Positions 1 through 64,000 of a DNA stretch of 64,000 bases are shown one piece after another; the first letter of the stretch is position 1, and every line of letters starts with the position of its first letter. The notes under the pieces were generated by a model. The model was not told the origin of the DNA and did no database searches. It saw only the letters and a list, made by a program, of their open reading frames with translations. Made by a program: the position numbers and the translations under genes. The stretch covers positions 2,681,501 through 2,745,500 of the forward strand of contig NW_027185501.1 in assembly GCF_040183065.1 (NCBI RefSeq), written 5' to 3'. The stretch comes from Periplaneta americana. Taxonomy: Eukaryota > Arthropoda > Insecta > Blattodea > Blattidae.

Positions 1-29
1 TTTCACATATGGTACTTATCATATTCTGT

Positions 30-906
30 TGAATAATGTAAATCTGAAAAGCTTTCTCAACATGTCTACAATCACAAACACATCATCTGACAGATCTATA
101 AGTCCACTCCTTGATAGGATACAAATTTATGAAATTGAAAAATGCAAGGCAACATGGTGTAATTGTGAAGCTTTGAAATGTTTGTTGATTAACACACATT
201 ACCTGACAGTGTTCACAGTTAATTTACTCAAGAAGTTTTTTAAGTATACTGCCAGCAATGTAACATAATATATTTTCTTGGAAGCTACTTAAAGTGTGTG
301 AATCTAAACTGTTTACAAGCTGGATAATGTCTGTATCACTGCTAAGATCACATGATGTAGAAGTTTGAGCTAAGATTCTGTTATTACTATTAAACTCCAG
401 CACTGACTCTATGTTTGAGTGCTCCATATTTAGGCAGTTACCACTAGCAGTAACAGCATTTCTGAACAATAATTTTCTCAGTGCCCACTTGAATTGGAGC
501 GTGTTAGGATTATTATTCCTCCCACCTCTTGCCCGGATGCATGAAAAAAGTAATTCAAGGTGGTCCTGGCAAAATTTATACGTTAATAAATATTTTAAAG
601 AATCATCTTGTCTTTTCAAAATACCAATGGCAATGTTTTCAATAGAAGTGATACAGACAATATATCCTAATACAAACATTTTTCTTGGATGCGGCAATAG
701 TGGAATACCATCAATCATCAATGATTTTAGATTCATGAAATAATTCTTTCCAATAGTTTTCATTATTCAATGATAGTAACTTTTTATAACAAGAAGAGAA
801 AGGGTTCCTGGAATTTAAAATGTCGAGCAATCTGTCCCTGTATCTTATAAATTCAATTGTTGCTTCAAAACCCTGAAAAGACTCATGACTAATCATCCTT
901 AAATAA
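30..906 (-). pseudogene. P transposase C-terminal part (relic)
   Basis: Minus-strand frames give YLRMISHESFQGFEATIEF, DRLLDILNSRNPF, NYFMNLKSLM, YLLTYKFCQDHLELLF followed by the RARGGRNNNP motif, LRKLLFRNAV and FQENILCYIAGSILKKLL. Past a stop near 224 the family continues with a CxxC (CEHC) and, in another frame, SGLIDLSDDVFVIVDMLRK. These are the C-terminal catalytic and zinc-knuckle parts of THAP9-like P transposases. At least three breaks are present (one shift near 750, one stop and one shift after 224). The element continues beyond the window start. Confidence 0.85.
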
Positions 907-1250
907 CACAGGCCAACAAAAAAAGAACTTTTTTCTTGGTGCCTTGGTTTTTACACCTGTTCTTAGGGTTAGTTGATGTGCTGATTCAGAAAATCACATT
1001 AGCTAGGCCATATCAGCTCTAGTTTCTTAGATATTGTTAATTAATAATTATATAGTATACCGGTACCTATATCATAATTCTGTTTTCTTACAAAATTATC
1101 TGTAAAAACATCTAAATGGTTTTCCTGGAACCAAAAAATCATTTTGATGGCTTATTTTTTATTGCTAATATCACAGAACTCAATTGAAATAATCATATCC
1201 TGATCACCTTTAGCTATGAGATCTGTGTCTTACTCGCATCTTTTACAATT

Positions 1251-2117
1251 GAGGACCGTTTTTGCGAAACTTGCTAACTGCAAAATTTTCAAAATTGAGA
1301 TTTTGATGGATTCATTAACATAAGGCAGGCCTCTACATGATGTTCAAGGCGTCTTAGTAAAATTGGGTTATTTTTCTTCATTGTAATGTGTCAAAGTGTG
1401 ATCGTTTTTTCAAAACTTGCTTTCTGCTATAAGTGAGAGATACAGCAAAACTTGCTTATATACTGGGTGTTCAGTTCAAAATGTGTCATGGCTCGCTGTA
1501 TGCCGTCATGTGGCTAGCCGATGAGCCTAGAGAATTCAATCTTCCTACATTTCCGCAGAGGTGTATAACCTAAGAGGCAGAGAAGTTGCCTAGCAAGTAC
1601 GGCGTTCATTCTGAAGAGTACGTACCGATACGTACGGTAACGCCAGTAGTGGCAGGAATGTGAACTGTTTGGAAATACGTACTGTCGGGATATGGGGAGA
1701 GGGTTAAGACGATTACTTACGTATTTGTTGACATTAACTTCGACGGTCAACATGAACACGGAGCATTTGATTTGTGTTGTGGAATGTTACCGTATGCAAC
1801 CAATGATAACAAATACCCTGCATACGACTTGCCGGCGAAAAACACAGTTCGAAAGAGGTTATGGTAGCACACAGACTGTACAGACCGCCATCTGTTGCTA
1901 CGACGTTCAAGTTATACCGTACACGTTCTCAAGTTCAGATTGAAGAACGCCTTAAATAATAGGCAACTTCTCTAACATATAAGCTGAAACTCGCTTCAAA
2001 TTGGTGACCCAACAACAGTGACGTCATGACACACTTTGAAATGAACACCCAGTAGTGTTTTGTCTCTCCTATAAAATTTAGTTTTTTCACTTAGCAAGTT
2101 TTGCAAAAATGGTCCTC
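1251..2117. mobile_element. Small TIR element (outer) inside X
   Basis: Inverted ends GAGGACCGTTTTTGCGAAAC (from 1251) and its counterpart ending at 2117 (reverse complement GAGGACCATTTTTGCAAAAC), about 30 bp with few mismatches. Both are flanked by AATT (1247-1250, 2118-2121), which may be target duplication or part of the repeat. No coding capacity is seen. A second element is nested in it at 1463-2052, so its own length is about 275 bp. The repeat word AAACTTGC recurs internally. Confidence 0.7.
1463..2052. mobile_element. 590-bp MITE with TA duplication, nested in the outer TIR element
   Basis: Ends CTGGGTGTTCAGTTCAAAAT (1463) and, inverted, CTGGGTGTTCATTTCAAAGT (to 2052). TA flanks both sides (1461-1462, 2053-2054). 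Further inward the two halves share AGAGAAGTTGCC and GGCGTTC in inverted orientation, so the terminal repeats extend well over 100 bp. TA duplication suggests a Tc1/mariner-type non-autonomous element. The short open frames across it on both strands are by-products of the inverted repeats, not genes. Confidence 0.75.
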
Positions 2118-2935
2118 AATTCCACCCTGCCATGAGTTACCACGGTTCTCAGAGTATGGATCTTATATATCTGATATAGCACAAGGTAAAGAAAGTGGCG
2201 CAGCTACAGTGATTTTTAAACAGCTTCACATATGAACGCTTTGACCAGAAAGAGTTGAGTGACCTGATTAGGGACTAAATCTTTCTAAGGAGTCTTCTGA
2301 ATTGCTGGCCTCCAGACTAAAGAAAAAGAATGTACTTTAGCCTGGAATGAAAATCATATTTTACCAAAGGAGAGAAAGAGATTTGCCGCTTTCTTTCTTT
2401 TTTACTGAAGACAAAAACATAGTATTCTATAGCAACTTCAGAGGCCTTCTGAAGAAAATGGGTGTATCAGAATATACCCCTAGTGAATGACTTCTTTTAA
2501 TTGACAGTTCAAAACGTAGTTTGAAATGTGTTCTTTTAAACAATGGCAACAAATATACCTCCATTGCAATCGGTCACTACAGTATGATGAAAGAAGAGTA
2601 CAACGTCTTCTCTTTAGTGTTGGAAAAGATAAATTACCAAATATTTTAAATTACTAAATATTTTATTGACATCTGGTCATTTTATTCATTCGTGTGTGTT
2701 TAATTATTTTCGTTAGCAACGCTTTTCCTATCTTCCTACGTTGAATAGGAAGTTAATCTCTTGAATTTATATGGCATAATTAATTGTGAACTGTAATTGT
2801 GGATGTGTTCGTGAATTGAACTATTAAGTAGGTTAATGAAATATTGACATTTTCATTCTACAAGAGTTTATTGATATTCGTTAGCAACACATTGCTGTAT
2901 GTTTGTTTTATTTAACCTGATTCATATCTTCATTC

Positions 2936-5900
2936 ATGAATGCCAGTGAATCCATTAAATGCCTACTCTGCGATAATCGTAGAACTTGTGAAGAATATAA
3001 TTTAATTTTATGTGTAGAGTGTAAGTGCTGGTTCCATGGTAGCTGTGTCTATTTATGCAGTGATGAAGTAAAAGTCCTTGGTGAGTCTAACTCCCCCTGG
3101 CTCTGTCCATCTTGTTCATCAAAAGGTGGGACCCATAATATCTCAGCCCCTAATTATGTCGAATTAGTCTCATGCCCAATTTGCACTGGCAGTGATGCTA
3201 AATCTTACAAAGGCTTGAAAGGACTGTGAATACACTGGGCTAAGGCTCATCCCAATGAACCTCCTGACGACCTTCTGTTAAATTCAGAAAATACTTCTTT
3301 TGAGTTTTTCCATCAAAAGATTGCTAATTGTAAACTCAATACAAGAGTTTTAAGAAGAATTCCTAAAGGAGCTAGAAGCTTTGCGGCAGAAAAATTGACT
3401 CAACTTATTGATAAATGTATTTCCGAAAATAGTGAAGAATGTTGGCAAGAGCTTCTGCTTTTTGCATATATCGCCCTTCGGATACATGTTCGATCAAAGA
3501 AGAACTCTGACAAATCTTTAGTGTCTAAAATCAAAGAGAACATTAATGATTTTACACTGGAAGTTCCTCCCCGTAAGAATAAGTCTACACTTTCTAGGTC
3601 ACGCATTGTTGAAGCTAAAGTGGCAGACAGTGATATAAAGGGAGCTGTTCGAATTCTATCTTCTGATTCAGGAGTAGCTCGTGCTTCACGAGTTACACAA
3701 GAGGCTTTAGTACAAAAACACCCTCCACCATCACGGCCCGTGGCATTTCCAGATCCTCCTACCACCGATGAAGTGTGTTTGTCTGTATCTCAAGATATGG
3801 TTTTGCAAGGAATAAAAACCTTTCCTAATGGCTCTGCATCTGGTATTGATGGGATTCGTCCCCAACATTTAAAAGATCTCACATCCAAATCTGCTGGAGA
3901 TTTTGGTAGGAGACTCCTAAATGCTATTACTAGATTATGTAATCTAATGTTGGCTGGTAAAGTTAATCCTGAAATCTGTCCTCTTTTATATGGAGCATCT
4001 TTAATTGCCATCAAAAAGAAAAATGGCGGGATATGTCCAATCACAGTTGGAATACCTTTCGCAGATTATCGGCTAAGTTAGCTTGCACTTCTGTTAAGGA
4101 GAAAGTTAGTAAACATTTGCGCCCTCAGCAGCTTGGTTTTGGCACCAGTGAAGGATGTGAAGCCATCATTCACTCGGTACGTTCATTTCTAAATCAGAAC
4201 GAAGGCAGTCAAAATGTTCTTCTTAAGATCGATTTTAGAAATGCATTTAATTGCCTTGAAAGAGATACAATGCTTGAACTTGTTAAGAGCAAGATCCCTC
4301 AACTCTATGCATTCTTGTGGCAAGCGTATAGAAACCCATCTAACCTGTATTACAATTCTGACATCATTTCATTGCAGGCTGGAGTCCAACAAGGTGATCC
4401 GATAGGTCCACTGCTATTTAGTCTAACCCTGAATTCTGTCATTACCCATTTGAATAGTACCTTGAACCTCTTTTACCTGGATGACGGTTCTTTGGGAGGG
4501 GATCCAGATATGGTCCTTTCCGATCTTGAAAAACTTATAGATTCCTGTAGATCCATTGGGTTGGAGATTAATCCTGAAAAATGCGAATTATACTTATGCT
4601 CTACACAAGACGATACTGTAGTGTCCGCATTCAATAATATAGCTCCAGGGATTAAGGTAGTATCTCGATCTAATTTGACTCTCCTTGGATCTCCCATTTT
4701 TCTTCCCACTGTAGAGTCAAGTATGCGTGAAAAGCTTGAAATTATGAAGCAACTGTTTGATGGTCTGCAATCTCTTTCCACACATACAGCGTACTTTCTC
4801 TTAAAGAACTGTTATTTAATTCCTAAATTAACATATTTTCTTCGCACCACCCCATTATGGCTTTTTCCATCCCTACTTCAAGAGACTGATGATCTACTGA
4901 GAAACTGTCTGGAATCGATTCTCAGTATACGTCTTGAAGATAACAATTGGATTTTAGCCACTCTGCCTATTGCCTTTGGAGGTATTGGAATCCGGAATGT
5001 GAGTGATGTTTGTCTCATGCTTTCTTGGCTTCTGCATATGGAGTCCTTGATTTCGTCAAGTCCATTCTCTCAATTAAGGTGATGAAATCAGGATCTGTTA
5101 TGTGAATGAGGCTTTGGAGAAATGGTTCAGCATTACAGGAAACAACAACCTCCCAGCTTCTCGTGATATTCAGAAACAATGGGACCACATCCATGCCTCT
5201 GATATCTACCAGACTCTACTAGCGTCGTCATCGTCTGAGGTCGATCAAGCTAGATACCATGCAATACGACAGAAGGAATCAGGGTCTTGGCTTCAGACAA
5301 TACCATCTTCCAATATAGGCACATTAATGGACAATATGTCCTTTAAAATTGCTGTCGCCTTAAGACTCGGGTCCAAGATTTGTTTCCCACATAAATGTCT
5401 TTGTGGAGCCACTGTTGACCCCTATGGTCACCATGGCTTAAGTTGCCCCAAAAATACCGGGAGATTTTCCAGGCACTTTCAATTAAATGACATCATTAAA
5501 AGGGCACTTGTCTCTGCTGATTTTCCATCAATCCTGGAACCTATTGGAATCTGCCTATCTGATGGAAAAAGACCAGATGGATTGACCTTGATACCCTGGT
5601 CTCATGGAAAATCTCTGCTACAGGATGCCGCTTGTGTTGACACTTTAGCACCATCCCATTTGCCTGCCACCTCCAAAGTTGCTGGTTCTGCTGCAACATC
5701 CGCAGTGACCATCAAAAGGAATAAGTATCGGGATCTCCAGGACAGATACTTGTTCTGTTTTTGTTGTTGAGACGTTGGGACCTTGGTGCTCAGAGGCTAA
5801 AATGCTGGTTTCAGACATCGGGAAAAAGTTGCAAGCGTTCAATGGAGATTCCAGGTCGACTGATTTCTTGAGACAAAGAATCGCTATTGCTATCCAGCGT

Positions 5901-5969
5901 GGGAATGCTGCCAGTGTTATGGGGACATTCCCTCAAACACTGGCTTTGGAGGAAATATTTTATTTTTAA
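2936..5969 (+). pseudogene. LINE polyprotein with PHD finger, reverse transcriptase and C-terminal restriction-like endonuclease (decayed)
   Basis: The N terminus carries a Cys4-His-Cys3 PHD-type finger (CLLC...CVEC..WFHGSC...LCPSC) and then a C2H2 unit (CPIC...H..AHP). The reverse transcriptase shows GSASGIDGIRPQHL, LGFGTSEGCE, LLKIDFRNAFN, GVQQGDPIGPLLFSL and FYLDDGS. The C-terminal part has a CCHC (CLCGATVDPYGHHGLSC), GRFSRH and KRPDG..LLQD, the signature of R2/CRE-type restriction-like endonucleases that nick the target for reverse transcription. Breaks: TGA at 3227-3229 (arginine in the sister copy), a frameshift near 4055, stop plus shift near 5082-5100, and a shift near 5762. The sister copy at 20499-23525 is one frame except for a single stop, giving about 1,009 residues. 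Confidence 0.85.
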
Positions 5970-6338
5970 AATTCAAAATATTGGCCTACTACCGGAATCA
6001 ACTGCGTTTGTTGACGCAACAAGACTTGAAGAGTCTTGAAGGAATTCTGTTGGAAGACGTTCAGGAATCTTTGCCACATTGTAATAAAACCCTCAAGGCT
6101 CTGCAGAATGAGATCATTATACATCTCGCGACCGATTGACAAGAAGAAGATTGTGTTCTTCACAAACAAGACAGCAGCTCTGCCTGTGGACGATGAGTTC
6201 CAGAAACTCTGGTATTCTGTGGTAGTTGAGAGCACGGATAACCTGAAGATAGAGGAATATCTGGAGAAACAGGGAATCTGCTCCATGGAAGATCATAGAT
6301 CCACGAAGGCGACACTCCACAAGCGTAAGAAATTGTAA
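5970..6338 (+). pseudogene. TfIIEbeta: TFIIE beta subunit fragment (intronless) joined to LINE unit 1
   Basis: Reading begins right at the LINE stop codon with KFK...LRLLTQQDLKSLEGILL, EDVQESLPHCNKTLKAL, then after one frame slip near 6115 SRPIDKKKIVFF, NKTAALPVDDEFQKLW, KIEEYLEKQGICSMEDH and KRKK. I recognise this as the C-terminal third of the general transcription factor IIE beta subunit (compare fly EDVQESLPHCEK, DDEFQKLWRS and EYLEKQGIRSMQDHG). The N-terminal half is absent, no introns interrupt about 120 codons, and similarity stops at KRKK before the basic tail. It is a reverse-transcribed mRNA piece, not the working gene. Confidence 0.88.
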
Positions 6339-6759
6339 TATGACATTTCCCACAGTATACGAAAAATGTTTTGTACAATAGCGACGTATTCAGTACGAAA
6401 AATTCATTAGCTTCACTGTTTACTGATAATGTCTGAGCAGTGAATGTAATAACTCTGACTTTTGAATGCAGAAGCATGTAGAGTAATGTAATAAATATTA
6501 CAAATATATTGGAAATGAAAGAGAAAGTCTCAGCAGCAAGCTTCTACCAACACTGAAACACAAAAAGCCACTAATTTTCGGTATCACCCCGTTTGACGGT
6601 GCTATAAAATCACAAATACATCTTACAATGTGTTAGGAAAATCTCGAAATTAAGAACAAAAATTAATTGATACAATTTGTATTATGCTTGACTTTGTTAT
6701 AACTGTATTAAATGTGAAAAGTTTTGTATTCACTAGCTAATTAAGAATAAATAAATAAG
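6339..6759 (+). other. Unassigned 3' tail of LINE unit 1
   Basis: 421 bp between the end of recognisable TFIIE-beta coding sequence and the right target duplication. AT-rich, no convincing reading frame, AATAAA words at the extreme end. It could be an alternative TFIIE-beta 3' UTR or a piece of another host mRNA. It shows no similarity by eye to the 3' end of the second unit. Confidence 0.5.
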
Positions 6760-7800
6760 TAAATTACCACAAGCATCTATGCAGACTTGAAGATGGTTCA
6801 TTTTCTTCTTAGTCAATGAAGTGGCTAGTCAGAATATCCTTACTTTCTATGCCTTTGGGACAGTAGGGCCAAACATATTCATTGGATAAAAAAGGATTGG
6901 CCTCCAAGGAAAGATATTGTGGTTAGAGAGTACATTGTTATAAATGCACCTTTGATAGCGCGAGACAGAATCATTCTGTCACCATTACACATAAAATATA
7001 AATTAAAGGCTGTGAATAAAAATGTTTCGTGTTTTGAATACATAAAGCATAAAATGCCTGGACTTACGACGGAAAAATTGAAGAATAAATTTTCGATGGT
7101 CAACGATCAGATAGCTCATAAATGACCACATTTCATAGAATCAATTAATGAAATCTAATCTTGTGCCTGATCTTTATTTGTTCTTGTGAAAACTTACTTG
7201 GCAACAAGCAGGCAACTATACTAAATTAGAAGAGATGTTCTTTCATTTCAACAGACTTGAATGTAAAATGAGCATTAAAGTTCATATTCTGCACATTCAC
7301 TTAGATCATTTTCCAAGGAATCTTGGTGACTTAAGCGAAGAACCGGGTGAAAGATTTCACTAATAAATAAAAACAATAGGAGACAGATACCAAGGAAGAC
7401 GGGATGCACACATGATGACAGATTACTGTTGGAACATTATGCATGATTGTCCTGGCAGATCCCACACTTGGAAGTCCTACTACAAAAGGAGCCACTTCTG
7501 TATTGAATGATTGGAATATTTGTATCTGAAACTCGTGCTTTTCGTTTCAAATGATTAAATTTTGTGTATTTCAAGTTTATTATAATTTTTAATCTGTTTC
7601 TGTTATGCTACAAAGAGATTAATTAAAACAATACCACAAAATATATTGAATTTTGACGACCGACTAGAGTGAATAGAGGTACATCTCAAGAACTAGAGCT
7701 GATAGGGAAAAACTGGTGCCATTTTTGGAATCAGCGAGTTGAATATACTTAGGAACAGGTCGGACATTGGAGGCACCAAAATGTGTGTTGGCCAGTGTAA

Positions 7801-7955
7801 TCAATAGCATCAGCGACGGTAGGACTTAAAAGTTTGCACAGCTAATCTAACATTCTGATTTCTCCAGTTTACATGGGCGCCTGAGAGTTTATTAGCAAAT
7901 TTTAACCCTTTCTACTCTTGTATCTCATGTAAATTCATAATGATCCCACACAACA
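7801..7955 (-). pseudogene. P transposase fragment between Penelope-like element and element X
   Basis: Reading on the minus strand: VWDH, IMNLHEIQE, stop, KGLKFANKLSGAHVNW, RNQNVRLAVQTF, then after a one-base slip SPTVADAIDY. This is the conserved P-transposase block that precedes the ILNSRNPF motif. It stops at the TTA/TAA duplication of element X (7798-7800). The next residues of the family (LRM...) resume at 906-897 on the far side of X, so the two fragments were one exon. Confidence 0.8.
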
Positions 7956-7957
7956 CA

Positions 7958-8765
7958 AACATTCTGCATTCAGGACAAAGGTACACAGATTACTCAACAT
8001 ACCCATGAGCCAACAACACTACAATGAAGAAGTGAACACAATCAAATACATAGCACAAGAAAATAGTTACAACCCAAACCTAATAAACATTATAAGGAAG
8101 ACAAAATAAAAACTCAACAAACACAAAACACAACACAAACACAAGAATACAAGAAATACATCACACTAACATACGAAAACAAAAACACACACAAGATCGC
8201 ATCCTCATTCAGAAAACAAAAATACAACATAGCATACAGAAAAGAAAACACACTAAAAAGACATCTCAACACACAAACAACACAAACAAATAAATACAAC
8301 CACACAGGCGTATACAAACTCACATGCAATAGTTGCGACAGTTTCTACATTGGACACACAGGCAGATCATTCCAAACTCGACACAAAGAACACATTAAAG
8401 CAATAACCAGAGGACACAATACATCTACATATGCCGAACACATAACTAATGCTAACCACACATACAATAACATAAATACAGACATGGAAATCCTATACAT
8501 ACAACCCAAAAACCAAAAACTCAACACACTAGAACAATATGAAATATACAGACACACTAAAACACACCCTAATCAAATTCTCAACACACAAATCAATTTC
8601 AGAACACACACACTATTTGACACAACTCTTCATCACACGAACGCACCCACACAACAGGCAGCGAAGTTGAGGTAGCACCGAGATCTAGTAGGCTCTGAGG
8701 ATGGTGTCAAGTAACACCGAAGCAGCTGTAAGCCACACATGCTTACATAATTAACACGAGTAAGA
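7958..8765 (+). mobile_element. Penelope-like element, 3' portion with GIY-YIG endonuclease
   Basis: The A- and C-rich stretch encodes FRTKVHRLLNIPMSQQHYNE, AQENSYNPNLINII and, after frame changes, KIASSFRKQKYNIAY, NHTGVYKLTCNSCDSFYIG, HTGRSFQTRHKEHIKAI, LNTLEQYEIYRHTKTHPNQI and FRTHTLFDT. GVYKL...FYIG with the following R..EH is the GIY-YIG endonuclease that ends Penelope-like retroelements. The stop is at 8673-8675, followed by a hammerhead-like motif (8691-8734). Only the 3' part is present (5'-truncated). At least two breaks occur upstream of the endonuclease. It interrupts the P transposon, possibly within an intron; exact borders are uncertain by about 20 bp. Confidence 0.8.
8691..8734 (+). 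ncRNA. Hammerhead ribozyme candidate in the Penelope-like 3' region
   Basis: The core reads CTGAGGA (8695-8701), a 5-bp stem GGTGT/ACACC with six-base loop (8703-8718), GAA (8719-8721), a self-complementary stem III GCAGCTGT (8722-8729), A as the cleavage-site base (8730) and AGCC (8731-8734) pairing with GGCT (8691-8694) as stem I. This is the order of a type I hammerhead with the tiny stem III typical of Penelope-like elements, which are known to carry such ribozymes. One deviation: G instead of A after GAA, giving a G-U pair. Activity is unknown. Confidence 0.55.
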
Positions 8766-8869
8766 TCGCCTTTTAATCAATTATTTATATTGAACCTTTC
8801 TCTCACGTCAAAGAGGACTTCTCTGCTAAACAACCCTTACCTAATTTTGCTATATGACAAGAGTCAAAC

Positions 8870-9440
8870 CTTACCCATGTTTGGATGTACAAAGTAACAT
8901 TTCAAGTCATGGGCAGAAAAATTGCATCCTAAAGCAGTGAGGGTGGTGATATTGGCATATAAACCATCACAAGTAATTGATCATATTTTAATATCTATTA
9001 CATGCAATTTAGTTAAGCATATATTCAAAATCTGTGCCTGGACATTAGAATTTACTTTGTCAGTAAAAAAAATATGCAACAGGACATTTAAAATTATGTT
9101 TAATCGAAATTGTCATAAACACCAATGCTTCTGTAGCTAATACATCTTTCTCGTCTACAAGTCCAGCTAATTCAACATAACCAGAGTACCGCGAATGTGT
9201 AGTGTCCCAATGAATTTGTTTTCTCAGTGACATAGAATCAATAATCAATTATAAGTGTGCAGTCTTTAAGCCATGGTTTTTCTGAAATATTAGCTTTCAT
9301 ATATTCACACACCTCATTTATGAAACCTGGCTCACATTTAAATTTAGATAAGTAACTATTCAGTCTATTTGGGTGAGGCAATTTAAACATAGTTCTAACA
9401 TAACTTATCTACAAGCTTTAGGTGAATAAAAATAAAGAGT
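8870..9440 (-). pseudogene. P transposase, central catalytic region (relic)
   Basis: Minus-strand reading gives SPKAC (equivalent of the family motif YSPKAY), FKLPHPNRLNSYLSKF, CEPGFINEVCEYMKANI, then TLIIDSMSLRKQIHWD (first catalytic-type aspartate region), GYVELAG, ATEALVFMTISI, PVAYFFY, ICLTKLH and SITCDG. This order is that of THAP9/P-element RNase H-like transposases. One frameshift near 9400 and one stop before SITCDG are visible. The coding stretch ends near HPNMG at a GTAAGG that could be a donor, so the Penelope-like insertion downstream may lie in an intron. Confidence 0.8.
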
Positions 9441-9534
9441 AAAAGAGTAAGAGAAATTGCTTGATAGCTTCGGTGTACCTGACACCATTCTTTTTTACAT
9501 CTTTATTATGACTTCATTTTGTAATAGTTTTAAT

Positions 9535-9817
9535 GGAAATTCACTAAAATAATTATGTAACAATATTTACTTCAGGTGCAGTGTTAGTCTTACTCTTTAG
9601 TTCTTTAAGTAGTTCCTTCATTGTTGTAATCCTAACATTCTTGCATTGCAATTTTTGCTGCTGTGTCTTCACTTTTCTTTTCAATCTGTTTCTTGGGGCT
9701 TTCTGGTGCAGCTGTAGGTGGTCTGTCACTTGACATTGTTAGTGTGTCTGATGAACTGGCATCATTTTCATGATTTGAGTTAGAATGTACTGAGTCCTGG
9801 ATAGTTCTTAATTTCTG
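9535..9817 (-). pseudogene. P transposase linker exon (relic)
   Basis: The stretch follows a strong splice acceptor (poly-T then acag at about 9818-9833 on the minus strand). It reads LRTIQDSVHSNSNHEND, a serine/proline-rich linker, then IEKKSEDTAAKI. After one frame slip it continues as RITTMKELLKELKSK. Position and composition fit the low-complexity/coiled-coil linker between the THAP domain and the catalytic part. It sits between the THAP exon and the piece at 9440-8870 on the same strand, which is the main reason for the assignment; the sequence alone is not diagnostic. Confidence 0.5.
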
Positions 9818-10093
9818 TAATATAAAAAAAATTTGATGTGAGCAATGTTATGTAACAGTAGGCTATGAGACTCTCTCTAACCTTCATGAAGAGCCAATAC
9901 TCAAAATAACAAGACTGTTGCATTAGGCTATATAAAAACGTAAGAACAATGAGAAAGGTATTTATCTTCTCTGGTACAACTGAAGTATTCCGAATAAGAG
10001 GCCTTCTCCTTTTTACAACTTTATGCATTCGTTATGGATAGTTAAGGGGAGAGGATGGTATTTTTTGGTGAAAAATGAGTAAATTAAGAAAAA

Positions 10094-10445
10094 AGTCTTT
10101 AAGATACTCGTGATATGTGTGGAATGCATAGCATAACATTTTGCGGGTATTTGTGCCCTTATCGCATGTTGAGTCGCCATTTTTAAACTTCCTGCATTAT
10201 GGATTTTTAAATCACTCGGCAACTTTTATTGTTGTTTCCGGTAAATTAAATTTTCAAAAAAAAAAAAATTTTTTTTTCCTTAAAATACTCTTTGATATGT
10301 GTGGAATGCATAGCATAACACATTGTGGGTATTTGTGCCCTTATCGGATGTTGAGACGTCCTTTTTAAACTTCCTGCTTTATGGATTTTTAAATCACACG
10401 CCCGCTTTTATCGGTTTCCAGTAACTTCATTTTTTTTTTTTTTTT
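10094..10445. repeat. Two-copy direct repeat, period about 182 bp
   Basis: GATATGTGTGGAATGCATAG occurs at 10112 and again at 10294 with long flanking similarity (ATTTGTGCCCTTATCG, TTTTTAAACTTCCTGC, GGATTTTTAAATCAC). The copies are clearly diverged, so this duplication is older than the neighbouring 297-bp one. Confidence 0.8.
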
Positions 10446-10503
10446 GCTACATTGCCAGACAAAAATGGATATAATTTCTGAACTATTAAAGATACATGCA
10501 TGA

Positions 10504-11100
10504 AATTTATAACACATATTCTTTAGATGATTAGGAAACTTTTCTCTGTAACAGAATTTTGTTAATTTATTTCATTTTAAAATTACGTCCGTTTGTTTAC
10601 AAGAAAGGAAATCAGAAAATTGTTATTGAATTTTAATTGTTTATTTTACAAACGTAGGGACTAATATCAAAATTCTGTTACAGACAGTTTGTAGAACATG
10701 CTTTTGCAAATACATTGCAAAAAACAGTTTGAATCTATCTTTAAAAACGGTTTAGATATATCGGTTTTAATACAATCCTGCATTGGGTATATTTTTTTCA
10801 AATTTATAACACATATTCTTTAGATGATTAGGAAACTTTTCTCTGTAACAGAATTTTGTTAATTTATTTCATTTTAAAATTACGTCCGTTTGTTTGCAAG
10901 AAAGGAAATCAGAAAATTGTTATTAAATTTTAATTGTTTATTTTACAAACATAGGGACTAATATCAAAATTCTGTTACAGACAGTTTGTAGAACATGCTT
11001 TTGCAAATACATTGCAAAAAACCGTTTGAATCTATCTTTAAAAACGGTTTAGATATATCGGTTTTAGTACAATCCTGCATTGGATATTTTTTTTTCAAAT
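10504..11100. repeat. Two-copy direct repeat, period 297 bp, nearly identical
   Basis: The block starting AATTTATAACACATATTC at 10504 recurs at 10801 and runs to about 11100 with only a handful of differences. Near identity against the diverged surroundings indicates recent duplication inside the TTAA element, or homogenisation. Confidence 0.9.
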
Positions 11101-11424
11101 TTGGGCCCCCCCCCCCGATTTTTTTTTTCAAAATATTTATATTTGGGTGAGTTGCTACAGCTATGAGCTCTCTACACACAAAAAATTAATATTTTACACC
11201 AAATAGGAAAATAGTTTTAAAAAATACCATCTTCTCCCCTTAAATAACTTGTGCACTGCATCTTCCTTTAAGTACCATCTACCTGATGACAGCTGAGCTT
11301 CGTAACTTTCTTTTGTGAAATGTTCACTACACAAAAGAACTGTTTTTTGTGGGAGTCCACTTTTACCTTTTAACTGCAGCTACCCATTGATGCAGAATGT
11401 GTGGTCTGCTGAATGGAAATCTAA

Positions 11425-12377
11425 AATGAATGAGACACAATGATAAGACTAAACAATGAAGTTTGGCTACAGTATATTAGAGAGATATTAAATACCTTTT
11501 AACGAATATGAACCCTAAGGCTGCACTCCTCCCATGTCAAAATAGATTAGTTATCATCCCTGATATCACAATAAACATTTTTTTGTTAACACAATGAATT
11601 TGTACTGCGCATTTTAATTTAAACATGCTCGAAAAGCATAACCTAGAACAGGAATTTATTTAGTTGAAGGTTACTTATGTCCCGGCCACTATAGGAACTT
11701 GCAACAATACCTTGAAAATGCCTTGGATTTATAGTATTGATTATTATAAATTGATGTGATTACTGGGAGAGCTGTATATCCACCCAACCCACCCTAAATA
11801 CGTACCTTACTTATGTACGAAAATCGTCGTGCGTGAATGAAGTATACAGTCATATTTCCTTAATGCGACAGTTGGTTTCAGTGTCACCAACGTAGATAAT
11901 ACTACACACCTAATCAAACCAAACCTAACCTCTCAGATAATACTATACACCTAATCAAATCTAATCTAACCTGTCACATAATACACACCTAATCAAACCT
12001 AATCTAATCTGTCACATAATACTACACCCCTATATTAACGTTAAGCGTTGTTCTGTGAATGAATCCATGTGTTCATGCAGTGATAATTCCACGTAACGGG
12101 TGTTTCAGACCACCTGTATGAGCCTTTTTTCTCAAAACCTATATGATATTGGTTGTTCATAAAAAAATTTTGATAACCAGAACCTACGTAAAGAATCGGT
12201 TGGTGGTAGTACCATTTCCCATAATAAACCGGAAGTAGCGCTACCAGGGGCGTAGCATGCATGGGTGTGGGTGATGTGTCGCATACCCTGAAATTTTTCT
12301 TAACAAAAAATATATTTATCATTATTTACCGGTACTTTATTTTGTGTGTATCATGTTATACTTGTTACATATAAATT
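11425..12377. other. Non-coding stretch with a 40-bp minisatellite
   Basis: I see no gene. At about 11894-12028 a unit of roughly 40 bp built on ATAATACTACACACCTAATC repeats about three and a half times (words CCTAATC, AACCTAACC). Near 12246 a CAGGGGCGTAGC word resembles a hAT transposon end, without a partner. The first THAP exon of the leftward P element might be expected here but was not found. Confidence 0.5.
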
Positions 12378-12909
12378 CAGGGCCGCCGAGAAGAGGGAGC
12401 AAAGAGGGAGAGTGCATATGGGCCCGTGAGCAGTAAAGGCCCGTCAGATTAAGTGAGTCTGATTACTTTTTAATATCATGAATAATTATTCGTAGATACA
12501 TATGAGTACTATAAAATTTTGTAAGAACATTTGTTACATAAATTTGACATATTAACTCAACAATAGTAGAATTAATACAAATTACCACTTCATATATAAA
12601 TATTTGACTTTTATATACTAGAATATCGGTTTCCCGCATTAACATTCATCGACATGACAATTGAGGGCCCCTACATTTGCCTGAACTATCTTCCCGTCAC
12701 TTGTACCAAACACGTTCAATTATTTATTGGCTTGTCCTTTTTAACTACCAACCGCTGGCCCACAGCAATATGTTAGTGGAGTCTCCCAAACCAAAGTCGC
12801 AGGATACGTTTCCTTTTCAGTACATTGTATGTTTCGTGTCGAAACTTTCATTGTCGTTTGTCTAGTGAATTCTGTTTATTAGTATTACCGGTTATAGTTT
12901 AACTGCACA

Positions 12910-13044
12910 ATGGACAAGTACAGGCATAAGTCGGGACCTGAGAAGCATAAGGACAGAAAGAAAAAATTGGAAGATATTAATATGAGTGCTAGACTGCGTG
13001 AAAAATATTATGGCGACATTAACAATGAGAACATGATGAGCTGA
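12910..13044 (+). pseudogene. hAT transposase N-terminal fragment
   Basis: A 44-codon open stretch starts at ATG 12910 with the lysine/arginine-rich MDKYRHKSGPEKHKDRKKK and continues LEDINMSARLREKYYGDI before TGA at 13042. The family is recognised by the K-SGxxK-KxRKKK opening of ZMYM-like hAT transposases. The catalytic domain that should follow is deleted; the next recognisable piece is the C terminus at 13165. Confidence 0.6.
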
Positions 13045-13164
13045 AATATTTAAAATCAATTCAGGCCTCTAATTTAGGGCCAGCCCCACTGAAACCTATG
13101 AATCTCCTAAATAGTCTGAGGAAATTAAAACTGTACAGTTGATTTCCAAATATTTGTATAACCA

Positions 13165-13382
13165 TTACAATATTCTATAAAATTCCTGTGCCAGTTGCTG
13201 ATGCTGAAAGATCTTTCAGCAAAATGAAGGAAATAAAAATTCTATTCAGATAAACACTGTGTCAAGAACGTCTGAGTGACCTTGGCCTCTTTAATCTGGA
13301 GAACGATCTTGCTAGGTCTTTAAATTTTGGTGATATAATTGATGATTCTGCATCAGTGAATTCAAGGAGAGTTGTTTGTTGA
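13165..13382 (+). pseudogene. hAT C-terminal dimerisation fragment
   Basis: Reading IPVPVADAERSFSKMKEIKI, a stop, then CQERLSDLGLFNLENDLARS and FGDIIDDSASVNSRRVV. The A-x-AERSFS-K-K motif followed by ERL--L-L--IE is diagnostic for the hAT dimerisation domain. It has one internal stop (TAA after LFR) and no upstream catalytic part. Confidence 0.8.
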
Positions 13383-13747
13383 TGTCGGACTGCAAGTTAG
13401 AAATTACAGCTGTTTAGGAATAATGTTTTATGAATATAATAGGCTATATTGTGCTAATGTGAAGTTTTGCTAAAAGTTTTCAATGTAATAAAAGTGTATA
13501 TTTTTAAGTTCGTATCTATGTATGGGGTTATCTCTTATTTATTTTGCAAATAATTATTATGGTTAGAATAACTGGTAACTTGTAATTGTTACTTTTTTCA
13601 ACGGGGGTCTGAGTACAGTATTGCATAGGGGCCCATAAATTCTGTCAGTGGCCCTGCACATACTGTAACTTACTATAAGCACTAGTTTAGCCATATATTT
13701 ATATTAACTGTATATGATTTAGTATTGTTTATATTCCAGATGGGGGA

Positions 13748-15342
13748 TTCGCTCAATAAACAAAGAACGAAATCAGCATGGTGCTTTTGCTACCATAGTT
13801 CAACACATGGAAGTAAATGACCAGGAAATGTTCAAGTACACACGGATGGAACCACATTAATATTCAATAAACTATTATCACTTGTGAATCCTAAACTGTT
13901 GAAGCGAAGTCGCCGGGGAATTTTTGTGTCCAGAACTTTGCTTAGCAATGACACTTAAATATTTGGCACATGGAGGGTCATTTCTAAATTTAAGCTGGGA
14001 ATTTAGAGTTGGTATTTCAAGTGTAGATTTCTCAAACAATTTGGGAAGTATTCTGCCCTTTGTACTTAAACCATCATTATATGAAGAATGAATAACAATC
14101 AGCAAAAGATTTTTCAGAAAATGAAACTTCCCTAAAACTCTAGGGGCAATTGACGGAAAGCGTGTTGAAATTAAATGTCCACCCCATTCGGGAACCTTTA
14201 CAATAATTTTAAACAACATTTTAGTTTAGTGTTGCTGGCATGTTGTTACTCAGATTACAAGTTCATTTGGGCTGATATAGGGCCTAGGTGCATGTGGATC
14301 AGAAAACAATGCAGGAATATTTAGGCTAAAATAAGGTCATGGGACGTGCATTAGAACAGCGTACTTTACCATTGCTTCTTCTATACTTCCTAGTACAGCT
14401 CATGCATTCTGTCAAGATATTCGCAATGCACAGTAGGGAAACAACGTTTCCGTGTGGAAGGGGTAGGAGTAGAAGGGAAGGTCGGGTGTATGTCTACCGA
14501 GTTCAAGGCAAAGGCTAATCCATTCTCCTATAATTCGTAAATAGACTCATCCAATCTCCTACGCAACTCTGTAGGAAGAGTGGAGGAGTGTCTGGACATA
14601 ATGCATGAGCTGTAGTGACATAACAATGCCCCATTTCTTCGTAGAAGACGAGGATTTTCCATTAAGGGAATACATGATGAGGCCATGCCCAGGTAAATAT
14701 TTGGGTAAAAAAAAACATTTTCAATTATAGACTATCGAGGGCAAGAAGAACGATCGAAAATAGTTTTGGTATTCTTGCAAGCCAGTGAAGAGTGTACAGA
14801 CAGTCCTTATCTTGATCTGTACAAACAACAGAAGCTATAGCTAAAGCTACATTGTGCTTATATATTATTTTAATGTACCGAAGTACATATGATATTTCCA
14901 TGCAGATATTCTGTGTCATCATAAGATGAAAGAGTAATGGAACGGAGAAAAATTCTCTCCGGCACCAGGACTTGAACCCGGGTTTTCAGCTCTACGTGCT
15001 GATGCTTTATCCACTAAGCCACACCGGATACCCATCCCGGTGTCGGACAGAATGAAAGCGTAATGGAACGGAGAAAAATTCTCTCCAGCACCGGGATTTG
15101 AACCCAGGTTTTCAGCTCTACGTGCTGATGCTTCTGTCCGACACCGGGATCGGTATCCGGTGTGGCTTAGTGGATAAAGCATCAGCACGTAGAGCTGAAA
15201 ACCCGGGTTCAAATCCCGGTGCCGAAGAGAATTTTTCTCCGTTCCATTACTTGAACTGAGAGACAAATTAGTTGATTACTTAGTTTCAGATGCTGAATGT
15301 GTCACCTGGCAAAATAAGATTCTTAATAGAGGAAAGTGAAAG
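13748..15342 (+). pseudogene. PIF/Harbinger transposase relic, interrupted by a SINE cluster
   Basis: Plus-strand frames give [109 protein letters not shown] and, past the SINE cluster (14934-15252), LRDKLVDYLVSDAECVTWQN. This is the DDE transposase of PIF/Harbinger elements: the GAIDGKH aspartate region, the GDEAFPL-like region and the SRARRTIEN glutamate region are all recognisable, although the second reads VEDEDFPL. Many frame changes are present. No terminal repeats were identified. Confidence 0.8.
14934..15252. repeat. Three-copy tRNA-derived SINE cluster, two minus and one plus
   Basis: Copy 1 (about 14934-15051, minus), copy 2 (about 15060-15133, minus, truncated) and copy 3 (about 15134-15252, plus). 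The plus copy holds a pol III A box (TGGCTTAGTGG) and B box (GGTTCAAATCC), a 7-base anticodon-type loop with GTA, and a tail ending TTTTTCTCCGTTCCATTA. Copies 2 and 3 abut head to head and would form a long hairpin. It sits inside the Harbinger relic. Frames reading RDLNPG across such SINEs are artefacts. Confidence 0.8.
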
Positions 15343-15859
15343 ATAATGTTCATAATGATAAATTGAATACTGTATAATAATGTTTGCATATTAATTAGAT
15401 AGACATTTGTTAAGTTATATTATTGAATTGTGAAGTAGTTACAATGTTGAAATACTTCCTTTCACTGAACTGAAATGTAATGGTAAGTGAAAATGTTTAT
15501 ACACAACTTTTGTAACCTCATGTTGTCGTAAAAGACAAGTATTTTGTTCTGGACCAAAAATACAATAAAAATGAAGTAGAAATTAGTGTTTTACCGTGGA
15601 GCTTACTCAGAGCTGTTAATTTTCATAGTGCAAATGCTGTACAAAATTATTTTATTACATCTGACGTGCCTTGTGCGAGTGTAGCATTAGATAGGCCTAT
15701 AATATATTATAACACAATCACAATTATATAGAATACTACTGATGAAATGAATACCGGTACTGTAACTGTGTTCTATAAAATATTAGTATTGGTACACAAA
15801 TATTTTAATGTAATATAGTGTGATCACAATGACATATAAAAATCCCACTTCATTTTAAT

Positions 15860-17009
15860 TGAGACAGGGAGATCAAAAACCCACTAACTCCAATTTTTTA
15901 CAAAATTGAGTTATGGGCTGGATGATGCTTTTTAGTTTATCCCGCATGCGTGGAAGGCAAGAATACACTAATTTCGACATTCATCTGCATTCTGGGGGCT
16001 GTTTTAAAACTCGTGGAAGTCAGAACTCCTCTTACTCCATGAAATAAGAGAGTTTTTGCATTCCAAGCTTAATTTCCCGGTAGGTGGCAAAACTATTGCT
16101 CAACCAGCTGAGTAAAGTGATATGATACAATATTCAGAATGTCATAAAAATCTATGAAATCCATGTAAATAAGACTATTAAAGGCACAATATCGAGTCGA
16201 TTAACTTCCAGAAATCCAATACCGATGCATCGTTCCCCAGTCAACTAAAGTACAATTCAGCATTGCCATTGAAAGAAGAAAGCAAAAGGACTTTCAAAAT
16301 TTAATGCAGTTTATTTCTGAGGAAAGTAGGATGAATTACCAAACTCTCTTTGCGGACAGTAATAATCTAGAATCTAGATGCACAAGAAGAACATGAGAGT
16401 GAGAGAAAAAAACAATGTGTAACATGAATGAGACTGTGTTAACATTTTAATATTGTTTTTGGTTTTATTTGTGTATTTTGATGTGCTTTATGGTAATTTG
16501 TGATTTTCTGTCTCACATAGGCCATTTGAAATTTAAAAAAAATATTGTTGTTGTTTTCTAATGCCAGGCGTTTGACAATAAAGTCATTTTGACCTCTTGC
16601 ACTCCAATATTTTTCAAAGATATTATCATGGCCAGCCACTGAAGCACAGATGTAGCAATGTTAATCTTAATAATAAACTTCCATTTTCTCGTATATTCCA
16701 ATATTACATAACGGAATTATGATATACTTATCTTTTTTTCTTCACATGGCTCATATTTATTCACTTTCCTTAATTCATACACTGTGGAAGTCAGAAAACC
16801 ACTAACTCCAGCAGTGTTTATTTCAAATTGTAGCGTAAGATAATGTAAAAATTTAGATTTTGAAGTATTCAATTGATAAAGAATGTAATTTTACACAATA
16901 TTAATATATAAATGTATAACATTTAAAGTTAGTAAGAGAAATGATAAGTTTTTTCTCTCTCCTGTAAAATTTGGTTTATTGGAGTTAGGGATTTTATTTC
17001 CCTGTCTCA
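15860..17009. mobile_element. 1.15-kb TIR element (Z) with a coding relic
   Basis: Ends TGAGACAGGGAGATCAAAAA (15860) and inverted TGAGACAGGGAAATAAAATC (to 17009), both followed inward by CTAACTCCAAT. The flanks are TTAAT and TTAGT, a possible imperfect 5-bp duplication. Similar CCACTAACTCC words recur inside (near 16030 and 16800). The interior holds a short coding-like relic near 16235-16375 (DFQNLMQFISEESRMNYQTL) and the 3' end of LINE Y (16544-16651, minus). I cannot name the superfamily. Confidence 0.6.
16544..16651 (-). mobile_element. LINE Y, extreme 3' end
   Basis: The minus strand reads SVAGHDNIFEKYWSARGQ and then the LINE Y terminus ACGCCTGGCATTAGAAAACA followed by AAC repeats. It is 5'-truncated at CTGTGCTTCAG. 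The same terminus ends copies at 29910, 31333 and 42484. One inserted base in GGTCAAAATGAC shifts the frame relative to the other copies. Confidence 0.85.
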
Positions 17010-17969
17010 TTAGTACAGTTATGTTGTAAATTTAAATATGTCTGTGCTTATATAATAATTTTATTATATTAGTATTGAATTTCAATCACAGAAAGTAACT
17101 AATTATATGAAATATGCATTGTATTTATTTTCTAAGATAGTATAATAAAATAACAACTGGAGAAAGTATATATTTTATAATTAGGCCTACTAAGGTTCTG
17201 AGTACATCAGGTGTGTATAACTTGGTGGGTTACCGAACTCGTTAAAAGCTGAAAGTTATTTTCTTAAAATTCATTGGAAAGGTGATTTTCAACGAGAAAA
17301 GAATAATATTAAAGGAAGTTAATTTTTATATTAAAATGGACCCACATACCTATTCCATAAGATAATGCAGATGTCACAAGACATGGATTATACGATCTAG
17401 CTTATCAGAGAAAAATGGAATCGAGAATGCTTTCCAAGATATTCAAGATAATATGAAATGCCTTTAATGCGTCGTCACTCCGAATTAACAGTCTACTCCT
17501 CCTCCTCTACTGATTTCTAATTGCTTCCATTACTGAACTGTTTACATTTAATGTACATACATAATGCTTACTTGTGTTTGTGGATTGTTAGAAATGTCAC
17601 AAAATGGTAATTCAGCAAATAGCAGATCGAATGATGCCACACAACTCTTCACATGGATATAAATAATTTAGGCATATCTATAAAACTAGTACACCGTTGA
17701 ATTTATTCTTCATTTACTTTGATTATAGCAACGAATATTTATAAACAGCTGGCATGTTGAAACTAAATGACGCGTCATTGGCTTACTTAGCTCTGATTGG
17801 CCAGTTCCGATAAAGCTTATTGTTGAGCTCTTCCTTCATTACAGCCAACACAAGTGAGTCAGCCAATAGGGATTATTACTGAACGAATTTCCCTGTTCTG
17901 TTTTTCTGAGTCCATCGGCGATTAGTTCCACTTTTATTCACGGATTCTGGCATAAGCAAAAATTCGTCG

Positions 17970-18015
<46 letters not shown>
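17970..18015. repeat. (AAT)n microsatellite
   Basis: About 15 uninterrupted TAA units. Isoleucine- or asparagine-run open frames over it are not genes. Confidence 0.95.
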
Positions 18016-18017
<2 letters not shown>

Positions 18018-18534
18018 TGAAAATATATACATAATATTAGAGTTGAAACACAGGATCCAAACATCGCCTACCTTGTTACGTAATTCAGTAACGGCTTTGC
18101 TTCCAATAAATTCAAGTTAACAGCTTTTCCTTATTTCTCAATGATAAACTAGCTGTAATAATTTTTGTTATATATACAATAAATTATATTATAAAATAAT
18201 GCAATGCATTAAAAAATATGTATCAAATTCATTTAATCTTCGTATACAATATACAGAGATATGGTTTTATTTCTTTTCATTTTCAGCCCTATCAAATCAT
18301 TACATATCACTTTAAGTGTTAATGTGGTCAACGTCTCATTATAAAGAAAAACTAGAATCTAGACATTACATATAATGACAGATTTATTATTTAATATGTC
18401 CAATTTACCTAGATGCATTAAAATGATATGTATTTTATTTCTCGACTGCTAGGTGGTATAGGTGGTTCACTGTGTAGGTGGTGTGATGTCAGCGCCAACT
18501 ATACGGAAAAAGCAGAATCTCACAGTTAAGCTGG
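18016..18534. other. AT-rich non-coding stretch
   Basis: No gene, RNA gene or clear element end recognised between the AAT microsatellite and the 191-bp MITE. The same holds for most of 17010-17969. Confidence 0.5.
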
Positions 18535-18725
18535 CACAGTCTAATATATTATAGTATATACAGTCACGAAGCTCAATACGTAGGGAATATGCATCCATAG
18601 ATAGTTGCTAACCACTAGGACCGCTACTATCGCCTCATCACAGACAATGCGAAATAGTACCGGCACAGTCTATTGTTCCTAGTACCCTAACAACTCAAGC
18701 TTCGGACTGTATACATTAGAATGTG
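18535..18725. mobile_element. 191-bp MITE, copy 1, 7-bp target duplication AAGCTGG
   Basis: Starts CACAGTCTAATATATT and ends inverted CACATTCTAATGTATACAG; the conserved inner part is TATACAGTCACGAAGCTC. AAGCTGG flanks both sides exactly (18528-18534, 18726-18732). Related copies lie at 24177-24367 and 33291-33473. Confidence 0.85.
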
Positions 18726-19570
18726 AAGCTGGTTTGAGGGTCATTTAAATCAGTCATGCTACATCCAAGGTACGGGCTCGAAGTGAGAGAGCCTTCAGCA
18801 TATAGAGCCAACATTAGTTTAAACGGGTGGGCTGTCGTTTAAACAGGGTTGTAGTCCCAAACTTTACAGTGCCGGAGCTCTTTATGTTTTTTTTTTTACC
18901 TTCTTGGAAAGTTTAAAATTCACTTCGTAAAATAACTGGAAAAAAACACAACATATTTCGGTAAGTAACACCACAGACAATCTTCTGTATTGTACAAAGA
19001 CGAGCAAAGTAATGAAATACGATACGAAACGAAAGTGAACTAGGAATGTGACCAGTTCGCGAAGGGGCACTAAAGTTAATTTGGTGGTTGTCCTGTCACT
19101 GACTCCTTCCCCATCCCTCACTACACACCCCTCCTTTGCTCCTAGTGGTCTCGCGACCTTCTACTTCCGAACTTGTTTCGAAATTCTAAAGGAAGCACAG
19201 AAAATGTGTGTAAATATTCTGACATTAACTAAGGTATCGTTAGCTGGAAAAGTACTATGGTGTCAAAACAGATTATTTTAAAATTCCAAATCTGTGCCGG
19301 AGCTCTGCCCCACCTCCACTACATCCCTGCATTTAAATTAAACGAGTGCCAGATATTTATGGAGAAAATGGAAGGACGTTTAAATTGAATACTAAAGTTG
19401 AACGGGTATAATTTATACCAAGTTTAATTTAATTTGGAGAAAATGGCCCTTACATTTATAGTTTTAAATGCAACTATGAAAATAATTCAGGAGAAAACGA
19501 CTTAAAACTTACAATAACCTAATTTTCCACTAAGTAAAAACAAAGCTGCATTTGAAAATATAATAGATAT
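18726..19570. other. Non-coding, possible hAT debris
   Basis: The word GTGCCGGAGCTCT occurs at about 18870 and 19292. The second copy, read on the minus strand, follows a CAGGGATGTAGTGGAGG word that resembles a hAT end. No coding sequence is recognised. Confidence 0.35.
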
Positions 19571-19799
19571 AAGTAAATGATAACATTCTGGATCTTAGTG
19601 ATAGCTATAGCACTCTTTTTACACTGTAACATTTCCTATATACTGCTAATAATATATTAACTTCTTGAGTTTTTATTTTTTGTAAACACTGAAACGGAAA
19701 GTCATGAAATTTCTAAATAAACACGAATATTAGTGTAATACTCGTATTACAGAAGTTGTTTCTGCCGCTCTGTTATGACTCGTACACCCGCAGAGTTTC

Positions 19800-20395
19800 T
19801 CAGGATGGCTTGATCTTGGCTGCGTCTGCCTTCTTCTTGGAGCTCTTCGCTCTCGTCTTGAAGATCGCAGGGTCAAGGTGGTTATACGGCATGTCACACC
19901 AGTCCACGTTCTGTGTGAGTGGGTTATTCACATCAGATTGGAGCAGATGCGGTGCGTTCAACACGAACATTTGCTCAGCCCATGGTGTTAGGTCCATGGG
20001 CGTGAATTTGAACTGCCACTGGGGGAGACTCTGGTGTACCAGCATCATGCGGAAGTACTGCCTGAAGTCTGCAGCCAGGTAGTGCCACTCGAAACTTCTG
20101 TCCAGCAGCCAGATCTTGGGGTCCTCTCGTTTTAGATCGGAATCGCACTCGCTTTTGTCCATGTACACCAGACACACCTTTCCGATGCCTTGGCAAGCGT
20201 CCAGTTCGAAGATCTTGCACTTGACGCCGAAGTTGGGACGCTGCCTGGGGTCGTCCTGCTCGCTGCAGATCTCGATGTCCAGCAGCGTGGGGCATTCCGC
20301 ATCGCCCATGCTCTTGACGCCGGCCAGCCGCCGTAACTCAGACATAGAGTTGATCTTCATGTTGCTGATGGGGAGCACCTCGCCTTGTGGATATT
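19800..20395 (-). CDS. TPGS2: TPGS2 (tubulin polyglutamylase complex subunit 2) C-terminal fragment, intronless and open
   Basis: The open reading begins EYPQGEVLPISNMKINSMSE and continues CKIFELDACQGIGKVCLVYM, KIWLLDRSFEWHYLAADF, YFRMMLVHQSLPQWQFKF, LDPAIFKTRAKSSKKK, ending at 19800. It matches the C-terminal two thirds of TPGS2 (vertebrate equivalents: AINSISKL, FELDSCNGSGKVCLVY, FLDRALYWHFL and LPQWQYAF), a scaffold of the enzyme that adds glutamate chains to tubulin. About 198 codons remain of roughly 300, with a lysine-rich tail. The absence of introns, stops or shifts and the missing N terminus indicate a fairly young reverse-transcribed piece carried by LINE unit 2, not the functional gene. 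Confidence 0.85.
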
Positions 20396-20401
20396 CTCGA
20401 C

Positions 20402-20495
20402 CATGGCTTCATTAAAGATCGGACATCCTCCCTCCTTTCTTCATGGAAGTTTTGTTCTTGTGAACTTTCTACCCATGCTCAAGCAGGTACGCTAC
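20402..20495 (-). pseudogene. Synaptotagmin-type C2B domain fragment joined to the LINE
   Basis: Directly after the LINE stop the minus strand reads VAYLLEHG, stop, KVHKNKTSMKKGGR and, after a one-base slip, CPIFNEAM. The pattern YL...G..-K.KT..KK...P.FNEA is the core of C2 domains of the synaptotagmin family (Syt12-like by resemblance). It is about 31 codons, truncated on both sides and not intron-interrupted. With TPGS2 following immediately, it looks like a short mRNA piece trapped between LINE and TPGS2. Confidence 0.65.
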
Positions 20496-20498
20496 ACA

Positions 20499-23400
20499 TT
20501 AAATGAGAAAGATCTCTTCTAACGAAATAGAGTTAGGAAATGATCCCAGGATGGAGGCAGCATTCCCTCGCTGAACCGCTATTCCAATGCGTTGACGAAG
20601 GAAATTGATACATCTAGGATCGCCAGTACGGGACAGTAGGCGTGCACCAATTTGGGTGAGTAGATCTTTAGCGTCTCTACACCACGGACCAAAGGTCTCA
20701 ACTGCAAAAGCGACGAAGATGTAATTTGATGTTAAATGTTCATATTTGCGTCGTTTAGCATGATAAGCAGATTCAGCAGCAGATCCGGCACAATTGACAG
20801 ACGATTTTAAATGGGAAAGGGCTAATGTATCTACACATGTAAAATCCCAGATGAGTGATTTACCTTTGGACCAAGGAATTAATGTCAAGCCGTCAGGTCG
20901 TTTACCATCCGACAGGCTAATACCAGATGGTTCAAGAAGAGTTGGAATGTCACAGGAGGTTAAAGATCTACTAATGATGTTATTAATAGCAGAATGCCTA
21001 TGAATGCGACCTTTACTTCTGGCACAGCTTAAGGCATGATGACCAAAGGAATCCACAGTCTCTCCACATATACATTGGTGTACATGGCAAATTTTGCAGC
21101 CCAGACGCAATGCAGTAGCGATTTGGAAAGATTTACCGTCCATCAAGGTACCAACATAGGAGGAAGGCAGAGCATGGAGCCAAGATCCAGATTCCTTCTC
21201 TTGGAGAGCTTTAATACGAGCGATGTCCTTGTCAGATGTGAAAGAGGATATAAGAGAATCAAGTATTTGACCTGCAATAATCTCATCCCAGGCTTTTTGA
21301 ATGGCTGGATTCTGGGGAGGAGCAAATTTATTCGTTTTTTCGTACCACTTATTTAAAGCTTCAGGAACATAGCAAATGTCGACAGCATCACTGTAAATAG
21401 GGAAAATAAATTTGATGAAGTCAATAACGCCAAAGACTGAAGATAAAAAAGCTGGTATACAAATATCAGTAAGTGTACGAATACCGAGGCCTCCTAATTT
21501 AATTGGGAGAGAAGCCTGTACCCAACTGTCGTTGTCAAAAGAAGTATTTAAAATAGATTGTAAAGACTGCTTTAATAAATCATCTGCCTGCTGGAGAAAA
21601 GTAGGAAAAAGAAATAAGGGTGTAGTTCTTAAAAAATAAGTGAATTTAGGGATTAATAGGCAATTTTTGACAATGAAATAAGAGACTTGGGGGTGAAAAT
21701 GTTCAAGACGACCAAACAGAGTTTTCAGGAGCTCCAATTTTTGAGTAGCTATTTCATCAACAGAATCTAAAAAGATGGGAGAACCCAGGACGGACAGATT
21801 TGACTTTGTGACAGTTTTAATGCCAGGAGCAATATTCTGGAAAGAAGATAAAATATTTGGGTTAATAGCAGAACAAAAATAAATTTCACATTTATTAGGA
21901 TTAATCTCAAGACCAAGTTCGGACCCAAGATGAATGATTTTCTGTAGATCACAAAGAACATCATGGGAATCTCCAGCTAAAGTCCCATCATCCAAATAAA
22001 AGAGATTTAAGTCACTAGTTAATTTTTGGATGAGGGAGTGGACTGTAAGACTGAAGAGTAAAGGCCCTAAAGGGTCTACCTGCTGACAGCCTGTTTGTGA
22101 TAAAATAATTTTGGAATTAAAAAATAGATTGGACGAATATCTATAAGACTGCCAAATAAAAGGGTAAAAGCTGGGGAATTTTTCTAAAAAAGAGTTTAAC
22201 ATGATATCACGTTCAATGCTGTTAAATGCGTTCTTAAAATCTATCTTCAATAGAATTTTATCTGAGTTATCATAAGTATGTAAGAAGGATCGTACAGAGT
22301 GTATAACAGATTCACAACCTTTAGGAGAACCAAATCCTAGTTGATGAGGTCGAAAAATATGACCACTTCCAATCTTAATAGCGTGACAAATAATTTTAGA
22401 AACAAGGCGCCTGAAAGTATTACCTATTGCGATTGGGCGTATGCCACCGCCAGGTTTATTAACTGCAAGCAAAGAGGCACCAAAGAAATTTGTACGTACA
22501 TTATCATTTAATTTACCTTGAAACAAAAAATTGCAGAGATTAGTTATGGATGAAAGGAGCTTTTTACCAGAGTCACCAGCTGAAATGGACACTAGATCAA
22601 CTAGATGCTGAGGTCACAGACCATCAATACCAGAAGCAGATCCTTGAGGGTAACTTTTAATGGCGTGTAGGACATCAGATTCAGAAAAAGATGGGTGATT
22701 TGCAGTAATAACAGGAGCATCAGGAAAAGTAGATGGTCGAGAAGGAGGCGGGTGTTTTGATAATAATTCTTCGTAAGTAAGTTGATTGTATTCAGCTATC
22801 CCCATATCGGATGATAATATACGAACAGCGTTGCGAATGTCTCCTTCAGCAATTTTCCTCTCTATACGTTGCGCCAGGGAGATATGTGGTGACTTCTTCT
22901 TAGTACGAATAGACTCGGTGAAAGAAGGATTTTGAAAATTGTTTATGTTTTCCTTAATCTTGGAGATTAGTGATTTATCAGTAGACTTTTCAGGAATATG
23001 AAGAGCAATGTAAGCATAAAGCATTAAATTGATCCAATGGGCTTCGGCATTAAACGATATACAAAGGTCAATCAGATGTCGAAGTCGGTCCGCAGCCAAT
23101 GGGCGAGCTCCCTTGGGGATTCTGCGTATGACAGCAACAGATTTCTTGCACTGTACGAGTATGGAGTGAAGCTCTTCGTGGGTGATATTTAAGGATGGAA
23201 TTGCATCTTGAATGTCAGAATGTACACGTGAGTGATGAATGCGCAGACCACGAGTACCTCTAAAAAGTCTAGTATCACCTGATGGACAATGTGGGCACGG
23301 AATATATTCATCAGGTTCAGTGATAGCACTAATATGTGTAGAAATATCAGAAGAACTTTCTGCTGCAGATGGGGTAATATCCAGCGAAGAATCTTCTGAT

Positions 23401-23525
23401 GTATGACATCTCGAAACGTGGGTATTGATGCCTCGATGAGTAAAAGATTTACCACATAAATTACAAGTCACAGAAGAAATGTTAGTAGATTCAGGAGTAC
23501 ACAGAGGGATGTTGGTTGACATCAC
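20499..23525 (-). pseudogene. LINE polyprotein: two C2H2 fingers, reverse transcriptase, restriction-like endonuclease; one nonsense codon
   Basis: Two zinc fingers lie near residues 21-41 (CNLCGKSFTHRGINTHVSRC) and 75-100 (CPHC...H..RVH). TGA at 22614-22616 follows GSASGIDGL where the sister copy has CGA (arginine), and the frame then continues for about 700 codons. Counting from the methionine at 22592: IDFKNAFNSIERD 117-129, QQVDPLGPLLF 170-180, FYLDDG 198-203, GGLGIR 367-372, CCHC from CICGETVDSFGHHALSC 507-523, KRPDG 564-568 and IWD 581-583. These are the R2/CRE-type parts: DNA-binding fingers, RT, CCHC and PD-type nuclease. The RT motif QQGDP reads QQVDP, a probable inactivating change. 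Compared with unit 1, the first finger is C2H2 rather than PHD. Confidence 0.9.
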
Positions 23526-23947
23526 TGATAAATTAAAGTAGAACGCGTAAATAAACTAGACGAAGACGAAAACTGAATGAAATTAATTAGTTAATTAATA
23601 ATTGTAAGCACTGTTGCTATGTAAAATCAACAAGTCTGTAAAGTCACTAGAAAACACACTGAATTTCTTGAATATTCACATGACGAAAAACATTCCTAAT
23701 ACATACATGAAGAAACAAAATAAGTAAGTCTTCAGATAATCAAGAGTTAATCCAGTTAAGGATATTAATCACATAATAATAAACGTTTGAAATGAAAGAG
23801 AAAACAAAGTACACATGTTACGTATCTACATATTTTTGTACCCTGGCTGTAATTATGTGCTGTATTGACTTATAAGTCATCATAAACACTAAGCTCACTG
23901 TTGCAGAAAAAAAAATGAAATAAAATGAAAAATGAAAGTAAATGATA

Positions 23948-24176
23948 CTATTATTTGCAATATGTGCAGCGAAGCACACGTGTATGGCTAGTATAAACAT
24001 ATAACTTGAATCTTATATAAAATACTTATCAATGTATATATATTTTTTTAATTTCTAGTCCTATTTCAGCATACCAGCTACAATATACAATGAATAATGT
24101 ACTCGTATTAATATAATTACCTAAATAGACTAATTTTATAGAGAAGCTTAGCAATTACATTAGTTGGGAACAATAC
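23948..24176. other. AT-rich non-coding spacer
   Basis: Between the 12-bp duplication of LINE unit 2 and the second MITE copy. Nothing recognised. Confidence 0.5.
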
Positions 24177-24367
24177 CACATTCTAGTATATACAGTCACG
24201 AAGGTCAATACGTAGGGAATATGCATCCATAGATAGTTGCTAACCACTAGGATCGCTACTATCGCTTCATCACAGGCAATGCGAAATAGTACCGGCACAG
24301 TCTATTGTTCCTAGTACCCTCAATAACTCTAGCTTCGCGACTGTATTTACTAGAGTACTAGACTGTG
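24177..24367. mobile_element. 191-bp MITE, copy 2, 7-bp target duplication ACAATAC
   Basis: Same family as 18535-18725, identical length, with high similarity throughout (CAATACGTAGGGAATATGCA, CCACTAGGATCGCTACTATC, CTATTGTTCCTAGTACCCT). ACAATAC flanks it exactly at 24170-24176 and 24368-24374. Confidence 0.9.
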
Positions 24368-25021
24368 ACAATACTCAGAAAATTACTGTAAATAAATGAA
24401 TACGTAATAAGACAGACAAATTGTACCATACGAAGATTAACGAACAACGAACTACTGTAAATAGATAAATATTAGTGAAACACCAAGAATTAGTACTTTA
24501 GAATAACTAAAATATCCGGGACATTATTCCAAAGACAACTCAAACGTGTAATATTATCTTCTGTAATGGGGTATGTTGTATTAATACATGAAAAAAAAAA
24601 AACAAATAAAATAAGGAAATTGTACAATGAAGTAATAAAATATGGAAGATACCCTAAAAACAATTAAGTAAAAATAAATATTAAACATTTTCACCACTGA
24701 TGTACTTTTCCAGGAGTTCCAATACTTCCATTTTAAATGTGATTCTTTTCTTGGGGAGAGCAGTTGCATATCATTCACAACTGATTTCATAAACTTCATG
24801 TCACCAGTTGATGTACCCTACTTGAAAATTTGTTTTCAACTAGTACGGTACTGAAAATGACGACACCTTTGCAATCGCATCATGCAGATTTCGATTTTAT
24901 ATCAGACACAGGCTTGCCACTACTAGTATACCACTACTAGGCCTACTACTGCTGCTGCTGCTACTCTGTGAGGGGAGGGAGAGTCTCCATCAGAACTGGT
25001 TAAGTGCACCTTCCCTATCTA

Positions 25022-27679
25022 CACAGGCGAAGTTATGGGGTGGCATGGGGGCACTGTCTCTCAACTTGTCTCGATTTTTTTTTCTATTAACGCTAGAAAA
25101 TATTGAATTCAAAAGTTTTTTTTTGCTTTTGTTTGTGATTAAGTTTCTGTGCTTAAATTGATGAATTAATGTCTTCAAATCATGTGTCTGGACTATAACA
25201 TTATTTTAAATTTCTGAATGTATAAGAATTGCTATACCTCATTTGAGGAATGGAAGCACTGTAATGGTTCCTTTGTAACAGCCTGTTGTACTCACGTGTT
25301 AGACGTCTGCAGGTGTTCTCCACTTGGAGAAATATGAATAACACTGCACAACAATGCAGAAAAAAGAAAAGTGATAAATAAAATAATTAGAGTTTACATT
25401 TCATATTATATCTTCAGAAAGATAAACTTCATATACTGTTCTCCAACTAGGAGATCAACCGTGAAAGGGATGTGCTTACTATTGCGTCATCTATTGGAGC
25501 GAAGTAGATAGATAATATTACCGTTATAACGTCAGTTTAAAAATCTGCGCTCTCCTGCATATGTTATTTCCTGTATGGAGAGATTAAAAGACCAGGAGAT
25601 TAACAGTGACCTAATTTTGTAACTAGGGTAGTATCAATATGTGTGTGTATCAATGTTATCGTTTGTGCTGTGGGAGCTAGCCAGTACAGATACGAGTACC
25701 CACGTGTGTGACCATATGACATCTTATGACATCAACATTCATTCACAGCATTACCCCGCTTCGTCTCAGTCCCCAAAGACTTTCTCGTGGTTGGAGTATA
25801 GTAAAACGTTTCTGTTAGCACTGTTACGTAGTTTTATTGATGTATTCATGTGTTTCTGTATAAGGGAGAAAAAGAGGGAGATTGTTTTAAGTTGTACCCT
25901 ATTACAGGGATGTCAAGGTCAGATGGACGTACTCGATTCTCCGTGCTATAAAGTACTGAGTGGTTGGAATGAATCTATTCTCCAGGCAGTAGCTGTGATC
26001 AAGAAGGGGTGAGCAAAATTAACTCTATTGACCTACCAGTGCTTTTAAGCGATAGATGTGTTACATTCATATAAGACAACAAGAAATCAAAGCACTTTTA
26101 CAGCATGTATCTCTCTAATAAATGCAATTAATTATAAAATAGTAGAATTTAATAATAAACATAGACTCTTCTTAACTTATATAGTTTCAGATAATAACTA
26201 GGATCTAATTAATTGTTATATAGTTATCGAATAATACAATTAGCACATAAATGCTGCGTTTGTGTTTTAAACTAATAAAAAAAGGAAAATAAATAACAGG
26301 ACATTTTGGATATGGTAAAATGAAATAATAGGCCTACAACAAATAATAAACATATGTATTATATATTCTCTTAACTTAAGCAGTTTAGATAATGAGGCCT
26401 ATCTAATTAATTTCTATGTAACTATTACATAATCATATACTTAGTATATGAAAATCGCACTAGAAACAAATTTAAATTTCTGAATTGTCACCTAATTCAG
26501 AAGTGTATTTTTTGCCTCTTAGATCGGGCGCATATTATCATCTGACAATCCTGATCTTAGTCTTGGTTTTTTAGATTTACAAGTGAGAAAAATTGCTCAC
26601 ATACGTACGTACTTCCAAATATAGAAATAAATTGCACCGCAAATCTTCATATCCCCGAATATAGTATATCAGGAATTAAAGCTTTGTAAAATGTGAGAAG
26701 AACTTCCCTATCATAGAGGGTATTTGCTGGTGCATCATTGATGAAGTCAATACTTTCTAACGGAAGACCTGAATTGGCAAACATCCCAAGTCTACTGAAG
26801 TATTTTTTTTTCAGGACAGCAAAGAAACTATATATTATAGGTTCGCAAAATAAGAATACCTATTGAAATAAAATACTTTTATAATTAAAAACACAGGCCT
26901 AGACATGGACGTGGGCTATTCTTTTTTGCAGGATGGTAATCTATGCAAAACACAACATGTTAGATAAAAAAAATCGAATTCGATAAATTTTGCACTTGCA
27001 ACTCGTAACTGACATGTAACGTGTCTACGTTATTAACTTATTAGCAACATACTCTTTTGTTTGTACTTCATTCTGTAAACTAAATACAATATATTGAGGA
27101 AGAAGCTCTACATAAATCTACACATATATTTACTACTATTTAATGTCAATAAAAACGCAAAATGTGAATACATCATTCTGTAGATCAAAAATAATTTCAG
27201 GCATTGACACTGCTTCTCTTTGTAACTAAATCATTTCCACATACCAAGCAAAGAGCATCACCTCATCTTTCACTCACATACGAAGTCAAGAGTCCAGTCA
27301 ACCTGAAACTTACTGAATGATTTCTTCGTCAATGTGTAATGTACAACCCTTGTGTTCACCAGTGACTTATACCTGCGTGTCCTACATGCTCTGAGCAGCG
27401 CATACGTGCTGTGAGGCACGTTTGCTCTCTCGTTGACATCACTGCCCTATTATAATTTGTAGTAGACCTACAGTTCAAGCCCTATACAACTCTGTCCGAA
27501 AAATCGCGGATATGGATGTAACACATGCTCCCCTGAAATATCTTTATTAAATGATCATATTCCGATATATTGTACCATGGGGAGGAGGTAAATAATGTCC
27601 CCCATAACCCCGTTATATGGGGATTCTATCATTTTGCTTTGCCTCCCCTCCCCCAAGGAAACGGTTCTCTCCGCCTATA
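25022..27679. mobile_element. hAT element A (2.66 kb), long relative of element B
   Basis: Left end CACAGGCGAAGTTATGGGG and right end (inverted) TATAGGCGGAGAGAACC. Flanks CCTATCTA and CCTCTCTG are a plausible decayed 8-bp duplication. Blocks at 25022-25420, 25798-25905 and 27440-27679 are shared with the short element at 33504-34278, while about 25440-25797 and 25906-27440 are present only here. The latter carries a hAT C-terminal relic on the minus strand. A 123-codon open stretch at 25641 looks accidental. Confidence 0.7.
26480..26830 (-). pseudogene. hAT transposase C-terminal relic inside element A
   Basis: The minus strand reads NTLYDREVLLTFYKALIPDI, then RFAVQFISIFGSTYVCEQFF and SLVNLKN. 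The FA..-S-FGSTY-CE--FS motif is the conserved hAT dimerisation region of GTF2IRD2/EPM2AIP1-like hAT transposases. Several stops follow. It supports hAT ancestry of the element but is far too short for a gene. Confidence 0.6.
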
Positions 27680-27754
27680 CCTCTCTGCCTCATATATACA
27701 ATCTATTCTAGAGCATCATCTGCTACAGGGGTCGTCAGCACAGAGCACGCTGGG

Positions 27755-28182
27755 AGTGTGCCATTGTATGGGGCAGAAACATGGACATTACGACGAAGTG
27801 AAGAGAAGCGAATAGAAGCATTTGAAATGTGGAGTTGGAGAAGACTGGAATGTGTGAAGTGGACAGAAAGAATAAGATAAGAAGCTGTGTTGGAAAGAGT
27901 GGTTGAAGAAAGAATGATGATGAAACTGATCAGGAAGAGGAAAAGGAATTGTCTGAGTCACTGGTTGAGAAGAAACTGCCTACTGAAGGATGCACTGGAA
28001 GCAACGGTGAGCGGGAGAAAAGTTCGGAGCAGAAGAAGATATCAGATGATAGACGACATTAAGATATATGGAACATATGAGGAAACGAAGAGGAAGGCAG
28101 AAAATAGGAAAGACTGGAGAAAGCTGAGTTTGCAGTTAAAGACTTCCCCTTGGGCAGAACACTAAATGAATGAATGAATGCT
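27755..28182 (+). mobile_element. RTE-like LINE, 5'-truncated 3' end with (ATGA)n tail
   Basis: Reading LYGAETWTLRRSEEKRIEAF, EMWSWRRLECVKWTERI, stop, then RKRKRNCLSHWLRRNCLLKD, YQMIDDIKIYGTYEETKRKA and KDWRKLSLQLKTSPWAEH. This is the C-terminal region of RTE/BovB-type reverse transcriptase polyproteins. It ends in ATGAATGAATGAATG, the tail style of such LINEs. One stop after ERIR; otherwise the last 90 codons are open. Confidence 0.8.
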
Positions 28183-29199
28183 TTACGATTGAAAAGAATG
28201 GTATTGTGCTATCTACACACTTCAAAGTTATGTTACTGTGAAATAGAAAAAGTTTTAAAAATGGAGGATAATAGACTATGAAAAGTCTAGTGCTATAACT
28301 TCATCCAGACAAAGTAAACCAACTCTGTGTTCATTTTTTAGATTCTAATATTCCGCATTCAGATTCTGTGTAATAAAGGTATCCCCGTAACATGCCATGA
28401 AGGCACTTGGGGGGCATGGAGGTAGAGCCCCATGCTTTTGTGAAATACCTAGACATAATCTTAGATCGCCAACTAAGATGGGGGTATTATCGCCGCTGCC
28501 TCATACTTAACATGTCGGCATCATACATACTGTGCGATGTGCTTTTAAAACATAATTTTTCCGACCGATTGTTGCTCTGTAGGTTTCACTTTAAATGCTA
28601 CCTCCACACTCTCGCCGAGTCGACCCGATTGCCACTCGGCGAGCCGAGGCGAGGCGAGACGTTCAGTTGTGACGTGTACACGATGGAAGCTACCAAATTG
28701 CCGCTGCATCAGCTCTCATAATAAATTCTCATACCAACTATCACGATATTACTCATATCACGATATTACCAACCTTTACCCTATCTTATTAATGTGCTTA
28801 ATAATGTACACATTTTTGTAACTGTTAGTTGCCGCATGCTTTAAAATATATTTTTGAGAAATAAATTAAATAAAATTTTAATTCAACTTTTATAATAAGA
28901 CAAGAACAAGCTGCCTTGTTTTGTGATTGTAATTTAGGTCTACCTTCGTTATTAGTGAGACATATGCAAGAGATTTTTTACATTGACTGAACATTTTTTT
29001 ACTTTCATATATTGTCTCTTCTTTACAGTCGAAACTAAAGCTTTTGCCCCCAAAATGTATTTAAGATTTTTATTGAGAACTGTCTAGACAGCGGTAATCT
29101 GTTTGGTTAAAGATTTTAGGCTAAATCATATACTAATTAATAGGCCTACAATATTTTAAAGGGAGGGGCTACTCATCAATTAGCACTGGTCAGCTTGAT
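28183..29199. other. Mostly non-coding; GC-rich hairpin at 28611-28643
   Basis: No gene recognised. Near 28385-28470 there is a short LINE-like frame (FVKYLDIILDRQLRWG) too small to assign. CTCGCCGAGT (28611-28620) is perfectly complementary to ACTCGGCGAG (28634-28643), a 10-bp GC-rich stem in an AT-rich setting. Confidence 0.5.
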
Positions 29200-29912
29200 G
29201 AGTTAATGACTGAATTTGGTATAATTTTCCTCTATTCAATACCTAATTCCCTCTTTACCCTTTCCTATCCAGTCCTCTGACTGAACTCTTACTTTCTTCG
29301 ACCCCAACGGTATTAGAGCATTCGAGGCCTTGGGGTTCATTTCCCTTTCCTTCCTCCTCTTTCTACTTTTCTGTTCCTAGTGCTGACCTGCTATGGCACT
29401 AAAATCGTCCTCCAGTGGCTTAAGGAGGGAAAGCTGGTGATCAATAAGATCTCCCAGCTAGGTCCAATGGACCCGTCGACCAACAGCAGGTGTGGCCTCC
29501 AGACATTCTGGGGGTTGTGTGTGAATGAAGTAGTCACCAAAACGTTAAAATATGGTGTTCACTTAAATCGGCTACAACTTGCCATTTAACTCCAATATGA
29601 AATGAGTACCATTAAGGTAAAATTATCTGGAGGTAAAATAGTCCCCCAATCGGATCTCTGGGGGGGGGGGGGGACTACTTTAATCGTACAGAATCAACTA
29701 AATATCCTACAATGGAATGCTGGTGGTATAATATCAGCTAAGAAGACTGAACTAGCCAATATACTCTCAGAAAATCAGGAAATGGATTATGAACACCTAA
29801 AAATGTGTGCTTCACTGGCTGACCATGATAATATCTTTGAAAAATATTGGAGTGCAAGAGGTCAAATGACTTTATTGTCAAACGCCTGGCATTAGAAAAC
29901 AACAACAACATA
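29200..29912 (+). mobile_element. Internally deleted LINE Y: 5' region fused to 3' end
   Basis: The right part reads NQLNILQWNAGGIISAKKTE, the start of an apurinic-type endonuclease domain, then jumps within ENQEMD directly to the LINE Y C terminus (YEHLKMCASLADHDNIFEKY, WSARGQMTLLSNAWH) and the terminal CATTAGAAAACAACAACAAC. The intact family places several kilobases between these parts. Upstream lies about 400 bp of LINE 5' region including a G13 tract at 29661. The left border is uncertain. Confidence 0.7.
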
Positions 29913-30249
29913 ATGTATTTTGTAGTTGAAAATCTATTTATTTATTTAAATTATGTTTTTGAATAATGAATAGACATCGGATTTTTAGGCACTAAAAATT
30001 TCAGTTTTAGGCGCCTAAAATAAGCTCAAAATTTGTAAAATTAGGCTCTATTTTAATGAAAATAGGCATTTTAGACACATCAACGTATCATACTTATTTC
30101 TTTCACTGAAATTTTTAGTTATACACTAAAATACGCACAAAAAAGTATGTTTAAACATTAAAAAAGAATACTATGTTATATTTATAAACAGAGCTGCACA
30201 AATTTAATATATTGAAACTAATGAAATAATGATTATTGATATCAAGATT
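29913..30249. other. AT-rich spacer with TTTTAGGCGCCTAAAA palindrome words
   Basis: Words such as TTTTTAGGCACTAAAAA and TTTTAGGCGCCTAAAA near 29973-30020 look like repeat debris. No gene. Confidence 0.4.
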
Positions 30250-31334
30250 ACTCATTTTAAGTTATTGAAATTCAGTTCCATGCTCAGACTTTATTATAAT
30301 TATCTGCACTGTACACCACCAGAATTTTTTCTCAATTCTCCACAATTTCAAGAATTGAAACAGAAAATCAATATCCCAAATTTAAAAGAAAACTTACAAA
30401 TTAAACCAAACCCCTTAATTCTATTAAATATAGAATATAATCTAAATTTAACAGAAGAAATACTGAAATCAGAAGTAAACACTGAAATAATGGAACAATT
30501 GTCTTTAGAGACAATTAATATTAGGTACCCTCCACAAAACTGGCTTCATTTATACACCGACGGATCCTTGATCTCCAGAGAACAAGGTGCCAGTGCAGGT
30601 GTTACGTGCTGTCTCTTCTCACTTTATAGATCTCTTGGATATGGAACAACAAGTTTTGATGGAGAAATCATTGCAATAAGTGAAAGTCTCAGGAATCTTC
30701 TATGCCACATCAATAAATTTAAAAATGCAGTTATATTGTCAGACTCCAAAGCAGCTATTCTATCAATCGTCTCTAAACACACACCTTCATCTCAAACAGC
30801 AGAAATAACTAAAATGCTCTCCCAATTAATATCACTCAATAAAAGAATTGTATCCCAATGGATACCATCCCATTGTGGAATCCTGGGAAACGAGAATGCG
30901 GATGATTTAGCAAAGAAGAGCAGCACTGCTACTTACAGATCTGTTACTAAATCTACGTATTACTCTGTTAAAAGATTTATTAAATCTACATACTTAGACT
31001 TGAACAAAGAAAATTTGATAACACAATCCCAAGGGAAAAAAATGGAACTCTCTGCATCAAAATCCACAGTTAATTCCCGATTTACCACGAAAATCATCTG
31101 TAGCTGCATTTAGATTGGCAACAGGCCATGATTGTTTGGCCAAACACCTGCATAGAATTGGAATATATCAGTCCCCTAACTGCCCATTGTGCAACTCAAA
31201 CCAAGAAATGGATTCGGAACACCTCAAAATCTGTGCTTCAGTGGCTGGCCATGATAATATCTTTGAAAAATATTGGAGTGGGAGAGGTCAAATGACTTTA
31301 CTGTCAAACGCCTGGCATTAGAAAACAACAACAT
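30250..31334 (+). mobile_element. LINE Y, 3' part with RNase H domain
   Basis: The open stretch to 31113 covers the end of the reverse transcriptase linker and a complete RNase H: LHLYTDGSLISREQGASAG, FDGEIIAISESL, AVILSDSKAAILSIV and QWIPSHCGILGNENADDLAK carry the catalytic D, E, D, D pattern. After a frameshift near 31085 the C terminus follows: FRLATGHDCLAKHLHRIGIY, SPNCPLCNSNQEMDSEHLK and FEKYWSGRGQMTLLSNAWH. It ends TTAGAAAACAACAACA. An RNase H after RT is typical of I-clade LINEs (I, Nimb, LOA and relatives). 5'-truncated; only one clear break in over 1 kb, so fairly young. Confidence 0.88.
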
Positions 31335-31796
31335 TATCTGGTATAGCAGAGGAGGCAAGATCTGCCCTGCGACCTTATCATGTGCAGTCACCAATGGGTA
31401 TAAAGGGTCAAGACAGGTTTTAGTCTGAGATGAAATTCCATGTTGGTAGATTTGTACAGTGGCGGCTGATTGGCTGAGGCAAGTGATGCTGGGCCTCAGT
31501 CACTTTGTTTTCTTGAACTCAAAATTTTAGTGGTTTTTAGTCGTATATATCATAGCTATTATATTAGTTCTTTCAATGAAGCATATAGAGTTGTAGAAGT
31601 AGAAAACCTTGTGATGTATATAGACCTGTCTTGCAGTAAAATTTGTTCCTGAAGCCAGGATCACTCATGCCGTGTCTGGCTTCTGCATTTCCCCGGGTTT
31701 TATGGTTGCACTGGGAAAGCTGAAACTGAGATACATTTCTTGTGGCCTCGTGGCCTAGCAGGTATTCCCCCACCCATCAGCCTTCACTTCTCCCAT
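31335..31796. other. Non-coding spacer
   Basis: No gene. CAGTGGCGGCTGATTGGCTG near 31456 looks like a lone hAT end; no partner was found. Confidence 0.4.
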
Positions 31797-33058
31797 TCAG
31801 AACTCGGTTCTTGTCAATGCCTGTCTCAAGTGTCGGTTGGGATGAGAATAACAGTGGTGAATCGTCATATGGTCCACTGTGGTTATGTGTTTCGGGAAAA
31901 TAGTAAATAGAAGTCTTATGGCCATGCCGTAATAGTTTTGAATTTTGTCTATAACTGAGTCAGTTAGCCTCCCCTTTCCTAATAAACCCTTACCATCCGA
32001 TAATTTTTGTCCCTTCACACTGGTTTTCAGTCTCCTCAAAATGCCCATTCTCTTCTATATGTGGCCTATGCACTCTAATTTTCTAATTTGTACGTCATTC
32101 CCATGTGGTTTCAATTCCTCAACAGCAATGAATGACTTAGAGTCCCATCTCCTAAATATTTCACATATCTCACATTATATGAACTGAGTGACCAATTGAA
32201 AATGTTCGTCACACCTGCAACCTCCACTCCACCACTTGACCCACTGTAATTACATTCACAATCGGTTTCATGTTTATTTGTTGTTCTACCTTCACACCTA
32301 CAATGTTTTGATAATATAGCAACATCAATTACCTTGCCAGTGTCCACACTAGTTGCCGTCACAACGCCATTTAGTGAAATGTGACCCCTTTTCTGCCACG
32401 TCCCATCAAAGGCAGCTGATATGCCTCTGACATTATCATTTTCTGCAACTGCTTCTTCCACAGCAACCTTCATGTTATGTAATGCAACATTTTCAATCGC
32501 AGATCCAATTATTATGTTATATCTAGTAGACCTGGTTGGAGGAGGTGGCAAATTCAAAATGCCACATAAAGTCTCTCCACCTGTCTTACCTTTTCCTATA
32601 GCCCTAAGGCCATACATAGTCTAACATTTATTGTGTAGAGTTTACATGTTATTGGGTTTATCTTTGAAATATCAATAGATGAAGAGTTGTAAAAATTTAC
32701 ACCATACGCATAGTATTTACATTTTAAAACTAATTCTGCAGCAAGACCAATGTGCTTTTTTACCTCTACCACCTTTGCCACAGCCTTTACAGAATACATT
32801 ATTTTGCAGTACACTAGATAATATGCCAACATCTATAACCCCATTGGTATCACTAACACTGTGTTCTTGTTTGAGGGTTTCATATCTGATTTTAGAATCT
32901 TCAAGTTTCTTTCCTGATGCACAGCCACTATTTACAGATTCACACTGACCACGTGTGCTAGAGGGTTGTAAGTTAGAATTCACCTTACTAACAGAGTTCT
33001 TACGTTTACCAACATTTCTTCTCTTCTTAAATACTTTCAAGCTACTTTTGTAACCCAT
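31797..33058 (-). pseudogene. Mutator-like transposase relic
   Basis: Minus-strand order: MGYKSSLKVFKKRR basic N terminus (33058), VIDVGILSSVLQNNVFCKGC (cysteine-containing), MYGLRAIGKGKTGGETLCGI, LNLPPPPTRSTRYN, VRGISAAFDGTWQKRGHISL (first catalytic-type aspartate), CNYSGSSGGVEVAG, VRYVKYLGDG (second), then after a one-base loss and a stop KLECIGH, KRMGILRRLK, GKGRLTDSVIDKIQNYYGMA and H..CYSHP. I recognise the insect/cnidarian Mutator-like transposase with FDGTWQKRGH, GSSGGMEV, YLGDGDS and KGRLTD-ID-IQ-YYG motifs. It is truncated before the C-terminal part; no terminal repeats were found. Confidence 0.82.
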
Positions 33059-33290
33059 ATTGTAAGAAAATATCACAAAATGCACCTCTATAATGCAACT
33101 GAACTGTATCGTAACACAATTAATAATAGAACTCCGTACAGCACGTGTATAACATCACAACACTGTAAACAAATCCGTTGCTACGAAACAAAGCACAGAC
33201 GGTAAACCAGGTGTACCAATACACATAAATTCCCTACAATGAAAAAATTTCGCACATAAGGCGCAAAATTTGAAACTAACATAGTAGTAT

Positions 33291-33473
33291 CACAGTCTAG
33301 TATATACAGTCGCGAAGCTCAATACGTAGTAAATATGCAAACATTAGATAGTTGCTCACCACTAGGATCGCTAATATCGCCTCATTACAGGCAATACAAA
33401 ATAGTACAGTCACAGTCTATTGTTTCTAGCACCCTCAAAACTCAAGCTTCGTGACTGTATATAGTAGACTGTG
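33291..33473. mobile_element. MITE of the 191-bp family, copy 3, diverged
   Basis: CACAGTCTAGTATATACAGT at 33291 and inverted CACAGTCTACTATATACAGT ending 33473 give the clearest terminal repeats of the family (about 30 bp). Flanks GTAGTAT and GTAGTGT form a 7-bp duplication with one mismatch. Confidence 0.85.
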
Positions 33474-33503
33474 GTAGTGTGCTAGATGAACAGGAGACAA
33501 GCC

Positions 33504-34278
33504 CATAGGCGGAGTAATGGGGGCCACTGCCCCCCCCCCAACTTGTCTGATCTTTTTTTTTTTTCTATTATTCTATTGAATTCAAAAGATCTTTTTTTTT
33601 GTTTTTGTTTATGATTAAGTTTTTGTGCTTAAATTGATGAATTAATGTCTTCTGATCATGTGGCTGGACTATAATACTGTATTTATTTTAAATTTCTGAA
33701 TGTATAAGAATTCTTATACTACCTCATTTGAGGAATGGAAGCACTGTAATGTTTCTTTCGTAACAGCCTGTACTATTGTCTTTGAAGTCTGCAGTTGTTG
33801 AGGCCACCACTTCGAAATGTATGAATAACATACTGCACGACAATGCAGGAAAAAGAAAAGTGATCCCGGTATAATGTGTAAACTTAAAAAATGAGATTAA
33901 ATAAAATAATTATTAGAATTTACATTTCATATATCTTCGGAAGGTAAGCTTCATATAAAAATATTTCTGTTAGCACTGTTACGTAGTTTTATTGATGTAT
34001 GCATGTGTTTCTGCACCAGAGAGAAAAAGAGGGAGATTGTTTTAAGTTATGCCCTATTATAATTTGTAGCAGACCTACAGTTCAAGCCCTATACAACTCG
34101 GTTTGAAACATCGCCGATATGGATGTAACACTGTAAAAAAAACATGCCCCTCCCCCCGAAAATCCTTTATTAACTGATCATATTTCAATATATTGTACCA
34201 CAGTCAAGCTATAACGGAGGAGGAGGTAATTATGTCTTCCTTTGCCTCCCCAAGGAAATGGTTCTCTCTCCGCCTATG
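33504..34278. mobile_element. hAT element B (775 bp), deletion relative of A
   Basis: Ends CATAGGCGGAGTAATGGGGG and inverted CATAGGCGGAGAGAGAACC; flanks GACAAGCC (33496-33503) and GACACGCC (34279-34286), an 8-bp duplication with one mismatch. Three blocks match element A at 25022-27679 and the transposase-bearing part is missing. Non-coding. Confidence 0.8.
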
Positions 34279-34286
34279 GACACGCC

Positions 34287-36093
34287 CACTTAAATGTCAC
34301 TGTTCATTTAAACCGAAAAAAAAAAAAAAAAAACATACTTAGGAATCAGATACAAACTTAAATCATGGCTCATCTGAAAGATAAATGAAAAATGAAAAAT
34401 TCAAGATTTTTTGGCTTACCAGGTCCCCTTAAATTTCAGTGTTTTTTTTTAATGAACTAATCGCTGTTAGTCTTTTTTTTTCCAGTTCACTTTACGTTAA
34501 ATGAAAGTCCTCTGAAAATGCTATAGACGGAGCCAATAAACCAATTTTTCGTAAAATTGCAATGAGCACCTTCTGCATGTATACCCTTCTTATAATAAAC
34601 ATTGTAACCTGGACTGTTAAAATGTGACGTCTGCTTGAAAATTTTAACATCAACTCAATATTTGAGTTTACTGGGTCCTTTCCTTTAAAAGCCATTACTT
34701 TCGTTTTCGTCAGTGCTGTATTAAATAAAATAAATGACTATAATATTAAATACAAATACACAAAATCTGGAACTTAATTTTAGAAAACTACAGGCTGAGC
34801 CATCTTCAGCTAAAAGGACCATTTGCAGTGTGTAAACCAAATACTTGTAAAATTGTAGAATAGACTCCTCATCTAACTACTCTGAATTATCTTGAAGACA
34901 AGATCTAAGATAGAGCAATTCTAAGAATTCATCAGTGCTATAGAAACAGTGATATAATAGCAAACTGATTTGTATAGACCTATTTATTTATTCTCATAAT
35001 CCTTTATTCGTCTTTTCGTTTTTGACAACTCAAGTTATCAATTCTCTTATTTCTGTAACCATACACTTCTTGTCCAGTCGTTGGCTACTGCAGAATTAAG
35101 GCTGAAATATTCCCAGCCACTTTTGATAGTACCTCTGATTGAGGTTCTGGCTGATATGTACATCTATTATCAGACAGTAAGCTTACATCTCACTTGACAA
35201 TACGTGCCAGAGGAAGAACAATTGTTTGTATCATATAATTCTGAAGTCTGATTAGTGTAATATGTAGCTAGTCGGCGATGTATGCAATGGAGGGGGAAAG
35301 AAATTGGTCACCTACCCAATTATCTTCTGGCTTAGTTGCTTCATGAGTGATGACTTATTGGTGTCACTTATGAGATTCAGACCTGTCTTCGGACAGCTGA
35401 CAAAGCAACAACTTTTGATAGGCTCAAAAACTTTTATCTCATGTAAAGTCTGTCAGGAATGGTGGAGAAGCTCATTTTTTTTGCCGATTGCTATAGACTT
35501 ATTCCACGTTAAGAAAAACGCATTGAGCATATAGGGCTGTTCGATCAAATGACCAGTTGTCACAGAAACGCCTACCTACCACACAGCTTCTACAATGTAC
35601 TTTGCAAGGTCCATAAAACCAATAACTTTTTCTTAATGTGGAATGTTCTATAGTAAAGCATGCAGGAATCTCAGCCCTTTCGTTCTCGTTTTCTAAAAAA
35701 AGTCTCCTCCGAGTAGCCAATTTGGATGTTCTTTTCTTTAACATTTTATTGGGCTCTAGCATCCATATGCTTGAGGGTAAAGGGTGTCCTTTGGACTGCA
35801 GTTAGAATTTGGTGACCTCTCTGCTCTACATACATCAGCTCTCTTCCCGCTGCACATTCGGCAGAGTTATGGTGGTGAGAATCTTCACAGATGGATAGAT
35901 TACAACCTTGGACTTGTTTCGAAAATAAACTTCTATTTGGGATTCCGATTTTGCTGCTCCTGCGTCCGATGTGAGTCACGGGTGAATGCAACACCGCGCC
36001 CCATTCCTCTATTGCGTCATTAGGCCTATATACCTACGTCGTCCATTTTCCTACAACTCCAACCACGTAATCCCTCATACATGCACTTCTTCC
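34287..36093. other. No recognisable gene
   Basis: An A-rich run at 34317-34333 and several short open frames of low information (for example minus 35746-35994) match nothing I know. The right end of this stretch may be the decayed 3' part of a Penelope-like element, because a hammerhead-like motif follows at 36094. Confidence 0.4.
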
Positions 36094-36140
36094 CTGAAGA
36101 AGATGGCAGAGCTAGCCGTCGAAAGATTGGAATCTAATCT
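36094..36140 (+). ncRNA. Hammerhead-like core, probably a Penelope-like 3' relic
   Basis: CTGAAGA (36094-36100), a 6-bp stem GATGGC/GCCGTC (36102-36107, 36115-36120) with a seven-base loop, GAAA (36121-36124) and a stem III AGATT...AATCT. Core and stems II and III fit a hammerhead, but no stem I pairing is visible between 36085-36093 and the bases after stem III. Probably decayed, or a chance match. Confidence 0.35.
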
Positions 36141-36329
36141 CCAACTCACCTGGCTGAGAACCCAAGAAGAGTTATTCTATATCAAACGCCGGGAAAGCCT
36201 CAAGTCATACTAATTTATTTGTTGGTTCACTACCCAGTATCTTATTCACCTACTCAAGTGCTCACTAGTACACTTTCTCGTCAATGTTTTTCCTGTACCA
36301 TCTGATAATTTCGAAATGTGTTGCAGGGA

Positions 36330-36332
<3 letters not shown>

Positions 36333-36423
<91 letters not shown>
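36333..36423. repeat. (GT)n microsatellite, about 45 units
   Basis: Uninterrupted GT repeat. The Thr-His and Val-Cys run open frames over it are artefacts. Confidence 0.97.
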
Positions 36424-36426
<3 letters not shown>

Positions 36427-36443
36427 CAGACATTTGGCTGCAG

Positions 36444-36584
36444 AACATGTGGTTGATCCTTAGTGTCCTGCTGCAGAACTTCACCTTCAAGCCGGCACCA
36501 AACCAGAAGCTTCCAGACCTCATCAAGGTGCATGGTTTCCACCAGACATCAGATTTCTGGTTCTGTCCAGTGCCACGGGTGTGA
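36444..36584 (+). CDS. Possible terminal exon of a cytochrome P450 (clan 2-like)
   Basis: After a plausible acceptor (ttggctgcag, ending 36443) the frame reads NMWLILSVLLQNFTFKPAPN, QKLPDLIKVHGFHQTSDFWF and CPVPRV then TGA. P450 proteins end in just this way: a hydrophobic LLQNF-F helix end, a proline-rich P-LP segment and a beta hairpin finishing in P-R. The heme-binding cysteine loop would be in the preceding exon; none was found in the 2 kb upstream, so either a long intron intervenes or this is an isolated exon copy. The GT microsatellite would lie in that intron. Identity is by pattern only. Confidence 0.5.
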   Translation, partial: NMWLILSVLLQNFTFKPAPNQKLPDLIKVHGFHQTSDFWFCPVPRV

Positions 36585-37333
36585 ACCTTTGCACAAGTGA
36601 TTCTCAAACGACAACCTGTAGGCAATCCTCTCAGAGCTTTTCACTTAGGACACATGCATATGAAATTTAGCAGAGGAATCCTCGTCATTACTGATTACTT
36701 TCCAAATTAATGTGAAGTTTAGCTGGGTGCGAAATCACGAACTTTGAATATTTGATTTACATTTGTTGGAATAGAAGCAGTCCTGCAGAACAGAAGGATA
36801 ACTTCCATGGGTTGAAGTTTGAGAAACTGTTCACTGCGGGAAAGCCACGTTACACCTGTGTTTAAACATATCTACAACTTCAAACACAGATAGCTGGAAA
36901 AATAATAAGAATGTGTTTTATGCTGTTTATATGAAGAGGCTAGCAGTAACTAGAGAGTATTGCTATTTATTGAAGGTAAATGTTCTGTGAAGTTCTAATT
37001 GGATACAGATAAACAGATTGTTTCATAATTTAGATGATGTAATACAGAGCAGTGCCTTACAAGAGGTGTCGGTATGCAGCTGAGTAAATACAGGGAGGCT
37101 GATGCTGACGACTTCAAGAGAAACAATTATCATTTCGAAAGATTAACATTTCTCAGAAATAATTATTTTTTAGACATTCGTTTCATGGTGACGACTTTTC
37201 GATTCTCATTTTAGCATCAAAAATTCATTGAATTCTGCATCCATATATTAGCGTGCTTAAAAAGTAAATTTCCATGCCTGAAGTACTTTTAAGCACACTA
37301 ATTAGAAATACTGAAAACATAAATTCCAATTAT
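36585..37333. other. Non-coding; short palindrome at 37248-37301
   Basis: TTAGCGTGCTTAAAAAGTA and its inverted counterpart TACTTTTAAGCACACTAA face each other across about 17 bp. No gene. Confidence 0.5.
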
Positions 37334-37776
37334 TTATTTATTATAAATATTCTCAACACAATTATTTAAAATTGAAATTACATTTGGAGATTTGATATAT
37401 AAATTATTCACTTCCAAATCACTCACTTTTCTAATTACATTTATCACTTTCGTTGTAATAATTGTATATTCCAAATTACATAACAAGCAGAAAACAACTT
37501 CATAACAACCAGCAAAACAATCACTACATATCCAAAGGCCATGAAATCTATCTCTTTTTACATGAATATAATACTCTTTCGTCTTCAACATCATAAGTTC
37601 GCCATTGCGAGATAACGAATCAACAATTTCATTCTCTTTAAAATATAAATACATTTAGGAGTCTCGAGTGACTGTTCAAAATATTTTGCACGAAATACAT
37701 GCGGAACCAGTGTTTTAAGAACTTGCCGTGTTGGACAATCTTCACTTGTCATGCTTAAAATGCTATTATTTCGCAA
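37334..37776 (-). pseudogene. Unrecognised coding-like stretch
   Basis: Two overlapping minus-strand frames, 61 and 106 codons, join around 37600-37660 as if by one frameshift (TPKCIYILKR in one, KCIYILKR-like continuing as MYLYFKENEI in the other). A CxxC motif (WICSDCFAGC) and FCLLC are present. AT-rich, no family recognised; could be chance. Confidence 0.2.
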
Positions 37777-38219
37777 CTTGTTGCATAAATAGCAATTATA
37801 ATTGTGATTATTTTTATCCCTTTATCTTTTAAACACATTTACAAACACCCATTTTGTAAACATGTCCACATTATTATTTTCAGTTGCAACAAATAATTTT
37901 GCATAATGTTTTTATTACATTTATGGTTCAAGAGTATTTTAATGCTTTAATTAATAATAAATCAGTTTAAGTAATGTATATTTTGCAAGACGCATGCTTC
38001 ACCCTAAGCCTGAACACTGCGGGGACAGAGTGACTGTTATCAGGGAAGACTACACAGGTTCTAACAAACTTAATTACCATTCAGCTCATGCAATCTGTGG
38101 TTTTTTTTCGAAACTAATTTTGAAGCTATTGATGTTACTGACGTAACACTCTTTAATTATCAACTTCAAATATCAAGGTTTAGGACAACATCCTCCAAAA
38201 TCTTCTGCTGAAAAGGTAG

Positions 38220-39490
38220 AAAATACAGGGAGAAGCTAAGTGACGAAAAAATTAAGAAATCAAGAAAAGAATGCACAGCAGAAACCACTTTAAGAAAGAA
38301 ATGGTCTAGAGTGCAGAAGAAAAAATAAACTGAAAATGATAGTAAATTACGAATGAGAAAGTACAGAGAGAAATTAAAGGCTGAAGCAATGTTAAGAGAT
38401 GTTGGATATGATTCACATACAAGTCTCAGTCATTGGGGAAGACAGTACATCAAGCACAAAGGTCATTACCAACATCTCCAAGAAAGAAACGTGCTGTTGT
38501 GAAGAAACTTGCTGAGAAGTTTGGAGTCATAGAAACTTGCGAAATTAAGCAGAAGGAAGGTGAAAACTCTCATGATTATTCAGCTGTTTCACAATTTTAC
38601 GAAAGTGGTCTAGAGTCTACTGTACTTCCAGAGCACAAAGATTTTGTCACTTTCATCATTAAAGATCCAGAAAAAGAAAGAAAACAGAAGAGAGTGTTCA
38701 TGATGACAGCAATGGAAGCATATAGTTATTAAAAGTGAATACGCAATGTTCAATTAAAAAATCTAAGTTTGCTAGTTTACGACCAAAATACAGTATATAC
38801 TTCCAGTTTCTGAAAAAGATAAAAATGTTTGCTGTTGTCAAATGTGGACCTTCTTACTGACGGATTATGCAAGTGCACTGGAATATGCTTTCTACTAATA
38901 AATTATTAGAAATGTCCACATGTGACTAGAATATCGCATGCTACTTGGAAAGCCAAATGTAGTAATACTGAACAGTTTATAACAAATCTATTCCCAGATA
39001 GTACAGGTGGACAGACACATAAAATGGAGGCAGTCACCTGTCCTCCTGAAACTGCAAGAAATATATTGATCAGACATCTTAAGGGTTTATGCAAACTATG
39101 TTTCTATGCAAAAACACAACTGCAAGAAATAAAATATCTGAAAGGAAATCTTACAACCTAACATGCTGTAGGCTATTACAAAAAGATTTTGCAGAAAATG
39201 TTGGAATAAAACACAAGGATGAAATGTCCACACATTGAGTCAACAAGGGTATTATCACATTTTCAGCTGTTTTGAATACTTTAAACAGTACAAAATCATA
39301 TGCATTGGTCACTGATGATGTGTAACATGTAAAAGGTGCAGCATTAACATTCAACAGAACCATATTGGAAGATGCCATGCACAGCGAAGAACAGAATATT
39401 TCCACATTCTGTTTGTCAAAAAAGTGTACAATATCGTCTTGGAAAACTCTACAATATCTACTAAGTCCAGGAGAATCGTCCATTTATATT
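38220..39490 (+). pseudogene. Relic of an uncharacterised multi-copy gene family (SPRKKRAVVKKLA type)
   Basis: Plus-strand pieces in order: KYREKLKAEAMLRD, LGKTVHQAQRSLPTSPRKKR, AVVKKLAEKFGV, KSKFASLRPKYSI, LQKDFAENVGIKHKDEMSTH and SYALVTDDV. I recall proteins of this layout, with a basic SPRKKR region, a SKF-SLRPK segment, a DFAEN segment and an I-SDD/TDD segment, as multi-copy uncharacterised proteins in arthropods and cnidarians, probably transposon-encoded. Several stops and shifts. TGACGTAACA words in inverted orientation near 38143 and 39803 might mark the ends of a 1.7-kb element. Confidence 0.4.
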
Positions 39491-40036
39491 CTAATACTTA
39501 TTTTTACTGTTCTGATCGTAATTTAAATACGATAAATTTCTTCCATAAGTTAAAAAGAGATAAATGTAATTTCCAGTGATTATATCAGTAACAAGTGAAT
39601 GTTACATCAATAATATTATTTGAAATGTCTGTTTTGCATGTTATTTACATTTAACAAAAGTGTTAATGATCATAAAAAAGGTAACCAACTGTATATCAGA
39701 TTCATAAATTATACAGTATTCATATTGCCTTTTTACTATGTAACTTCACAGAAATTCATCATTAAACATTTATTATAAAATCTATGTCCATATCATGTTA
39801 CGTCAATAATAATAATTCATTATGAGCTGTTTTAAAAGTCATTATAGAAAACCCATCAAACAGAAGAGCACGAAGGGTTTTTTAAATTACAGGGGCAATG
39901 CCTGCATGAAATCAATGTGAACACGATTGTCCCTGGTTTAGATCCATGACTAAATATACTGAAAGAGATTTGTAGCTTGTAATTATTGTGATCATAGACA
40001 CCTGCAAAATTAAGGGTCATAAAAACTTTTCTAAAA
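39491..40036. other. AT-rich non-coding spacer
   Basis: Nothing recognised. Confidence 0.5.
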
Positions 40037-40040
40037 ACGT

Positions 40041-40472
40041 ATGCTACATGATTGTGAAACTTGGACTTTCACTGTGAGAGAGGAACAGAGGTTAAGGTTG
40101 TTTGAGAATAATGTGCTTAGGAAAATATTTGGGGCTAAGAAGGATGAAGTTGTAGGAGAATGCAGAAAATTACACAATGCAGAACTGCACACATTGTATT
40201 CTTCACCTGACATAATTAGGAACATTAAATCCAGACGTTTGAGATGGACAGGGCATGTAGCACATATGGGCAAATCCAGAAATGCATATAGAGTGTTAGT
40301 TGGGAGGCCGAAGGGAGAAAGACTTTTGGAGAGACCGAGACATAGGTGGGAGGATAATATAAAGATGGATTTGAGGGAGGTGGGATATGATGGTATGTAT
40401 GTTCAACTATGTAAGCAAGTTTTAATCCTTGAGTGTAAGAGAAGGCCTTAACTCTGCCAGGTTAAATAAAGC

Positions 40473-40540
<68 letters not shown>
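40041..40540 (+). mobile_element. Chimeric LINE insertion: RT C terminus of one family with the 3' tail of another
   Basis: 40041-40390 encodes CETWTFTVREEQRLRLFENN, VLRKIFGAKKDEV, SRRLRWTGHVAHMGKSRNAY and WEDNIKMDLREVGYD, the endonuclease/RT C terminus of the LINE also seen at 48350-48743. That copy continues DDRDWINLAQDRDRWRAYV and ends in (TAAG)n. Here, after VGYDG, the sequence switches to AACTATGTAAGCAA...GAGAAGGCC...CTCTGCCAG.TTAAATAAA, the 3' UTR of the LINE at 52306-53525, and ends in its (ATT)n tail (40474-40540). Confidence 0.7.
40474..40540. repeat. (ATT)n tail/microsatellite
   Basis: About 22 ATT units forming the 3' tail of the chimeric LINE; the reverse Penelope-like piece begins right after it. 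Confidence 0.95.
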
Positions 40541-40541
<1 letters not shown>

Positions 40542-41011
40542 GAAGTTTATTAGGTATGACGTTATTTAATTTATTATTAGTGTAGAAGGCAATATTCATA
40601 TTGTGTTTTTTGAGGAAGTTGTTCAATTGGTTAGAAACTGGTCCAAAGTACGTCATGCTTGTTCATGTTTTTAGGGGTTATCGGTTCAAGGAAAGTGTGT
40701 TGAGTTCTTACGTTTTTGGAGGAGGCTGTTTACTGTATGTTTTTGGAAACAATTATCTTGGGCTAAACAGATAATATAATTATATTCTTTATTATAATTA
40801 GATTTACTTAGTGGAATAGTTAATAATCTATCAATGAGGAAACAAAATTTACTAATTTTATGAGTTTCTGGGTGGTTAGAAAGATGTGTATAGAATGATT
40901 ATTGGAGGTTGGTTTCCATTATATGTCAAAATTAAAATGGAAATGTTTTATAAAAGTTTTGAGGTCTAGAAAGTTTATTGATCAGTTAACAGCTGACTGG
41001 GAGGTGATTGG
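40541..41011 (-). mobile_element. Penelope-like element piece, minus orientation
   Basis: The reverse complement matches 43145-43620 closely (CAATAAACTTTCTAGACCTC, GATAGATTATTAACTATTCC, CATGACGTACTTTGGACC). It encodes the SINFLDLKTF and THKISKF..LID end of a Penelope-like RT. Together with the plus copy it forms a roughly 470-bp-arm inverted repeat around the LINE nest 41012-43095. Confidence 0.8.
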
Positions 41012-43095
41012 GACGTAACCTTTGATAACAAGTTATCCTGGAAACAACAAGTGGAGAAAATTAGCTCCCAAACTTCAAACCAACTGAGGATCCTAAAACG
41101 CCTTCCAGGATGCAAATGGGGATGTGCTCGCTCAACTTTAAGCACTACATATCAAAAGTATGTTCTTCCTGGAATGTAAAACACACAATTGGTCGACTCT
41201 AAGACTGTAAAAATAACTGCTGTGGATGCCATGTTGACCCTCAGAGAGATCCATGCTGTTGTATGAAGAGCTAATCAGACTATCGGATGGTCAATACTGG
41301 TACAAATACGAAAATAAGAAAGAAACCCCAAAACACAACATGGATTTGTGAAGAAAGTACATCAGCTAAAAGAACAATATTCAATTATATCAAATGAACC
41401 CCAACCCATAATACAGAATCCAACTGAAATAGAATCCCATGACTGCTTCACAGACCTAAACCAAAGTGTTTTTAAAAAAGGAACGGACACAATGAGTCTA
41501 AAGCTTTTGGCCTTGGAGACTATCAACAGTAAATACCCAGAACCCGAATGGCTCAAAATATACAGCTACATCTTCACTTTTTATAAATTTAAATTTAACA
41601 GAAGAAATACTGAAATCAGAAGTAAATACTGAAATACTGAAACAATTGTCTTTAGAGACAATTAATATTAGGTACGGTACCCTCCACAAAACTGACTTCA
41701 TTTATACACCGATGGATCCTTGATCTCCAGAGAACAAGGTGCCGGTGCTGGTGTTATGTGCTGTCTCTTCTCACTTTATAGATCTCTTGGGTATGGAACA
41801 ACAAGTTTTGATGGAGAAATCATTGCAATAAGTGAAAGTCTCAGGAATCTTCTATGCCACATCAATAAATTTAAAAATGCAGTTATATTGTCAGACTCCA
41901 AAGCAGCTATTCTATCAATTGTCTCTAAACACACACTTTCATCTCAAACAGCAGCAATAACTAAAATGCTCTCTCAATTAATATCACTCAATAAACGAAT
42001 TGTATTCCAGTGGATACCATCCCATTGTGGAATCCTGGGAAACGAGAATGCGGATGCTTTAGCAAAGAAGGGCAGCACTGCTACTTACAGACCTGTTACT
42101 AAATCTATGTATTACTCTGAAAAGATTTATTAAATCTACATACTTAGACTTCAACAAACAAAATTTGATAACATAATCTCAAGGGAAAAAATGGAACTCT
42201 CTGCATCATAATCCACAGTTAATTCCCGATTTACCACGAAAATCGTCTGTAGCTGCATTTAGATTGGCAACAGGCCATGACTGTTTGGCCAAACACCTGC
42301 ATAGAATTGGAATATATCAGTCCCCTAACTGCCCTTTGTGCAACTCAAACCAGGAAATGGATTCGTAACACCTCAAAATCTGTGCTTCAGTGGCTGGCCA
42401 TGATAATATCTTTGAAAAATATTGGAGTGCAAGAGGTCAAATGACTTTATTGTCAAATGCCTGGCATTAGAAAACAACAACAACTATTTATAAATCCATC
42501 GGATCATTCAAAACAGCGTTTGATGGAGAAATCAAGCCATTCAAACAGCATTAAACCAACTTCTACTGCATCTTGAAAAATTCTCTAAGACTGTCATCCT
42601 GAGTGATTCAAGATCTGCCATAGAATCAATTGGTGCAATTGAGCCTGCTGCATCAGTGGAGATTCATGACTGCTGTGAGACACTGAGGAAACTCAAATTA
42701 GCTCCCTGTGGATCCCTGGACACTGTCACATTTCTGGCAATGAACAGGCAGATACATTAGGAAAAAAGCTGCCATGCTCACTAGTTGCTTCAAATCAGTA
42801 TCATACCATTGCTCTAAACTCTACAAATGAAGGAACAATACCTCATGAGTTTAGAATCAAACTGGAAGACTTTTTTACATGGCCAAGACAAGAAGCTCTA
42901 TCAGTTTGGGTTACTTCAAACGCCCACCTGCATGCTCTGTAATCTGGATGAAGATATGGACAGGGCCCACTTAATGTGATGCCTGGCCCTTCGCAGAACA
43001 GAAACTATTGGGAAGCCTGGATTAAGATAATGAATCAGATGGACAATTGATGACTATTTGTTAATGTTCCATGCCATTAGAGAAATAAATAAATA
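41012..43095 (+). mobile_element. LINE X2 (RNase H LINE), interrupted by LINE Y
   Basis: The left part reads VTFDNKLSWKQQVEKIS, LRILKRLPGCKWGCARSTL (RT thumb) and LLALETINSKYPEPEWLKIY (start of RNase H). After the LINE Y insertion (41589-42486) it resumes YKSIGSFKTAFDGEI, ILSDSRSAIESIGAIEPAAS and WIPGHCHISGNEQADTL, ending in AGAGAAATAAATAAATATT. TTTATAAAT occurs at 41580-41588 and 42487-42495, the duplication of the inner insertion. Many stops and shifts; older than LINE Y. Same general I-like group, different family. Confidence 0.75.
41589..42486 (+). mobile_element. LINE Y copy inserted in LINE X2, 9-bp duplication TTTATAAAT
   Basis: 5'-truncated LINE Y starting at TTAAATTTAACAGAAGAAAT. 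RNase H frame 41720-42133: SREQGAGAGVMCCLFSLYRS, FDGEIIAISESL, ILSDSKAAILSIV and WIPSHCGILGNENADALAKK. A frameshift near 42120 follows, then the decayed C terminus (stop in place of S in MDSEHLK) and the usual TTAGAAAACAACAACAAC end. Very similar to 30250-31334. Confidence 0.88.
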
Positions 43096-43097
43096 TT

Positions 43098-44060
43098 ACC
43101 AATTCCTTTCATGATTTACACCCTATCATAACGTTCACCTCCGAGTCAGCTGTTAACCAATCAATAAACTTCCTAGACCTCAAAACTTTTATAAAACATT
43201 TCCGTTTTAATTTTGACACATACTGGAAACCAACCTTCACTAATCATTCTATACACAGCCTTTCTAACCATCCAGAAACTCATAAAATTAGTAAATTTCG
43301 TTTCCTCATTGATAGATTATTAACTATTTCACTAAGTAAATCTAATTATAATAAAGAATATAATTATATTATCTCTTTAGCCCAAGATAATGGTTTCCAA
43401 AAACATACAGTAGACAGCCTCCTCCAAAAACGTAAGAACAAATTACAAAAAACTCAACACACTTTTCTTGAACCAGTAACCCCTAAAAACATGGACAAGC
43501 ATGACCTACTTTGGACCGATTTCTAACCAATTGAACAACTTCTTCAAAAAACACAATATGAATATTGCCTTCTGCACTAATAATAAATTAAATAACGTCA
43601 TACCTAATAAAAAATTTCATAATAGAGATCGACTTCAAAATAGTGGCATATATATGCTACAATGGAAAAATTGGCCTAGCAAATACATTGGTCAAACTCA
43701 CAGAAATTACCAACCCAGTTTAATGAAAATGTTTCCGATTTCAAATACAGTAAACGAATATCAAAGTTTGCAACCCATCTGATAGAACAAGGTCATGAAT
43801 TAACCAATATAAATAATACACTACAGGGCATTCATCCTATGGGTGACAATCCACATATACATATTGCTGAAGAATTTTATATTTCACAAGCATTAAATAA
43901 TGGTTTATCCCTTCTGAATGAGCAATTCCCAAACATACATAGTCTGCTTTATAATTTAAATTCTCCTTACACACGTGACTTCCGATACTCCAATATGCTT
44001 CTTCCCCCCCCCCCACCCTTCAATTTGATGTTACTTAGTCCTTTTGTAAGCGTAACGTTC
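43098..44060 (+). mobile_element. Penelope-like element, plus copy, with decayed GIY-YIG domain
   Basis: Reads TNSFHDLHPIITFTSESAVN, QSINFLDLKTF, HRFNFD-like YWKPTFTNHSIH, HPETHKISKFRFLIDRLLTI, NIAFCTNNKLNNVIPNK, NSGIYMLQWKNWPSKYIGQT and AEEFYISQALNN. The RT tail with NFLDL and the GIYML...YIGQTHR nuclease mark a Penelope-like element of a different family from 7958-8765. 5'-truncated, with at least three breaks. The poly-C run near 44006 follows the coding part. Confidence 0.8.
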
Positions 44061-46384
44061 GTCAACATTTGTGGCTGAACTTTATACAACAACGGATATA
44101 TTTTCTTTTGCTCCGTCTAGGTAAGTAATTTCTTTATTTAATTGGTTGCCCCCCTTCTTTTCGTGTTTCGTGAATTAACATCATTTGGTTACAAATCATA
44201 AATAATTTTCATTATTAATCCTTTCAATATAGTAAATAAGAATTTGTACATACTTTCAGATTACAAGACCACGCATGTCTCAAGTGTTACTCCAGTCTTA
44301 CCACACATGAAGCTGCATATTCACCTCTCTTCACTACTCTGCCAATTCGCATCAGCATATCGATCTGACATTTGTAAATGCAGCCTTCATGTTAATCTTG
44401 TTATGCAGTCACATTGAATGGTGCTTATGCTATTTATATAGCTTAATCTTATACTCATAAAAGTGGACTGATCATTTACTTTTTAACAATTCTATTCTTG
44501 TACATACAGTTTTTACTGTTTTATGGTACTATTATGAATTTTACTCATTTACTTGTGACTCAATATGTGATATCATAATTCATTATGCATCCGAATCTAT
44601 TTTATAAAACCCATGGTTTCACCGATTGTTTATAATACTTTGTTCATAAGATTTTGTAGGTTAATTGGGGATCTAATGATGGTTCCTTGAACCGAAAACA
44701 TTCATCAAAATGTTAAAATAAAACATTTATGTTATTGTAATATTAATAAAACTTTTGGAATTTCTCACAGCTTATCAGACCCAACATGGTCTTTAAATAT
44801 ACTTTCCAACAAAATACCACATAATCTTTAAAAATTCTAGAACATTCGTAATTACTAACTATATTCAAGAAAACAAAGGAAATGCATGAGTTTAGCTTGC
44901 AGTAAGTCTGTTGCCATTCACAGATTAATTTCAGTGCACTTTAGTGGCAGCAAAAGAAAAGAAATTTCTTGGGACGAAGTGTTAAAACAAGAAGAACCAA
45001 GAAAAACGTACACCCCTTTCCTGTTGCATGGCCATAAAAATATGATTAATTTATAATATGCCTACAGCTCCAAACATTTCTAAGCATGTTGTGCCTATCG
45101 GAAAACGAAGGAATTAAATGGAAAATTCGACCACATGTGCTTAATTATCGCCGCATTGAGTGGAACCTAGGGACGGAGCATGAGATTCAGACATTTTTAG
45201 CACATAAAGAAAGAGATCGCCAAACAAAATGAAAGATTTAATGGTTGGTAACATTAAGGAGTGCACATAATTCACTACTACTGTAACAGCTCAACTTTGA
45301 ACAAGTGGGGAGGGAAATATAAGAACAGGCTGAGGGCGATCTATCTGAAAAATGGCTTTAGACATACAATTTATAACTACTTACGCATAAAACGACTACA
45401 AAGCCCATAAAATATATATCTCAAACATGAACAGCAGCAACTCTTCGTTGTTTCCTCCTCCTCCTCATCTTCTGCTGATGTGGGAGCTGAGGGATAACAC
45501 ACAAGGCCTCGAATGGTCCTGGGTAGCCTGCAAGCAAAATTAACTGCATTCACAGGCTTTCATTGAATGGCATATTAATAGGGTGAGGAGTCATATGCAA
45601 CTGCATATTTTACTGTCCATTTGCAAGTGATGTAAAATCATTTTAAACAGCTGTAATGCAGAATGTTCAAAATCAATTCTACATATTTTTGCATATTTCA
45701 GGTGTTCCTGTACATAAGAGACTGCTGAGCATGCAATGTAGCACATTTTCAGGACTTAGTGGTATAAAGCCCCAAATTAAGATATTTTGTAAAACAATAA
45801 TATTCTGAAATGTTTGTCAGCATATAATATTTTTCTCTTAAATTGTACCCAATGGCGGTAAATTCCTTGCATATGCAGTGTGGGTGTGGAAAAACCAAAA
45901 CCACCACACTATGCTTTTGTTACAAGAAGCATTCCCAAACACCTCTACAAGTTGTAGGCCATTACAATCTCATAATAAAGAGGAATTTTCTCCCCAGCTC
46001 TTTTTGGGACGTACCAGAGATCTCTTCCAATGGGACTGATAGTGAAGCATAGCTTTTGGGATTCTAGGGGATCTCATACATTGCAAATGGCTCATCCATT
46101 TGTTCTCATATTTCTATATGAAATGGAGTATTGATTCTAGACCAAGAGGACTTAAATATAATAGAGGGGTTCAATCGCCGCTAACTCTTTTAACGACACT
46201 ACGAACGCTACCATCGTTTCTTACCAACATTCCGGCACTGAATTCAGATGCCAAGAAATGGACAATGAACATGCGTGCTTTTGGTTTAAGTTGTCAGTCC
46301 TGTTAAGGTAGGAAGGTGAAAGAAAGAACCGAAGGAGAAGGAAGACATCTTGATTTGTCTTGTATCTGTTGTGTACTGTGAAAG
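44061..46384. other. No recognisable gene
   Basis: AT-rich. A short frame at 45843-46052 with CGCGKTKTTTLCFCYKK resembles cysteine-rich tails of some transposon proteins, but is too short to assign. The left end of the P transposon that starts at 46385 must lie in this interval or be lost; no CA-type terminal repeat was found. Confidence 0.4.
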
Positions 46385-46482
46385 ATGCCATCGTATGTGA
46401 AGTGTGAATATTTGAATTATAGAAATAAGAAGGACAGCCACTCAAATAAGTGTTTCTTCAAAATATCGCGAGATAGTGAATG
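46385..46482 (+). pseudogene. P transposon 2, THAP exon 1
   Basis: ATG at 46385 opens MPSYVKCEYLNYRNKKDSHS and NKCFFKISRDSE, matching the MPSYCKC...KFFKIPRD start of insect P-type THAP domains (the first zinc cysteine is tyrosine or shifted here). The exon ends in a good donor (TG|GTGAGT). The split codon with exon 2 would now read TGA, so the copy is dead. Exon 2 supplies YKGWLEAMGREDL, the expected continuation. Confidence 0.7.
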
Positions 46483-46596
46483 GTGAGTTTTCATTTACAA
46501 TAATAGTAATTTTATCACTTAAACAAATGTGATGTACTGTAGATTTTTCTAGTCACGTGCATCATTATAAATTATATAAGATACCGGATACTATTC

Positions 46597-46665
<69 letters not shown>

Positions 46666-46666
46666 T
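46597..46666. repeat. (GT)n(AT)n(AC)n palindromic microsatellite
   Basis: GTGTGTGTATATGTGTATAT runs into AT repeats and then ACACACACACACA, so the whole tract is self-complementary and could extrude as a cruciform. Confidence 0.9.
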
Positions 46667-46739
46667 CTATATATAATAATAAATTTAGCTTCCCTTATGG
46701 AAAGGTTGCCAGATTTGATAAAGCATATTACATACAATT

Positions 46740-46960
46740 TGGAAACACACCTAAAAGGTAAAATGATATACATTTGAAATGGTTAGGAAATCGAATATGC
46801 AAAATGTCAGAAAAATTTACACCTAAGTAGCGTTTGTGATCATTTACAGTTAAGAAAGGGGGGGAAATATCATCAGATAGGTTAGAATGATTTGAATGCC
46901 ATATACCAAGAGAAAAATAATAGTACGGATTGATTGGCATTGATATCTAAACCAATTAAC
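46740..46960 (-). pseudogene. Fragment of a second R2-like LINE, directly downstream of the first
   Basis: The minus strand reads GLDINANQSVLLF, then NLSDDISPPFLTVNDHKRYL, GVNFSDILHIRFPN. This matches the RT palm segment of the neighbour (GLDINVNKSVAINI, NEHVRYLGVNFSDVCIFD) at moderate divergence. It begins within about 15 bp of the 3' end of the first copy in the same orientation, so the two are arranged as a truncated tandem. Confidence 0.65.
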
Positions 46961-46969
46961 AGCCATCGG

Positions 46970-49900
46970 TTAAGATAACTTGAAATTTCCATTATCACTC
47001 CCATACAAATGATTTCTCAATATCTGAACCGATCCTTTGAGGGCACTAATGGCTATTTCCTTCACAATGCTGTGTGTTAGGCCCAAGTTTTTACATTTGT
47101 TGGCAAAGGAGGAGGGTATGGTACCTCATGCTCCCACCATCAGACCTATCACATCAATGTGGGACAGGCTATATTTATCTTTATAGAACGGGATTGTTGG
47201 TTCATAGATCCGTTTCTTTTCACTGTCCACCTCATGCAGTTGATCTGCATGTGTCTCAAATCTGATGGTGGGATCAAGAATATTTGCCGAGTTGTTCTTA
47301 ATGGCAATGATATCAATTCGCCGAACACTTCCTTGTGTGGCTAGTCCCTGCACCTCTTGATGGACTGTAAACCCTACTTCCTTCAGTGCCTCGGCCAGCA
47401 TAGAACAGACAGCATGGTGACGGATGTTGCGAAGGGCCTCACTATAGGGGCAGAAGCCAAGGATATGGGGAAGAGTTTCAATCTCGCTGAGACAGCACCT
47501 ACAGCGGGTACCATTCCGACTTCTACCCGGTACAGCTCGGACCGGAGCGACATAGCCTATCATTTTAAGGGCGTTTATCCATTCCGAGAGCGTTAGACCT
47601 TTGTGATTTCTTATCCAGCTGTTTGCTGGGGGGAACTCTTTGTTAAGAATCACTCCTTTACCCTTTTGTTACAATGTACACCAATTTTCAAATTCTTTGT
47701 CTCTTAAAGCGTCTCTAACTTTTCGAGAGTCCACAAAATTTTCACGATTATTTAAAAAAGAATTAGCAGGAGTTAATTTAAGGCTCTTTAAACATGTTTT
47801 ACTCTCCTCAATAAGGTCCCTAGTGGAAGTAATGTAAGGATCATTAGTTTTGTGTAATACCCTTAAGCCATTAATGTGTTGTAGCATGGATTTCCAGCAT
47901 ACCTTAAAAAGACCAAGACCTTTATATTTACGATGTGTATATATCATAGAATCGGGTGTGTCAGCTGGTAGTTGCAAAATTTCTTTCAGAGTGCTTTTAA
48001 TAATTTTATCAGCGTTATCTAAAAAAGTATTGGGTATTGTTTTCAAGGGTATTGTCTGAAATGTGTAGATTAATGATGGGCAAATTGAGGAATTTAATAT
48101 ACAAAACTTTTGATCAGGATGTAATAAAGGAGACGAAATTAGCAAATCTAATCTAGTTTTCAGGTCGTTTAAAACGGTTTGGGAATCGAATATACAAACA
48201 TCAGAAAAATTAACACCTAAGTAGCGTACATGCTCATTTGCAGTTAAGCATGTGATAGTAGTGTCATCAGAAATGTTTAGTTGATTTGGATGCAATTTAC
48301 CGCGAGAAATATTAATAGCTACAGATTTATTTACATTTATATCTAAACCGTTTGAGAATAAGGTGCTTAGGAAAATATTTGGGGCTAAGCGGGATGAAGT
48401 TACAGGAGAATGGAGAAAGTTACACAACACAGAACTGCACGCATTGTATTCTTCACCTGACATAATTAGGAACATTAAATCCAGACGTTTGAGATGGGCA
48501 GGGCATGTAGCACGTATGGGCGAATCCAGAAATGCATATAGAGTGTTAGTTGGGAGATCAGAGGGGAAAAGACCTTTAGGGAGGCCGAGACGTAGATGGG
48601 AGGATAATATTAAACTGGATTTGAGGGAGGTGGGGTATGATGATAGAGACTGGATTAATCTTGCACAGGATAGGGACCGCTGGCGGGCTTATGTGAGGGC
48701 GGCAATGAACCTTCGGGTTCCTTAAAAGCCATTTGTAAGTAAGTTATATCTAAACCAATAGCTTTGAAACGATCAATAGCATCCTTGCGAGTTCTAAAGC
48801 AGAGTTTTTGTTTTTAGCTATGATAACAGTATCATCTGCAAAACCAAGTACAGTAATAGGTTTTAAACCTGAAACAAGATTGAAACCTTATTTGGCAGCG
48901 ATCGAGTCTTCTGACATTTCATTAAGGATGTGATCAGTACACAGATTGTATAATGCGGGTGAAAGGGGCAATCCTTGCATAACTCCTTTTCGCAAACCAA
49001 TGGGATTAGTTTTTTTATGATTGTTTTCTATTCTAGTGGAATTATTTAGTTGAAGTTTCAAAATTAACGTTTTCAACAAGCTTGGAATAAGCAAGCTATC
49101 TAATGTGTTTGATAGGTGCAAGTTCCCGATATTACTAACGTCAAGGAAAACGAGAGTTGCATCACATTTTTTAGATTTTGCGGACATTGAAGTGGACCTG
49201 AGAAGGGATGTATTAACTATTGTTCCTGGAGAATGTGTAAATCCCCTCTGATGAGGATTGAATTTTATGTATTCCCGAAGATATTTATCGAGGATGCATT
49301 CAATTACCCTACGTAACACGAAACAAATAGTAATTGGTCTCCAGTTTTTAAAGTCATTTTCGTCACCAGAGTTATAAAGGAGAACACTTCTTGCGGTCTG
49401 GAAGCATGGAGGTACGTGCCCAATATGGAGCATTCTTGTAGCTATGGAGGAGATGATTTCTGCAGCAGTATCATCCTTCAGAACTCTCATCAGGACGTGG
49501 TCTGGGCCAGGAGCGGTGTCCACCGCGATTCGAGATATTGAAAGCGCTGACTTGGTGATAGATTTCTGGAATGTTTCATCTAATTCGAGTATTTCTGCTT
49601 CGGTGTAATGGGATGGATATTCTGATCGAATATTGTTATTTGGTTGAGAAAAATTTGAACTGTAAAGTTGTTGCATCTCGCTGACATCTAATTTGCACGT
49701 TGGTTTATTTTGACTCAGTACTGTTCTTATTGCTTTCCGCCATTGATTGAAGTAATCAAATTGTGTTTTCTCATAAAGAAATCTGTTTTTTCTTTTCTGT
49801 CGGTCTCGTTTTGTGGCTCTTTCTGGGTTAGTGGATCTGCTGTAAGTCCTCTGGTTATTTAAATTTTTCTTTAGTTTTCTTGTTTCGTAATATTTCCTGG

Positions 49901-50313
49901 TTGGATGTTTGGGTCCAGGTAGATAATCAATTGCTTCGGATAAGAAAATCAGGAATTGCTGTGTCACATCATCAAACACATTGTCGGATAACTGTGCGCT
50001 AAATTTATCCTTCCAAGTAGAAAGATTTTGTTTGTAGAAAGATAAAGGACTTGTATTAGCAGTAGAGTGGTTTTCAGAATTATTAGTTAAATTATTGGAA
50101 TTGTTCTTCCACACGGTAGTTGAACATTGGGGTTGTTTACGAATGAGACGTTCTCGATGAATATCTGGGTGGGATTTACTAATATGTATGTTGAATTTAA
50201 GGAACATTTTTCACAATAATCACACTGAATTTGATTAGAACTCTGCGTTGGTTACAAGTATCTAAAGAAATATTATTTATGTCGGTTGACTCTTCTCCTG
50301 TTGCAGCCTCCAT
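46970..50313 (-). mobile_element. R2-like LINE (zinc finger, RT, restriction-like endonuclease), outside rDNA
   Basis: The minus strand starts at ATG 50313 and has a C2H2 finger (CDYCE.., then in the next frame FNIHISKSHPDIHRE) and a 439-codon frame (50207-48888) with DTAPGPDHVLMRVLKDD, FKNWRPITICFVLRRVIE, HQRGFTHSPGTIVN, LVFLDVSNIGN and GVMQGLPLSPALYNL. Then follow GFADDTVII, GLDIN-VNKSVAINI (split by a LINE insert at 48350-48743), RYLGVNFSDV, and the nuclease part with CRCC...H...C, RNIRHH, RRIDIIAI and ILDPTIRFETH, ending LVGA-stop-GTIPSSFANK. FADD is the RT catalytic motif and RxD..DPTIRFE the R2/NeSL-type nuclease. About five breaks. No 28S rDNA flanks it. Confidence 0.85.
48350..48743 (+). 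mobile_element. 5'-truncated LINE tail inside the R2-like LINE, 13-bp duplication
   Basis: TTATATCTAAACC occurs at 48337-48349 and 48744-48756. The insert encodes VLRKIFGAKRDEVTGEWRKL, SRRLRWAGHVARMGESRNAY, WEDNIKLDLREVGYDDRDW and RWRAYVRAAMNLRVP (frame open to 48725), then a short tail ending AAGTAAG. The empty site restores GLDIN in the R2-like frame on the other strand. Coding and open, so a recent insertion. Confidence 0.92.
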
Positions 50314-51353
50314 GTAGTAAGAAATATAAAAGATTTGCTTATACTTGACCAAGTAAGGGTCTATAAATTAATAATAATATATGGTATTTGTAAAGTCTCA
50401 TATATCGCAATAGTCTCACCTACAGTATATTCCAAAACTTATATCAGACACAGCACAGAACTATAAAACTTTCATATCACGATATGCAAAACCAATAAAA
50501 CCTGGACGTTGTTGATAAAATGTCTATAGCAACACACAACATTGCAGGAAACAAGGCGAAAAAGTCACTATTTTCCAAAAGTCATTCAATAAATCATTAT
50601 GCGAATACCACTTTGTTTAAAAAAGAATAATTACTATGTATATCTTACATAAAATAAGTCGAAACACCTTAAATGACACTAATAAGTTCACATAAATAAC
50701 GTCAAACTGTTCTGTTTCTCCGATCTCATTCCATGGCCATTCCATAATACATATATGTATTATATTTAATTTCTGTATTATGTATTCATCTAAATTAACA
50801 ATACCACATGGTGGATATTTTTCAAGAGAAGGATCTATTGCAGTTATTCTTTGTACTGAAACTCCGGTACCCTACTGCACACGACACTGATGTTTGATTT
50901 ATCTGGTTTGCTACAATTTTAGAAGTTATTTTCAGTGATTTAAGTAACTTTATTCCGTCATGTGTGATGAGGCAAAGTACAGAATGATAATCACAGGAAC
51001 GCTTGTTCGTATCTCTTTATAAAATCACTCAGATAAAGCAGAAAATCGAAGGGATCAGATGCACTGAGACATGGTAGTTTATACTTAAACCGTTTTACTA
51101 CAAATTTTCAACATATAAAAAGGCTAACCAAAAAAGTATTACAAATGGAGGAATAATTTATATTTTATCTTTAAGGTCACTGGAGCAATTTCTTTTCATT
51201 TTCTAGCATATCCCAGTGATTTTACAAGGTACCACGAAATAGTGTTCCTGTGCTCATCATTTATATTTATATTATATTATATTATATTGTATTATAGATA
51301 CATTATATTATTTATATTTATCCTATTATTTTTATTTCCCTTTTTTATTTCAG
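50314..51353. other. Remainder of P transposon 2 intron 1
   Basis: AT-rich, no coding sequence; ends with a polypyrimidine tract and acceptor before 51354. Confidence 0.6.
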
Positions 51354-51537
51354 ATACAAGGGATGGCTAGAAGCAATGGGCAGAGAAGACCTAAAGGTGA
51401 ATCTGCCCAAGAAATTGCATAACAGCTTTCGATGTGTGTGGACCATTTTGAAGATAAATACTTCACAAGTACCCTCTGCACACATTTGAATAGAGAAGCC
51501 ATACCTTGCAAAGTTCAGGCTATCTCCATCGATCAAG
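51354..51537 (+). pseudogene. P transposon 2, THAP exon 2
   Basis: Reads YKGWLEAMGREDLKVNLPKK, LHNSFRC and, in the next frame, DHFEDKYFTSTLCTHLNREA and IPCK. The W-x-E-x-x-GR and C--HF signatures, with HF-D-YF, are those of THAP zinc fingers. Exactly one frame slip lies at the RCV/DHF junction. The flanking splice sites are well formed. Confidence 0.8.
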
Positions 51538-52302
51538 GTAACCATATACTTCTTAGGTATCATCAGCTTACTTCTAAAACCAAGTCCAAATTTATTATTT
51601 TTTAAAATGCGTCTCCTGATAACACCTCGTTAGTATGAAAATGCTTCTACTTTTTGTATACAACAAATGCATAACAATTGTTAGCTGGGTATAAAAATAA
51701 AAAGTTCTTATGTGCAATTTTCTGAAATGCAGTTACAAGATTTTTTAAAATAAGCCGATGATATTCAATTTTAATGCTTCAGAACTACACACATACAGTA
51801 TATTCTGTCAAAATTGAAGATTATGTAATTGTTATTTATAGGAAAAGATAAGTAGCCTGTATTGGGCTTAGTAGACCCCATAACTGCACCCTCTATTCGT
51901 GGTGTTATAGGCCTGCTTACTCTTACTGTTAGTTTATAATTATATATTTTCTGTTGTTTCGTTTTATACAGATTCTGCGGGACCTAACACCAAAGAGGAG
52001 AAAGATTCGCATCTCTGAGTACAATTGCATCGTTCGAGAGGAAGAATTCTCAAGACTACGCAGAAAGAACCGAAGATACACACTGCCCTAGCATGTATAA
52101 AGAGTAAGGTTCCTGGGCCATTATATCAACCAGTAAGAAATTGTATCTCTTCAGATGCACAGTGTGTACAGAGGAATTGGTGGTCACTAGAAATGAAAAC
52201 AAAGGCTCTTAACATTTATTTACAGAGCCCAAGTTCCTATAGGATGATTAGGAAGTTATTAAATTTCCCTTCAAAGCCTCCATTGCTTAGAGTATTGCAA
52301 AA

Positions 52303-52305
<3 letters not shown>

Positions 52306-52355
<50 letters not shown>

Positions 52356-52549
52356 TTATTTATTTAATCTGGCAGAGCTAAGGCCAGTAGGCCTTCTCTT
52401 CCGCCCAGCCAGACTCTAATTCTAATTGAATACAATTGCTTACATAGTTATTACATTAATATCTAGACCATAAAACAACATGAAAGTAAATAATTAAAGT
52501 TGGATAAGTAATGTTAGTGTGACAATAATAAACATTGGTAAGAAATAGT

Positions 52550-52642
<93 letters not shown>

Positions 52643-53525
52643 ATAATTTAGATATTTAATTGTGATATATATATATATATATATATATATAACCATTAAA
52701 CATTGAGAAACCTGAAACAGCTATTATTGTTAAAAGATTTGTTAGAAAAATATTTTGTTAGCGTATTCTTAAATTGGTTTAATGTCTGACAGTCCCTGAC
52801 ATTACTCGGTAGGGAATTCCAAAGCCGAGGAACAGCCACAGTGAAAGAAGATGAATATGAGGATGTTCGGTGGGAGGAAATGGATAACATTGAGGAGTGT
52901 TGTGATTGTGTGTCTAAGTTATGATGGGTGGATAAATTCTGAAAACGAGGCACAAGATAGACAGGAGTGGAGAAATGCAATATGTGAAAGAGAAGGGAAA
53001 GACAGTGGATTTTCCTACGATCTTCTAGACGGAGCCAGGACAACATTTCGAGGGATGGTGTTATGTGATCAGCCCGGCGAATATTGCAGACGAAACGGAC
53101 GCACATATTATGAACATGTTGTAGTCTCTGCGCCGAAGTAACGCTTAGGTCAGTAAACAGAATATCACAGTAATCGAAGTGGGGCATCACGAGTGTTTGC
53201 ATTAATATTTTTTTCATGGAAAAGGGTAGAAAATTCTTCAATCGCCTAAACGAGTGTATTAATGAGAATACTTTTTTGCAGGTTTCTGAAACTTGAATGT
53301 TCCAATTTAAACTTTTATCCACATAAACACCTAGATTCTTTACTGATTCACTGAACGGAATTTCGGTGCTGTATATTTTAATCGGGGACAAATTTGGTAT
53401 GGTAATAGTGCTTAACAAACGTGAATGGCCCACATTGATTGACTATGATTTTTCTGGATTTAGTTTAAGTCGGAATTTCCGTGTCCATGTCCAGATTGAG
53501 TCCAGATCGTCATTAATTTTAGTTA
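52306..53525 (-). mobile_element. CR1/jockey-like LINE, 5'-truncated, inserted in P exon 3
   Basis: The minus strand reads INDDLDSIWTWTRKFRLKLN, then an open 245-codon frame (53433-52696): NLGVYVDKSLNWNIQVSETC, MPHFDYCDILFTDLS, LQHVHNMCVRFVCNIRRADH, VPRLWNSLPSNVRDCQ. This is the RT thumb and C-terminal domain of non-LTR elements of the CR1/L2/jockey sort. The 3' UTR contains (TAA)n and (AT)n tracts (52549-52640, 52668-52690), GAGAAGGCCTACTGGCC, and a terminal (ATT)n tail (52306-52355). A stop precedes the open part (KS-stop-SINVGHSR). Confidence 0.82.
52549..52640. repeat. (TAA)n microsatellite inside LINE 3' UTR
   Basis: About 30 TAA units with one TAG interruption; followed at 52668-52690 by an AT tract. 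Confidence 0.95.
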
Positions 53526-55303
53526 CCACTGATGATGGTTTTAGTGATAAACTATTTGACATACTAAGGAATGCTTGTAGTAAGATAACTGAGACTGACA
53601 AACTGTGTTGCCTTATGTGGGATGAAATGTCTTTAAAAGCAAACTTGTGCTACAATAGTAATGAAGACATCGTAGATGGCTTTGAGAGGTATTCTGGCAA
53701 TTATTCATCAGATAGAATTGCCAACCAAGGTCTTGTGTTTATGGTTAGAGATATTTGAAGTAATTACAAACAAGTTCTGGGCTATTTCTTAGCACATTCA
53801 AGCACCCCTAGCAATACATGAGTTGAACTCATTGTCAAAGCAATAGAGAAGCTGAGAAGCATTGGTTTAAAAGTAGTAGCTACTGTTTGTGATCAGGGCT
53901 CTAACAATCAAAAGGCGTATCATTTATTGGAAGTTACTACAGATCAGCCCTCCTTTACAGTCAATGACAGGAAAATTGTAGCATTTTTTGACAGTCCACA
54001 CTTGATTAAAAGTACACGAAACATGTTCAAAAAGTATTCTGCTAAGTTTTACGATAATTACACTGCAAAATGGGAGCACATTGTGCAGTTATATAACTCA
54101 GATAAAGACAATGAGTTTCGTGCGACTAAACTAACTGATAAAGATGTTTATGTGTCTGGTTTCAGAGTTACGAGGGTGCACACAGCAGCAAGAGTTTTAA
54201 GTCATTTGTTTGCTGCAGCCATTCTCATGATGTCATCTTTTGGGATGCTTGAAGGAGGAGTACACACTGGAAAATTCGTAGGTTATGTGGATAAAGTTTT
54301 TGATTCATTAAATGGCAGAGTGATGACGGACATTATGAAGCCATTATGTGGTGCAGTGAAGGAAGGTACCAGCCGCCATGGAGTCTGGGAGGAAATGGCG
54401 AGTTTTTTTCAGTCTGTCCAATTTATAAATACTGAGGGAAAGACAATACATGCACCATCCACATATGGTTGGGTACAAAATTTTTATGCTGCAAAATTGT
54501 TGTGGGAGGTTGCTAAGAAAGAGGGCATGCACTCACTTTTGATGGGGAGGATAAACCAAAATTGTTTGGAAAATACATTTTGTATAATCAGAAGGAAAGG
54601 TGGTAATAGAGACAACCCTTCGTGTAACGACTTTTGTTATGCTTTCCGAGCAGTTGCTGCCCAGAATATGCTAATATGTAGTGACAAGGGAAATTGTGAA
54701 ATTGACTATGATGTTGTCCTAGCATCTATAGGGTCAACAGGTACTAGTTGTGAGATGGTGGTTAACCCACCAAACTCTGAGGTGAATCAGTTCATTGCAC
54801 GCAGTTGTAATTTCTCTGATCTGAGTAATGATCTTGTTAACAGGAATGCTATGTTTTATGTTGCTGGTTATCTTGCCAAAAAGCTCTGTTCTGCAAAACA
54901 GTGCTGTAATTACTGTTGCACAGCTGTTCTTGACTCTGAAAAAGTCCTCCCAGCTGGTATAACATTTCCTATTTTTAAGGAATATGAAAAAGTTACGAAT
55001 GGTCTCCAATATCCTTCAGCGAATTTACTTAAATGTGTTGAAGATATGACACATAAGTTTGATAATAACTTCAAAAACCTGATTTCTATGTCTGATGTAG
55101 TACAGAGATTTACTAGCCTCATTCAGGATGAAGTTTGTTTTGATTTCCTTGCACCTAATTGTAATTCTGATTGTAAAAGATATTTGGTTTCGTTGTTCAC
55201 AAGAGTGCTGATTCATGCAAGATTACGGCGAATGAATGAAAATCTGTCAAGTGATGATTACAGAAAGGAAGGAAAGAAAATGAAAAAAGTCCTGCATCAA
55301 TAA

Positions 55304-55535
55304 AATGGAGTTTTATGTAATATAATTTCAGATTATATTACATTCATGCTATTTAATGTTAGCAATTTATTGGTGCAAGATGAATTTTGTTTTTTTGTTT
55401 TTTTTTTTTTATATTATCAGAAGACATATTTTCATTCAGTTTTCTGAGTCTTGCATTGATTTAACATTATAGTGAGAAAAAAAATAATTTTTGCATTCGA
55501 AGTTACAGTGTGAAAGAAAATCAAAATTAACACTA
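55304..55535. other. Junction between two P transposons
   Basis: AT-rich with T runs; the 3' ends of P transposons 2 and 3 meet here tail to tail. No terminal repeat recognised. Confidence 0.4.
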
Positions 55536-57340
55536 TCATGAATAAAGCTCATTAAATTGCTTTATTATATCATTGTTTGACAGCAGATTTTCTAAGCTGT
55601 TATGAAACATTTTGGTCATCAGTGTTACACATTCTAATAAATGCGTTGAGGGCAACTGAGGATCTTCATTTACTTTTTCATATTCTTTGAACATGAATGT
55701 TATGCCCTCTTGTAAGTATTTTTCATTTCTGAAAGAGCTGCACGACAATAAACACACTGTTTAGCATCACATGCCTTCTTACCAATATAACCAGCAATAT
55801 ATTATAATGCATTTGCATTCACGATCTCATTATCAACATCGGAGAAATTAAAAGATTCCCTCACCAGCTATTAACCTCTTTCACAATTTCATTTGTTACT
55901 ACTACATAACATTCTTTTGAGCAGCAATGCCCGATTACTGTACTGAATATCATTGCAGGAAGAGTTATCTGGCTTGTTCTACCATCCTTATTTCTAATTA
56001 TGCAAAAGTAAATCTCTAAATAATCTTGATTAATACTCCAAATTTAGAGCGAGTGCATATCAGTGTAAATTTTTAACAACTTCCCATAGTAATTTTGCTC
56101 CATTTAAGTCATAAATTCAACGAGATGTGGATGGCACATGCACAGTTTGTCACTATTTATAAAATTGACACTACTAAAAATTCAACATTTCATTCCAGGC
56201 GAATACATGCATAGACTTTTCTTCCACAGCCACACATACTGTCTTCCTATTCTCGAAAACTGTACTTCCATTCAGTGAATCAAATGTCTTGTCCATGTTG
56301 CCTACAAATTCTGCTCTATGTGTGGCATCTCCTGCATGTACTGCCAGTCTTGGCTAGCAGGAAATGTCTGCAGCTACTGCATGGCTTAATGTCCGTGTTT
56401 CCATTTTCCTATATCGGTCTTGAACTATTGCATTATACTTTTTCGACATATTTCGTGTACATTTTAAGAGATGGTTTGTGTAAAAAAATTAAACAATTCT
56501 TATCTGACCATTTGCTGAATAGAATGGTTGATCTGGCTTTACCCCAAGCAAGATGTAAGCTTTTTGATTATTAAGCCTATGCTCATATACAGTTGCTATT
56601 ACCTTAAGGCCATGTTCTGTAATGCCTGAATTGCATTGAAAATAAGATCTACTAGCTATGTATCAGGAGTACCGGAATTTGTTAAAAACTAATTCTGTAC
56701 CTGCTTGTAATTATGACAAAGACCAGTTGCCGTAAACACACACAAGCACCTGATTTGCAGTTTTACCTGATAATGAGTGTTTTCCAAACCTATCAACAGT
56801 ATCCTCATTATTATTGCTACAAGTTAAACTGATATTTAGTGGCATTTCATTGCACATGTGACAGCGCGGCTCACCTGGCAGTCATTTTGTCACAAGCATA
56901 TTTTAGCTCATATAATATTTTCTCACAAAATCAGCATCATTTGTATATTTAGCAAACTTATGTAGAAGTATGGCTTCAGAAGGAAATTTCAATGACTTTC
57001 TGAAAATTCTGTTGCACTTGGACTTTGTAAGTAAATATTAAGGGTTTTACATTTCAATTCTGATGAGCAGTGACATCCCTGAGCAAATTGTGAACAAGAG
57101 CTGTACAATTTCTTTATTGGTTCATGTAATTGCTTAGGCACAACTTGCCTCATTGTGTACAGGGCTTGTTCTGTCTTCAGTTCTTCTCGTACCTTGTTTT
57201 CCCTTTCCATACTCTAGCGGTACAGTTGGATGCGAAGACTTCGAATTTTCCTCCTTTTTGGTGTTACTGTCTTTCCGGAAGAGAACGGGAGTGAATGTTG
57301 TTCAACTATTTCTGTCTGCATTCTAAGTGGAGAAACTTCT
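55536..57340 (-). pseudogene. P-superfamily transposon 3 relic, tail-to-tail with copy 2
   Basis: The minus strand, in order: VEQHSLPFSSGKTVTPKRRK (about 57330-57260), MERENKVREELKTEQALYTM, SSELKCKTLNIYLQSPSATE, SLKFPSEAILLHKFAKY, CHMCNEMPLNISLTCSNNNE, ANQVLVCVYG and, near the end, LQEGITFMFKEYEKVNEDPQ, LPSTHLLECVTLMTKMF. Each block aligns with copy 2 (TPKRRKIR, KTKALNIYLQSPSS, MWDEMSLK, ANQGLVFMVRD, LPAGITFPIFKEYEKV). It is more decayed than copy 2, with many shifts and a large loss in the middle. No THAP exons were recognised. Confidence 0.75.
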
Positions 57341-58299
57341 GGGGCAATGTCAAGCTTCTTCATCTAGGTGTTCCTCTTAGCACTGATGGTGTATCAGAAT
57401 AAAAATTTCATTACGAAGATTTGAAGAGCTGTGTGCCTTTTGGACTTTACATGTGCTTGTGAAACTGGATGCAGAAAGTGATCCTGGTAATACGCTATTG
57501 TGTAATACACATTGTGGCCAGGGTTGTATATAAAACACAGGAGCTATCTTCTCGACACACTAAACAAAGCTTGTGAAAGGTACTGCATATATCATATTTA
57601 ACATTTCATATAATTTAAACACAATGACAGTTACACTAGCCTTCTATGTTATTACAAGGCAAAACACACACACATTGTAACCGCTTATTTGCAACATCAA
57701 TATTTATTTGTATAAGACTTTAAGAATACAGCATTGCAGACTTCGATTTCTACTGAGGATGATAACACAATAACTCTAATAATATATCTAGAAATTGAAG
57801 AAAATTAAATAAACTGCCTTTACATTTTTTATGAAATAATCTCCGATTTCCAATAGACAAGTATACATATGATTTTTTTATACAACACTTCCCTGTGATG
57901 TTGTTAATTGTAATTATTATTGCACTAATAGGATCATGAAATCTTTCTGTATTGCAATAAGACTGTAGAAGTTAATTGTAACAAAATATAATATTGTATG
58001 TTTATGAAAAAAATATTGTTACCTAAATAAATTTAATGCATTCTAACCACGACAGATTTGGTAGGTCATGTCTAATTCATTTCATATTTCACAATCCTTT
58101 TCCTTCCTTCACTTCCTGGCATATCACGATCTGAAAATGCTGATGGTGTTGGCTCGAGATCTTCATTCAAACGACAAAAAATCAAAATATTAATAGGGAT
58201 TGTTATATTTCAAACATTGATATAAATATTAATATAACGGAGAGGTGCAGAGTATTTGTAAGTAATAAATTGTAAATAATAATAGGCTATAGAGGGCAG
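57341..58299. other. No recognisable gene
   Basis: AT-rich non-coding DNA, probably including the lost 5' part of P transposon 3. At 58300-58389 (minus) a short LINE C-terminus-like frame (SRSFSQLPEELHKQT) abuts the LINE that starts at 58390. Confidence 0.4.
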
Positions 58300-58389
58300 G
58301 TGAAGAGAAGTCTTTTGAAATTCCCGCAATTTTTTGTTTGCTTGTGGAGCTCCTCTGGTAGTTGAGAGAAGCTTCTTGACAGATTACAC

Positions 58390-59325
58390 TTAATCCGGCT
58401 TATGAACTCCTCTCATATTCAAGCCCTCTTGTTTGGCGACTGCTCTGTTGCAGGTTTCATTCCACCAAGGTGGTTTGGGAGGCGTTTTATTTCTAGCAGA
58501 TTGTTTAGAGAGAGGACATTTCCGGCATTCTTCCATTAACAAGTTATGTATGTCGTCAAAATCCTTTATTGTATCCTGAAAACTCTGTAATTTAGGTATT
58601 ATCTCATCCACCCTGTTACTATTAATATGTCTGGGTTGTGCTGGATTAGGTTGATTGAGGAAAATGGCTTGGTTTAAGTATAAATCTATATCAAGCGGAT
58701 AGTGACCACTATTCATAGTATCCAAAATTTTATTAATATTAATATGCTGTAGTAAGTCTTCGGATGACCAAATTAAGTCTGGTTGAGAATCATCCTGACC
58801 CCATCTTCCTTTTCTAGTTAAAATATGTTCAGATGCAAGTTGCCAATCATGTAATATAGCAAATTCTATGAGAGGATGATGGATTTGCTGCCATCGTCTA
58901 TGCATATGAAAGTTGGCTATATTAAAATCGCCACATATTAGTATTGAAAGAGTAGAAACGTTTGTTAAAATATGATTCCATTGGTGTAATGATATATTCT
59001 CCCTGGGTTTTCAGTATACACCCATGATACTTATATTGTTGACTGTGATAGAGATGATTTGTATTTTATTATTAATATTAAACGTTTCATATTTCTTAGT
59101 AAGGTGAACAGACTTGTGGATATACATTTCGACACCACCTCCAGTATGTTCCTGGTTGGCGGAGATTAAATGGTAGGATTTAATGTTCTGTTGTCGATAA
59201 TTTTGAAACCAAGTCTCTGTAATAATGATTATATGATAAAATTTTTTGGATACCAAGTATGATATGTCATGAATCTTGTTGTTTAGACTTCTGGCGTTCC
59301 AATATAGGATTTGGAGTCTATCCAT
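58390..59325 (-). pseudogene. LINE ORF2, AP endonuclease domain
   Basis: MDRLQILYWNARSLNNKIHD, IIIITETWFQ, GGGVEMYIHKSV, then after a frameshift near 59000 ILICGDFNIANFHMHRRW, SQPDLIWSS, MNSGHYPLDIDL and PPKPPWWNETCNRAVAKQ. The N, E, GDFN and S-x-H-x-P motifs are those of apurinic/apyrimidinic-type LINE endonucleases; SDH reads SGH here. The linker before the RT (PPWW) is the last recognisable part. Confidence 0.82.
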
Positions 59326-59369
59326 GCAAAAGTAGTTTTCAAATCTTCCAACTGGGGTCTAATATAGTC

Positions 59370-59641
59370 AGGTGCTTCCTGTATAATGTTATTAATAAAG
59401 GCAATGAATGGAGTTTTATTTAGCTTAGTAGAGACTCGTTTTTGAGATTTAACCTCTTTTTGAGTATTTGAATATACATATAATTATAGTCAAATTGTGA
59501 CAGCTTATCGGTATATCTTCAACATGAAATTCTTTTTGAGTAGTTGACAATTCCTGTGAATTGTGTTCTATCTCTTCGCTGTGGTATGCAGTTGTCCTAG
59601 AAGTAGATTGAGAAGGCTTAGCTGATGTTGGATTAGTCACA
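59370..59641 (-). pseudogene. LINE ORF1, C-terminal portion after the pogo insertion
   Basis: Reads VTNPTSAKPSQSTSRTTAYH, EEIEHNSQELSTTQKEFHVE, DIP and, after a frame change, TQKEVKSQKRVSTKLNKTPF, IQEAPDYIRPQLEDLKTTF. It continues the ORF1 frame of 62746-63930 and overlaps the start of ORF2 (ATG 59325) by a few codons in another frame, as in many two-ORF LINEs. Confidence 0.7.
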
Positions 59642-59643
59642 TA

Positions 59644-62600
59644 GGGGTCAGGAGGGGTAAATATGACACACAGAGAAAGTGGGGTAGAACAAGTTTATTA
59701 TGCGTATATTTTAGTAGACAAAAATATATATTTAATTTACAACACTCTTCAGTAAGTATAGAAAGATCCTTTACAAGATAAAGAATGTAAGAAAATATTT
59801 AATGAATTTGGGGGTGGGGGGAAATGCATGCATACTAATTTTCGTAGAACAAATTCAAATTTTCCCTCCAAACTTTCCTAGTTATTTTGTATCTACACGG
59901 TTGGGTGAACTGTTACCAGGCTTTATAGCAGTCATAGTGCTTTCTGTTAGTTTGCTGCAGAGTTGATAGAGAAATGGTGTTGTTTGAAGATTTGAAATTC
60001 AGTTTCAAAAGAAAATATTGAAGAGGGGGAAAAAGAAGACAGTCAGGTAAGAGCATGTGCAATTACTCGCAGTGATATTGTTATTGGTGCTTTTGGAACC
60101 ATTGCTATTTTGGCTGCATCATTTGTTGCAGGTTGACTAGCATTGTGTACTGCCTAGGTCTAACCTATAAAATGCCTAGGTCTTATGCGAAAAAGAATAA
60201 AATCAATGAAGATGATGCACAGAGTGCTGTGGGAGAGTGGAAAGAAAAGAAAGATTCACTGAGAAACATTGCAAAAAAGTACAATTTAGAAAAATCATTA
60301 TTAAGTAGGCGTATTTCTGGACAGGTGTTGCAGAAACGTGGAAGAAAGACAGCAATAAGTTTAGAGGCTGAAGGAAAGCTGGCTTCTCATTTAAGAGATA
60401 TGGCTCAGTGGGGATTTGCTTTAACCACTAAGGAAATAAAAAATGTAGCAGCTGACTATGTTTCCCAAAATAACATCAGTACACCCTTTAATAGCAACAC
60501 AGGAAGGCCAGGAAAGGATTGGATGACTAATTTCTTACGAAGACATAACCTAAGCATTAGAAATTTGGAGAAATTATAGATGAACAGTAGAACAACCACT
60601 GCCGATCCATTTATCATATATTAATTTTATGATAGATTAGAAGAAGTCACTGCTTCATTAGGCATTGGGGGTAAGCCATCTCATATTTATAATTTGGATG
60701 AGACTTACATTTGCAGTAATCCTGTAAGATTGAAATGTGTTGCTGGTAAAGGTCAGAAGGCACATCAGAATGTACAAGGATCCGGCAAAGACAACACTAG
60801 CATTCTTGCTTGTTGTTCAGCAGATGGAAAAGTGCTTCCTCCATTAATAATTTTTACTGGTCAGCACTTGTGAACAACTTGGAAAGGAAAACATGACATA
60901 AAAGGAACTTTTTATGCAAGTTTTGACAAAGGGTATATGACTTCAGTCATTTTTCAAGATTGGTTTACAAAATTATGTAGTCTGGTTAAAGAAAGGCCTT
61001 TGCTATTAATATTTGATGGATATCTATCACATTTGGACCTGACAACTCTAGAAAAAGCTAGAGAGCAACATATTACCATATTAAAGCTTCCTCCACACAA
61101 CAGAAACCCTTCAGCCACTGGACAAAGCATGCTTCAAACCTCTGAAGGGTATGTGGAATGAAAGACTACAAGAGTGGCAGCACCTTAATATGAGGAAAAC
61201 ATCTCGATATGAAATGGTGGATTTGTTGTGTGGAATATGGGAGGAAAGCATTTCACAAAAAGCTATCCGAGCAGGGTTTAATTCAACAGGGATATTTCCT
61301 TGTAACAGAGAGAAATATCCGAAACATCGTTTAGATCCTGGTAAATTAGAAAAATATTATGCAATGACTACACAAACAGGCCATACAAATGAGGTAGTTA
61401 GTCCTACCACAACTCCATTACCTGTTAGAGAGTCAGAGCCTAAGGCAGGACCTTCAAATGCATCAGAGCCTGGAACTCTTACCATAACGGTATCTCCTGT
61501 TGGAAAAGAGTCTCTTGCAGGGCCTTCGAATATATCAAATAGGCCTCCTACCACAATTGCATCACTCATTAGCAAGTCACAGCCTCTTCCAGGACCTTCA
61601 AATACATCAGATGGGCCTGAACCTATCAGTTCTCTTGAGCAAAACTGTGGAAAGAGCAGTGTCACTTTTGCAGATTTGCTGTTACAAGTTAAAAAGACTA
61701 CTCCCATTCCTGAAACAAAACAACATAGTGAAGTTGTTACGTCAGAAGAGTATATGACTTTGATAAAGAATAAGTGTGGCAAACTGAAAAATGGTAGACC
61801 TAAACCTGTAGGAAACAGAAAAACTAAGTTAGGAAAGCAGAAGAGAAACATACCAAAAGATCCTGAAACTTCTGAGGATGAAGAATGGCTGGAAAGCGGT
61901 GATAGTTTACAGGACATTGATCTCTTAGAAGATGAACCTGCAGAAATATGTGAGGTGATTGAGCCAAATGAAGTGAAGATTGGAGATTATGTGTTAGTTC
62001 AGTTTAAAGGCGGTAAAAGAAAAACAGTTATTTATAAATATGTTTGTGTTGTACAGAAAACATATCCTGTAACTGATGAGTATGATGTAATGTGTATGAA
62101 TATGATATCTGGAAATAAGACTCTTTTCAAGTTGAATGAAGCAGATGTGTCACTAATTCACAAAAATGATATTATAGGCATACTTCCAGTACCATTTATG
62201 TCTTGCACTGGACAACATATGCAATATTGCTTCGCTCAGCCAGTTGATGTGTGTGAAAAGTAGGCCTAATATGTGCAGGTTGTCTGGAATGTTTTTCAAT
62301 CATTTTTGTTTAATACTATCTGAACTAAACTAAGATAAACATAAATCAGCGTCTAAAAGGCCTCATGGGTTTGTTTATTTCTTATAAAAATGTATTTTTT
62401 TAATGAAAATTAAAAGTTTGTTCAGCATACTATACTTAAAAAAAACTGCTGTGTCTTATTTTTGCACTCCCATTCCTGTAGCTCTCTTAGGTATGGAGAT
62501 TGAATGCTGTCTTTTATTTACCCCCAACTGTCTTCTTTTTACCCCATTTGGTGGGTAAAAAAAAAAGACACTTTTTATTTTATTGATGAAAAAATATATA

Positions 62601-62743
62601 AATTGAAGCAATATTACTTATAAAATTGAATTCAACATGCAGTTTACCATCATTTTAATAATTTACCAAAATTTTAACTATTTGCTTTCTGTTTAAAAAC
62701 ATTAAAGTTTTGATTTTGTCTCATATTTACCCCTCCTGACGCC
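59644..62743 (+). mobile_element. pogo/Tigger DNA transposon, TA duplication
   Basis: Terminal repeats: GGGGTCAGGAGGGGTAAATA at 59644 and inverted GGCGTCAGGAGGGGTAAATA ending 62743, about 23 bp with one mismatch. TA duplicates at 59642-59643 and 62744-62745. It splits LINE ORF1 and excision in silico restores its frame. It holds one decayed transposase gene (60172-62263). Length 3.1 kb, apparently full-length. Confidence 0.93.
60172..62263 (+). pseudogene. pogo-type transposase with a long repetitive C-terminal extension
   Basis: The psq-type HTH starts at ATG 60172 (MPRSYAKKNKINEDDAQSAV, RNIAKKYNLEKSLLSRRI), followed by CENP-B-like HTH (MAQWGFALTTKEIKNVAADY, GKDWMTNFLRRHN). The DDE part has IYNLDETYICSN (D1), LLLIFDGYLSHLD (D2) and, across a one-base loss, LQPLDKACFKPLKGMWNERL (D3). 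From 61151 a 370-codon frame is open: three diverged repeats around AGPSN/PGPSN (61430-61620), an acidic stretch (SEDEEWLESGD) and a C-terminal module, IGDYVLVQFKGGKRKTVIYK, MISGNKTLFKLNEADVSLI. Breaks: TAG 60577, TAA about 60621, TGA about 60871, shift near 61100. Confidence 0.88.
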
Positions 62744-62745
62744 TA

Positions 62746-63930
62746 TGTTAGATTTTTAGATCTTGGATGATCAAAGTTGTCTTTGAGTGCCCGTTTATAT
62801 TCAGCAACATTGTAGCCTGTAGTATTGTAAGGCAGTTTTCGTTACCCTCTCTTGTCAGATGTATGGGGGTTCGGGGTACTGTTAGCATTGTACGGGTTGT
62901 GAGATGATGGTTTACTATTTAGCGAGATTGGTGCTGATGTCTGAAGGGGCGGAAAGTTAGCTGCTGGGCTACCCTGAGTGTTATTGTTCGTTCTAAGGAT
63001 AGTGGCATAAGTAGTGTGCCCTTTAAATATTTGTTTCGCCTGATATTTGGATACTGGGAGACTTTGTATGGTATCGGCAATATTTTTTTCTAGGTTATAA
63101 TTCGGGCATTTATCCAACTCCGTACTATAATGGGCCTGTTTGCAATTTACACAACAAGGTTTCTCTGATTGACATTCAGCTGTGGTATGAGGGCCTCCGC
63201 ATTTCATGCAACGAATAGCGTTGCGACAAAACTTGGACTTGTGATTTAATAATCCACAATTATTGCATTGTATAATTTGCTCCTTATATACATGCACTAC
63301 ACGTCTCTGATAATATAAGACCACGTATTGAGGGAGTTTCTGTGATCGAAATATAAGTTTAACTTTAGAGGAAGGTTTGTAAATCGTTTTTCCATTCTCG
63401 TCCGTGGATTTATAATTCAGGCGGTAAGCGTTTGTGACCGTAAATCCTTCAGATACCGAAATATTGGTTATAATATCCGTGATTGAAATGTCTGGGTCAA
63501 CTCCACCAATGATCCCATGCACCATGATATTGTAATTGGGTATGAATGACTTCGTCTGAAACAGCTCGTCGAAATCAGAATCAAGGAATTTGTTAGCCTG
63601 GTCGGCTGAAGTAAAGTGTATTTCAAGTTGATTAAATCCTGACTTGAAAATTTGCAAAACGTCATAATTATTAGTGCATAGCCATTTACCGAACTTCATC
63701 GGATGCATCTTATTGATGTTCGCAGTCTTGCTTCTAATAGTGACAAAGAAGGGTCCAGAATCTGAAAATATATATTGATAAGATAACTGAGGTTTCATTA
63801 TATCAGACCTATCCTGGTTTTCGTTAGATCTAAGTGATGAAAGGGGCTTGGTACTGGTCAGTGATTGTTGCTCAATCGGAAATGATGTAATGGGCAGAGC
63901 TTCCTCCATGATTTCCGGAATGTTTTCCAT
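62746..63930 (-). pseudogene. LINE ORF1 (gag-like, three CCHC knuckles), 5' portion
   Basis: A 362-codon open frame begins at 63930. It carries an RRM-like middle part (YIFSDSGPFFVTIRSKTANI, NQLEIHFTSADQANKFLDSD, IMVHGIIGGVDPDISITDII) and three zinc knuckles: CNNCGLLNHKSKFC, CMKCGGPHTTAEC and CVNCKQAHYSTELDKC. This is the nucleic-acid chaperone ORF1 of I/jockey-like LINEs, which coats LINE RNA. One in-frame TAA (62842-62844) follows TSDKRG, then the frame continues NTTGYNVAEYKRALKDNFDH up to the pogo insertion, and resumes at 59641. Confidence 0.88.
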
Positions 63931-63943
63931 GTATGAGTAGTAA

Positions 63944-63962
63944 GAGACCCCCGAAGGGGCTC
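63944..63962 (-). other. UUCG-type hairpin in the LINE 5' UTR
   Basis: The minus strand reads GAGCCCCTTCGGGGGTCTC, a CCCC/GGGG stem closed by a C(UUCG)G tetraloop with further pairing outside, 14 bp before the ORF1 start codon. It could affect translation or packaging of the LINE RNA; this is inference. Confidence 0.6.
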
Positions 63963-64000
63963 TAGATTATCGAACAAAGAATAAATAATATGAAAGCGTG

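Follow-up and report, generated by a model that had tools for sequence, protein, structure and literature searches.

The locus

The window, meaning the whole 64,000-nucleotide stretch of Periplaneta americana DNA analysed here (C20:2681501-2745500), was compared with 3,231,669,367 bases of the genome in 91 contigs. It holds two related LINEs, called A and B below, each followed by a piece of host coding sequence. The unit inserted at 19583-23935 on the minus strand consists of LINE A, a remnant of a synaptotagmin C2B domain and a spliced 3' part of TPGS2. The features are as follows.

3116..5969, plus strand: LINE B, a relative of LINE A that shares 45-60% of residues in self-comparison, frames broken
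6002..6335, plus strand: TFIIE-beta (GTF2E2) piece behind LINE B (genome copies, PDB, Pfam, native gene)
19571..19582, no strand: left target-site duplication AAGTAAATGATA, single in the empty site (L092)
19583..19670, minus strand: 88 extra bases past the family's usual 3' end, within the duplication (19 of 20 TPGS2-end copies diverge at 19670-19685; empty site)
19671..19799, minus strand: TPGS2 3' untranslated region, aligned to the native last exon (L087)
19800..20396, minus strand: TPGS2 coding 3' part with stop codon; exon joint at 19973/19974, putative next joint at 20383/20384, upstream end probably 13 bases of the preceding exon
20399..20498, minus strand: synaptotagmin C2B remnant of about 31 codons, frame broken (sister copies, PDB, Pfam)
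20499..22592, minus strand: LINE A reading frame up to its stop codon, with the reverse transcriptase and the C-terminal domain (open frame, RVT_1, structure relatives)
22614..23525, minus strand: LINE A reading frame, N-terminal part, in the same frame and ending in a stop (open frame)
23526..23816, minus strand: LINE A 5' untranslated part; copies elsewhere stop here or about 20 bases beyond (29 of 33 rows)
23817..23935, minus strand: 119 extra bases at the 5' end, within the duplication (5' ends elsewhere, empty site)
23936..23947, no strand: right target-site duplication AAGTAAATGATA, single in the empty site

A delimited insertion within a duplicated block

The 12-mer AAGTAAATGATA is found twice, at 19571-19582 and 23936-23947, bracketing the LINE unit. 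By chance, dinucleotide shuffling produced a match of this kind 3 times in 400 trials with 200x200 flank bases and never in 400 trials with 100x131 flank bases. When the two flanks were joined (200+200 bases) and sought in the genome, one of the 40 rows scored among 747 candidates, C8:142011752-142012152, aligned unbroken at 99%; here AAGTAAATGATA is present once, and 50 bases on each side are letter-identical to the window flanks. Of the other 39 rows, 16 come from the 8 filled copies, each of which contributes its two halves, and 23 from a relative (79-83%) of the flanking repeat, which is also continuous across the insertion point. This exact empty site fixes the inserted unit as 19583-23935 on the minus strand and bears out the initial annotation, which had described LINE, C2B and TPGS2 as inserted together with a 12-bp duplication. 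Independent copies ending near 19671 had hinted that the repeat arose by chance, an outcome that the annotation itself had named as fatal to its claim, and the empty site overturns that reading.

The bounds first proposed, 19583..23935, hold for this insertion, with the correction that the family itself usually ends near 19671 and 23816. At the 3' side, 20 fetched copies with a TPGS2 end depart from the window sequence at 19670-19677 (7 copies), 19685 (12) or 19742 (1). At the 5' side, window 23815-23818 is the end point for 29 of the 33 rows that lie outside the block; among 10 fetched 5' ends, 7 run on as AGAAGGCCATGATTTAATAAT and 3 do so partly, and the window copy lacks AGAAGGCCATGATTTAATAAT. 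Transduced flank is one possible origin of the window copy's 88 and 119 additional bases. The empty-site comparison covers the window insertion only; other copies with both flanks have at least 9 bp in common in 4 of 10 cases, against 7 of 90 mismatched pairs.

The 8 filled copies have more than 1.4 kb of flank in common at 99%, which indicates one insertion multiplied by block duplication and rules out counting the 8 full-query matches as 8 separate insertions. In the 4 block copies traced outward, common sequence starts at or near window base 1, and it ends at 28716 in 3 and extends beyond 50000 in the fourth; the block is at least 28 kb long in all of these. The C8 empty site sits in a ninth copy of the surrounding block, with its LINE B copy at C8:141998099.

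LINE A is a young non-LTR element

LINE A has open stretches of 303 and 697 amino acids in a single frame with one stop between them. Its reverse transcriptase matches RVT_1 of Pfam (E 9.3e-23), and the closest solved structures are those of R2 (1.7e-7) and LINE-1 (1.6e-6). This domain and the target-site duplication with its empty site are those of a non-LTR retrotransposon, and no pair of long terminal repeats lies inside 19583-23935 among the self-matches listed over 60 bases. Both window LINEs contain, as read by eye, PD-x13-D, a candidate for the endonuclease motif of R2/CRE-type LINEs. A restriction-like endonuclease after the reverse transcriptase gave no Pfam match, and structure prediction of the LINE A C-terminal domain reached a pLDDT of only 35. 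The flanks of fetched copies are unrelated to each other and do not represent the one fixed target site of R2/CRE-type elements.

With the end of LINE A as probe, all 40 scored rows (1,057 candidates) matched at 98-100%, an identity indicating a young family, and the junction piece matched in 40 of 40 scored places (533 candidates). A passage in PMC12774602 describes a young LINE peak, CRE-type elements included, in the American cockroach genome.

The TPGS2 tail comes from spliced RNA

The TPGS2 part of the window LINE has 192 open codons and matches human TPGS2 at 67 of 181 residues (37%, E 7e-41); searches of PDB and Pfam returned no match to it. An N-terminal piece of the human protein leads to a single place in the genome, C3:189325851-189326015, and the native last exon, to which the LINE tail is 89% identical, lies 18 kb off at C3:189307919-189308108. 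Native TPGS2 is therefore on another contig than the window, and not at this locus, where its presence had been foreseen as grounds for giving up the insertion. In the native gene an intron ending in TTTCCTAG precedes the last exon, which begins at CAAATGTTCGTG. That intron is absent from the LINE tail, which shows that the host part came from spliced RNA. The exon-exon junction that the initial annotation had proposed to look for in its intronless TPGS2 piece is accordingly present, at 19973/19974.

Ahead of the next exon joint the LINE reads GAATATCCACAAG where the native exon ends in GAATATGCAG, in frame (E-Y-P-Q-G versus E-Y-A-G). Judging from this alignment, the TPGS2 piece probably begins within the earlier exon and takes in 13 bases of it. 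A joint of C2B and TPGS2 at the exact exon boundary, as in intron trapping, is made unlikely by the same comparison. A pattern search of the genome for the native exon expected beyond the TPGS2 joint matched only a LINE copy on C16.

The C2B remnant is an older tail

Host sequence begins 2 bases past the final stop codon of LINE A. Of the roughly 31 C2B codons first described there, the presence stands, and they are in frame in a sister copy; in the window copy the frame is broken. Relative to the copy L090, the window C2B has 5 and 1 extra bases that disrupt the frame, and it ends at GCCATGGTC, L090 having a longer C2B. In sister copies the domain continues in frame as VYLLQHGKKVHKKKTSMKKGERSPIFNEAMVFSVPA, and this in-frame sequence matches synaptotagmin-1 in PDB (E 3.5e-9, chain residues 174-212) and the Pfam C2 family (E 3e-5); the broken window sequence gave a weak match as query (E 0.19). 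The source synaptotagmin gene was not found with a C2B probe, which matched mainly LINE copies (150 scored of 402 candidates); other genes with a C2 domain could account for its rows at 52-65% identity.

In L090 and L091 the same LINE A end is followed by C2B, and TPGS2 is absent. All 40 relatives of L090 that were scored, out of 438 candidates, extend past the point where the window C2B yields to TPGS2. A LINE with a longer C2B and no TPGS2 is thus a separate lineage, which indicates that C2B was acquired first and that TPGS2 was joined later to a shortened C2B.

LINE B carries a TFIIE-beta tail

The piece behind LINE B matches TFIIE-beta in PDB (E 1.4e-17) and a winged-helix domain in Pfam. 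LINE B copies with TFIIE-beta were recovered in 40 of 40 scored places (411 candidates), comprising 9 block copies, 4 others that match the full query and 27 that end at query 626-636. This supports the earlier suggestion of a habit, which can be ascribed to the clade. In 3 of 4 fetched copies the TFIIE-beta frame continues to NEHLA...YDDK and a stop, presumably the counterpart of the end of human TFIIE-beta, which it resembles; the fourth changes to another tail, and the window copy departs from TFIIE-beta at 6335.

The native TFIIE-beta gene lies on C7, and one of its exon ends falls inside the captured piece: the tail reads CTCAAG followed directly by GCTCTG, where the native exon instead continues GTAATT. 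Clear similarity begins mid-exon at 6002, 32 bases past the LINE B stop. The TPGS2 and TFIIE-beta tails are both spliced cDNA.

Tails are inherited and exchanged

The TPGS2 protein search yielded at least 151 matching rows, 8 of them block copies, with all copy counts being lower bounds (150 scored of 303 candidate places). Tail types could be assigned to 150 of the 151 rows from the row ends, where frameshifts may inflate them: 32 end at codon 191-192, keeping the TPGS2 end, 13 at 172-173 (B-like), 76 at 128-131 (C-like), 19 at 109-114 (D-like) and 10 elsewhere. In copies selected by where their TPGS2 match ends, the break falls on a single base for each type, 19861 for tail B (6 of 6), 19991 for tail C (8 of 8) and 20068 for tail D (5 of 5), and the new sequence that follows is the same, later splitting 2 versus 6 in tail C and 2 versus 3 in tail D. 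The insertions that share such a joint are independent of each other.

Other endings also occur. The tail of L038 follows native TPGS2 to AATAAAGCT, and copies departing at 19685 have another short common end, ATAGAAATTAAAATTTTTACGAGTA in the longer ones. L056 and L076 are 3'-shortened copies with unique flanks, L076 breaking at 20044 into a microsatellite. In the copy L080/L069 the LINE tail and an A-run are followed by about 53 unrelated bases, in which no further A-run occurs, and then by a shared 12-mer. One form of tail C, C2, resembles by eye a repeat in the flanks of L050 and L054.

Tails have been carried to many sites and swapped repeatedly, with the older stump left beside the LINE stop codon. 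The succession of LINE stop, C2B stump, TPGS2 stump and newest tail can be read as a record of acquisitions. This exchange at the family level is independent of the mechanism of joining.

How host pieces may be joined

We consider it probable that these elements form a clade of autonomous LINEs with a replaceable 3' tail in place of a fixed 3' untranslated region, that a number of the tails derive from 3' portions of spliced host mRNAs and that the swaps are jump-based. The exchange would occur at target-primed reverse transcription, where the enzyme may start with a different RNA, in many cases the 3' portion of an mRNA from the host, copy a stretch of it and then jump to a 3'-shortened LINE RNA. 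With the host piece copied first and the complete LINE second, the product would be a whole mobile LINE with a new tail, which later insertions would inherit and partly overwrite. If the stop codon is the sole barrier, stumps would shrink up to it and not beyond, as in a one-way ratchet.

Some constraints apply to any account. Since the tails were spliced, they cannot have been taken from genomic exons at the DNA level, and a host piece at the 3' side of a complete LINE means that the host RNA must be copied first. Template jumping achieves this in a single step, read-through with splicing in two. The mid-exon start of TFIIE-beta, and probably of TPGS2, the unrelated bases in L069 and the many mRNA pieces among identified tails favour a jump, and each joining is likely to be a template jump. 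Excerpts of PMC8857657 report that the R2 reverse transcriptase jumps templates in vitro, and also that template jumping may be dispensable in life. Divided among the possible joining mechanisms, about half of our belief goes to template jumps, a third to read-through and the remainder to ligation or others.

The foremost alternative, a serious one if clearly less probable than jump-based swaps, is read-through (3' transduction) combined with splicing. After insertion of a 3'-shortened LINE into a gene, transcription would continue past the LINE, splicing would join it to the exons further on, and the RNA, finished at the poly(A) site of that gene, would start a new lineage. The L038 tail, which finishes in the native TPGS2 3' untranslated region, fits this account, as do the existence of 3'-shortened copies such as L056 and L076 and the repeat-like tail C2, which could be flanking DNA. 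Yet three host genes would each have had to receive an insertion within a coding exon or shortly ahead of one, and such targets make up little of the genome; a start inside an exon would imply that the gene copy was broken, and L069 has no second A-run ahead of its 12-mer.

Ligation of host and LINE RNAs before reverse transcription, so that one continuous RNA is copied, makes predictions that these data do not distinguish from jumps; LINE-1 chimeras in mobility assays have been described as arising in this way (in the part of PMC8857657 consulted), and we regard it as unlikely here. It is very improbable that TPGS2 serves the element as an accessory gene and is maintained by selection. Its frame is open in most full-length matches, yet its end has been lost in many copies, and residues in 10 copies differ 2.12 times as much as bases do, where changes free of selection would give 2.16; the ratio is rough, since base identities are rounded and span LINE and untranslated parts too. 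We see no sign of selection; TPGS2 drifts neutrally in the checked copies and is thus a passenger. A one-off chimera assembled at this site by serial jumps from TPGS2 to C2B to LINE in one reaction, as the initial annotation had proposed, would suit the clean duplication and empty site but is scarcely credible given the C2B-only lineage and the many inherited chimera insertions (at least 151 TPGS2 rows).

Significance and comparison with known systems

The LINE-host RNA chimeras known so far are scattered, mostly dead insertions. Because the order is reversed here, with the host piece 3' and the whole LINE 5', the chimera stays mobile and breeds; a by-product becomes a heritable change of the element, and a dated series of captures is preserved within one genome. 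We tentatively propose, with somewhat more doubt than confidence, that the clade gave up a fixed 3' end, that its enzyme can use nearly any 3' end of an RNA, and that lineages persist by repeatedly taking host mRNA ends; stumps would then record past tails, and each new tail may evade silencing of the old one. The clade offers a natural test of a LINE's need for its own 3' end. TPGS2, TFIIE-beta and synaptotagmin pieces in many copies are also a trap for gene annotation, and the scattered host pieces are a possible source of antisense or small RNAs against the native genes.

Among open-licence papers we found no LINE family with host-gene tails. There is a likeness to the LINE chimeras, bipartite and tripartite, that are known from Magnaporthe grisea (Gogvadze et al. 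2007, PMC2104539), for which excerpts describe several transcripts fused in one insertion, a 14-bp direct repeat and a proposed double template switch. In those excerpts the LINE fragment is copied first, the other RNAs lie at the 5' side and the LINE is incomplete (PMC2104539). LINE A, in contrast, has its host piece 3', is complete to its stop codon and multiplies as a chimeric lineage.

LINE-1 3' transduction and SVA-carried exons also move host 3' sequence to new sites, sometimes in spliced form, and the element retains its own 3' end ahead of the carried part, whereas in LINE A host C2B follows the stop after 2 bases. Processed retrocopies are intronless 3' parts of mRNAs, and the TPGS2 and TFIIE-beta tails are likewise intronless when set against their native genes. 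A processed retrocopy has a duplication and poly(A) tail of its own; unlike one, the TPGS2 piece has no insertion of its own, lies within a duplication that encloses LINE and host part alike, with no A-run beside 19583 on the LINE strand, and moves with the LINE. Pack-MULEs and Helitrons, in the excerpts available, are alike in multiplying host gene fragments; they are DNA transposons, whereas the fragments here are spliced cDNA in a retrotransposon. With R2 the likeness is that separate RNAs are copied into a single cDNA by a non-LTR enzyme, the R2 data being cell-free in the portion of PMC8857657 consulted. R2 depends on its own 3' RNA, according to an excerpt of PMC3414825, whereas the clade of LINEs A and B seems to accept many 3' ends.

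The multi-copy block and neighbouring repeats

Genome matches show that a single block of about 99% identity makes up most of the window; it covers positions 1-28716 and in one copy extends past 50000. The block was found at no fewer than nine places on several chromosomes (contigs C1 and C2, twice each; C6; C8; C13; C20, which holds the window; and C25), and the edge at 28716 is common to three of the four copies followed. Its alignments are interrupted at 8785-8791 and 26029-26032: several copies carry about 45-50 additional bases at 8791, and one on C1 has a 9 kb insert at 26032. The block may be viewed either as a segmental duplication or as a very large mobile element.

Around the LINE A insertion, a short repeat occurs three times in direct orientation (18548-18720, 24180-24354 and 33288-33468), its copies being 87-93% alike in a self-comparison of the window.

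Further repeats and protein domains in the window are:

30439-31333 and 41586-42482, two copies of an RNase H frame sequence, 95% identical
227-763 and 53927-55300, frames in which transposase domains of the TNP-like GTP-binding and RNase H kinds were recognised
54805-55853, an inverted self-match (65%)
60133-60576, a Tc5-type transposase DNA-binding domain

Sequence at the LINE 3' ends

Several of the genomic sequences fetched at LINE copies (L050, L054, L065 and L091, the last a LINE with C2B lacking TPGS2) have, as judged by eye, a common AT-rich repeat (TATAATATTGTACAACATATAAAATAT...) next to the 3' end of the LINE. This repeat could possibly be a preferred target of these LINEs or the source of their tails.
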